A DNA stretch of 37,589 nucleotides from Allokutzneria sp. NRRL B-24872 (lineage in GTDB: Bacteria; Actinomycetota; Actinomycetes; Mycobacteriales; Pseudonocardiaceae). The notes below the pieces were generated by a model, which saw only the letters and a list, made by a program, of their open reading frames with translations, was not told the origin of the DNA and ran no database searches. The position numbers and the translations under genes are program-made. Where the stretch lies: contig NZ_MUMH01000071.1 of assembly GCF_002155965.1 (NCBI RefSeq), forward strand, positions 1 through 37,589. Direction: 5' to 3'. This document shows, one piece after another, positions 1 through 37,589 of this stretch (within the stretch, counting starts at the first letter, position 1; every line of letters starts with the position of its first letter).

Positions 1-324
1 GGTCTCCGAAGAGGACGACGAAGACGACGCCGCGGGCGCCGACGGAGCCGCGGACACCGAGGGGGTCGCGGGCTTGGGGGCCTGGGCACCGGACTGCGGT
101 GCCGGGCCGGGCTTGGGAGCCGGGGGTCCGGGCCTGGGCGCGGACGGACGCTTGTCCGCCTTGCCGCCCGGGTAGGAGTCCCGCAGCTTGCGGGCGACCG
201 GGGCCTCCACGGTGGAGGACGCCGACTTCACGAACTCACCAAGCTCCTTGAGCTTGTTCAGCACGTCCTTGCTGGTGACACCGAGCTCCTTCGCGAGCTC
301 GTGCACACGGGCCTTGCCTGCCAC
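1..324 (-). CDS. infB: Translation initiation factor IF-2, N-terminal part (cut by window edge)
   Basis: IF-2 is the GTPase that brings initiator tRNA to the 30S subunit. Only the first 108 codons are present; the gene runs out of the window at base 1. The protein starts [20 protein letters not shown], the typical IF-2 N-terminal helical domain, followed by an Ala/Pro/Ser-rich linker usual in actinobacterial IF-2. The GTG start at 324 is chosen because GAGGAGA lies just upstream. The gene follows ylxR after 78 bases and closes the rimP-nusA-ylxR-infB cluster. The G domain is not visible, so identity rests on the N-terminal domain and the neighbourhood. Confidence 0.93.
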
Positions 325-402
325 TTGTCTCCTCACTGGGAGGCCGAGCGGCAAGCCCGCACGACCTCGTCCTACCGTCGAAGCGCGTTCATGTCTTCAG
401 CT

Positions 403-735
403 TCACGGCTGATTCATGATCGGTCGACCTGCTTCCTTCGTATTGCGCGACGGGGAGGTTCCCTCGTCGGTCGAGAGCCGGGCTGCCGTGCCGAGGTGGA
501 AACCGACCGGGGCGGTGTCGAGCGGGCCGGCGAAGCGCAGTGCTCGCGGGAACGCCCTGCGCCGTTCGGCGAGGCGAAGGCACTCGGGATCGGGGTGCAA
601 CCAGGCGCCCCGTCCCGGGAGCCGACGCCGGGGATCGGGAACGACGGAGTCGTCCGAGACCACCACGCGCAGAAGCTCAGCGGCGAGCGCCCGGGTGCGG
701 CACCCGACACACGTTCGAACAGCAGACGTGTGCAT
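403..735 (-). CDS. ylxR: YlxR family (DUF448) RNA-binding protein
   Basis: Small basic protein of the YlxR family, which lies between nusA and infB in most Gram-positive bacteria. In some species (RnpM) it binds RNase P RNA. Visible signatures are RTCVGCR near the start and GRGAWLHPDPEC in the middle, the conserved core of the family. The ATG at 735 gives 110 residues, close to the usual 90-100. An upstream in-frame GTG at 765 would add ten residues (VVQGAGERNP). Neither start has a strong ribosome binding site; GGGGAACGG precedes 735. The last 35 residues are polar and poorly conserved. It is probably co-transcribed with nusA, 92 bases away. Confidence 0.88.
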   Translation of the reverse strand: MHTSAVRTCVGCRTRALAAELLRVVVSDDSVVPDPRRRLPGRGAWLHPDPECLRLAERRRAFPRALRFAGPLDTAPVGFHLGTAARLSTDEGTSPSRNTKEAGRPIMNQP

Positions 736-827
736 TGGATTCCGTTCCCCGGCGCCCTGAACCACTCATGAGTCTAACGCCTAGGGCGAACCGGTTGTTC
801 ACCGGCGCCCGGAGATCTTGCCGACAC

Positions 828-1850
828 CTACTCGGCGGCCCCCGCCGAGGCCGCTCCCGGGGCGCTCGGCGTGTCCGGAGCGGCGTCGCTGCGGATGTCG
901 ATCCGCCAGCCGGTGAGCCGCGCGGCGAGGCGGGCGTTCTGGCCCTCCTTGCCGATGGCCAGCGAGAGCTGGAAGTCCGGGACCACCACGCGCGCGGTCT
1001 TGGCGCGCTCGTCCACCACGGTCACCGAGATGACCTTGGCGGGCGAGAGCGCGTTGCCGACGAAGCTCGCCGGGTCGTCGGCGTGGTCGACGATGTCGAT
1101 CTTCTCGCCGGCCAGCTCGCTCATCACGTTGCGCACGCGCGCGCCCATCGGGCCGATGCACGCGCCCTTGGCGTTCACGCCGTGCACGGTGGAGCGGACC
1201 GCGATCTTGGTGCGGTGCCCGCCCTCGCGCGCGACGGCCGCGATCTCCACGGTGCCGTCGGCGATCTCCGGGACCTCCAGCGCGAAGAGCTTCTTCACCA
1301 GGCCGGGGTGCGTCCTGGACAGGGTCACCTGGGTGCCCCGCGCCGCCCTGGACACGGTGACCACGTAGCACTTGAGGCGCATGCCGTGGGTGTAGGTCTC
1401 GCCGGGCACCTGCTCGGCGGGCGGGATCACGCCCTCGATGTCGCCGACCTTGACGACCACCATGCCGCGCGAGTTGGCGCGGGCGTCGCGCTGCACGACG
1501 CCGGCGAGGATCTCGCCCTCCTTGGTGGCGAACTCGCCGAAGGTGCGCTCGTGCTCGGCGTCGCGCAGGCGCTGCAGGATGACCTGGCGCGCGGTGGTCG
1601 CGGCGATGCGGCCGAAGCCCTCGGGGGTGTCGTCCCACTCGTCGGCGACCACGCCGTCGGGCTGGACGTCCTGGGCGAGCACCCGCACGATGCCGGTCTT
1701 GCGGTCGATCTCCACGCGCGCGTGCTGGAAGTGACCGTCGGTGTGCTTGTAAGCGGTCAGCAGCGCGGTCTCGATCGCCCCGAGCACCGTCTCGAAGGGG
1801 ATCTCCTTTTCGCGCTCGATCGCCCGGAGCGCGGCGATGTCCACGTTCAT
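828..1850 (-). CDS. nusA: Transcription termination/antitermination factor NusA
   Basis: NusA binds RNA polymerase and nascent RNA and controls pausing, termination and rRNA antitermination. The 340-residue protein has the N-terminal polymerase-binding domain ([20 protein letters not shown]), a central S1 domain, and tandem KH domains; KH2 is marked by [20 protein letters not shown]. It ends soon after KH2 with an Ala/Pro tail and lacks the acidic repeats of the E. coli protein, as is normal for actinobacteria. The ATG overlaps the rimP stop by four bases (ATGA), so translation is likely coupled to rimP. Confidence 0.97.
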
Positions 1851-2425
1851 TTCGACTCCTCCTCCGTTGTGTCGTTCGTGTCTGCGTCTGTGTCTGTGTC
1901 GTTCGCGTCTGCGCCCAGCGCCGCCAGTTCCTTGGCGGGGGGCGCGTTGAACTCGATCTCGACCTTGGCGCCGGCGACGTCGGTGTAGACGACGCGCCGC
2001 AGCGCCCCGCCGACGAGCAGCTGGACGCCCTCGTCATCGGCGTCGCCGACCCGGCCGACGAACTCGGAGCCGTCGGACAGGCGGACCTTGGCCAGCCGCA
2101 GGCGGGTCTGCCGCCAGTGCCGGGCCTTGGTCAGCGGCGCGTCGAGGCCGCGCGAGGAGACCTCCAGGGTGTAGGCGTCCTTGAGCACGTCCTCGCGCGC
2201 GTCGAGCGCCTCGGCGACCGAACGGGAGGCCTCGGCCACCTCGTCCAGGTTCACCCCGCGCTCGGAGTCGACGACGACGCGCAGAACCCGTCGGCGGCCC
2301 GCCGACCGCACGTCGAGTTGCTCCAACTCGAACCCCGCTGCGCGGACGGCGTCGTCCACGATGGGTTCGAGCTGCGCGGTGAGCTGGTCCCGAGGACCAG
2401 GCCCCCCGTGCTGCCTGCTGGACAC
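1847..2425 (-). CDS. rimP: Ribosome maturation factor RimP
   Basis: RimP helps maturation of the 30S subunit. Residues 12-90 form the alpha/beta N-terminal domain ([19 protein letters not shown], then [20 protein letters not shown]), followed by the SH3-like C-terminal domain ([14 protein letters not shown]). The last 20 or so residues are an acidic Asp/Thr/Glu tail ([20 protein letters not shown]) encoded by a short GTCTGT-like repeat around 1866-1912. That base pattern is unlike the rest of the gene and suggests slippage-prone DNA. The GTG start at 2425 follows GGGAGC. It is the first gene of the rimP-nusA-ylxR-infB cluster. Confidence 0.95.
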
Positions 2426-2467
2426 CTGTCGGGCTCCCTAGCTCTTGAAGTTGAACCACGAAATCGG

Positions 2468-2507
2468 CCGGTGCGCGAACGCCGCACCGGTCCGGTCGCA
2501 CAGCGTA
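2468..2507 (-). promoter_or_regulatory. Putative rimP operon promoter -10 and leader hairpin
   Basis: Read on the minus strand, TACGCT (2507-2502) fits the actinobacterial -10 consensus TAnnnT and would start a leader of about 70 bases before rimP. No clear -35 is visible. Inside the leader, CCGGTGCG and CGCACCGG (2468-2475 and 2483-2490) form a perfect 8-bp stem with a 7-base loop. The hairpin could serve leader-level control of this operon; that role is an inference. Confidence 0.45.
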
Positions 2508-2564
2508 GCTCCTCGCCCCGCGCGAGCACGTATCCGTGATCGCCGCCCAATCGAGGGAGCCTGG

Positions 2565-2570
2565 CAGGAT
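2565..2570 (+). promoter_or_regulatory. -10 element for a leaderless lipoprotein transcript
   Basis: CAGGAT lies 8 bases before the GTG start at 2579. The distance fits transcription starting at the start codon itself; the first base deviates from TAnnnT. Confidence 0.4.
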
Positions 2571-2578
2571 GGGCGCTC

Positions 2579-3067
2579 GTGGTCTCAGGAAACTCCTCAG
2601 GACATTCCCGCCGCGGTTTCCTGCGCGCGGGGCTCGCGGGCGCGGTGGCGCTGCCGCTGAGCGCCTGCACCGGTGAGCCGACGCCGGACAAGCCCGACGC
2701 GTTGGAGGAGCTCGCCGCACAAGCGCGCTCGGACGCCGAGCTGGCCAAGGCGGTCGCGACGGCGCACCCCTCGCTCGCGGCGAAGGCCGACGCTGTCGCG
2801 GCGGACCGGCGCGCACACCACGGCGCGTTCGAGAAGGAGCTGAACCGGGCCCGTCCCGCGCGCGTGAGCGCGACAGCGACTCCGCCGCCCGCACCGGCTC
2901 CCAGCGCGCCGCAGCAGGCTTCGGCCGCGCTGAGCGCCTTGAAGGAGGCGTTGGCGACCGGGGAGAAGCGCGCGGCGGAGCTGGTGCCGTCGCTGCCGAA
3001 GCACCGCGCGGGCCTGGTCGGCTCGGTCGCGGCGAGCTGTGCGTGCCTGCGGGAGGTGCTGGCCTGA
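2579..3067 (+). CDS. Tat-exported lipoprotein of unknown function
   Basis: 162 residues. The N-terminus has a twin-arginine signal (RRGFLRAG, residues 11-18), a hydrophobic stretch, and a lipobox LSAC with Cys30 as the predicted lipid-modified residue. The export signal therefore predicts an outer-leaflet lipoprotein. The mature part is Ala-rich and helical with a Pro/Ala linker near residues 98-110; no enzymatic motif is visible. The GTG start has no Shine-Dalgarno sequence but a -10 element 8 bases upstream. Its stop overlaps the next start (TGATG), so it is coupled to the DUF4439 gene. A similar pair lies between rimP and proS in M. tuberculosis (Rv2843-Rv2844). The function is not known. 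Confidence 0.82.
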   Translation: MVSGNSSGHSRRGFLRAGLAGAVALPLSACTGEPTPDKPDALEELAAQARSDAELAKAVATAHPSLAAKADAVAADRRAHHGAFEKELNRARPARVSATATPPPAPAPSAPQQASAALSALKEALATGEKRAAELVPSLPKHRAGLVGSVAASCACLREVLA

Positions 3068-3534
3068 TGTTGTTCCGTGCGCAGAAGAACCCGCCGTCGC
3101 AGGAGACGGTGAACGCGGTGCAGCAGGCGCTGGCCGCCGAGCACGCCGCCGAGTGGGCCTACGGCTTGGCGTCGGCGTTCCTGCCCTCGTCCGCGGACGC
3201 GTCGATCCGCGAGGGCGAGACGGCGCACCGTGCGCGGCGCGACGCCGTGGAGCGGTTGTTGCGCGACGCGGGGGCGACACCGGTTCCCGCTGAGCCCGCC
3301 TACCAACCGCCACAGCCGGTGACGAACCAGGCGAGCGCGGCCGGCCTGCTGGCCGCGGCGGAGACCGACGCGGCGGCTGCGTGGCACGGCGTGCTCGAAC
3401 GCTCGGAACCGGCAGAGGAGTCGTTGCGGCGCACGGCAATGGAGGGTTTGACGGCCTCGGCCGTGCGCACCGCGCGCTGGCGCAAGATGGCTGGGCAGAC
3501 CCCGGCGACGACCGCGTTCCCCGGGCGCCAGTAG
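3067..3534 (+). CDS. DUF4439 ferritin-like protein
   Basis: 155 residues, almost entirely helical, with the pattern EHAAEWAYGL ... EGETAHRARRD of the DUF4439 ferritin-like family; the Glu/His residues sit where a four-helix bundle would place metal ligands. No signal peptide is seen, so it is likely cytoplasmic. The ATG at 3067 shares one base with the stop of the upstream lipoprotein gene, which argues for translational coupling and a joint function. The family has no established biochemical role. The gene converges on the minus-strand gene at 3541 with only 6 bases between the stops. Confidence 0.8.
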   Translation: MLFRAQKNPPSQETVNAVQQALAAEHAAEWAYGLASAFLPSSADASIREGETAHRARRDAVERLLRDAGATPVPAEPAYQPPQPVTNQASAAGLLAAAETDAAAAWHGVLERSEPAEESLRRTAMEGLTASAVRTARWRKMAGQTPATTAFPGRQ

Positions 3535-3540
3535 AGCCCG

Positions 3541-4290
3541 TCAGGTGTTGATGGCGCGCCCCACGCGGAGCGCGTCCGTGCTGACTTCCTGCAGCAGGTC
3601 GACGTCCTTGCGCGTGTGGTTGTAGAAGTCCGACTCCGCGATCAGCACCGTGGTGCCCTCGACGGCCGAGGCGTAGCCCGCGTCCTTGAACTGCGCGGGC
3701 CCGCCGGGCACGTTGCGGTTCTCCCGGATGAGGTCGTTGACGTTGCCGGTCTTGTCGGACTTGGTGAGCGTCTCCAGTGCTGTGGCGTCGTTGACGTTGG
3801 ACATCGTGACCAGCGCGAGGGAGACCACGACCGGAGAGCCGTCCTTGGCCTTGGTGGCGAACAGCAGGCGGAGCATGCGCTCGCACGGCGTCTTGCGGAG
3901 GAACTGCTGCGTGTCGTCGTAGGCGTGCGCGGCGCAGTCCTTGTCGGCGACGGTGACGTGCTCCTCGTAGACGAGCTGCGGCGGGTCGGACGGGAGCGCG
4001 GCCTCTCCCCTGACCGTGCCGTCGCTGGCGCTCCACAACGTGCCGGAGAGCAGCGCGACCGCCGCGAGCACCCCGCCCTTGATCAGCCAGCCCCTGCGCG
4101 AGCGGTCGGCGACGAGCGCGGCGACGCGGTCGGCGGTGCTGGGCGGGGACGGGCGCTGCGCGGGCGGCTCCTCGGCCGGGGACGCGGCCCTCGGCCGGGG
4201 AGCTGGGGTGGGCTCGGCCAGGGGCGAGGTGTCCCACTCGGGCTCCACTCGCGTCATCACCTGTCCGTCCGATGAGCGCAGATCCGACAC
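3541..4290 (-). CDS. Single-pass membrane protein, unknown function
   Basis: 249 residues. The N-terminal 65 residues are Pro/Ala-rich and cytoplasmic. A basic segment (DRSRRGWLIKGG) precedes one transmembrane helix at about residues 70-88 (VLAAVALLSGTLW). The rest is an extracytoplasmic domain of about 160 residues with two Cys (DKDCAAHAY, KTPCERML) that could form a disulfide. I recognise no named family. GTG at 4290 is favoured because TACCGT lies 8 bases upstream, as for a leaderless mRNA; ATG at 4257 is the alternative. Confidence 0.75.
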   Translation of the reverse strand: MSDLRSSDGQVMTRVEPEWDTSPLAEPTPAPRPRAASPAEEPPAQRPSPPSTADRVAALVADRSRRGWLIKGGVLAAVALLSGTLWSASDGTVRGEAALPSDPPQLVYEEHVTVADKDCAAHAYDDTQQFLRKTPCERMLRLLFATKAKDGSPVVVSLALVTMSNVNDATALETLTKSDKTGNVNDLIRENRNVPGGPAQFKDAGYASAVEGTTVLIAESDFYNHTRKDVDLLQEVSTDALRVGRAINT

Positions 4291-4298
4291 GATGGCTC

Positions 4299-4304
4299 AC
4301 GGTA
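4299..4304 (-). promoter_or_regulatory. -10 element for a leaderless transcript (gene at 4290)
   Basis: TACCGT on the minus strand, 8 bases before GTG at 4290, fits TAnnnT. The flanking 150 bases up to 4450 hold short dyads (GTTCAC/GTGAAC at 4370-4389, CTGTCCG/CGGACAG around 4378-4405) but no gene that I can support. Confidence 0.5.
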
Positions 4305-4450
4305 ACGGTCTCCCGGAGGAAACGCGACGCGTCCCTACAACCTTGAGAGTGGCCTGCGCCAGCCTTGGCGTTCACCTGTCCGCGTGAACAGCGGTAACGG
4401 ACAGATGGTCACAGTCACGACAATTCCACCCGTTGGGGATTCACGCAGGA

Positions 4451-5485
4451 TCAAAGCCTGATCGCCCGCAGCACCAGCTCGACGTCCTCCGCCGAGTTGT
4501 ACAGGTGGAAGCCGAGCCGCGTCCGCCCGGCGCGGGAGGCCGACTTCACCCCTGCCTCGGCGAGCCGCCGGTTCTGCTCCTCGGACAGCTCCAGGGAGAC
4601 GATCGCCGACCCGGCCGGGGGCAGGTCCAGCTCGGCGAGCAGCCCATCGGCCAGTCCGACGCAGTGCGCGCGCACCTCGGCCAGGTCCAGGCTGGTCAGG
4701 AACTCCAGCGACGCCGCGCCGCCGACCTGCGCCAACCACACCGGAGAGAGGTCGAGCCGCCGGGCGGCGCGCGCCAACCGCAACGGCAAGCCGTAGATCG
4801 ACTGCCACGGGTCCTCGCCCGCGTACCAGTTGGCCGAGTGCACGACGAGCTCCTCCAGCGCGTCGGGCCGCACGGCCAGCCAGGCGGCTCCGCGCGGGCA
4901 GAGCAGCCACTTGTAGGCGGCGGCCACCACCCAGTCCGCCCACCCCAGGTCGAGCGGCGTCCAGCCAGCTGCCTGCGTGGCGTCCAGCAGCACGCGGGCG
5001 CCGGAGCGGGCGGCGGCCTCGCGCAGCGCTTCCAGATCGACCTGCTCGCCGTTGGCCGACTGCACCACGCTCACCGCGACGACATCGTGACCGTCCACAG
5101 AGGACGGAAGCTCGCTGAGGTCGACCTCGGTCACCTTGACCCCGCGATGTGCTTGCGCGGCAAAGGGAAACGTCAGGCTGGTGAACTCACCGGCCGCGGT
5201 GAGCACGCGGCTGCCGTCCGGCACGCTCGCGGCGACGATGCCGACGAGCTGGGAGCCGCTCGCCCCGGCCGCGACGTCCTCCGCGTCGAAGCCGACCAGC
5301 GAGGCGAAGGCGGTCCGCGCGCGCAGCACGCGCCCGTCGAAGTCGGCGGGGTGGTCGGCACCCGCTCCCCACCGCTGGACCGACTCGCGCACGGCGTCGA
5401 CGGTCGATTGGGGCGGGACACCGATGCTCGGCGTGTTGAGGTAACCGGCGGGGACGTCGAACTCCGCTCCGAAGGCAAGGCGCAT
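4451..5485 (-). CDS. Aminotransferase class V family PLP enzyme
   Basis: 344-residue fold-type I PLP enzyme of the class V aminotransferase / cysteine desulfurase / isopenicillin-N-epimerase group. LLDATQAAGW (around residue 166) holds the Asp that pairs with the PLP nitrogen, and AAYKWLLCPRG holds the probable Schiff-base Lys192. No Cys-loop like that of desulfurases IscS/SufS is evident, so desulfurase activity is unlikely; the substrate is unknown. The ATG at 5485 is chosen over longer readings because the protein then starts MRLAFGAEFDVPAGYLNTPS, typical for the group, and TACGCT sits 7 bases upstream. It is divergent from the YjbQ gene. Confidence 0.88.
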   Translation of the reverse strand: MRLAFGAEFDVPAGYLNTPSIGVPPQSTVDAVRESVQRWGAGADHPADFDGRVLRARTAFASLVGFDAEDVAAGASGSQLVGIVAASVPDGSRVLTAAGEFTSLTFPFAAQAHRGVKVTEVDLSELPSSVDGHDVVAVSVVQSANGEQVDLEALREAAARSGARVLLDATQAAGWTPLDLGWADWVVAAAYKWLLCPRGAAWLAVRPDALEELVVHSANWYAGEDPWQSIYGLPLRLARAARRLDLSPVWLAQVGGAASLEFLTSLDLAEVRAHCVGLADGLLAELDLPPAGSAIVSLELSEEQNRRLAEAGVKSASRAGRTRLGFHLYNSAEDVELVLRAIRL

Positions 5486-5492
5486 GTGTCTG

Positions 5493-5498
5493 AGCGTA
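5493..5498 (-). promoter_or_regulatory. -10 element for the leaderless aminotransferase transcript
   Basis: TACGCT on the minus strand ends 7 bases before the ATG at 5485. There is no Shine-Dalgarno sequence between them, so a leaderless mRNA is predicted. Confidence 0.55.
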
Positions 5499-5523
5499 TG
5501 CACAGCTCCAGCGGTTTTCGGAC

Positions 5524-5529
5524 TACTTT
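5524..5529 (+). promoter_or_regulatory. -10 element for the YjbQ-family gene
   Basis: TACTTT ends 7 bases before the ATG at 5537. The intervening GAGGGAC could also act as a ribosome binding site if transcription starts further upstream. Confidence 0.5.
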
Positions 5530-5536
5530 GAGGGAC

Positions 5537-5947
5537 ATGCGTTCCGAGGTGATCGAGATCAGGACCGGCTCCGTCGAGGTCGTCTACGACCTGACGGCGG
5601 AGTGCGAGAGGTTCCTGGCCGGGGTGGGCGGCGCGGACGGGCTGCTGCACGTGTGGGTGCCGCACGCGACGGCGGGCCTCGCCGTCCTGGAGACCGGTGC
5701 GGGCAGCGACGACGACCTGCTCGCCGCGCTGCGCGACCTGCTGCCCGCTGACGACCGCTGGCGGCACCGCCACGGCTCCAAGGGACACGGCCGCGACCAC
5801 GTGCTGCCCGCGCTGGTCCCACCGCACGCGACGGTCCCGGTCCTCGGCGGGCGGATGGCGCTGGGCACGTGGCAGTCGGTGTGCCTGGTCGACACCAACC
5901 GCGACAACCCCGTCCGCAGCGTCCGGCTCAGCTTCCTCGCGGGCTGA
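5537..5947 (+). CDS. UPF0047 / YjbQ family protein
   Basis: 136-residue protein of the YjbQ (UPF0047) family. E. coli YjbQ has weak thiamine-phosphate synthase activity in vitro; the true role is unsettled. Conserved signatures are visible: LHVWVPHATAGLAV, the His-rich HRHGSKGHGRDHV, GGRMALGTWQ and the final VRSVRLSFL. The length is typical for the family. The 51-bp spacer shared with the divergent aminotransferase holds the -10 elements of both genes. Only 3 bases separate its stop from the next gene, so it probably heads an operon with it. Confidence 0.88.
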   Translation: MRSEVIEIRTGSVEVVYDLTAECERFLAGVGGADGLLHVWVPHATAGLAVLETGAGSDDDLLAALRDLLPADDRWRHRHGSKGHGRDHVLPALVPPHATVPVLGGRMALGTWQSVCLVDTNRDNPVRSVRLSFLAG

Positions 5948-5950
5948 GCC

Positions 5951-6661
5951 GTGCGGAGGAACGCGGTGATCACCGCGCTGCTGCTCGTGATCGTCGTTGG
6001 CGGGGGCGCCGCGGCCGTGCTGCTGCTCTCGCGCGGCGGCGGGCGGAGCACGTCGAGCAGCACCACCAGCGCGCCCGCGCCTCCTCCGGAGAAGACCACC
6101 CAGCCCCCGGCGACCACCAAACCGCTGCCGCCCGCGCGCAACACCGGCTGGCAGGTCATCGTCAACGACGATGCCGGACTGGTCTACGAGGTGCCGGGTT
6201 CCTGGGCGATCGGCGGCTCCAGGATGGCCAGGCCCGGCGGAGTGGTGTCGCTGAGCGGGCTCGCGGCCGCGCGGCCCTTCCAGTGCGACGGCGCCGAGTT
6301 CGTCCGCGGCGAGATCGGTTCCGGGCGCATGACCCGGCGGGACGATCCGGCGATCGTCGCCGGCGCGGTCGCCGAGGGCGCCGCGAGGGCCGGCTACCCC
6401 TCCCCCACCGTCGAGCTCGGCGCCCCGACCCCGACCACCATCGACGGCCTGACCGGGGCCACCGTGGTCGCCGAGGTCTCCTCCACCGCGCAGAACCCTT
6501 GCCGCGCAAGCAAAGCGCGGATCACGGTGCTCGCGCTCGCGGCGCCCAACGGCACCGTCGCCGTCAAGATCGAGGTGCCCGAGGACGGCAAGGACGCGCA
6601 GTTCTCACCGAGCGCGGAGGACGTCCGCAGGATTCTGGAGTCCGTCCGGGTGGCGAGCTGA
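5951..6661 (+). CDS. Membrane-anchored extracytoplasmic protein, paralogue 1
   Basis: 236 residues: a short basic start, one transmembrane or uncleaved signal helix (residues 5-26), a Ser/Thr/Pro linker, then an extracytoplasmic domain of about 170 residues. The domain begins NTGWQVIVNDDAGLVYEVP and has two Cys (FQCDGAEF, QNPCRASK). The same start, the Cys positions and the C-terminal ILESVRVAS recur in the next gene (NPGWQVVANSITKLMYEVP, YQCGGGTY, GEPCMAAS, IVDSFRVAT), so the two are tandem paralogues. No enzymatic motif is seen. The fold may belong to a DUF of actinobacterial secreted proteins, which I cannot name with certainty. Confidence 0.8.
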   Translation: MRRNAVITALLLVIVVGGGAAAVLLLSRGGGRSTSSSTTSAPAPPPEKTTQPPATTKPLPPARNTGWQVIVNDDAGLVYEVPGSWAIGGSRMARPGGVVSLSGLAAARPFQCDGAEFVRGEIGSGRMTRRDDPAIVAGAVAEGAARAGYPSPTVELGAPTPTTIDGLTGATVVAEVSSTAQNPCRASKARITVLALAAPNGTVAVKIEVPEDGKDAQFSPSAEDVRRILESVRVAS

Positions 6662-6687
6662 CTTGCCCGCGCCGCGTGCCCTGGGGG

Positions 6688-6693
6688 TACCGT
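6688..6693 (+). promoter_or_regulatory. -10 element for a leaderless transcript (gene at 6701)
   Basis: TACCGT ends 7 bases before the GTG at 6701. TTGCCC at 6663-6668 could be a -35 with a 19-base spacer. It gives the second paralogue its own promoter. Confidence 0.5.
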
Positions 6694-6700
6694 CGCTGCC

Positions 6701-7627
6701 GTGACGTGGCCAGGTGGTGGACAGGACCAGCAGGGACAGCAGCCGCAGCAGTGGGGCCAGCCCGCCCCTCAGCAGCAGCAGCAGCAACCGCAGTACGGCG
6801 GCTTCGGCCAGGGCGGCTACGGCGGGCTCGGCGCGTTCGACCAGAAGCCGCAGAAGAAGAAGGGCAAGCACACCAAGGCCATCCTCTTCAGCGGTCTGGG
6901 CGTCGTGCTGGTCGCCGCGGTCGTGGTCACCGTCGTGCTGCTGACCAACGGCAAGAGTCCGCAAGCCGCGCCCACACCGCCTCCCGGCCCGACAACCTCC
7001 TCGAAGGAGATCGCGAAGCCGCCGGAGCCGGTGCGCGAGGCCGCGAAGAACCCTGGCTGGCAGGTCGTGGCCAACTCGATCACCAAGCTGATGTACGAGG
7101 TGCCCCCGGCGTGGAAGCCGAGCGCTCCAGCCGACAAGCGCGAGATGCTCGGGAACCCGGGCATCAGCAACCTCTCGAAGCTGGGCTCCTACCAGTGCGG
7201 TGGCGGGACCTACTCGCGCGGGGTGACCGGCATGGTGGCGCTCAAGCCGAAGGAGGGCGGCCCCGCGCTGGAGACGGGCACGATCGCCGCCGACTACGCC
7301 AAGGGGTTCGCGAACTCCTTCTACCGGTTCACCAAGGACGGCAAGACGCAGACTCCGCAGGTGGCGCTCGGCCAGCCGAAACCGGTGCAGCGCCAAGGCG
7401 TCAACGGCGTCGTGGTGGAGGCGACGGCGACCACCGCGCCCGGTGAGCCGTGCATGGCCGCCTCCGGCAAGGTGATCGCGATCGTGCACCTGCTGAAGGA
7501 GGACAGCGCGATCGTCATGGTGGCCAACGCCGACACCGCGGCGGTCGCCGGGCAGGAGTCGGCGCCGACCGCGACCGACGACGAGCTGAACAAGATCGTC
7601 GACAGCTTCCGCGTCGCGACGCAGTGA
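6701..7627 (+). CDS. Membrane-anchored extracytoplasmic protein, paralogue 2
   Basis: 308 residues. A Gln/Gly-rich cytoplasmic tail (residues 1-48, with a run of six Gln from a CAG/CAA tract near 6770-6787) is followed by basic residues, one transmembrane helix at about 62-81 (ILFSGLGVVLVAAVVVTVVL), a Pro/Thr linker and a domain of about 200 residues matching the upstream gene. Two Cys are conserved between the copies. Gln/Gly/Pro-rich N-termini on single-pass proteins are common in actinobacterial cell-envelope proteins. The function is unknown. The stop overlaps the HAD gene start (GTGA), so the two are coupled. Confidence 0.8.
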   Translation: MTWPGGGQDQQGQQPQQWGQPAPQQQQQQPQYGGFGQGGYGGLGAFDQKPQKKKGKHTKAILFSGLGVVLVAAVVVTVVLLTNGKSPQAAPTPPPGPTTSSKEIAKPPEPVREAAKNPGWQVVANSITKLMYEVPPAWKPSAPADKREMLGNPGISNLSKLGSYQCGGGTYSRGVTGMVALKPKEGGPALETGTIAADYAKGFANSFYRFTKDGKTQTPQVALGQPKPVQRQGVNGVVVEATATTAPGEPCMAASGKVIAIVHLLKEDSAIVMVANADTAAVAGQESAPTATDDELNKIVDSFRVATQ

Positions 7628-8316
7628 GCCCGACGCGCTTGGTGCTGTGGGACATCGACCTCACGCTGGTCGAGCTGCGCGGCCTCGGGATGCACTGGTA
7701 CCGCCGCGCGCTGGCCACCGCGACCGGGACCGAGCTGGTGCACGAACCGCCGACCGCGGGCCGCACGGAGCGCTGGATCAGCACGGAGATCCTTGCGGCA
7801 CACGGGTTGCCGACCGACGACGCCTCGGTGCGCGGACTGTTCGCCGCGCTCACCGAAGCGGTGGAGGCCGATCTGGACGTGCTGCCCGTGCGCGGGCGCG
7901 CGCTGCCGGGGGCCGTCGAGGCGCTGGAGGCGCTGGCGCTGCGCGCGGACGTGGTGCAGGGCCTGGTCACGGGGAACCTGGTGGAGATCGCCAAGCACAA
8001 GCTCGGCGCCTTCGGGCTCGACCGGCGGTTGGACCTGGCGATCGGCGGCTACGGCGACGCGTCACTGGTGCGAGCCGATCTGGTGGCCGCGGCCGTCGAA
8101 GCCGCGACCACCAGGCACACCAACGGTTTCGCGGCCGACGCCGTGATCGTCTTCGGTGACAGCCCGCACGACATCACCGCCGCGCGCCAGCACGGCGCGG
8201 TCGCGGTCGGCGTGGCGACGGGCCACAGCAGTGCTTCGGAGCTGAGCGCGGCCGGGGCCGACGTGGTCCTCACGGACCTCGCCGACACCGCGGCCGTGCT
8301 CGAACTCCTCGGCTAG
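7624..8316 (+). CDS. HAD-family phosphatase
   Basis: 230-residue haloacid dehalogenase-type hydrolase. Motif I is LWDIDLTLV (nucleophile Asp10, acid Asp12), motif II LVTGNL, a Lys near KHKLGAF, and motif IV VFGDSPHDITAAR. The insertion after motif I is the helical cap of the phosphoglycolate phosphatase/beta-phosphoglucomutase subfamily. The substrate cannot be deduced; a small phosphorylated metabolite is expected and the protein is cytosolic. The GTG at 7624 overlaps the preceding stop. It converges on the peptidase gene with 3 bases between stop codons, so any terminator must lie inside coding sequence. Confidence 0.88.
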   Translation: MSPTRLVLWDIDLTLVELRGLGMHWYRRALATATGTELVHEPPTAGRTERWISTEILAAHGLPTDDASVRGLFAALTEAVEADLDVLPVRGRALPGAVEALEALALRADVVQGLVTGNLVEIAKHKLGAFGLDRRLDLAIGGYGDASLVRADLVAAAVEAATTRHTNGFAADAVIVFGDSPHDITAARQHGAVAVGVATGHSSASELSAAGADVVLTDLADTAAVLELLG

Positions 8317-8319
8317 CTC

Positions 8320-10194
8320 CTAGAACTTGATCGAGCGAACGCCCCCGACGATCGGGAGCTCCAGGCTGCTCGGCGCGAGCGTGATCTCCACCTTGTTCGC
8401 CTTGGCGTCAGGCGTGATGTAGCTCGGCAGGTTCTGCACCAGGACGAGGCCGATGCGGTGCCCGGCCGGGAACACGTAGTCCTTCGGGTGCAGCTCCCAC
8501 GTGACGTTGTAGGTCCGGCCCGGCACGAGGTCCTGGCCCTGGCTGAGCGACTGGTGGTTCTTCATGTCGATCGAGCCCCGGGTGATCACCTTGTACGGCG
8601 TCGCCGCGGTGACCTCGACGGGCGGGGCCGCGCAGCCGGTGCGCCGGCGGAGGTCCGCCTGCTCGCACGAGTCGGTCATCAGCTCGATCGGCGACTTGCC
8701 CAGCGCCTCGGTGCGCGTGGCCTGACCGTAGTCGACCAGCAGCGCGGTCAGCGGGGCGCTCGTGGTGTCCGCGCTGGCGTTGACGCTCACCGACGCCGTC
8801 CCGGAGAGCCGGACGGCCTCCAGCAACGGCGCGGTCAGGTAGGCGAGGCGGTTGGCCTTGGCCAGCTCCGGGTCACCGGCCGCCGCGGACTCCGACTGCG
8901 TCTTCAGGTCGGTGATCACCTGCTTGGCCGGGTCCGCGACGGGCTGCGGCTTGAGCGCGCCCGGCTCGCCCTGGCCACCGGCGCCGAGGAACAGCTTCGC
9001 CTTCTTCGCCGCCGCGTCCGGCCAGCTCGCGTGGGTCTCCCAGGCGCCGTCCGGCCGCTGGATGTCGGCCATCGGCTCGGCCATCACGCCGTTCTGCAGG
9101 CCCAGCAGCCAGTGGTCCATCCACCGGTGCATGACGCCCTCCCACTCGGCCTTGCGGATGCCGATCGGGTCGCTGTGCGCGCCTCGGTGCAGCCAGATCT
9201 TGCGCGGCACGTCGAGCTTCTGCAGCTCGTACCACCACTTGGAGAAGTGACCCGGCTTGACGTTCCAGTCCTCCTGGCCGTGCACCACGAACACCGACGC
9301 CTTCACCTTCGCCGCGTCCGGGCGGTAGTCCCGCTCGGCCCAGAACTTGGTGTAGTCGTAGGTGTCGTCGTTAGCTCGATCGCCGAGCGATTTCACGAAG
9401 GCGGCGCACTTCGCCTTGGCCGCCGGGCTGATCACGTAGTTCGCCAGCCACTCCGGGTAGCGGTTGCCCCACGCGCCCTGGTAGCCGATGCCCTGGTCAC
9501 GGGTGTAGTCGTACCAGCTGGAGATCGCCGCGATCGGCACGATCGTCTTGAGGCCGTCCACACCGCGCGCCGCCAGGGCGTTGGGCAGCGTGCCGTTGTA
9601 GGAGACGCCGAGCATGCCGACCGCGCCCGTGCTCCACGAGGCCACAGCGGGCTTGCCGTCGGCGTAGAAGGCCTTCGCGCGGCCGTTGAGCCAGTCCACC
9701 GAGGCTTCGATGGAGGAGGTGTCCTCGGAGTCACCCGTGGTCGGGCAGCCCTGCGAGCGGGCCGTGCCCTGCATCTCGACCTCGACCACCGCGTAGCCGC
9801 GCGGCACGAAGAACTCGTCGTACCACCGGCCGAAACCGCGCGGGGCGGCTCCCGGCAGGAAGTTCTCGTCGCCGCCACGGGCTCGCGCCGCTGCCGCCGC
9901 CGAGTAGTAGGGGCTGGCCTCCATGACCGTGGCCGACTTCAGCCCGGAGTTCGTCTCCTTGGGCCGCATCACGTCGGCGGTGATGCGGTCGGGCTTGCCG
10001 TCGGAGTCACTGTCGATCTTGGACTCGATGTGGACGGTCTCCCGGATCGCCTCCGCGTAGGAGTAGATCGGCTTGGTCTCGTTGTCGACCACGTTGCTGG
10101 CGGGCTGGGCGAGGGCGGGAACCCCCGCCAGGGTCGCCGCCGCCGCGGCCGCCAACCCGGTCAAGAGCGCGATCGATCTGCGCAGGTGTCGCAT
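8320..10194 (-). CDS. Secreted Xaa-Pro dipeptidyl-peptidase (S15/CocE type)
   Basis: 624-residue alpha/beta hydrolase of the S15 / CocE-NonD family. These enzymes release Xaa-Pro dipeptides or hydrolyse acyl esters. A cleavable signal peptide is clear (MRHLRRSIALLTGLAAAAAA, cleavage near ALAQP, about residue 29). The nucleophile elbow is GVSYNGT, and LHRGAHSDP carries the probable catalytic His. A C-terminal jelly-roll domain (from about residue 400) ends with a PAGHRIGLVLVQ segment typical for the family. The ATG at 10194 is fixed by AGGAGGACAGC directly upstream. It is likely a secreted nutritional peptidase; an esterase role is possible. Confidence 0.9.
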   Translation of the reverse strand: MRHLRRSIALLTGLAAAAAATLAGVPALAQPASNVVDNETKPIYSYAEAIRETVHIESKIDSDSDGKPDRITADVMRPKETNSGLKSATVMEASPYYSAAAAARARGGDENFLPGAAPRGFGRWYDEFFVPRGYAVVEVEMQGTARSQGCPTTGDSEDTSSIEASVDWLNGRAKAFYADGKPAVASWSTGAVGMLGVSYNGTLPNALAARGVDGLKTIVPIAAISSWYDYTRDQGIGYQGAWGNRYPEWLANYVISPAAKAKCAAFVKSLGDRANDDTYDYTKFWAERDYRPDAAKVKASVFVVHGQEDWNVKPGHFSKWWYELQKLDVPRKIWLHRGAHSDPIGIRKAEWEGVMHRWMDHWLLGLQNGVMAEPMADIQRPDGAWETHASWPDAAAKKAKLFLGAGGQGEPGALKPQPVADPAKQVITDLKTQSESAAAGDPELAKANRLAYLTAPLLEAVRLSGTASVSVNASADTTSAPLTALLVDYGQATRTEALGKSPIELMTDSCEQADLRRRTGCAAPPVEVTAATPYKVITRGSIDMKNHQSLSQGQDLVPGRTYNVTWELHPKDYVFPAGHRIGLVLVQNLPSYITPDAKANKVEITLAPSSLELPIVGGVRSIKF

Positions 10195-10592
10195 GCTGTC
10201 CTCCTGGGCGCCCACCCAGCAGGGTTCGGGTGGGCCACGAGAACCAGGCAACCGGGTCCCCGCGCCCGCGCGAAAGCGACCAACGGCGGGAGATATTCAC
10301 ACCCGCTCCGCCATCCGGCCGCCAACCTGGAGTTCACTGCTTGTCACGCCGCGCCCGGCCTCGCGATCGACCGCGTCCGGCAGGCATGCCCCCTCGCAAT
10401 CCCAGCGCCCGGTGGCGCATCACGCCCAGCCCCACCTGGTCAGCCACCCACCACGCCAGGTTCCACAGTCTTCAAGACCCGCACCCCGGCACCGCCAACA
10501 GCCGCAGACCCCGAGGGGTTCGCGGCTGTCGAAGACGTCCGGAACGGGCGTTCGCCGGTCGTGAAGACTGGTGAACCCCGCTCCGGCAAAGA
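10195..10592. other. Intergenic region with nested dyads behind proS
   Basis: No gene is supported here. Nested inverted repeats lie at the 3' end of proS: CAGTCTTCAAGACC with GGTCGTGAAGACTG (around 10470-10573, 13 of 14 positions), and inside it ACAGCCGC with GCGGCTGT flanking GACCCC/GGGGTTC (10498-10531). They could fold into a terminator for proS. The sequence CCACCCACCACG at 10447-10458 and GTCTTCAAG recur in the intergenic regions near 16.8 and 26.7 kb. Confidence 0.45.
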
Positions 10593-12341
10593 TCAGTTCC
10601 GGCAGAGGTCAACGAGATGGGCGACGACCTGGTCCACGCCGACCTCGACGCGCTCACCGGTTGCGCGGTCCTTGACCTCGACCACGCCGGCGGCCAGGCC
10701 GCGACCGACCACGAGGATCGTCGGCACACCAACGAGTTCGGCGTCGGCGAACTTCACGCCGGGCGAAGCCTTGCGGTCGTCGAGCAGCACCCGGACACCC
10801 GCCGCGTCCAGCTCGGCGGCGATCCGCTCCCCGCCCTCGCGCACGGCGTCGTCCTTGCCCGCGACGACCACATGCACGTCGGCGGGAGCGATCTCGCGCG
10901 GCCACACCAGGCCCTTGTCGTCGGCGCGCTGCTCAGCGATGACGGCGAGCGCCCGCGAGACACCGATGCCGTAGGAGCCCATGGTGATGCGCACGGGCTT
11001 GCTGTCCGGGCCGAGCGCGTCGAGGCCGAAGGCGTCGGCGTACTTGCGGCCGAGCTGGAAGATGTGGCCGATCTCGATGCCGCGCGCCATGACGAGCGTG
11101 CCGCCGCCGTCGGGGGACTCGTCGCCCTCGCGCACCTCGGCGGCCTCGATCGTGCCGTCCGGGGTGAAGTCGCGGCCCGCGACCAGGTCCACGACGTGGT
11201 GGTGGGCCTTGTCGGCACCGGTCACCCACGCGGTCCCGGTGACAACGCGCGGGTCGACGAGGTAACGAACCCCGTTGTCCTGCAGCGCCTTCGGGCCGAT
11301 GTAGCCCTTGACCAGCCACGGGTTGGCCTTGAAGTCGGCCTCCTCGACCAGCGCGACCTCGGCGGGCGCGAGCCCGGCCTCCACGCGCTTGAGGTCCACC
11401 TCGCGGTCGCCCGGCAGGCCGATCGCCAGCAGCGTCCACTCCTTCTCGCCGGGCACGCGGGTCTTGACGAGCACGTTCTTCAGCGTGTCCGCGCCGGTGA
11501 ACTCCCGGCCGAGCCCGGCGCCGTTGAGGAAGGCGACCAGCGTCTCGATCGTCGGGGTGCCCGGCGTGTGGTGCACCTGCGCGGCGGGCAGGCCCTCCAG
11601 CGGGCGCGCGGGCGGGACCGGCGTGGTCACGGCCTCGACGTTGGCCGCGTAGCCGCTCTCCAGGCAGCGCACGTAGGTGTCCTCGCCGACCTCGGCGGGG
11701 GCCAGGAACTCCTCGCTCGCGGAGCCGCCCATCGCGCCCGAGACGGCGGAAACGATGTGGTACTCGACGCCCAGCCGCTGGAAGATCCGGATGTAGGCGT
11801 CGCGGTGCGCCTGGTAGGAGCTGGCCAGGCCCTCGTCGGTGAGGTCGAAGGAGTAGGAGTCCTTCATGACGAACTCGCGGCCGCGCAGGATGCCCGCGCG
11901 GGGGCGCTCCTCGTCCCGGTACTTGTTCTGGATCTGGTAGAGCACGACCGGGTAGTCCTTGTAGGAGCTGAACTCACCCTTGACCATCAGGGTGAACAGC
12001 TCCTCGTGCGTCGGCCCGAGCAGGTAGTCGGCTCCTCTGCGGTCCTTGAGCCGGAACAGCGTGTCGCCGTACTCGGTCCAGCGGCCGGTGCTCTCGTAGG
12101 CCTCGCGCGGCAGCAGCGCGGGGAAGTGGACCTCCTGCGCGCCGATCGCGTCCATCTCCTCGCGCACGACCCGCTCGACGTTGCGCAGCACGCGCCAGCC
12201 CAGTGGCAGCCAGGAGTACACGCCCGGGGCGACGCGGCGGACGTACCCGGCGCGCACGAGCAGCTTGTGGCTGGGCACCTCCGCGTCGGCCGGGTCCTCA
12301 CGCAGGGTCCGCAGGAACAGCGACGACATCCTGGTGAGCAC
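10593..12341 (-). CDS. proS: Prolyl-tRNA synthetase (class II, bacterial type)
   Basis: 582-residue ProRS charging tRNA(Pro). The bacterial architecture is visible: a catalytic core with motif 2 ([20 protein letters not shown]) and motif 3 ([17 protein letters not shown]), an editing (INS) insertion in the middle (roughly residues 225-395, with GADKAHHHV near its end), and a C-terminal anticodon-binding domain beginning near [15 protein letters not shown] at 12341 is preferred because AAGGAG lies 8 bases upstream; ATG at 12329 ([12 protein letters not shown]) is the alternative. Its position after the DUF4439 pair recalls M. tuberculosis Rv2845c, but about 7 kb of extra genes lie between them here. 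Confidence 0.97.
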
Positions 12342-12409
12342 TGGCTGAACTCCTTCTTCTGTGGATCGAGCAGCCTAACGACGGGCTCCCGGATGTCGGT
12401 CGGCGCGTC

Positions 12410-12415
12410 TACCGT
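12410..12415 (+). promoter_or_regulatory. -10 element for a leaderless VOC-gene transcript
   Basis: TACCGT ends 8 bases before the ATG at 12424 and no ribosome binding site lies between, so a leaderless mRNA is predicted. Confidence 0.5.
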
Positions 12416-12423
12416 GCGGTCGC

Positions 12424-12786
12424 ATGGGACTCAACATCGCCTGCATCACCATCGACTGCGCCGACCCGGCGAAGCTCACCGCGTTCTGGACCGAGGCGCT
12501 CGACTTCACCGTCGTCGCCGACCTCGGCGAGTTCGTCTTCCTCGCGCCGAAGGACGCCAGGGGCGCCGCGATCGGCCTCCAGCGCGTCGACGAGCCGAAG
12601 CGCGACAAGAACCGGGTGCACATGGACCTCAGCGCGGACGACCGCCCCGCCGAGGTCGAGCGCCTCGTCGGGCTCGGCGCCTCGGTCAGCGGCGAGTTCA
12701 CCGTCCCCGGGCTGACCTGGACGGTGCTCACCGACCCCGAGGGCAACGAGTTCTGCGTCTCCGAGCGCTCCGAGATGCCCACCTGA
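12424..12786 (+). CDS. VOC-fold (glyoxalase/bleomycin-resistance-like) protein
   Basis: 120 residues forming one vicinal-oxygen-chelate unit pair: ITIDCADPAKLTAFWTEALDF opens the first beta-alpha-beta module, and VLTDPEGNEFCVSE closes the second. NRVHMDLSADD supplies a candidate metal-binding His. Such short VOC proteins act as small-molecule lyases, dioxygenases or resistance proteins; nothing here tells which. It is divergent from proS, with its own probable leaderless promoter. Confidence 0.82.
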   Translation: MGLNIACITIDCADPAKLTAFWTEALDFTVVADLGEFVFLAPKDARGAAIGLQRVDEPKRDKNRVHMDLSADDRPAEVERLVGLGASVSGEFTVPGLTWTVLTDPEGNEFCVSERSEMPT

Positions 12787-12820
12787 CCCCGCCCTCAACC
12801 TCCTCAGCGCGGACTGAACG

Positions 12821-12869
12821 ACCCAGTGTGGCATGGGGTACGTCTCGCGAAACAAATGCCACATTGGGT
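12821..12869. repeat. Intergenic palindrome with internal direct repeat
   Basis: ACCCAGTGTGGCAT (12821-12834) and ATGCCACATTGGGT (12856-12869) are complementary at 13 of 14 positions, and the odd pair is a G-U wobble in RNA. GGGTACGT occurs inside the loop (12836-12843) and again just after the right arm (12866-12873). It sits between two plus-strand genes, 35 bases after the VOC stop. It may be a terminator or a copy of a dispersed intergenic repeat. Confidence 0.7.
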
Positions 12870-12888
12870 ACGTGCCAACGAGGGGTTC

Positions 12889-12894
12889 TAGGCT
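12889..12894 (+). promoter_or_regulatory. -10 element for the leaderless yaaA transcript
   Basis: TAGGCT fits the -10 consensus and ends 6 bases before the GTG at 12901, so transcription would begin at the start codon. Confidence 0.6.
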
Positions 12895-12900
12895 CTGCGA

Positions 12901-13641
12901 GTGCTCGTGCTGCTGCCGCCGTCGGAGACGAAGGCCCTCGGTGGGTTCGGACCACCGCTCGACCTGGACGCGCTGTCCTTCCCCGCCCTGACCCCCGTGC
13001 GCCGCAAGCTCGTCGACGCGCTCGTCGACCTCGCCGCGGACCCCGCGGCCGGCATGGCCGCGCTCGGGATCTCCGAGCGCCAGCTCGAGGAGGTCGGGCG
13101 CAACGCGGAGCTGCACACCGCGCCGACGATGCTCGCGCTCACCCGCTACACCGGTGTGCTCTACGACGCGCTCGCCATCGGCACGCTCACCAAGGCCGAG
13201 CGCGCCCGCGCGGACTCCCGGCTGGCCATCGCCTCCGCGTTGTTCGGACTCGCGCGCGGGACCGACCAGATCCCGTACTACCGGCTCTCGGCGGGAAGCA
13301 CGCTCGCCGCAGTGGGTCCGTTGCGCGCCGTGTGGAAACCCGTTCTCGAACCCGCACTGTCCGAAGTGGACGGTCTGGTCGTCGATCTCCGCTCCGGCTC
13401 CTACGCGGGGCTGGCCAAGGTCCCGGGCGCGGTGACCGTGCGCGTGGTCACCGACGACGGCACCGGGCGCCGCAAGACGGTCAGCCACTTCAACAAGGCG
13501 CACAAGGGCCGCCTCGCGCGCGTGCTCGGCTCCGCGCGCAAGGAAGCGGCCTCGCTCAAGGACGTCGTCAAGATCGCCGGGGCGGCCGGGCTCAGCCTGG
13601 AGGTCACCGGCGAGACCGAGCTGGAGCTGCTGACCGACTAA
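12901..13641 (+). CDS. yaaA: YaaA family peroxide-stress protein
   Basis: 246-residue YaaA (DUF328) protein. In E. coli YaaA limits intracellular unincorporated iron during peroxide stress; DNA binding has been reported for the fold. Visible signatures are the N-terminal LVLLPPSETK, the central YTGVLYDAL, and the C-terminal VSHFNKAHKGRLAR. The length is normal. The GTG start lacks a Shine-Dalgarno sequence but has TAGGCT just upstream. It is probably monocistronic or read into the kinase gene 110 bases downstream. Confidence 0.92.
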   Translation: MLVLLPPSETKALGGFGPPLDLDALSFPALTPVRRKLVDALVDLAADPAAGMAALGISERQLEEVGRNAELHTAPTMLALTRYTGVLYDALAIGTLTKAERARADSRLAIASALFGLARGTDQIPYYRLSAGSTLAAVGPLRAVWKPVLEPALSEVDGLVVDLRSGSYAGLAKVPGAVTVRVVTDDGTGRRKTVSHFNKAHKGRLARVLGSARKEAASLKDVVKIAGAAGLSLEVTGETELELLTD

Positions 13642-13705
13642 CTCGATTGCGCGCGCGGGCGCGGTCGGCGATCCTGGCGCTCCCTACGAAGCAAGGAGGT
13701 GCGAC

Positions 13706-13789
13706 ATGAACTTCTCAGCCATGTCCGTCCTTTCCCGTAGGAGCGCACACCGTGCCATCGCACGCCCTCCCCGCCTGGCTGATCACTGA
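13706..13789 (+). CDS. Candidate 27-codon upstream ORF overlapping the RIO kinase start
   Basis: A very strong Shine-Dalgarno sequence (AAGGAGGTGCGAC) precedes an ATG at 13706 that opens a 27-codon frame, MNFSAMSVLSRRSAHRAIAR followed by PPRLADH. It ends at 13789, 38 bases inside the kinase gene, in another frame. The peptide is basic and lacks Cys. It is either a translated leader peptide that tunes kinase translation, or a chance frame using ribosome-binding sequence meant for something else. No family is recognised. Confidence 0.4.
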   Translation: MNFSAMSVLSRRSAHRAIARPPRLADH

Positions 13790-14492
13790 CGACTCGGCAG
13801 TCGATCACGAGCTCGGGGTTCTCAAGACCGGCAAGGAAGCCGACGTCCACCTCATCGAGCGCACGCTCCCCGGTTCCGGGGCGAGCTGCCTGTTGGCGGC
13901 CAAGCGCTACCGCAGCTCAGAGCACCGGATGTTCCACCGCGACGCCGGGTACCTCGAAGGCCGCAAGACCAACAAGTCCCGGGACACCCGCGCCATCTCC
14001 ACCCGCACCCGCTACGGCCGCGACGTCATCTCGCAGCAGTGGGCGAAAGCGGAGTTCACCGCGCTGACCCGGCTGTGGTCGGCGGGCGTCCCCGTTCCCT
14101 ACCCCGTGGAGTACCGGGGCACGGAGCTGCTGCTGGAGTTCGTCGGCGAGCCCGACGGCTCGGCGGCACCGAGGCTCGCGCAGCTGCGGCCGGAGCCCGA
14201 CGCGCTGCGCGCGCTGTGGTTCCAGCTCGTCGAGGCGATGCTGCTGATGGCCGCCGAGGGCCTCACCCACGGCGACCTCTCCCCGTTCAACCTGCTCGTG
14301 CACGGGGACCAGCTCGTGCTGATCGACCTGCCCCAGGTCGTCGACCTCGTCGCCAACCCGCAGAGCGCGCACTTCCTCCAGCGCGACGTGCGCACCACCT
14401 GCGCGTGGTTCGTCGCGCGCGGGCTGCCGGAGGACGTGGCCGACGCGGACTGGCTGGAGGAGCTGCTGCGCCGCGAGGCCCGGCTGTGCTGA
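13752..14492 (+). CDS. RIO-type atypical serine protein kinase
   Basis: 246 residues. The RIO1-like ATP-binding signature KTGKEADVHL (residues 25-34) is followed by LAAKRY (candidate catalytic Lys51), then the catalytic loop THGDLSPFNLL (Asp in HGD) and the metal-binding LIDLPQ. Eukaryotic and archaeal RIO kinases act in small-subunit rRNA maturation; the bacterial role is not established. The helicase gene downstream makes an RNA-related role plausible, by inference only. GTG at 13752 has AGGAG about 8 bases upstream. The start lies inside a short upstream reading frame. Confidence 0.9.
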   Translation: MPSHALPAWLITDDSAVDHELGVLKTGKEADVHLIERTLPGSGASCLLAAKRYRSSEHRMFHRDAGYLEGRKTNKSRDTRAISTRTRYGRDVISQQWAKAEFTALTRLWSAGVPVPYPVEYRGTELLLEFVGEPDGSAAPRLAQLRPEPDALRALWFQLVEAMLLMAAEGLTHGDLSPFNLLVHGDQLVLIDLPQVVDLVANPQSAHFLQRDVRTTCAWFVARGLPEDVADADWLEELLRREARLC

Positions 14493-14571
14493 ACCCGGGT
14501 GCTCCAGCTCACCCGTTCTTGTCGCAGGTCGCGAGACACGTCGCTGACCTGCACGAATAATTGATCATGGT

Positions 14572-14604
14572 CCCCGCCACGGGAAACGGTTTCCCGTGGC
14601 GGGG
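14572..14604 (+). terminator. Hairpin terminator after the RIO kinase gene
   Basis: A perfect 15-bp stem (CCCCGCCACGGGAAA with TTTCCCGTGGCGGGG) with a 3-base loop lies 80 bases after the kinase stop. No U-tract follows, as is usual for actinobacterial terminators. Confidence 0.75.
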
Positions 14605-14636
14605 CGCGCGGGCGCCGAGCCGATCCGCGGACCAGC

Positions 14637-14642
14637 TACACT
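14637..14642 (+). promoter_or_regulatory. Putative -10 of the helicase promoter, starting a long leader
   Basis: TACACT fits TAnnnT and lies just past the upstream terminator; it would give a 5' leader of about 165 bases. No clear -35 is seen. Confidence 0.4.
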
Positions 14643-14784
14643 GGGCAGCGCACCACGTCAGTCGCGCGAAGATCGCGCCTGCCGGCCCGGCCGGCCAGGT
14701 GGTGCTCCTGACCACTCAACGGCGCACAAGCGCCGGGCCCGTCCTTGTGACCGTCTCGCGATCCTCATCGATCGGCGGGAGTCC

Positions 14785-14808
14785 CCGAGACGTGCCACGT
14801 CTCGGAGG
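14785..14808 (+). promoter_or_regulatory. Leader hairpin overlapping the helicase ribosome binding site
   Basis: CCGAGACGT (14785-14793) and ACGTCTCGG (14797-14805) form a perfect 9-bp stem with a 3-base loop. The last two G of the stem are also the first two of the Shine-Dalgarno sequence GGAGG (14804-14808). Folding would therefore partly mask the helicase ribosome binding site. Confidence 0.6.
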
Positions 14809-14812
14809 ATCT

Positions 14813-16612
14813 GTGTCCATCGTTTCACCTGCCCGGACCGAGCACGCCCAGCGCAAGCCTCGCCACCGGGTGACCAGCCCTGCCGCCGTCGAGGCGCAGG
14901 TCGCCCCGGAGGCCACCGACGTCGCCGACGTCGAGACCCCGGAAACCAAGACCTTCGCCGAGCTGGGCCTGCCGCAGGTGCTCGTCGAGCGCCTCGCCAA
15001 GCGCGGCATCGTCGACGCCTTCCCGATCCAGGCCGCCACGCTGCCGGACTCCCTCGCCGGGCGCGACCTGCTCGGCCGCGGCCAGACCGGCTCCGGCAAG
15101 ACCCTGGCCTTCGGCCTGCCGATGCTCGTCGCCCTCTCCCAGGGCCGCACCAAGCCGCTGCAGCCGCGCGGCCTGGTCTTGGTGCCCACCCGCGAGCTTG
15201 CGATGCAGGTCCGCGACTCCCTCGGTGAGCTGGCGGAGGGCCTCGGCCTGCGCTGCAACATCGTCGTCGGCGGCACCTCGTTCCCGAAGCAGGTCGCCGC
15301 GCTGCGGCGCGGGGTCGACCTGCTGATCGCCACCCCCGGCCGCCTCAGCGACCACATCCGGCAGGGCACCTGCTCGCTGGCCGAGGTCCAGGTCACCGCG
15401 CTGGACGAGGCCGACCAGATGGCCGACATGGGCTTCCTGCCCCAGGTCCGCGAGCTGCTCGACCAGGTCGCGCCCAACGGCCAGACGCTGCTGTTCTCCG
15501 CCACCCTGGACGGCGACGTCGACCAGCTGGTGCGGCGCTACCTGACCGACCCGGTGACCCACTCGACCGCTCCGTCCTCGGCGAGCGTGTCCACGATGGA
15601 CCACCACGTGCTGCTGATGAGCAACGACGACAAGCTCGACGTCGTCGCCGAGGTGGGTGCCCGCGAGGGCAGGACCATCATGTTCGTCCGCACCAAGCAC
15701 GGAGTGGACCGGCTGACCAAGAAGCTGCGCTCCGTCGGCGTGAAGGCCGGCGGCCTGCACGGCGGCAAGACCCAGGGCGCGCGCACCCGCACCCTCGGCG
15801 ACTTCCGCGACGGCGTCACCACCTGCCTGGTGGCCACCAACGTCGCCGCCCGTGGCATCCACGTCGACGACGTGAGCCTGGTCGTGCACGTGGACCCGCC
15901 GCTGGACCCGAAGGACTACCTGCACCGCGCGGGCCGCACCGCTCGCGCCGGCCAGGCCGGTGTCGTCGTCACGCTGGCGCTGCAGGCGCAGCGCCGCTCC
16001 GTGCAGGCGATGACCTCCAAGGCGGGCGTGCAGCCGACCATCACCCGGGTCCGCCCGGGCTGGACCGAGCTGAACGAGATCACCGGCGCGCAGAAGCCCA
16101 GCGGCATCGAGCTGCCGGACGAGGCCGTGCGCCCCGAGCGGCGTCCCGCCCGTGCCGGTGGTGGCGAGCGCGGTGGCCGCTTCGGCCGTCGCCCCGCCCG
16201 TGACGGCGACCGCCCGCGTGGTTTCCGCCGCGACGACCGCGGTGGGGAAGGCGGCTTCCGTCGCGACGACAACCGTGGCGAGGGCGTCCGCCGGGACGAC
16301 CGCGGCGGCGACCGCGGCTTCCGCTCCGACGACCGCGGTGGCGAGCGCGGCGGCTTCCGCCGGGACGACAACCGTGGCGAGGGCGACCGTGGCGGCTTCC
16401 GCCGGGACGAGCGCGGTTTCCGTGCCAACGACGACCGCCCGGCCCGCAGCGGCTTCCGCACCGACGACCGCCCGAGCGGCCGTGCTCCTCGTGACGAGTG
16501 GCGCCGCCCCGAGCGCGCCGCCGGTCCGCGTGAGGACCGCGGTGGTGACCGCGCCGCCCGCCAGAACCGTGGCACCGGGGGCCGCAAGCGCTTCAACTCC
16601 CCCACCCACTAA
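14813..16612 (+). CDS. DEAD-box RNA helicase with Arg/Gly/Asp-rich repeat tail
   Basis: 599-residue ATP-dependent RNA helicase, RhlE/CsdA-like. Visible motifs: Q motif region FPIQAATLPDSLAGRD, motif I GQTGSGKT, Ia PTRELAMQV, Ib TPGRL, II LDEAD, III SAT, and VI HRAGRTARAG. After about residue 435 the protein becomes a tail of imperfect 8-12-residue units (RRDDRGGEGGF, RRDDNRGEG, FRSDDRGGERGG), basic and probably RNA-binding, ending GGRKRFNSPTH. GTG at 14813 follows GGAGGATCT; the frame is open further upstream, but that part is leader. A cold-stress or ribosome-assembly role is usual for such proteins. A terminator follows. Confidence 0.93.
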   Translation: MSIVSPARTEHAQRKPRHRVTSPAAVEAQVAPEATDVADVETPETKTFAELGLPQVLVERLAKRGIVDAFPIQAATLPDSLAGRDLLGRGQTGSGKTLAFGLPMLVALSQGRTKPLQPRGLVLVPTRELAMQVRDSLGELAEGLGLRCNIVVGGTSFPKQVAALRRGVDLLIATPGRLSDHIRQGTCSLAEVQVTALDEADQMADMGFLPQVRELLDQVAPNGQTLLFSATLDGDVDQLVRRYLTDPVTHSTAPSSASVSTMDHHVLLMSNDDKLDVVAEVGAREGRTIMFVRTKHGVDRLTKKLRSVGVKAGGLHGGKTQGARTRTLGDFRDGVTTCLVATNVAARGIHVDDVSLVVHVDPPLDPKDYLHRAGRTARAGQAGVVVTLALQAQRRSVQAMTSKAGVQPTITRVRPGWTELNEITGAQKPSGIELPDEAVRPERRPARAGGGERGGRFGRRPARDGDRPRGFRRDDRGGEGGFRRDDNRGEGVRRDDRGGDRGFRSDDRGGERGGFRRDDNRGEGDRGGFRRDERGFRANDDRPARSGFRTDDRPSGRAPRDEWRRPERAAGPREDRGGDRAARQNRGTGGRKRFNSPTH

Positions 16613-16631
16613 CCCCTAGCTCCACCCACGC

Positions 16632-16675
16632 AGAACCCCCGCCCCCACGCACTCAACGTGGGCGGCGGGGGTTCT
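16632..16675 (+). terminator. Hairpin terminator of the helicase gene
   Basis: AGAACCCCCGCCCCCACG pairs with CGTGGGCGGCGGGGGTTCT, 18 bp with one bulged base and a short loop. It begins 20 bases after the helicase stop. Confidence 0.85.
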
Positions 16676-16739
16676 CGCGTTTTGGCAACGCGTTGCGAAA
16701 GAGAGCGCTCCCCAATCACAACAAGTAGCCAAAACGCGA
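16675..16739. repeat. Dyad element A (GAGCGCT-core imperfect palindrome)
   Basis: TCGCGTTTTGGC (16675-16686) and GCCAAAACGCGA (16728-16739) are perfect 12-bp arms. The interior is a weaker palindrome around AGCGCT, with the left part GAAAGAGAGCGCT and the right part AGCGCTCCCCAATCAC. The same core appears in elements B and C at 16949 and 26967, with different arms here. Inside the left half is the 12-bp palindrome GCAACGCGTTGC (16685-16696). It follows directly on the helicase terminator. Confidence 0.75.
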
Positions 16740-16948
16740 AAAGGGGGCTGAGCGGACTACGGCCTGGCCGAGGGGTGAGCGAGCACAACGTCGCAGCTCA
16801 GCACACCCACCACCACGCCGCACACCGCGTGGAGCACCCACCACGAAGAGCGTCGCTCGCCACGTGGAGCGCCACCCACCACGTAGAATGACCCCATGCA
16901 CTCCGTCCGCGCGCACCCCCGATCGGTCCGCGTGGTGGGCGAGAGATT
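16740..16948. other. Non-coding stretch with short CACCCACCACG repeats
   Basis: I support no gene here, between converging helicase and cysG. The unit CGTGGAGC-(GC)-CACCCACCACG-(A/T)AGA occurs twice (16828-16849 and 16863-16887), and ACCCACCACCACG once more at 16805-16817. Related CACCCACCACG or CAACCACCAC strings occur near 10.45 and 26.75-26.83 kb. Confidence 0.5.
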
Positions 16949-17011
16949 CCCGTTTCGTACTCCTAGCGGGAAAGAGAGCGCTTCCAATTACTGCTAGGAG
17001 TACGAAACGGG
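16949..17011. repeat. Dyad element B (GAGCGCT-core imperfect palindrome)
   Basis: CCCGTTTCGTACTCCTAGC (16949-16967) and GCTAGGAGTACGAAACGGG (16993-17011) are perfect 19-bp arms. The 25-base interior GGGAAAGAGAGCGCTTCC (then AATTACT) again centres on AGCGCT. It starts 9 bases after the cysG stop on the minus strand, so it could end that transcript. The arms share CCGTTTCGTACTCC with element C, 10 kb away. Confidence 0.85.
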
Positions 17012-17020
17012 TTCTGGGGC

Positions 17021-18226
17021 TCAGGGGGCTACGGCGGTCACTTCGCCGATCACGATGATGGCGGGTGGGCGAATCGCCTCGGTGGTGATGGTGGTGCCTA
17101 GCTTGTCGAGGGTTGTGCGCACCACTCGCTGAGCGCGCGTGGTGCCCTCCTGGATCACCGCGACGGGCGTGGAGGCGGGTCGGCCGTGCTCGATCAGGGT
17201 GTTCGCGAAGACGTCGGCGCGCTCGACGGCCATCATCAGCACGAGGGTTCCGCGCAGCTTCGCCAGTGCGGGCCAGTCCACAAGGGACCGTTCGTCGGTG
17301 GGGCTCACATGTCCTGACACCACAACGACTTCGTGCGCGACACCGCGATGGGTCACCGGCACGCCGCCGACCGCTGGCACGCCGAAAGCGCTTGTGACGC
17401 CTGGGACAACGGTCACCGGGACGTCGGCCTCGGCGCAGGCGAGCAGTTCTTCGAAGCCCCTGCCGAAGACGTAGGGGTCGCCGCCTTTGAGGCGCACCAC
17501 GAACTTCCCGGCCTTCGCGTGCTCGATCAGCGTCGAGTTGATCACGTCCTGGCTGGCCGCGCGGCCGTAGGGGATCTTCGACGCGTCGACGACGAGCACG
17601 TGCGGCGCCAGCTCCTCCAGCAGCTCGCGCGGGGCGAGGCGGTCGGCGACGACGACGTCGGCGCGAGCCAGCAAACGCCTGCCGCGCACGGTGATCAGCT
17701 CCGGATCGCCCGGCCCGCCGCCGACGAGCGCCACGCCGGGCAGCGGCGGTGAGGCGGCGTCGCTGACCACGCCCGAGCGCAGCGAGTCCAGCACGGCGTT
17801 GCGCACCGCCGCCGAGCGCCGGTGCTCTCCGCCCGCCAGGACGCCCAGCAGGAGCCCGTCGTGCGAGCCCACCGCAGGGGTCACGGCGGTGCCGAGGCGA
17901 GCGATGTCGGCGCGCACGCAGAACACGCGCTTCTGTTCAGCCTCAACGGTGATCGCCGCGTTCACGTCCGTGTCGTCGGTGCACGCGACGGCGTACCAGG
18001 CGCCGTCGAGGTCTCCGTCGGCGTAGGCGCGACGGGTCCAGGTGAACTCCCCCGCCGTCGCCATCGCCTCCACGGCCGGGGTCGCCTCCGGCGAGATGAC
18101 CTCGATGACCGCTCCCGAAGCGACCAGCCGCGGCAGTCGGCGCTGGGCGACCGTGCCCGCACCGACCACCACGACGCGCCGCCCGGCGAGGTCCAACCCG
18201 GCGAGGTAGTGCTGCTCAGCCCGCAT
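17021..18226 (-). CDS. CysG-like siroheme synthase: precorrin-2 dehydrogenase + uroporphyrinogen-III methyltransferase
   Basis: 401-residue bifunctional enzyme at the entry to siroheme and cobalamin synthesis. Residues 1-150 are the NAD-dependent precorrin-2 dehydrogenase module (GRRVVVVGAGTVAQRR). From about residue 164 comes the SAM-dependent SUMT module: VALVGGGPGDPELITVRG, VRLKGGDPYVFGRGFEE and VVPGVTSAFGVPAV, all signature loops intact. M. tuberculosis has the same fusion (Rv2847c) beside cobB. The ATG at 18226 lacks a clear Shine-Dalgarno sequence. The gene lies 55 bases behind the cobalt transporter and is probably read from the same B12-riboswitch-controlled transcript. Confidence 0.94.
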   Translation of the reverse strand: MRAEQHYLAGLDLAGRRVVVVGAGTVAQRRLPRLVASGAVIEVISPEATPAVEAMATAGEFTWTRRAYADGDLDGAWYAVACTDDTDVNAAITVEAEQKRVFCVRADIARLGTAVTPAVGSHDGLLLGVLAGGEHRRSAAVRNAVLDSLRSGVVSDAASPPLPGVALVGGGPGDPELITVRGRRLLARADVVVADRLAPRELLEELAPHVLVVDASKIPYGRAASQDVINSTLIEHAKAGKFVVRLKGGDPYVFGRGFEELLACAEADVPVTVVPGVTSAFGVPAVGGVPVTHRGVAHEVVVVSGHVSPTDERSLVDWPALAKLRGTLVLMMAVERADVFANTLIEHGRPASTPVAVIQEGTTRAQRVVRTTLDKLGTTITTEAIRPPAIIVIGEVTAVAP

Positions 18227-18281
18227 GAGGGCTAAGCATGCCGATCCGCACCGCCGAGCACACCTGGAGCGCGCTGTGACA

Positions 18282-19361
18282 TCACTCGCCCACCGGGATC
18301 GCCGGGTGCCGGTCCTCGTAGCCGCGCGCCTTCCACCACAGCACCGCGCCGCCCCACGCCAGCAGGAAGGTCGCGGCGATGCCGTAGCCCATGACCTCGA
18401 ACTGCTCGGAGATCTCGCCGATCCCGGCCAGCCACGCCATCCCGGCCTTCTCGGCGAGCAGCTGCGACACGTAGACGACCACCACGAAGCCCGCGATCGC
18501 CACGGTGATCGCGGTGGTGACGGTGTTGTAGAACAGCGTCCGCACCGGGTTGCGGTAGGACCACGAGTAGGCCCGCGTCATCAGCAGCGAGTCCAGCGTG
18601 TCGAACGTGCTCATCCCCGCCGCGAAGATCAACGGCAGGCTCAGCACGGCGACCAGCGGGAGCTGACCGCCGGCCGCGTGGGTCGCGGTGAGGCCGAGCA
18701 GGGTGATCTCCGAAGCGGTGTCCAGGCCGAGCCCCATCAGGAAACCGACCGGGTACATGTGCCAGGAGGAGCGGATCAGCACGCGCAGCCGCCCGCCGAA
18801 GATCCGGTTGAACACGCCGCGGTTCACCAGCACGCGCTCGACCTCGGCCTCGGCCATCTGACCGCGCTTCAGCTTCCGCCAGAGCCCGGTGAGCGAGCGC
18901 AGCACGCCCGCGTTGAGCACGGCGACCAGCAGCAGGAAGGAGATCGCCACGATCGTCGCGATGGTGCCGGTGACCTCCTGCACGCCCTCCACCTCGGACT
19001 CCGCGACGGTGCCCGCGGCGAGGGAGACGATCAGCGCGAGCACCAGCACCACCGAGGAGTGGCCCATCGCGAAGAAGAAGCCGACGCCGATGGGTCGCTT
19101 GCCGCGCAACAACATCAGCCGCGTGGTGTCGTCGATGGCGGCGATGTGGTCGGCGTCGAAGGCGTGCCGGACGCCGAGCACGTAGGCGATCGCGCCCGCT
19201 GAGGCGAGGATGCCGGAGCCCGGGAAGCGGTCGGCGTGGGCCAGGTACAGCCCGATGCCCAGGACGTGCAGCAGCACGATCGCGCCGATGATGCCGAAGA
19301 GCCTGCGCCGCTCCTGCGCGGTCCACGCGCCGCTGGGGGCATGGGCGTCAAGGGACGTCAT
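18282..19361 (-). CDS. NiCoT (HoxN/NixA) family cobalt/nickel permease
   Basis: 359-residue integral membrane protein of the nickel/cobalt transporter family. The signature HAFDADHIAAIDD (HX4DH metal-selectivity motif) lies in the second hydrophobic segment, followed by GFFFAMGHSSVV and LGLDTASEI, the further conserved family motifs. Hydrophobic segments fit about eight helices, with a charged cytoplasmic loop around RKLKRGQMAEAEVE. ATG at 19361 is set by AGGAGGT eight bases upstream. A cobalamin riboswitch precedes it, so cobalt is the likely substrate and the gene is expected to be off when B12 is plentiful. The next gene is the CysG-like enzyme. Confidence 0.93.
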   Translation of the reverse strand: MTSLDAHAPSGAWTAQERRRLFGIIGAIVLLHVLGIGLYLAHADRFPGSGILASAGAIAYVLGVRHAFDADHIAAIDDTTRLMLLRGKRPIGVGFFFAMGHSSVVLVLALIVSLAAGTVAESEVEGVQEVTGTIATIVAISFLLLVAVLNAGVLRSLTGLWRKLKRGQMAEAEVERVLVNRGVFNRIFGGRLRVLIRSSWHMYPVGFLMGLGLDTASEITLLGLTATHAAGGQLPLVAVLSLPLIFAAGMSTFDTLDSLLMTRAYSWSYRNPVRTLFYNTVTTAITVAIAGFVVVVYVSQLLAEKAGMAWLAGIGEISEQFEVMGYGIAATFLLAWGGAVLWWKARGYEDRHPAIPVGE

Positions 19362-19400
19362 GAAAGGAACCTCCTGGGTGCCTCGCCCGAGGGGAGTTCG

Positions 19401-19423
19401 CGCGGGCCACGGCGTGGCCCGCG
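19401..19423 (-). promoter_or_regulatory. Hairpin between riboswitch 1 and the transporter start
   Basis: A near-perfect 23-base palindrome, 11 bp on each side of one central base (CGCGGGCCACG / CGTGGCCCGCG). It lies between the aptamer and the AGGAGGT ribosome binding site, where an expression platform would be. Whether it acts on transcription or translation is not decidable here. Confidence 0.6.
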
Positions 19424-19430
19424 ACCACCA

Positions 19431-19532
19431 GGGAGTTCCTGACTCTCGGATCACCTCGACCCGATCACAGTGGCGGGACCGTCCCGGACTCGCACCGGGT
19501 TCCTCGCACTGGGTGGCGTCCCGCATCGTGGG
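19431..19532 (-). ncRNA. Cobalamin riboswitch 1, upstream of the cobalt transporter
   Basis: Read on the minus strand: GAGGAACCCGGTGCGAGTCC, then GGGACGGTCCCGCCACTGTGA, then CCGAGAGTCAGGAACTCCC. These are the conserved blocks of the adenosylcobalamin riboswitch, with the B12 box GCCACTGTGA at 19474-19465. The borders are approximate. It should bind adenosylcobalamin and lower expression of the transporter and cysG-like genes. Confidence 0.93.
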
Positions 19533-19666
19533 GGCGGCGGCGAGGCCGCGTCAATCCGGCCGGCGGGGGTTGAGCCCGGGCCGTGTCGGCCACGTGATCT
19601 TCGACGGACGCCGGGAAGGCGGTCCGGAGAGGCCGGGAGAAAAGAAACGGAATAGGAGCGAAATGA

Positions 19667-19705
19667 GCTTTGCCTGCCCCGGGCGGCGGGAGGGGCAGGC
19701 AAAGC
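19667..19705 (-). terminator. Strong hairpin terminator ahead of riboswitch 1
   Basis: A perfect 14-bp stem (GCTTTGCCTGCCCC / GGGGCAGGCAAAGC) with an 11-base loop. On the minus strand it is followed by a T-rich stretch (CATTTCGCTCCTATTCCG then TTTCTTTTC), so it points to minus-strand termination. It would separate transcripts arriving from the cbiG-cobJ side from the riboswitch-controlled transporter. Confidence 0.75.
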
Positions 19706-20103
19706 GGGTCGGCGAACGTGAAACTCTTCCAGAAATCGACGAGGCCACGATCCCCGCCTCGACCGTACACTTCGTCGTCTCTTTCGCGGTCGCGATCACA
19801 AGTTTCCGCAACCGCTCACACACGTTCAGCGGTGGTGCTCAGTTCTGGTCGGCTCAGCCGGAAGACCGGGGCCGGGTGGTGCCGTTGACCGGGCCGTCAC
19901 GCTCAACCCAGCGGTGACGGAGGATCTCCCGTGGTCAACATTGCCGCGGCCGCGGATCTCGTCCTGGCCAGTGCTCGCAATTTCCACCTCCCACCTGGGA
20001 CGTGTTACCTCGTCACGACGGGCATATCCATGGCACACCCGAATGCCCTTGCGCGGCAAGGGCTTGCGCCACCTTTTCATCACAACGTGCTACCGGTTGC
20101 GCA
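19706..20103. other. Intergenic region, no gene supported
   Basis: Between the 3' end of cbiG-cobJ and the terminator at 19705. It has weaker GC-codon bias than its neighbours and no reading frame with recognisable content. GCCCTTGC/GCAAGGGC (20045-20063, 8-bp stem, 3-base loop), 40 bases past the cbiG-cobJ stop, may be that gene's own weak terminator. The plus-strand frames have good-looking ribosome binding sites (GGAGGAT at 19920) but run into the antisense of cbiG-cobJ. Confidence 0.5.
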
Positions 20104-21807
20104 TCAATGCGCGGACGCGGGCAGAGTGACCATCCGGCCGCCGACCGCGCGGGTCCGCGAACTGCCGACGACGACCGTCGCGGAGGCGGGAACGGCGGCC
20201 GGGTCGAAGCCGGTGATCATCGCCACGTCGACGCCGGTACCAGTGCCGGTCCCGGGCCCGACGACGCCGACCGGGGTCCTCGGCGGCCGGTGCAGGCGGA
20301 GCAGGTCCAGCGCGGCGCCGAGCCGCCAGTCCGCGTTGTCCCGCAGGCAGACCACGACGTCGGCCTCGGCGACGGCGCGCACCCGCTGCTCGATCACCGG
20401 CCACGGCGTCGCGGAGTCGGCGAGGCTGATCACCGCGTGGTCGGCGCCGAGCGGGGCACCCAGGGCCGCCGCTGCCGCCGACTCCGCGCTCACCCCGGGC
20501 ACTCCGGCGATCTCGATCCGCGCGTCCGCCTGCTCCAGTGCCGGGCCGATGAGCGCGCCGGAGCCGACCAGGGCCACGGAGAGCCCCGCGACGGCCAGGC
20601 GCACCGCCTCGGCCGCGCGCTGGCGCTCGTCGCCCGGGGCGCTCACCCGGACCTCGGTGCCCAGGCGCAGCAGGTGCCGGACGCGCTCCAGGTCGGCTTC
20701 GAGCCCGACGACGACGGCCGCGCGGCGCAGCTCGGCCTCGGCGCGGGGCACGCGAAGGTCGTCGGCGTCGGGACCGGCGTCCACGATCACCAGCCGACCG
20801 CGCGGGCGCACCCTGGCCGCGGCGACGGTCGCCTTGTCCCCCTTGAGCTTCGCCGCGACCAGCTCGACCGGCGACCCGCACGCCAGCTCCCCGGCGGCGT
20901 GCAGCGCGGCGGCTTCGGCGACGCTGGGGGTGCCCAGCTCGGCGAGCACGTCCTCGCTCGGCGTGGGCACGTCGACCCCGGCAAGGGTCTCCGCCGGGTA
21001 GTGCAGCAGGTCTGGCGCGCTGTCCTGCCAGAAGCCGTGGTCGTCGACGGCGTCCACGATGCCCGGCTCATCCGATTTGGCGTCAACGGTGGCGAAGGCC
21101 CGCACCGCGCGCAGGTCCAGCTCGGCGCGCTCCGCCAGTTCCGCGAGCAGGCCGGTCACCGCGCCCGCCGACACCCCGATGGACGAGCCGATCCCGATCA
21201 CCAGGGTCCTGGGCACCAGACGGAGGACCTTGCCTTCGACGGCGAGCAGCCGGTCGTCCACCACAACTGTCCACTGTGGACCGCTCGGTGGCGACTCCTC
21301 GTGCACCGTGACGTTGGAAGGCATGGCGGGCAAGGGAAAGCGCAGTGGGTTGAGCACGCGGACCGGCTCCCCCGCGAGCAGTGCAGCCGCGCAGTCGGCG
21401 AGTTCACCGTCCACGGTGGCCTCAAGCAGCTCGACCAGCTCGTCGAGGACCGTGGCGCCGACCGACTCGGCCGCCGTGGTGACGACCGGGCGGCAGCCCA
21501 GGAACTCGGCGACGCGCTCCGCCAGCGCGTTCGCCGCCGGGCCCCCGGTCAACGCGACCGCGAAGCCGCTCTCCTCGTCGACGCAGACCACGGCCGGGTC
21601 GCCGTGCCGGTCGGTGAGCAGCGGCGCGACCAAGCGGACCGTCGCCCCGGTGGACAGGAAGAACACGGCGGCGCCGAGTCGCGGCCACATCCGCCGCAAC
21701 GCGGGCTTCACCGCCCCTTCGACCACCGCGGCGTCCGCGCCGAGGTGTGCCGCCAACTCCCCCGCGGAGCGACGCCCCTGCGCCGTCACCGCAAACAACC
21801 CGATCAC
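20104..21807 (-). CDS. CbiG - CobJ fusion (cobalt-precorrin-5A hydrolase / precorrin-3B C17-methyltransferase), CobJ half degenerate
   Basis: 567 residues. Residues 1-150 are CbiG N (GLFAVTAQGRR, FFLSTGATVRLVAPLL, RPVVTTAAE). Residues 200-335 are the CobE/CbiG C-terminal domain (LVIGIGSSIGV, AFATVDAKSDEPG, TPSVAEAAAL). Residues 336-567 align with CobJ/CbiH (GVPGVSAESAAAAALGAPLG, HAVISLAD, RPPRTPVGVV, TVVVGSSRTR, GRMVT). However, the SAM-binding signatures are changed: GxGPGD reads DAGPDAD (343-349), the SSGDPGxYG loop reads GSGALIGPA (415-423), and YNPxS reads LRDNA (488-492). The methyltransferase half may thus be inactive or altered; CbiG is less affected. The start is GTG 21807 (VIGLFAVT). 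Confidence 0.87.
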   Translation of the reverse strand: MIGLFAVTAQGRRSAGELAAHLGADAAVVEGAVKPALRRMWPRLGAAVFFLSTGATVRLVAPLLTDRHGDPAVVCVDEESGFAVALTGGPAANALAERVAEFLGCRPVVTTAAESVGATVLDELVELLEATVDGELADCAAALLAGEPVRVLNPLRFPLPAMPSNVTVHEESPPSGPQWTVVVDDRLLAVEGKVLRLVPRTLVIGIGSSIGVSAGAVTGLLAELAERAELDLRAVRAFATVDAKSDEPGIVDAVDDHGFWQDSAPDLLHYPAETLAGVDVPTPSEDVLAELGTPSVAEAAALHAAGELACGSPVELVAAKLKGDKATVAAARVRPRGRLVIVDAGPDADDLRVPRAEAELRRAAVVVGLEADLERVRHLLRLGTEVRVSAPGDERQRAAEAVRLAVAGLSVALVGSGALIGPALEQADARIEIAGVPGVSAESAAAAALGAPLGADHAVISLADSATPWPVIEQRVRAVAEADVVVCLRDNADWRLGAALDLLRLHRPPRTPVGVVGPGTGTGTGVDVAMITGFDPAAVPASATVVVGSSRTRAVGGRMVTLPASAH

Positions 21808-21866
21808 TCCGGAACCCTATCCCCGCCGCGCACTCCCCACGCCCTGCGGGGAGTGCGGGACACGGG

Positions 21867-23084
21867 TCAGGAGGTGCTGCGACGGCCCCAGAGGAGGAGG
21901 GTGGGGGTGGTGCCGACGAAACGGCTGGCGCCGTCGGACATGGTGGCGAGGCGGTTGGCGGAGAGCTGGCAGCCGTCGACCACGTAGCCGGAGTGCCGCA
22001 GCGCGTCCCGGCACGCGCCCAGGCGGTCCAGGGCGGTGAGGGCGACGACGACGCGCTCGGCTCCGACGGCCGCGCACGCCGCGACGACCTCGGGGCCTCC
22101 GCCACCGATGAAGATCGCGTCGGGGCGGGGCAGGCCGACCAGGGCCGCGGGTGCCTCGTTCTCGATGATGCGCATGTCGACGCCGTGGGTCGCGGCGTTG
22201 GCGATGATGCGCATGCACTGCACGGGATTCGGCTCGACGGCGACGACAGCGGCACCCAGGCGGGCGCACTCGATCGCCAGCGCGCCGGCGCCGGAGCCGA
22301 CGTCCCAGACGAGGGTGCCGGGGCGCGGGCCGAGCTTGGCGAGGGCGAGCGCGCGGACCTCGGCCTTGCTCACGGTGCCGTCGCGGTGGGCGAAGGCCTC
22401 CTCGGGCAGCGCCCAGCCGGAGGCGGGCGGGATCGGCTCGCCACCGGCGCACCAGCCGCGCGGCGGAACGGCCTCGGGGTCGGCGAGGCAGAGCACCACG
22501 TTCGCCTCGCGCCAGCGGCGCTTGGCGGCCTTGGGCGGGTCCACCACGGAGATCCGCTCGTCCGGGGTGTCCATGTCCTCGGCGACGATCAGCGTGCGGC
22601 GCCAGCCGGTGAGGCCCGCGCCGATCTCCGCCGGACCGGCGACGGCGTCGGTCAGCACGGCGACGGCGGGGCGCGCGCGGCAGACGTTGAGCGCGCGCCG
22701 GAGGTCGCGGCCGCGAGCGCTGACGACGAGCACGTCGTCCCACGAACGGCCGAGCTTGGCCATCAGGCGCTGCACGCCGGTGAGGCCGGGCAGGACCTTC
22801 GCGGTGCGCACGCCGCGCTCGCGCAGCCCCTGCATCACGCCGAAGAAACCGGGGTCGCCCGCGGTGATGACGACGGCCGGGCCGTCGTCGGCGGACAGCT
22901 CCTCCAGGTCGGTGAGCGCCTGGTCGAACTGGGCGGTTCCCGGTTCACCGAGCGGAATCCGCCGGATGCCGTGCGGGGCGTGCGCGTCGAGGTGCACGCG
23001 TCCGCCGAGCACGACCTTGGCCTCGGCGAGCACGTCGGCGGCGCCTCTCGGCAGGCCGTCACCGTCGAGGCCGATCACGTGCAC
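21867..23084 (-). CDS. cobL: Precorrin-6Y C5,15-methyltransferase (decarboxylating)
   Basis: CobL methylates precorrin-6Y at C5 and C15 and decarboxylates the acetate at C12. The N-terminal tetrapyrrole methylase half (CbiE-like) shows VHVIGLDGDG and VVITAGDPGFFGV. The C-terminal half (CbiT-like) shows TVSKAEVRALALAKL and the SAM-binding VWDVGSGAGALAIE. The start is uncertain: GTG 23084 (or 23078) gives the usual 405 residues, whereas the frame stays open to 23303 and would add 73 unconserved residues. No good ribosome binding site marks either choice. CobL implies the aerobic, late-cobalt-insertion route, agreeing with the ChlID-type chelatase and CobB/CobO nearby. Confidence 0.92.
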   Translation of the reverse strand: MHVIGLDGDGLPRGAADVLAEAKVVLGGRVHLDAHAPHGIRRIPLGEPGTAQFDQALTDLEELSADDGPAVVITAGDPGFFGVMQGLRERGVRTAKVLPGLTGVQRLMAKLGRSWDDVLVVSARGRDLRRALNVCRARPAVAVLTDAVAGPAEIGAGLTGWRRTLIVAEDMDTPDERISVVDPPKAAKRRWREANVVLCLADPEAVPPRGWCAGGEPIPPASGWALPEEAFAHRDGTVSKAEVRALALAKLGPRPGTLVWDVGSGAGALAIECARLGAAVVAVEPNPVQCMRIIANAATHGVDMRIIENEAPAALVGLPRPDAIFIGGGGPEVVAACAAVGAERVVVALTALDRLGACRDALRHSGYVVDGCQLSANRLATMSDGASRFVGTTPTLLLWGRRSTS

Positions 23085-23409
23085 CGCGATCGCGGCGGGG
23101 GGACCTGAGCGCGGGCGCTCGGGATTCGGCGACCGCTGCTGGAGCAGCTCGTGGCCGACCGGTCCGGCCTCCGTTGTCTGGCGGCCCCGGCGGAACATCC
23201 CACCGGAGCGGCCAACGCCCGTACGCACAGCTCGTCTCCACATCCCCGGGGCACGACCGGTGCGCTGGAACCAGGTGGGCGGGGCGCCCATGCCCACGGA
23301 CACCCATCAGTTAGCCCATGAGCGGGCCCGCCTGCGCGCGCCGCGCCGGAGATTCACCCGTTCGACGGCAATGCAAACGTTCTGGGATGTCCTTTGTGGA
23401 CGGTGGGGC
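23085..23409. other. Spacer between cobM and cobL
   Basis: 325 bases without a supported gene. The cobL frame is open through 23303, so part of it could encode an N-terminal extension. No B12 box, terminator hairpin or repeat element is visible. Confidence 0.4.
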
Positions 23410-24606
23410 TCAGCCGGTCTTGGACGAGCGCTTCGGCTTGCGCGCGGTGGTGCTCTTGCCCTTGGCGACCTTGGTGGGGGCCTTGGCCTTCTCGGTCTTC
23501 TCGGGCTTGTCGGCCTTGTCCGCGACGGGCTTCTCCGCGGCGGGCTTGCGCTTGGGCTCGGCCTGCTCGACCGCGGCCGGGACCCCGGGGAGGTCGACGG
23601 GCAGCGTCACCTGGTCGGGGTGCTTGGTGGTCTTGCTGGCCGCGGCCACCCTGGTGGAGGTGCCGGTGAGCCGCGCGGTGCGGTAGCGGCGGGCGGTGCG
23701 GCTGGTCGTCGCGCGGGTGGTCTCCTGCAGGTCGCGGACGGCCCACCAGGCCACGTCGGAGCCGGGCTGCGCGGACTTGGCGGTCGACTCCGCCTCGCCC
23801 TGGATCTCCTGCGGCTCCACGGGCTTCACCGCGCGCAGCGGGCGGCTGGTGCGACGGTAGCCCGCGGCGGCGGAGGCCGGGGCGTAGGAGCGGGCACCGC
23901 CGTTGCGCAGCGCCTTGCCGACCAGGAAGAGCGTGTGCCGCCAGACCTTGTGCTGCTTGACCACGCGCTCCAGCTCGCCGACGGTCGTCTGCACGGTCAG
24001 CTCGTCCGGCCAGGTGGTCTTGTAGGCGATGACGACCGGGGTGTCCTCGGGGTAGCCGCCCTCGATCAGCTCCTCGGCCAGCTGGCCCGCGCGGGCTCCC
24101 GGCAGCGAGATGGCCATCGTGGTGCCGTGCCGGGCGAACGCGCGGATGCGCTCGGCGTCCGGCAGGTCGGAGTTGCTGCCCTCGACCCTCGTCATGATCA
24201 TCGACTGGGCGTTCTCGGTGGAGGTCAGCTCCTTGCCCACGGTCGCGGCGGCGGCGGAGTAGGTGGAGACGCCGGGGACGATCTCCACGTCCAGGCCGAT
24301 CTTGCGGCAGATGTCGTGCTGCTCCTGCACGGAGCCCCACAGCGCGGTGTCCCCGGGGTGCAGGCGGACGACCTTGAGCCGCTTGACGCTCGCGCGCCGG
24401 TAGATCTCCAGGACCTCCTCCTGGCCGACCAGGGTGAAGTCGACCAGCTCGGCGGCCTCGGAGGCGTGCTCGCGGACGCAGTCGGCGTCCAGCACGCTCG
24501 GCGCCCACAGCACGACGTCGGCCTCGGCGATCCGTCGTGCCGCGCGCAGCGTCAACAGGTCTGCTGCGCCAGGCCCGGCGCCGATGAACGAAACGCGCCC
24601 GTTCAC
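23410..24606 (-). CDS. cobM: Precorrin-4 C11-methyltransferase with Lys/Ala/Pro-rich C-terminal tail
   Basis: Residues 1-250 are a complete CobM: FIGAGPGAADLLTLRAARRI, VVRLHPGDTALWGSVQEQ and EIVPGVSTYSAAAATVGKEL hold the SAM and substrate loops; the enzyme methylates precorrin-4 at C11. CobM is normally about 250 residues. Here 148 further residues follow in frame: a Thr/Arg-rich part with SDVAWWAVRDLQETTRA, then a Lys/Ala/Pro tail at 352-398 (KPAAEKPVADKADKPEKTEK and onward) resembling histone H1-like or HU-type tails. GTG 24606 follows GAGGGGAG. ACGGTA at 24671-24676 (TACCGT on the minus strand) may be a -10. Confidence 0.93.
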   Translation of the reverse strand: MNGRVSFIGAGPGAADLLTLRAARRIAEADVVLWAPSVLDADCVREHASEAAELVDFTLVGQEEVLEIYRRASVKRLKVVRLHPGDTALWGSVQEQHDICRKIGLDVEIVPGVSTYSAAAATVGKELTSTENAQSMIMTRVEGSNSDLPDAERIRAFARHGTTMAISLPGARAGQLAEELIEGGYPEDTPVVIAYKTTWPDELTVQTTVGELERVVKQHKVWRHTLFLVGKALRNGGARSYAPASAAAGYRRTSRPLRAVKPVEPQEIQGEAESTAKSAQPGSDVAWWAVRDLQETTRATTSRTARRYRTARLTGTSTRVAAASKTTKHPDQVTLPVDLPGVPAAVEQAEPKRKPAAEKPVADKADKPEKTEKAKAPTKVAKGKSTTARKPKRSSKTG

Positions 24607-24733
24607 GGTTGCTCCCCTCGGCCGCTCCTGCGACACGGCAATCACGACACGACAAACAGTGGTCGCGAAGACGGTACCGCCACCGGTGATCGGCTCACGA
24701 TCCCGGTCACGTTGGGCGCCGGAGCGGGCACAA

Positions 24734-25324
24734 TCAGTCAAGATCAGCCGGAACGAGCGACCATGAAACAAGGTCGTGTTGGCGGCCCCGGTGCCGGTCA
24801 GCGTTGCGCAGCACGCCCTCGCGGGTGAACCCGGCCTTCTCCGCGACCCGCTGCGACGCCGTGTTCCCCACCGCCGCGCGCAGTTCCACCCTGGCGAAGT
24901 CGAGTTCGCGCAGCGCCCACTCCGCGACCATCCTCGTGGCCTCCGTCATGAAGCCGCGGCCTCGCGCGTGCGGCGCGGCCCAGTAGCCGACCTCGGTCAC
25001 CCGGTGCTCCCACCGCGTCCTGGTCAGGCCGATGGTGGCGAGGAAGCGGTCGGTCTCGGGGTCGCAGACCGCCCAGCTCTGCCCCTCGCCGGAGAGGCGC
25101 ACGTGGTGGGACTGCTCGGCGCACCAGGTCAGCGCGGCGGATTCGTCGTAGGGCTCGGGCAGCGGAATCCAGCGCAGGACCTCGTCGTCGGCACCTTCGG
25201 CCACGTCGGCGGCGTCGGTGACCCGGAACGGCCGGAGCACCGTGCGCCGGGTGCGCAGGACGACCAGTGGCAGCACGCAGACGACGTGCGCCAGCGCGAA
25301 GGGGTCATCGGCGTCGATGCGCAT
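24734..25324 (-). CDS. GNAT-family N-acetyltransferase (RimJ/RimL type)
   Basis: 196-residue acetyltransferase. LRPFRVTDAADVAEGADDEV opens the fold, GYWAAPHARGRGFMTEATRM contains the acetyl-CoA loop (RGRGF), and VGNTASQRVAEKAGFTREGV is the typical alpha4-beta7 end of the RimJ/RimL subfamily. The substrate is unknown; protein N-termini or small amines are usual. ATG 25324 is favoured by homology of the start; GTG 25360, 4 bases after the cobB stop, is possible, and neither has a clear ribosome binding site. It sits within the cobalamin cluster, although no cobalamin step needs an acetyltransferase; in M. tuberculosis a GNAT also flanks this cluster. Confidence 0.85.
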   Translation of the reverse strand: MRIDADDPFALAHVVCVLPLVVLRTRRTVLRPFRVTDAADVAEGADDEVLRWIPLPEPYDESAALTWCAEQSHHVRLSGEGQSWAVCDPETDRFLATIGLTRTRWEHRVTEVGYWAAPHARGRGFMTEATRMVAEWALRELDFARVELRAAVGNTASQRVAEKAGFTREGVLRNADRHRGRQHDLVSWSLVPADLD

Positions 25325-25364
25325 CTGGGACGACGGGTCAACGTGCTCCACGCCAGACACCGTG

Positions 25365-26699
25365 TCACATCGCGCAACGCTCCACGAAGCGCCGCACGGA
25401 CTCCGGCGCCGCGGCGGGATGTGTGTGCAGGTAAGAAGCGTGGACACCGTCGACCGCGAAACCCTCGCGAACGGGACGACCTTCGCGGTCGCGCCAGAAC
25501 CACGCGGGCTGCTCACCCGATCCGGGAGTGATGCGGGTGCGGTGGAACTCGTGCCCCGTCCGGCGTTCCCCGGGCGCCGCGACCGGCGAGTCCGTCGCGG
25601 CGACGGCGTCGCGGTAGCCCAGCACGAGCCGCGAGGTCATCTCCGCTTCGGCGTCGAGCACTCCGCACATCGGCATGCCGTCGAGGGACCGCGCGAGGTA
25701 GAGCAGTCCTCCGCACTCCGCGTGCACGGGCCTTCCGAGATCCGCGACTTCCTTGCGCAGCACCGTGTTCGCACTCAGCTCGGCGGCGTGCTGCTCCGGG
25801 AAGCCGCCGGGCAGGAGCAGTCCGGCCGTGCGCTCCGGCAGGTGCTCGTCGCGCAGCGGGTCGAACGGGACGACCTCCGCGCCCGCCGCTTCGAGCAGTT
25901 CGAGGTGTTCCGCGTAGCCGAAGGTGAACGCCCGCCCACCCGCCACCGCGACGACGGGGCGACCTTCCACCGGATTGTCCACAGTGGACTCCCAGGGCGT
26001 GGTTCCCCGCCGTGGAGCCGATCGCGCGAGGCGGACGACGGCTTCGAGGTCCACCGACTCCGCGACGAGGTCGCCCATCGCGGCGACGGCGTCGAGCGCG
26101 GCGGCTCCGTGCTCGACCGCCGTGACCAGGCCCAGGTGGCGCGAGGGCACGTCGAGCTGCTGGCGGCGCGGGAGGCAGCCCACCACGTCGAGGCCGACCT
26201 CGTCGCAGGCGTCGCGCAGCACCTGTTCGTGGTGCGGGGAACCGACGTTGTTGAGCAGCACTCCGGCCAGGCGGACCTCGGGGTCGAAGCCGCGGAAGCC
26301 GTGCAGCAGGGCGGCGAGGCTGCGCCCCTGACCGCGCGCGTCCACGACGAGGACCACGGGTGCGTCGAGCAGCTTCGCCACGTGCGCGGTCGAGCCGAAG
26401 CTCGGCGTGCCGGAGCGGCCGTCGAACAGGCCCATCACGCCCTCGACCACCGCGATGTCGGCGTTGCCGGAGCCGTGCGCGAACAGCGGCGCGACGCGCT
26501 CCTCGCCGACCAGGACCGGGTCGAGGTTGCGGCCGGGGCGGCCCGCCGCGATCGAGTGGTAGCCGGGGTCGATGTAGTCCGGGCCGACCTTGAACGGCGC
26601 GACCCGGTGCCCCGCCCGGCGCAGCGCGCTGATCAGCCCCGTCGCCGCCGTGGTCTTCCCGCACCCCGAGCCCGGCGCGGCGAGCACCACCCGCGCCAC
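25365..26699 (-). CDS. cobB: Cobyrinate/hydrogenobyrinate a,c-diamide synthase
   Basis: CobB uses ATP and glutamine to amidate the a and c side chains of (hydrogeno)byrinate. 444 residues: the N-terminal P-loop APGSGCGKTT and FKVGPDYIDPGYH with VEGVMGLFDG form the dethiobiotin-synthetase-like ATPase half. The C-terminal class I glutaminase-like half has LLPGGFPEQHA, HAECGGLLYL (nucleophile Cys) and HEFHRT (His). GTG 26699 gives the family start VARVVLAAPGSG. Gene order ChlID-CobO-CobB is the same as in M. tuberculosis Rv2850c-Rv2848c, but a 377-base repeat-rich spacer separates it from cobO. Confidence 0.95.
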   Translation of the reverse strand: MARVVLAAPGSGCGKTTAATGLISALRRAGHRVAPFKVGPDYIDPGYHSIAAGRPGRNLDPVLVGEERVAPLFAHGSGNADIAVVEGVMGLFDGRSGTPSFGSTAHVAKLLDAPVVLVVDARGQGRSLAALLHGFRGFDPEVRLAGVLLNNVGSPHHEQVLRDACDEVGLDVVGCLPRRQQLDVPSRHLGLVTAVEHGAAALDAVAAMGDLVAESVDLEAVVRLARSAPRRGTTPWESTVDNPVEGRPVVAVAGGRAFTFGYAEHLELLEAAGAEVVPFDPLRDEHLPERTAGLLLPGGFPEQHAAELSANTVLRKEVADLGRPVHAECGGLLYLARSLDGMPMCGVLDAEAEMTSRLVLGYRDAVAATDSPVAAPGERRTGHEFHRTRITPGSGEQPAWFWRDREGRPVREGFAVDGVHASYLHTHPAAAPESVRRFVERCAM

Positions 26700-26707
26700 G
26701 AGTTCCG

Positions 26708-26840
26708 CAGTCCTCAAGTACCCACAACCCCCGCTCGCGCTGTCGTCAACCACCACAAACCCCGGTGCGGCCCCGGTTCTCCGGTCTTCAAGTACACCGA
26801 ACCCCGGCCCACGTAGTCGTCAACCACCACAAACCCCGTG
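26708..26840. repeat. Imperfect tandem duplication of about 60 bp upstream of cobB
   Basis: Units at 26708-26767 and 26782-26840 align at roughly 80 %. Both contain the identical 23-bp block beginning GTCGTCAACCACCACAAACC (26742-26764 and 26816-26838) and a TC-CTCAAGTACNC-like start (CAGTCCTCAAGTACCCAC versus CGGTCTTCAAGTACACCG). A further fragment, CCCACGTAG-ACTCAACC, lies at about 26894-26910. It is the cobB upstream region, so a regulatory role is possible. Confidence 0.75.
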
Positions 26841-26966
26841 GGGATGTCAGCCTCCGCCACTGGCTCAACGAGTGCACCCACCCCCGCTCACCACCCCACG
26901 TAGACTCAACCCGGGCACTCCACCGCCCCGCTCGTCCCAACGCGCCCGGCCGTGGTCTAACCCTTC

Positions 26967-27027
26967 CCGTTTCGTACTCCTCACGGGAAATGGAGCGCTC
27001 CCATTACCCGCCTGGAGTACGAAACGG
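26967..27027. repeat. Dyad element C (GAGCGCT-core imperfect palindrome)
   Basis: CCGTTTCGTACTCC (26967-26980) and GGAGTACGAAACGG (27014-27027) are perfect 14-bp arms. Inside, CGGG/CCCG (26984-26987 and 27007-27010) and AATGG/CCATT (26989-26993 and 27001-27005) pair around the AGCGCTC centre, with a 3x3 internal loop and one A-A mismatch. Its arms are those of element B. It begins 50 bases past the cobO stop on the minus strand. Confidence 0.85.
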
Positions 27028-27076
27028 ATTGTGCGACGCTGGGAGTGGGGTCGGCAGGACGGTCCGGCGGGGGGTG

Positions 27077-27691
27077 TCACCACTCGATGCCCTTCTGGCC
27101 CTTCTGACCGGCGTCCATGGGGTGCTTCACCTTGGTCATCTCCACGACCAGGTCGGCGGCGTCGACCAGGGCAGCCGGAGCGTTGCGGCCGGTGATCACC
27201 ACGTGCTGGTGGCCGGGACGCTCGGCGAGCACCGCCACGACCTCGTCGACGTCGATCCACCCCCAGTGCAGCGGATAGGTGAACTCGTCGAGCACGTAGA
27301 GGTCGTGCCGCTGCTCGGCGATTCGGCGGGCGATCTCGCGCCAGCCCTCGCGCGCGGCCTCGGCGTGGTCCTCCTCGCTGCCCTTCTTCCGCGACCAGGA
27401 CCAGCCCTCGCCCATCTTGTGCCACTCGACGGGACCGCCCTGGCCGGTGTTCGCGTGCAGCTCGCCGAGCGCGCGGAAGGCGGCCTCCTCGCCGACCTTC
27501 CACTTGGCGGACTTGACGAACTGGAAAACGCCGATGTCCCAGCCCTGGTTCCACCCGCGCAGCGCGAGCCCGAACGCGGCGGTGGACTTGCCCTTCATGA
27601 CGCCGGTGTGCACCACCACGAGCGGCCGGTTCCTGCGCTGCCGCGTGGTCTTGCCGTCGGCGGGCACGACCGAAGGTTGTCCTTGTGGCAC
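27077..27691 (-). CDS. cobO: Cob(I)yrinic acid a,c-diamide adenosyltransferase
   Basis: CobO transfers the 5'-deoxyadenosyl group of ATP to cobalt, giving the adenosylated corrin. 204 residues of the CobA/BtuR family: VVVHTGVMKGKSTAAFG is the P-loop (Gly30-Ser36), WDIGVFQFVKSAKWKVGEE and YVLDEFTYPLHWGW are the conserved ATP and substrate segments, and VEMTKVKHPMDAGQKGQKGI closes the protein as usual. GTG 27691 is preceded by AAGGGG. Nine bases separate it from the chelatase stop, so both are on one B12-riboswitch-controlled message. Confidence 0.96.
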   Translation of the reverse strand: MPQGQPSVVPADGKTTRQRRNRPLVVVHTGVMKGKSTAAFGLALRGWNQGWDIGVFQFVKSAKWKVGEEAAFRALGELHANTGQGGPVEWHKMGEGWSWSRKKGSEEDHAEAAREGWREIARRIAEQRHDLYVLDEFTYPLHWGWIDVDEVVAVLAERPGHQHVVITGRNAPAALVDAADLVVEMTKVKHPMDAGQKGQKGIEW

Positions 27692-27700
27692 AACGACCCC

Positions 27701-29668
27701 TTAGGCAGCGCGGGCGGCGCGGACGACCCCGGCCACCTGCTCAGCGGACAGTTCGGCGAGCTGGAGGCAGGTGCCGCCCAGCGCGAGGGCGAGCCGGTCG
27801 GGCAGGCCCAGCCGGACAACGCCGTTCTCGCAGTCGACGACGACGCTCGCGACTCCGTCGGCTTCGAGCAGCGCCGCCGCGCGCATCGCGTCGTGCAGCG
27901 CGTCACCGCCCTGGCTCGCGGAGACGGTGGCGCGGCCGTCGGTGACGAGGACCAGCAGCGGACGCCGACGAGGATCGCGAAGCCGTTCTGCGGCAAGGAG
28001 TTTCCGCGCGGCGAGCAATCCGTGCGCGAGGGGCGTGCGACCACCGGTGCGGAGCCTGCGCAGGCGCACCGCGGCAGCGTCCACAGAGGACGTTGGCGGC
28101 AGCGCGACCTCGGCGTCACGTCCCCGGAACGTGATCAGGCCGACCTTGTCACGTCGCTGGTAGGCGTCGCGCAGCAGTGACAGCACGGCGCCGGTCACCG
28201 CCGACATCCGCGAGCGCGCGGCCATCGAGCCGGACGCGTCCACGGCGAACAGCACCAGGTTTCCCTCGCGGCCCTCGCGAACCGCGCGGCGAAGATCTCC
28301 GGCGCGGAGTTCGAGCCCGGAGCCACTGCGCCCGCGCGCGTGCTGGTGCGGAGCGGCGGCCTGGACGGTCGCGGTCAGGTGCACGCCGTGTCCGTCCACA
28401 GTGGAGGATCGGACCACGCGGCCGGAGGACGAGCTCGAGCGGGAACGACGGCCTGGCGCGCCTTCGCCCAGCCCGGGGACCTGGAGCAGACGGGGGCGGA
28501 ACTGCTGCGCGGGCTTGGCGGGCGGCTGCTCACCACCGCCGCCACCTCCACCGGACGGCTGTTCCTGCGACGACGGCGCCTCGCCCGGCTCGGGAGACGG
28601 AGCACCACCACCGTCGCCGTCAGGCCCGTCGTCGTCCGGCGGCTCCGGAGAGTCGGCCTGCTCCGCGGCGTCGCGAAGGGCCTGCTCCAACTGCTCGGAG
28701 TCCAGGCCGGGCTCGTCGAAGGGATCGCGGCGACGGCGGTGCGGCAGCGCGAGCCGGACCGCGACCTCCACATCGGCCGACGTCACCGCATCCCCACCAC
28801 TCCACGCCGCGTGCGCGATCGCCGCGCGAGCCACCACGAGGTCAGCCCGCATGCCGTCGACCTCGAAGGCGGCGCACACCGCTGCGATGCGGCGAAGTTC
28901 GGTGTCCGGCAACGCGATACCCGGCAACGCCAGGCGCGCGGCGACGATGCGCTCCGCCAGCTCGGCGTCCGCCTTTTCCCACTGCTGCGCGAAACCAGCG
29001 GGATCGGCCTCGTAGGCGAGGCGGCGGCGCACGACCTCGGTCCGCGTCTCGACGTCACGGGAGGCGTTGACCTGCACCGTCAGGCCGAAGCGGTCGAGCA
29101 GCTGAGGCCGGAGCTCGCCCTCCTCCGGGTTCATCGTGCCCACCAGCAGGAAGGACGAGGCGTGCGAAACGGACACGCCGTCGCGCTCCACGTGCGCCCG
29201 CCCCATCGCCGCGGCGTCGAGCAGCAGGTCCACCAGGTGGTCGTGCAGCAGGTTGACCTCGTCGACGTAGAGCACGCCCCGGTGGGCCGCCGCGAGCAGG
29301 CCGGGCTGGTAGGCGCGCACGCCCTCGGTCAGCGCGCGCTCCAGGTCGAGCGAGCCGACGAGGCGGTCCTCCGTCGCGCCGACGGGCAGCTCCACCAGGC
29401 TGGAGGGCTTGGTGACGACGTCGGAGGCGTGCGGGCCGTCCGGGCAGCCGGGGTCGGGGCGGTGTGGATCACAGGCGAAGCGGCAGTCGCGCACGGTCTC
29501 CAGAGCGGGCAGCAGCGCCGCGAGCCCGCGCACGATGGTCGACTTGGCCGTGCCCTTCTCACCTCGGACGAGCACTCCGCCGATGCCCGGGTGCACCGCG
29601 TTGAGCAGCAGCCCCAGTCTCAGGTCCTCGTGGCCAACGACGGCGGAGAACGGATAGCGAGCGGTCAC
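27701..29668 (-). CDS. ChlI-ChlD type chelatase subunit (putative cobaltochelatase)
   Basis: 655-residue fusion of an AAA+ ATPase and a von Willebrand A domain. The N-terminal AAA+ part has Walker [10 protein letters not shown] (36-44) and Walker [10 protein letters not shown] followed by [11 protein letters not shown] Pro/Gly/acidic linker of about 100 residues follows, then the vWA domain with MIDAS motif DASGSMA (Asp477). In actinobacteria such subunits pair with CobN to insert cobalt into hydrogenobyrinate diamide; the alternative, magnesium chelation for chlorophyll, is excluded by context. CobN is not in the window. GTG 29668 follows AAGGAA. Riboswitch 2 lies upstream. Confidence 0.93.
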
Positions 29669-29710
29669 CAGCGCAGTTCCTTCCTCGGGTGTCCACGCCC
29701 GGGTAGGGGT

Positions 29711-29734
29711 CGGGCGCGCGGGGGTGCGCGCCCG
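29711..29734 (-). promoter_or_regulatory. Hairpin between riboswitch 2 and the chelatase start
   Basis: CGGGCGCGC and GCGCGCCCG form a perfect 9-bp stem with a 6-base loop, in the position of the expression platform. No U-tract follows, so it could be an actinobacterial-type terminator or an accessory fold. Confidence 0.6.
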
Positions 29735-29740
29735 GCGAAG

Positions 29741-29840
29741 GGGGTGAGTTCCTGGCTCCCGGATCGCTCCGGTCACAGTGGCGGGACCGCGCCGGATTCG
29801 CACCGGCTTCCTCGCACTCCCCTCGCGTCGTCCCCGGCAT
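29741..29840 (-). ncRNA. Cobalamin riboswitch 2, upstream of the chelatase-cobO operon
   Basis: On the minus strand: GAGGAAGCCGGTGCGAATCC, GCGGTCCCGCCACTGTGACC (B12 box at 29782-29773) and GGGAGCCAGGAACTC. It matches the AdoCbl riboswitch blocks and riboswitch 1 closely; borders are approximate. It should reduce chelatase and CobO expression when adenosylcobalamin is abundant. Confidence 0.93.
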
Positions 29841-29899
29841 CATCACACACAGTGGGAAAACGCCGCGACAGTCAGGATTCTCACTGCTACGCATGCCGC

Positions 29900-30289
29900 A
29901 TGGACAACGAAGACCCGCTTGCGGGGTCGAGCATGGATATGGACTTCGCTGAGAAATTCGCGCGTGACTGGGAGGATCGGTGGAACACCCACGACCTCGA
30001 CCTGATCCTGGAGCACTACGCCGACGACGTGGTGTTCCACTCCCCGGTCGCGGCGCGGCTGCTCGGCGGTGACGGCAGGGTCGTCGGCAAGGCGGCGCTG
30101 CGGGAGTACTGGGCGAAGGGGCTGGAGTTCCTGCCCGAGCTGCACTTCGCCGTCGAGGGCGTGTACCTCGGCCTGGACACCATCGTGATCAACTACCGGA
30201 ACGAGCGCGGGAACCTGGTCAACGAGATCCTGACGTTCAAGGACGGCAAGATCGTCTTCGGGCACGGGACCTACGCGCGAGCCACCTGA
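29900..30289 (+). CDS. SnoaL-like / NTF2-fold protein
   Basis: 129 residues with the NTF2-like cone fold pattern: FARDWEDRWNTHDLDLILEHYADDVVFHSP, then VVGKAALREYWAKGLEF, then LTFKDGKIVFGHG. The family holds polyketide cyclases, steroid isomerases, and many small binding proteins; the substrate is not predictable. No signal peptide. TACGCA ends 6 bases before the ATG and may be a -10 for a leaderless message. A downstream ATG (MDMDFAEKF) is an alternative start. Its 3' end overlaps the convergent P450 gene by 19 bases. Confidence 0.83.
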   Translation: MDNEDPLAGSSMDMDFAEKFARDWEDRWNTHDLDLILEHYADDVVFHSPVAARLLGGDGRVVGKAALREYWAKGLEFLPELHFAVEGVYLGLDTIVINYRNERGNLVNEILTFKDGKIVFGHGTYARAT

Positions 30290-31515
30290 AGCCGCGTCGG
30301 CGCGCGGAAGGACAGCAGCCCCAGCATCGGCGGATCGGGCTCCAGCAGGCGGAGTTCGGGCAGCGCGCGGGCGACGGCGTCGAGCACCACGGCGGCCTCC
30401 GCGCGCGCCAGCCCAGCTCCCAGGCAGAAGTGCCTGCCGTGGCCGAAAGCCAGGTGCCGCCGCGCTCCCTCGCGCCCCGGGCACAACCGCGAAGGCTCGG
30501 CGAAGACCTCCGGATCGGAGCCGCTTCCCGCGAGCATGAGCAGCAGCTGAGCGCCTTCGGGCAGCTCAACACCGCCGATGTCGGTCGCGTGCGCGGTGAC
30601 CCGCCGCCAGGTGATCACCGGGGGCTCGCGGCGCAGGATCTCCTCGACGCAGTCCGCCGCGAGGCCGTTTTCCCCTGCGGAGAGCCGTTTCCACAGCTCG
30701 GGACGCTCGACGCACCGGCGCAGCAACGTGCTGAGCAGCTGCGTCGTGGTCTCTTGTCCTGCGATCAGCAAGAAGTAACAGACACCGACCGCCTCGGCGA
30801 CTCGCAGTGGGCGTCCGTCGGGCTTGCGGTGTGCCACCAGCGCTCCGAAGAGGTCGGACGGCGAGGGCTCGGCCGCCCTGACGCGCCCGGCGAGCCACTG
30901 GTGGAACTCCGCCGCCTCCTCGGCGAGCTGGCGTTGCCGCTCCGGATCGGGATTGCCCCAGAACAACTCCAGCGAGGCACGGCTCCACGCCTTGAGAATT
31001 GGTAGATCAACATCACCTATGCCCAACAGGCTGAGCAACACGACGCACGGCAGGTCACGCGCGATCAGCTCGACGAGATCGCACGAGCCGCCCTCCGCGA
31101 GCTGACGACGAGCCTCGCCGAGCCCGTCCGCGACGAGCGCGCGCGTCAGCTCCATGGCGTGGTCGATCCGGGCCGGGGTGAGGAAGGACGCGACGACGCG
31201 ACGCAGGCCGGAGTGGCTGTCAGTGCCGTTGTTGGCCAAGGTCGGCGGCAGCGAGAACCCCGCCCGGGCAAGCATCCTGAGCGTCGAAACGGGCAGCGGT
31301 GTCACCGCCGTCAACGCGTTGTCGGGCCGGAACACCTCGGGGTCGGCGAGCACCGCGCGGATGTCGGCGTGGCGGCTGACGAGCCACAGCCCGGTGCTCG
31401 GATCGCGCTGGACCGGGGCTTGTTCACGCAGCCGGGCCAGCGGTCGTTCGGGCTCGGCGACGAAGCCGGGGTCGAACAAGTCGAACCCGAGCCCCACATC
31501 CGCTGACGCCCGCAC
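30271..31515 (-). CDS. Cytochrome P450
   Basis: 414-residue soluble bacterial P450. The heme loop is FGHGRHFCLGAGLARAE (Cys thiolate ligand), the I-helix LLIAGQETTTQ, and the K-helix ExxR is EEILRR. The usual DPPEHTRLRR segment reads NGTDSHSGLRRVV, a less common form. The start is set at GTG 31515 because TACGGT ends 7 bases upstream; GTG 31521 is close by. No ferredoxin gene is adjacent. It is divergent from bioF with 37 bases between starts. BioI of Bacillus, a P450 that makes pimeloyl units for biotin, offers one functional idea, but sequence likeness to BioI is not evident by eye. Confidence 0.92.
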   Translation of the reverse strand: MRASADVGLGFDLFDPGFVAEPERPLARLREQAPVQRDPSTGLWLVSRHADIRAVLADPEVFRPDNALTAVTPLPVSTLRMLARAGFSLPPTLANNGTDSHSGLRRVVASFLTPARIDHAMELTRALVADGLGEARRQLAEGGSCDLVELIARDLPCVVLLSLLGIGDVDLPILKAWSRASLELFWGNPDPERQRQLAEEAAEFHQWLAGRVRAAEPSPSDLFGALVAHRKPDGRPLRVAEAVGVCYFLLIAGQETTTQLLSTLLRRCVERPELWKRLSAGENGLAADCVEEILRREPPVITWRRVTAHATDIGGVELPEGAQLLLMLAGSGSDPEVFAEPSRLCPGREGARRHLAFGHGRHFCLGAGLARAEAAVVLDAVARALPELRLLEPDPPMLGLLSFRAPTRLQVARA

Positions 31516-31522
31516 GGGCACG

Positions 31523-31528
31523 ACCGTA
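31523..31528 (-). promoter_or_regulatory. -10 element for the P450 gene
   Basis: TACGGT on the minus strand, 7 bases before GTG 31515, in the short spacer shared with bioF. Confidence 0.45.
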
Positions 31529-31552
31529 ACCGGGCGATGCGAGACTTCCCGC

Positions 31553-32713
31553 GTGAGCTTGAGCACTGGACTCCACACTTTTGACTGGCTGGACACGCGT
31601 TCGGCCGCACGGGCGAAGGCCGGGCTGAGCCGAACGCTGCGGCCGAGGCCCGAGGTCGCGACCGTGCTCGACCTCGCGAGCAACGACTACCTCGGCCTCA
31701 CCCGCGACCCCCGCGTCACGAAGGCCGCCGCCGACGCGGCGCTGCGGTGGGGCGCGGGCGCGACGGGCTCGCGCCTGGTCACGGGGACGACGGAGCTGCA
31801 CGCCGAGCTGGAAGCCGAGCTCGCGGAGTTCTGCGGATTCCCCTCCGCGCTGGTCTTCTCGACCGGCTACGCGGCGAACCTCGGCGTGATCGCGGCGCTG
31901 TCCGGACCGGGAACTGTGCTGATCACCGACGCGCACAACCACGCATCGCTGATCGACGGCGGGCGGTTGTCCCGCGCGGAGACCGTTGTCGTGCCGCACC
32001 GCGATGTGACGGCGTTCCGGGACGCGCTGGCCAACCGCACCCGCAAGCGAGCCCTCGTGGTGACCGACTCGGTCTTCTCCGTGGACGGTGATCTCGCTCC
32101 GCTGGCTGAGCTGGCGGCCGCGTGCCGCGACCACGGCGCCGGGCTGGTCGTGGACGACGCGCACGGGCTCGGTGTGCTCGGCGCGGGCGAGGGAGCCGCC
32201 GCGGCCGCTGGGCTCGCCGGAGCGCCTGACGTCGTCGTCACCACCACGCTGTCGAAATCCTTTGGGGCACAAGGCGGAGCGGTTCTCGCATCCGAACGGG
32301 TGATCGCGCACCTGATCGACACCGCGCGGAGCTTCATCTTCGACACCGGCCTCGCTCCGAGCGCGGTCGGAGCCGCGCTCGCCGCGCTCCGGATCATCCG
32401 CGCCGACCCCGCACTGCCCGGCCGATCCCGTGCGGTCGCACGCGAGCTGGCTCAACGCCTGACCGAGGCGGGGCTGTCCGCCAGTGCTCCGGAGGCCGCC
32501 GTGGTCTCCGTCCGGGCCCCCTCCCCCGCCGAAGCCCTGGAGTGGTCGCTGCGCTGCCGGGCCGAGGGCGTCGCGGTCGGCTGCTTCCGCCCGCCGTCGG
32601 TCCCCGACCGCGTCTCCCGGCTCCGCCTCACCGCGCGCGCCGACCTCACGCCTGCGGAGATCACCACGGCGGTCGCGGTGATCCTGAGTTCAAACCCCGC
32701 TTCCGGTATTTGA
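31553..32713 (+). CDS. bioF: 8-amino-7-oxononanoate synthase
   Basis: 386-residue alpha-oxoamine synthase. BioF joins pimeloyl-thioester and alanine in biotin synthesis, with PLP. Signatures: LDLASNDYLGLTRDP at the start, TGTTELHAELE, VVDDAHGLGVLG (PLP-binding Asp201), and TTTLSKSFGAQGG with the Schiff-base Lys235. GTG 31553 gives VSLSTGLHTFDWLDTRSAAR, matching BioF N-termini. The related ligase 2-amino-3-ketobutyrate CoA ligase is possible but the FDWLD start favours BioF. No bioA, bioB or bioD lies in the window. Confidence 0.9.
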   Translation: MSLSTGLHTFDWLDTRSAARAKAGLSRTLRPRPEVATVLDLASNDYLGLTRDPRVTKAAADAALRWGAGATGSRLVTGTTELHAELEAELAEFCGFPSALVFSTGYAANLGVIAALSGPGTVLITDAHNHASLIDGGRLSRAETVVVPHRDVTAFRDALANRTRKRALVVTDSVFSVDGDLAPLAELAAACRDHGAGLVVDDAHGLGVLGAGEGAAAAAGLAGAPDVVVTTTLSKSFGAQGGAVLASERVIAHLIDTARSFIFDTGLAPSAVGAALAALRIIRADPALPGRSRAVARELAQRLTEAGLSASAPEAAVVSVRAPSPAEALEWSLRCRAEGVAVGCFRPPSVPDRVSRLRLTARADLTPAEITTAVAVILSSNPASGI

Positions 32714-32841
32714 GTGCTGGCAGGTCGGGGGCCGGTTCGAGTGCTCCCCTCCATCACAGCTCCATCGCTGCTCCATCCGCGCCTTCCAAGATCGCCCCAT
32801 TCGCCGGCCGCCGCCACGGCCGCATCGGGAAGGAACGCGTG

Positions 32842-33378
32842 ATGACCACGATCGCTGAGTGGATCAAGTCCAACGTCACCGACGACGACCGCGCCGTGCG
32901 GTGGTTCGCGGAGCCGGAGTGCGAGGACCGCATCGTGCGGGCCTACCGCGAACTGCTGGAGGGCTACACGATCGACCCGTCGACCCTGCTCAAGACCACC
33001 CGCCCGGTCGAGGGCGAGCACCAGGGCGTCGTCCGCGTGCACGAGATCAACTACTTCTCCATCTGCGCGCACCACTTCCTGCCGTTCTTCGGCAAGATCG
33101 ACATCGCCTACGTGCCCGGCACCAAGATCATCGGTCTCGGCAAGTTCCCCCGGCTGGTCAACGCCTACGCCAAGCGCTTCCAGATCCAGGAGGACCTGGT
33201 CGCCGACATCGCCAGGGAGATCATGACCTCGGGCGGGGCGCGCGCGGTCCGCGTGCACTCCACCGGGCGCCACATGTGCATGTGCAGCAGGGGTCCCAGC
33301 GACCAGACCGTCGGCACCGACACCACCTACGTGCTCGGTGACCAGGCGCTGCTGGACTCCTACGGCATGCGGTCCTGA
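32842..33378 (+). CDS. folE: GTP cyclohydrolase I, divergent form
   Basis: 178-residue T-fold enzyme converting GTP to 7,8-dihydroneopterin triphosphate. Zinc ligands are present: Cys75 and His78 in SICAHHFLPFFGK, and Cys146 in HMCMCSRG, with the substrate residues QIQE (Gln116, Glu117) and Arg150. The nearly invariant CEHH reads CAHH (Ala76), GLSK reads GLGK, and the usual GVRDxxSxTxT tail differs (GPSDQTVGTD), so this is a divergent member. ATG 32842 follows GGAAGGAACG. The 128 bases upstream contain three CTCCATC copies. DoxX and Nudix genes follow with 1-base spacing and a 4-base overlap, an operon. Confidence 0.9.
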   Translation: MTTIAEWIKSNVTDDDRAVRWFAEPECEDRIVRAYRELLEGYTIDPSTLLKTTRPVEGEHQGVVRVHEINYFSICAHHFLPFFGKIDIAYVPGTKIIGLGKFPRLVNAYAKRFQIQEDLVADIAREIMTSGGARAVRVHSTGRHMCMCSRGPSDQTVGTDTTYVLGDQALLDSYGMRS

Positions 33379-33379
33379 C

Positions 33380-33913
33380 GTGAAGGCGCTGCTCACCCCG
33401 AAGGGGAACGAGAAGGCCGGTGACGTCGGGGTGCTGGTGCTGCGCGTGGTGGTCGGCACCTTCATCGCGTTGCAGGGCGAGCAGAAGCTGTTCAACCTGC
33501 TGGGCGGGGGCGGGCTCGACGGGACCGCGGCGTTCTTCGCCTCGCGCGGGTACGCCCCGGCCTACCCGTTCGCCGTCATCGCCGGGCTGACCGAACTGGT
33601 CGGCGGGCTCATGCTGGCCGTTGGCGTGCTCACCCCGTTGGCCTCGGCCGCGCTGGTGGGCGTCATGTCCAACGCGGTCGCCGTCACCCTGACCTCGGTC
33701 GGGTACTGGTCGAAGGACGGGGGTGCGGAGTACCCCATCGTGGTCGCGGTGATCGCGGTGTGCGTCGCCGCGATCGGCCCCGGCCGGTACTCGCTCGACC
33801 GGTCCCAGCCCTGGGCCTCGGGCGGAGCACGGCCCGCGCTCGTGGCACTGGTGCTCGGGGTGGGCAGCGCCGCCGCGGTGCTGCTGTTCACCGGCCCGTT
33901 GGTCGGTTCGTGA
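33380..33913 (+). CDS. DoxX family membrane protein
   Basis: 177 residues, four predicted transmembrane helices: VLVLRVVVGTFIALQGEQKL at the start, GLTELVGGLMLAVGVLTPLA, then two further hydrophobic segments. This is the DoxX pattern (LRxxxGxxFxxHGxQK-like start, EFxGGxxLxxG). DoxX proteins are linked to redox and thiosulfate/quinone chemistry in some organisms; in actinobacteria (for example the M. tuberculosis membrane oxidoreductase complex) they support oxidative-stress resistance. The GTG start lies 1 base after the folE stop. Confidence 0.87.
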   Translation: MKALLTPKGNEKAGDVGVLVLRVVVGTFIALQGEQKLFNLLGGGGLDGTAAFFASRGYAPAYPFAVIAGLTELVGGLMLAVGVLTPLASAALVGVMSNAVAVTLTSVGYWSKDGGAEYPIVVAVIAVCVAAIGPGRYSLDRSQPWASGGARPALVALVLGVGSAAAVLLFTGPLVGS

Positions 33914-34311
33914 TAACCACAGCCGACGTGGTGGTCGTGGCTTCCCGCGCCGGACGGCGGCACGTGCTGCTGATCCGGCGCGGGAAGGCGCCCTTCGTCG
34001 GGCACTGGGCCCTGCCGGGCGGGCACGTGCACACCGGAGAGTCCACTGTGGACGCTGCCGTGCGCGAGCTGGCCGAGGAGACGGGCCTGCTCTGCGTGGC
34101 GAAGGAGCTGCGGTGGGTCGGCGAGTACGCCGCACCCGGCCGTGATCCGCGCGGCCTCTACCGGAGCACCGCCTACCTGTTCGCGATCCCCGAACCCGTG
34201 CCGGTGCGCGGGTCCTCCGACGCGAAGGAGGCGGGGTGGTGGCCGTTGGCGGATCTGCCGAAGCTGGCCTTCGACCACCACGACATCCTCATGGACGCGG
34301 TCAGGGCCTGA
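33910..34311 (+). CDS. NUDIX hydrolase
   Basis: 133-residue Nudix enzyme with a complete box at residues 38-60, GHVHTGESTVDAAVRELAEE and then TGL (catalytic Arg52-Glu53 and Glu56-Glu57). The length and the HVLLIRRGKAPFVGHWALPG start resemble ADP-ribose pyrophosphatase-type members. Because it follows folE in one operon, removal of pyrophosphate from dihydroneopterin triphosphate, the missing folate step in many bacteria, is a testable alternative. Its GTG overlaps the doxX stop (GTGA), and it overlaps the lipase pseudogene end by 11 bases. Confidence 0.9.
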   Translation: MITTADVVVVASRAGRRHVLLIRRGKAPFVGHWALPGGHVHTGESTVDAAVRELAEETGLLCVAKELRWVGEYAAPGRDPRGLYRSTAYLFAIPEPVPVRGSSDAKEAGWWPLADLPKLAFDHHDILMDAVRA

Positions 34312-34944
34312 GGTGCTTGATCGCCTCGGTGATCACGCGATCGCCCTTGGGCATGGAGATGTGCTCGTGGCAACCCACGTTCACGTTCGGCACGCCCGGG
34401 ATCTTGACCTTGGACTCCGGCGCCATCAGATCGCAGCTGGAGGACAGCGTCTCGTACTTCGTCGGGCCGGGCGCGGGCGTGGAGTCGTTGAGCGCCTTGA
34501 GCATCTTCGAGCCCGGCTTCATGTCCGCGCACGAGTCGAAGAGGAAGCCGGGGCACAGCCTGGCCACGTCGGCGCCCTGGTTGACGCCGCCGATGGACAG
34601 CCAGCGCTTGGTCCTGGCGGTGCCGCCGAGCGACTTGACGTAGTGGCGGGTGGACAGCGAGCCCATCGAGTGCGCGACGATGTCGACCTCGCCCTTGAGC
34701 TGGTCCGCGATGGAGGTTGAACTGCTGCCAGTCGCAGTCCCAGCGGACAAGCTCGCGGTCGGCCCAACCCACGGCCTTGAACTTGTCGATCATCTCGGAG
34801 AACAGGATCGACGATCCCCCCGCTGAAGCCGCGCACAAAGACCACCGGGGTCCGCCCAGCCGCCTGAGCCGGAGCCGCGAACGACCAGAGCAGCGAAGCT
34901 AGCGTAGTTCGACCCTGGTCGAACCGGTCATCAAGAACTCTCAC
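34301..34944 (-). pseudogene. Frameshifted secreted lipase (class 2 / EstA type)
   Basis: Lipase pieces lie in three frames. Frame 1: signal-like LASLLWSFAAPAQAAGRTPV then VFVRGFSGG. Frame 2: SSILFSEMIDKFKAVGWADR and onward to WDCDWQQFN. Frame 3: SIADQLKGEVDIVAHSMGSL and onward to the normal C-terminus with HEHISMPKGDR. The first shift is in a run of six C (34816-34821); five would restore the frame. The second is at about 34712-34715. The usual HG of the oxyanion loop reads RG, and no proper start codon precedes the signal peptide. The nucleophile AHSMG is intact. Decay is likely; two sequencing errors are the alternative. Confidence 0.82.
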
Positions 34945-35857
34945 GCAGCTCGGCGAGCCCGTCGGCCAGGGAGCGCACGGGCGCGTAACCCAGCTCCGAC
35001 CGCGCTTTCGCGATGTCGATCGTGCACTCCTGGCCGGAGACCCAGGCCGCCATCCGGTCGACCGCGCCCAATGCCACCGCGATCTTCGCGAGCCCACCGG
35101 GGATCGACCGTGCGGGCTCGGGAATGCCTTGTGTGGCAAGCAGTTCCGCGACGAACTCGCGGAAGACGACGGGCTGGCCGTCGGTGACGAAGTACGCCTG
35201 ACCGGCGCGTCCCTTCGTCGCCGCGAGGACAAGGCCCTCCACGACGTTGTCCACGTGCGTGGCGTCCACTCGCTGGCGACCGCCGCCGATCCACGCGAAC
35301 TTTCCCGATCGCACAGCGGAAACCAAGGACGGCAGCAACGTCGTGTCGCCGCGCCCCCAGATCATGCAGGGGCGCAGCACCACGGTTTCGAGGCCGTCGA
35401 AGCCCAGGACAGCCGCTTCCGCGCGCGCTTTGCTCGCCGCGTATGCCGCCTTCGAGTTCGGTTGCAGCGCAACGGTTTCATTCACGTTGACCAACGGTTG
35501 GCCGTTGCGCAGACCGGCTTCGCTGCCGACGTGGACCAGGCGGCGCACACCCGCGTCACGGCAGGCCTCCAGCACGCCGAGCGTGCCGTTCACGTTGTCG
35601 CGCAAGAACTCAGCGCGACTGCCGGAGCCGGGCGTGCGGGCGGCGGAGTGGAACGCCAGCTCGGCGCCGCGCGCCGCTTCGCGGAGGGAGGCGGCGTCGT
35701 CCAGGTCCCCGCGAACCGCCGTGGCCCCCAGGTCCACGACGGTTCGCGCGGCACGGTCACTGCGAGCCAGCGCGCGGACGGCGTGCCCGTCCGCGACCAA
35801 GCGGCGGATCAGGGCGGCCCCGACGAATCCGGACCCGCCGGTGACGAAGACGTCCAC
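34931..35857 (-). CDS. NAD-dependent epimerase/dehydratase (extended SDR)
   Basis: 308-residue extended short-chain dehydrogenase. The dinucleotide loop is VTGGSGFVGAALIRRL, GDLDD follows strand 3, and the catalytic YxxxK is YAASK. The central HSAARTPG and VLRPCMIWGRGD motifs are those of 3-beta-hydroxysteroid dehydrogenase/dihydroflavonol reductase-like proteins. The substrate is unknown. GTG 35857 is preferred (VDVFVTGGSG); GTG 35869 would add four residues. It has a near-consensus promoter (-35 TTGACT, 17-base spacer, -10 TATAAG) overlapping a palindrome shared with the divergent TetR gene, so control by that regulator is likely. Confidence 0.88.
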   Translation of the reverse strand: MDVFVTGGSGFVGAALIRRLVADGHAVRALARSDRAARTVVDLGATAVRGDLDDAASLREAARGAELAFHSAARTPGSGSRAEFLRDNVNGTLGVLEACRDAGVRRLVHVGSEAGLRNGQPLVNVNETVALQPNSKAAYAASKARAEAAVLGFDGLETVVLRPCMIWGRGDTTLLPSLVSAVRSGKFAWIGGGRQRVDATHVDNVVEGLVLAATKGRAGQAYFVTDGQPVVFREFVAELLATQGIPEPARSIPGGLAKIAVALGAVDRMAAWVSGQECTIDIAKARSELGYAPVRSLADGLAELRESS

Positions 35858-35883
35858 CCGTGACCACACTCCCGACTAAGTTG

Positions 35884-35925
35884 ACCGATCGTCATACTTA
35901 TAACTATGAGGATCGGTATAGTCAA
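35884..35925. promoter_or_regulatory. Divergent promoters and TetR operator
   Basis: ACCGATCGTCATA (35884-35896) and TATGAGGATCGGT (35905-35917) form a 13-bp inverted repeat with one mismatch and an 8-base spacer. For the epimerase, minus strand, TTGACT (35925-35920) and TATAAG (35902-35897) are 17 bases apart. For tetR, plus strand, TATAGT (35917-35922) ends 6 bases before the GTG, predicting a leaderless message. The palindrome covers the spacers of both, so a bound dimer would block both. Confidence 0.75.
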
Positions 35926-35928
35926 GGC

Positions 35929-36507
35929 GTGCCACGACCCAAGTCGGACTCCCGGGACAAGATCGTCGACAGCGCGCGCAAGCTGCTGCGCAGGCAGGGC
36001 TACCACGCGACCGGCCTCGCGCAGGTGATCGAGGACAGCGGCGCCCCGCGCGGGTCGCTGTACTTCCTCTTCCCCGGCGGCAAGGAGGAACTGGCCGTCG
36101 CGGGGGTGCGCGAGTGCATCGGCGAGTGGGTCGAGCTGATCGGCCAGGCGCGCGCGGTGAGCGCTACGCCGGAGGACTGGATCTCATTGATGTGCAAGGG
36201 TTTCGCGGAGCAGCTGCGCGACTCCGACTTCACCGAGGGCTGCCCGATCACCACCGTGGTGCTGGACTCGGTGCCCACCTCCGAGCCGCTGACCGAGGCG
36301 TGCCGGGACGCGTACTCGGCCTGGCTGGGCGCGCTCGCCGAGGGACTGGTGTCCTACGGGATCGCGCAGGAGCGGGCCGACGAGCTGGCGATGCTGATGC
36401 TGGTGAGCCTGGAAGGCGCGATGGTGCTGTGCCGCGCCTTCCAGTCCACCGAGCCGATGGAACGGGTCATCCCACAGGTGCTGGCACTGATCGAGCACCG
36501 GCGCTGA
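35929..36507 (+). CDS. TetR-family transcriptional regulator (LmrA/YxaF-like)
   Basis: 192 residues. The N-terminal helix-turn-helix is SRDKIVDSARKLLRRQGYHA, TGLAQVIEDSGAPRGSLYFL and FPGGKEEL, typical of the LmrA/YxaF branch that responds to flavonoids and other drugs in Bacillus. The ligand-binding helices follow, with GCPITTVVLDSV. GTG 35929 (VPRPKSDSRDK) is chosen because TATAGT ends 6 bases upstream; the open frame further upstream runs through the operator. It probably represses itself and the divergent epimerase. Its end overlaps the convergent PLP-enzyme gene by 41 bases. Confidence 0.9.
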   Translation: MPRPKSDSRDKIVDSARKLLRRQGYHATGLAQVIEDSGAPRGSLYFLFPGGKEELAVAGVRECIGEWVELIGQARAVSATPEDWISLMCKGFAEQLRDSDFTEGCPITTVVLDSVPTSEPLTEACRDAYSAWLGALAEGLVSYGIAQERADELAMLMLVSLEGAMVLCRAFQSTEPMERVIPQVLALIEHRR

Positions 36508-37589
36508 CCGCACTGGCAGCACTGCGCACCGCCGCGTCGAGGTCGGCCCACAGGTCGTCGACGTCCTCCAAGCCCACGGACATCCGCAGGAGCTGGTCGG
36601 AGACGCCGCAGCCGTGGCGGTCGGATTCCTCGACGATGCGGTGGCTCAGCGAAGCGGGATGCTGGATGAGCGTGTCCACGCTGCCCAGGCTGACCGCCGG
36701 GGTGACCAGCCGGACGGCCGCGATCACCGCGTGCGGGTCGCCCTCCACCTCGAACGCCACCAGCGGTCCGCCGAGTCGCGGGTAGTGCACGCGGCGGACC
36801 CCGGGGTGCGCGGCCAGCCTCCTGGCGAGCTCGGCGGCGTTCGCGGACTGCGCCTTGATGCGCACCGGGAGCGTGGAAAGCCCGCGCAGCAACAGGTATC
36901 CGGCGAGCGGGTGCAGCACTCCGCCCGTGACGATGCGGATCTGGCGCAGCACTCGCGCGTAGGACTCGTCGCACGCCACGACTCCACCGAGCACGTCTCC
37001 GTGCCCGCCGAGGAACTTCGTCGCGCTGTGCAACACGATCGAGGCTCCGAACTGCGCGGGGCGTTGCAGCACCGGAGTCGCGAACGTGTTGTCCACCAAC
37101 AACGGCACCGATCCGCACGCGTCGGCCAGCGCACGCAGGTCGACCTCGCTCAGCGTCGGGTTGGCGGGCGTCTCGACGATCACCAGCCCGGTGTCCGGCC
37201 GGATCGCCGCAGCGACTTCGGCGGGATCGGCCCAGGTCAGCTCGTTGCCGAGCAGGCCCGAGGCGATCAGGTGGTCACTGGTGCCGTAGAGCGGGCGCAC
37301 CGCGACCACGTGCGGCTTGCCCTGTGAGACGGCCGCGAGCAGGCACGCGGAGAGCGCGGCCATCCCGCTGGCGAAGGAAACGGCGGCGGGCAGGCCTTCG
37401 AGAGCGGCCAGCGCGGACTCGAAGCGGGCGACGGTCGGGTTCCCGAGGCGGCCGTAGATCGGCGCACCGGGCAGCTGCGCCCCTGCGGCGAAGGCGTCCA
37501 GGCGGATCGCCTCCTCCCGGCTGTCCCGGGACGGGTAGGTCGTGGAGAGGTCGAGCGGCACGGCGTGCACGCCGTGCCGCTCGACCTCT
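36467..37589 (-). CDS. Cys/Met-metabolism PLP enzyme (cystathionine gamma-synthase/lyase family), 5' end outside window
   Basis: Fold-type I PLP enzyme of the trans-sulfuration family: IYGRLGNPTVARFESALAAL (the YxRxxNPT-like motif), ASGMAAL (phosphate-binding), PLLVDNTFATPVLQRP (Asp holding PLP), and SATKFLGGHGD with the Schiff-base Lys. Cystathionine gamma-synthase, gamma-lyase and methionine gamma-lyase cannot be told apart from this. The frame stays open to the window edge (EVERHGVHAVPLDLSTTYPS), and family members start with about 15-20 residues before this point, so the start lies outside; GTG 37570 would give a short form. Converges on tetR. Confidence 0.9.
   Translation of the reverse strand, partial: EVERHGVHAVPLDLSTTYPSRDSREEAIRLDAFAAGAQLPGAPIYGRLGNPTVARFESALAALEGLPAAVSFASGMAALSACLLAAVSQGKPHVVAVRPLYGTSDHLIASGLLGNELTWADPAEVAAAIRPDTGLVIVETPANPTLSEVDLRALADACGSVPLLVDNTFATPVLQRPAQFGASIVLHSATKFLGGHGDVLGGVVACDESYARVLRQIRIVTGGVLHPLAGYLLLRGLSTLPVRIKAQSANAAELARRLAAHPGVRRVHYPRLGGPLVAFEVEGDPHAVIAAVRLVTPAVSLGSVDTLIQHPASLSHRIVEESDRHGCGVSDQLLRMSVGLEDVDDLWADLDAAVRSAASAVSAGARSVPAPVG

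Follow-up and report, generated by a model that had tools for sequence, protein, structure and literature searches.

Allokutzneria genomes carry a dispersed REP/MITE-like palindromic repeat family at gene 3' ends that may act as bidirectional terminators

Results

The window analyzed here is a stretch of 37,589 nucleotides from Allokutzneria sp. NRRL B-24872 (genome G000, compared with its congeners G001 and G002), and it holds three palindromic elements, A, B and C (Table 1). Gene limits were taken from our own codon-usage gene caller, with no annotation used. Element A stands behind a DEAD-box helicase gene and an ordinary hairpin, the end of a tetrapyrrole methylase/cysG-type gene lies 9 bp from element B, and element C is placed between cobO, whose end is 48 bp away, and a cobB/cbiA-type gene (Pfam). 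These calls match the 3' locations given in a preliminary description of this DNA, and the three palindromes lie where it had placed them, C to within one base. The three are far beyond chance, with best non-self BLAST E-values in their own genome of 4e-27 (A), 7e-23 (B) and 3e-21 (C). No Rfam match at gathering score fell on the elements in the whole window and six loci; the Rfam matches obtained were a pair of cobalamin riboswitches within the window and, among the loci, one TPP riboswitch, in L208 only.

Table 1 Coordinates of the palindromic elements and adjoining features in the window
Feature	Position	Strand	Description
DEAD-box helicase gene	14870-16612	+	
Terminator-like hairpin	16634..16673	+	ordinary, directly before element A; AACCCCCGCCCCCACG..CGTGGGCGGCGGGGGTT; read by eye
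Element A	16675..16739	+	arm type A palindrome, TCGCGTTTTGGC arms, shared core on + strand; ends TCGCG..CGCGA
-10 box, unit of element B	16884..16889	+	TAGAAT, promoter-like
Mini-ORF of element B	16896..16943	+	degenerate, leaderless, 15 codons; ATG present; codon 16 GAG, no stop
Element B	16949..17011	+	arm type B palindrome, CCCGTTTCGTAC arms, shared core
Tetrapyrrole methylase/cysG-type gene	17021-18226	-	
-10 box, unit of element C	26901..26906	+	TAGACT, promoter-like
Mini-ORF of element C	26913..26960	+	degenerate; start codon changed to GGG; stop TAA at codon 16 retained
Element C	26966/26967..27027/27028	+	type B palindrome, shared core, behind cobO
cobO	27077-27667	-	

Searching the host genome with the elements revealed the core far beyond the three window places. 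We counted at least 41 type A copies (61 bp) and at least 66 type B copies (63 bp), giving at least 107 non-overlapping places, all lower bounds with 40 or 150 candidates scored per search. One asymmetric core of ~21 bp is common to both arm types, and each core is flanked by two inverted end modules, that is, by terminal inverted repeats as in MITEs; the arms of types A and B are wholly different sequences. The core sits one base off centre, so a scan for exact symmetry detects a single element. Exact matches to the B stem pattern numbered 258 in G001, 52 in G000 and 2 in G002, and the copies per congeneric genome come to at least 107 in G000, more than 250 in G001 and apparently fewer than 10 in G002. 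At 13 of 20 G001 loci the 63-bp palindrome is identical within diverged flanks. The dispersed, REP/MITE-like family of 3'-intergenic palindromes that had been proposed is thus borne out, and it is larger than was stated.

Tabulated by position relative to genes, as the preliminary description had suggested, the copies lie mainly 3' of genes. Convergent gaps hold 57 of the 107 copies in G000, with 25 in tandem and 4 in divergent gaps, 2 intragenic and 19 at contig edges; the corresponding numbers for 90 copies in G001 are 52, 27, 4, 1 and 6. Set against the make-up of the intergenic gaps at these loci, the convergent excess has a binomial P of ~1.6e-15 (G000) and ~1e-14 (G001). Type A copies are found at a median of 18 bp from the nearest stop codon, and at 30 bp or less in 30 of 38 measurable copies. 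In their high copy number, extragenic position and enrichment at 3' ends and between convergent genes, these palindromes resemble REP/REPIN repeats.

Five of the six strand folds of the window elements are far more stable than shuffles (z -4.9 to -7.6), the exception being the + strand of element A (z -1.2, no better than shuffles). With that one strand fold set aside, the three window elements put a stable hairpin a short way downstream of a stop codon, as intrinsic terminators do; no clear U-run was seen behind the window hairpins. The palindromes probably contribute to transcription termination. Of the terminator class proposed earlier, the 3' location and the stable folds hold, and we grade the elements as possibly terminator-like.

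Among 60 of the 66 type B copies in G000 (low-scoring length-changed rows and duplicates were dropped), the middle block had a divergence of 0.336 and the outer arms one of 0.002. Both arms are nearly constant over their outer 11 bp while the middle varies, a pattern that points to ends recognized by sequence. This claim rests on G000, since the 80 G001 loci were chosen by exact arm words and owe their arm invariance to that selection; the invariance may also be overstated, as the search models weigh the arms and copies with decayed arms could have escaped them. The arms had been said to change together, which is true between types A and B but does not extend to compensation within either type: two-sided pair changes numbered 5 in type A (shuffled mean 5.7) and 3 in type B (shuffled mean 4.3). 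Selection for folding as shown by covarying arms is accordingly not upheld, and a covarying RNA stem within types was rejected. In 71 distinct G001 copies there was a weak excess of paired cells (1397 versus 1383.5, with 9 of 500 shuffles as high), and two-sided changes were 30 versus 25.6 (66 of 500 shuffles as high); relatedness among copies could give such an excess.

Arm words were nearly all paired within 1.18 Mb chosen around elements, an observation that bears on an autonomous parent with the same ends. In the G000 loci, 14 of 160 B arm words lacked an intact partner: for 4 the partner was mutated, 6 stood at contig ends, 2 belonged to interrupted copies and 2 to apparent half elements (L119 and L141). 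The same held for 15 of 52 A arm words, 2 of them at contig ends and the others facing a changed partner. In the G001 loci only 2 of 182 B arm words were unpaired, one at a locus end and one in a half element (L275).

A promoter-like box with a leaderless 15-codon mini-ORF accompanies about half of the B copies; by eye, none was seen beside type A. The unit fits 78 of 323 flank sides, with an ATG-palindrome distance of 51-54 nt in 77 of the 78. A stop at codon 16 is present in 62 units (57 TAG, 3 TGA and 2 TAA) and missing from the other 16. Purifying selection on the peptide was not seen (in-frame pN/pS of 1.35 and 1.26), and the mini-ORF as a conserved peptide was rejected. The core has one orientation relative to the mini-ORF in 54 G001 units and the other in 4, versus 11 and 9 in G000; its orientation is thus not free in G001, which counts against the flipping core suggested below.

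At orthologous sites the elements are polymorphic in presence and absence, as expected of MITEs, and also in type and orientation. Ten of the 16 query segments were preselected, their G001 counterpart being already known to carry type B, so the rates of sharing are no estimates; for L094 no good match emerged, and L164 gave an ambiguous one. Type A in G000 corresponds to type B in the congener at four sites (partly preselected), and loss followed by independent insertion, instead of replacement, could also explain this. Between G000 and the congener the core is inverted in 4 of 8 shared B copies (sites again partly preselected). Many of the elements in G000 lack an equivalent in G001. The site of element A holds a type B palindrome in G001 and no palindrome in G002, and both have a hairpin similar to the one at 16634..16673 at the position of that hairpin; by eye, G002 has hairpins at the same position at L090, L143, L169 and the window A site, and at several such sites it looks like an ordinary terminator hairpin is present instead. 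The second palindrome beside it, element B, is absent in G001 and in G002, and no copy was found in the gap orthologous to that of element C in either congener.

Target-site duplications of 3-6, 8 or 9 bp were not clearly in excess among 187 copies; a 2-bp flank repeat was in excess in G000 type B only (20 of 49 versus 8.5 expected). Neither the Y1 search of carriers described below nor this duplication scan tied a transposase or recombinase to the elements. Plasmids, phages and viral contigs gave no element match at the sensitivity used, leaving carriage by phage or plasmid unsupported.

Discussion

The above analyses favor, with moderate confidence, a new, lineage-specific family of REP/MITE-like palindromic repeats that would act as bidirectional terminators. 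Plain terminators, kept by selection for a stable stem, immobile and made alike by gene conversion, are an unlikely substitute: the 3' location, the stable folds, the identical palindromes within diverged flanks and the same-position hairpins of G002 all suit them, but a stem needs no fixed sequence, whereas the outer B arms are nearly constant and the inner stem varies without compensation, and counts of one exact stem pattern range from 2 to 258 across three congeners. It is similarly doubtful that a multicopy mini-gene, made of promoter, leaderless 15-codon ORF and palindromic terminator, is the true unit and represents a family of small RNAs or peptides, with unit-less palindromes as decayed copies. 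The spacing and codon-16 stop of the fitting flank sides argue for this, while the pN/pS values, the units without that stop, the many B copies and apparently all A copies without a unit, and the broken state of both window units (B and C) argue against it.

Far less probable are two known systems. Movement of REP/REPIN elements by a RAYT (Y1 tyrosine transposase) would account for high-copy, palindromic, 3'-intergenic repeats such as those described in parts of PMC3733652 and PMC1525189, and the 61-65 bp elements fall within the 21-65 bases given for REPs in a section of the latter, although a section of the former gives 20-40 bp. However, Y1 transposase (PF01797) had no match in seven carrier genomes, namely G000, G001, G002 and four of the other carrier genus (G017, G180, G228 and G130), whereas among 14 genomes searched it matched two non-carriers of the same family (G009 and G014); the search control matched 5 of 14 known genomes. 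By eye and uncounted, CGTC occurs near several type A ends, GTAG/CGTC being a tag of REP/REPIN elements. An operator or decoy for a LacI-family (CebR/CelR-like) regulator, as had also been proposed, is about as improbable. In the core, the right half (TTGGGAGC) is similar to the CebR half site, the centre GAGCGCTC is shared with CebR/CelR operators, and in four A copies the centre changes from AGCGCT to AACGTT and stays self-complementary. Yet of the occurrences of the 12-bp core word TTGGGAGCGCTC in 1.18 Mb, 73 fall within elements; two more lie outside, each in an element truncated by the end of a contig or locus. Divergent, promoter-type gaps, where sites near promoters of regulated genes would be expected, account for just 4 of 107 copies. 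In the same 1.18 Mb the fully symmetric GGGAGCGCTCCC was found five times inside elements and once outside, in a further A-like element, and the bare 8-mer GAGCGCTC occurred outside elements 42 and 29 times. Asymmetric, rarely in divergent gaps and with its 12-bp word confined to the repeats in this DNA, the core is unlike CebR/CelR operators, and the operator claim is disfavored.

For the favored repeat family, we suggest that the arm ends are recognized by an enzyme acting in trans, which copies or replaces units, as in mobile MITE- or REP-like elements, and the elements probably spread like tiny mobile elements. Their settling or persistence behind genes would follow from being harmless there and useful as bidirectional terminators or insulators. 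The asymmetric core may flip when the two inverted arms recombine or a template switch occurs between them, and a subset of B copies could form the 3' end of a promoter and 15-codon leaderless mini-gene whose small transcript is probably ended by the palindrome.

In Neisseria, DNA uptake sequences place a conserved word in an inverted repeat behind genes, in a terminator arrangement. Such inverted-repeat terminators also appear in part of PMC3049150; here, arm words were nearly always paired in the loci examined, with three half elements, which disfavors free, uptake-sequence-like arms. REP, BIME and REPIN elements are likewise palindromic, high-copy and located 3' of genes and between convergent genes, and REPs can be insertion-sequence targets (both in parts of PMC1525189 and PMC3733652), but the present family differs in the lack of Y1 transposase in the carriers tested and in an asymmetric core common to two arm types that swap at orthologous sites. 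SPRITE, BOX and RUP of pneumococcus are small dispersed repeats too, SPRITE terminator-like and BOX modular (part of PMC3049150); going by description, the modules here are set apart as symmetric arms and a core of near-fixed length. ERIC/IRU and Correia/NEMIS MITEs, also small and mobile-like, form folds as RNA and may contain short ORFs (part of PMC2229807); our elements differ from them in showing no target-site duplication at 3-6, 8 or 9 bp. Full-text literature searches for palindromic repeats, REPs or MITEs, in actinobacteria or close to convergent genes, yielded no palindromic family from Actinobacteria, and the word actinobacteria is absent from PMC3733652.

More speculatively, gene 3' ends in Allokutzneria might serve as sockets for interchangeable palindromic cassettes, which a RAYT-free, arm-specific enzyme system would install, replace (A by B) and invert in place, with a variable leaderless mini-gene traveling with type B and a parallel system, sharing the outer word but differing in its interior, in a second genus of the family. 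With their differing copy numbers, the three congeneric genomes make a test of RAYT-free spread possible, and the family allows testing of a portable-terminator role and of the change of type and orientation at orthologous sites.

Distribution and architecture of the palindromes

Re-reading of the window sequence bore out the positions of the three palindromes in the preliminary description (see table). All three share an asymmetric core, with the consensus GAAAnnGAGCGCTCCCAAATC and one extra base in its right half, flanked by one of two arm types, type A in element A and type B in elements B and C. Using each window element as a query against its own genome (G000; 8.19 Mb, 475 contigs), we obtained strong matches by the dozen. 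Two covariance models were made from aligned copies (29 type A and 35 type B) and used for a renewed search, after which flanks were added, candidates were scored with position weight matrices and overlaps were removed to give the final copy set. The proposal of a dispersed family was upheld by this search of the host genome, which contains at least 107 non-overlapping copies (at least 41 A and at least 66 B) of nearly constant length (61 bp for A, 63 bp for B). Four additional B-arm hairpins in the G000 loci fall short of this length and contain little of the core. Several copies sit at contig ends, as would be expected of a repeat that breaks the assembly.

Palindromic elements and cobalamin riboswitches (Rfam RF00174) in the window
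Feature	Positions	Strand	Arm type	Length and remarks
Element A	16675-16739		A	65 bp including TCGCG ends; 61 bp alignable
Element B	16949-17011		B	63 bp
Element C	26966/26967-27027/27028		B	63 bp, with a single terminal mismatch
Cobalamin riboswitch	19433-19505	minus
Cobalamin riboswitch	29746-29813	minus

The two riboswitches are consistent with the presence of cobalamin genes in the window. At the core centre of four type A copies (G000 contig positions C57:11233, C2:50604, C469:47424 and C475:26272), AACGTT replaces AGCGCT, with both sides altered and the dyad preserved. Two B copies at the contig ends of C8 and C89 (locus L198, 2497-2559; locus L199, 1-67) are broken at an identical point, between CCGCTA and AGGGCTGTCTCGTAA, as if an insertion sequence had targeted the palindrome, as is known for REP elements.

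The type-B model, applied to 60 genomes including its own, matched strongly in G000 and in the congener Allokutzneria sp. A3M-2-11 16 (G001; at least 89 matches) and weakly in a second congener (G002; 7), and it also gave 10 matches in one genome of another genus, G017. The type-A model reached up to 92 bits in G000; in G001 it gave at least 88 matches, with no more than 46.5 bits among the matches listed and several coinciding with B element coordinates, and it gave five matches in genome G006 and one in G002. The A arm word was absent from 640 kb of G001 loci. Of 249 family genomes, 11 contained an exact stem pattern, as did 2 of 46 genera, with no control match (forward counts: G001, 258; G000, 52; G002, 2; eight genomes of the second carrier genus, g16, 1 to 61). 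Elements of g16 equal those of Allokutzneria in outer word CGTTTCGTCCTC and size and differ in the interior. In g16 loci (e.g. L205, L208, L354-L361) we observed a parallel palindrome family with CGTTTCGTCCTCTGAATGCGG, a variable inner block and a GCACGCGC-like centre, which by eye adjoins stop codons in a few loci. Searches of IMG/VR, PLSDB and INPHARED found no match to the elements at the sensitivity used.

Arm variation and predicted folding

Standard pairing over 22 arm pairs was 83.5% in type A and 87.8% in type B. The co-varying arms claimed in the preliminary description did not hold within types: in neither alignment did any measure of compensation exceed shuffles of 3' letters among copies, and pairs changed on both sides numbered 5 versus 5.7 shuffled (A) and 3 versus 4.3 shuffled (B). 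Pairing was destroyed when partner columns were slid, which is inevitable for any palindrome. Across 71 distinct G001 copies there was a weak pairing excess (1397 paired cells versus 1383.5; 9 of 500 shuffles were equally high). Departure from consensus in 60 G000 B copies was 0.2% at arm positions 2-12 of both arms, 33.6% in the middle block and 1.5% at the GAGCGCTC centre, and 6.5%, 25.6% and 7.8% for the same blocks in 40 A copies. Given near-constant ends and centre and no arm compensation within types, the variation is that of putatively recognised sequence ends plus a putatively recognised core, not of covariation, and is clearest in type B. Of the six strand folds predicted as RNA, five had z between -4.9 and -7.6 and the other (element A, + strand) had z of -1.2; the three window elements would fold strongly as RNA despite the missing covariation.

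Gene context and flanking mini-ORF

Based on our own gene caller, the 107 G000 copies lie in convergent (57), tandem (25) or divergent (4) gaps, inside a called gene (2) or at a contig edge (19), and 90 G001 B copies divide, over these classes in turn, into 52, 27, 4, 1 and 6. The convergent excess (binomial P ~1.6e-15 in G000 and ~1e-14 in G001) is relative to all intergenic gaps of the same loci, which divide convergent:tandem:divergent as 67:115:83 in G000 and 66:118:105 in G001 when the elements' own gaps are counted. The nearest stop codon lies a median of 18 bp upstream of the type A start (38 copies with measurable distance), and core orientation in the 57 convergent gaps matches the nearest gene in 33 and opposes it in 24. 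A-B neighbours less than 500 bp apart occur at seven places among the 107 copies versus 0.37 expected at random, with no A-A or B-B pairs this close; close B-B pairs are present in G001 (L260, L261).

Many B copies have on one side a conserved run of TA(A/G)NNT, 6-7 nt, ATG/GTG, 15 codons, a stop, ~5 nt and the palindrome. This run fits 78 of 323 flank sides, with 51-54 nt from start to palindrome in 77 of them. In a slightly different selection, also of 78 (58 G001, 20 G000), the stop is at codon 16 in 62 (57 TAG, 3 TGA, 2 TAA) and missing in 16. In-frame pN/pS of 1.35 (G001) and 1.26 (G000), versus 0.76-1.01 in other frames, rules out a conserved peptide. Mean entropy at mini-ORF codon positions 1, 2 and 3 of G001 copies (0.57, 0.82 and 0.51) is highest at position 2, a pattern resembling that of a diversifying or mosaic peptide. 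Relative to the mini-ORF, core orientations divide 54:4 in G001 and 11:9 in G000, and the palindrome is identical while mini-ORF flanks differ in 13 of 20 G001 loci. Both window units are broken, that of element B having no stop and that of element C no start.

Orthologous sites in three genomes

We compared 15 located sites and the window sites across G000, G001 and G002; as 10 of 16 query segments were picked because their G001 counterpart was already known, the outcomes are existence proofs, not rates. Type A in G000 corresponds to type B in G001 and to absence in G002 at L090, L110, L117 and the window element A site. At eight sites, G000 and G001 each carry a B element and none was found in G002 (L107, L113, L143, L153 and, with the core inverted relative to the flanks, L131, L132, L159 and L169). 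Further B sites shared by G000 and G001 are L183 (core flipped) and L195 (same orientation). The L091 site is empty in G001 and G002, and at L095 and L104 G001 has a TCTTCAAGTAC sequence, resembling a different hairpin family, with nothing recognised in G002. Nested palindromes of ~100-130 bp with TCTTCAAGTAC arms were observed as a further abundant family (G001 loci totalling 0.7 Mb contain 15 copies), and the TCTTCAAGTAC-type sequences at the orthologous sites of L104 and L095 are L402 and L383. Window elements B and C have no counterpart in G001 or G002. In the G001 regions matching L122, L127, L137, L157, L179, L191 and the second A site of L090, we recognised no palindrome. The comparison was ambiguous for L164 and unclear between G000 and G001 for L176. 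By eye, G002 has an ordinary-looking hairpin at the L090, L143, L169 and window element A sites.

Identity of the family

Within the 1.18 Mb examined, TTGGGAGCGCTC occurs 73 times inside elements and twice outside, each of the two in an element truncated where a contig or locus stops, while bare GAGCGCTC is present elsewhere 42 and 29 times. This confinement of TTGGGAGCGCTC speaks against a free LacI operator, which had been offered as one option. An uptake word is likewise disfavoured, as almost all arm words in the loci examined occur in pairs. The family resembles REPs in look and behaviour, yet the carrier genomes tested encode no Y1 transposase; since target duplications of 3-6, 8 or 9 bp were also not seen at the elements, these tests rule against a RAYT-driven REP. 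Facts for comparison with REP, MITE and BOX/SPRITE elements come from PMC1525189, PMC3733652, PMC2229807 and PMC3049150, and our full-text search for palindromic, REP or MITE repeats found no description of such repeats in actinobacteria.

Of the REP/MITE-like and terminator-class options in the preliminary description, the dispersed, REP-like part stands and the terminator part is only probable. The elements form a REP/MITE-like family of palindromic repeats that is new, is specific to this lineage and has modular ends, and would probably serve as bidirectional terminators.
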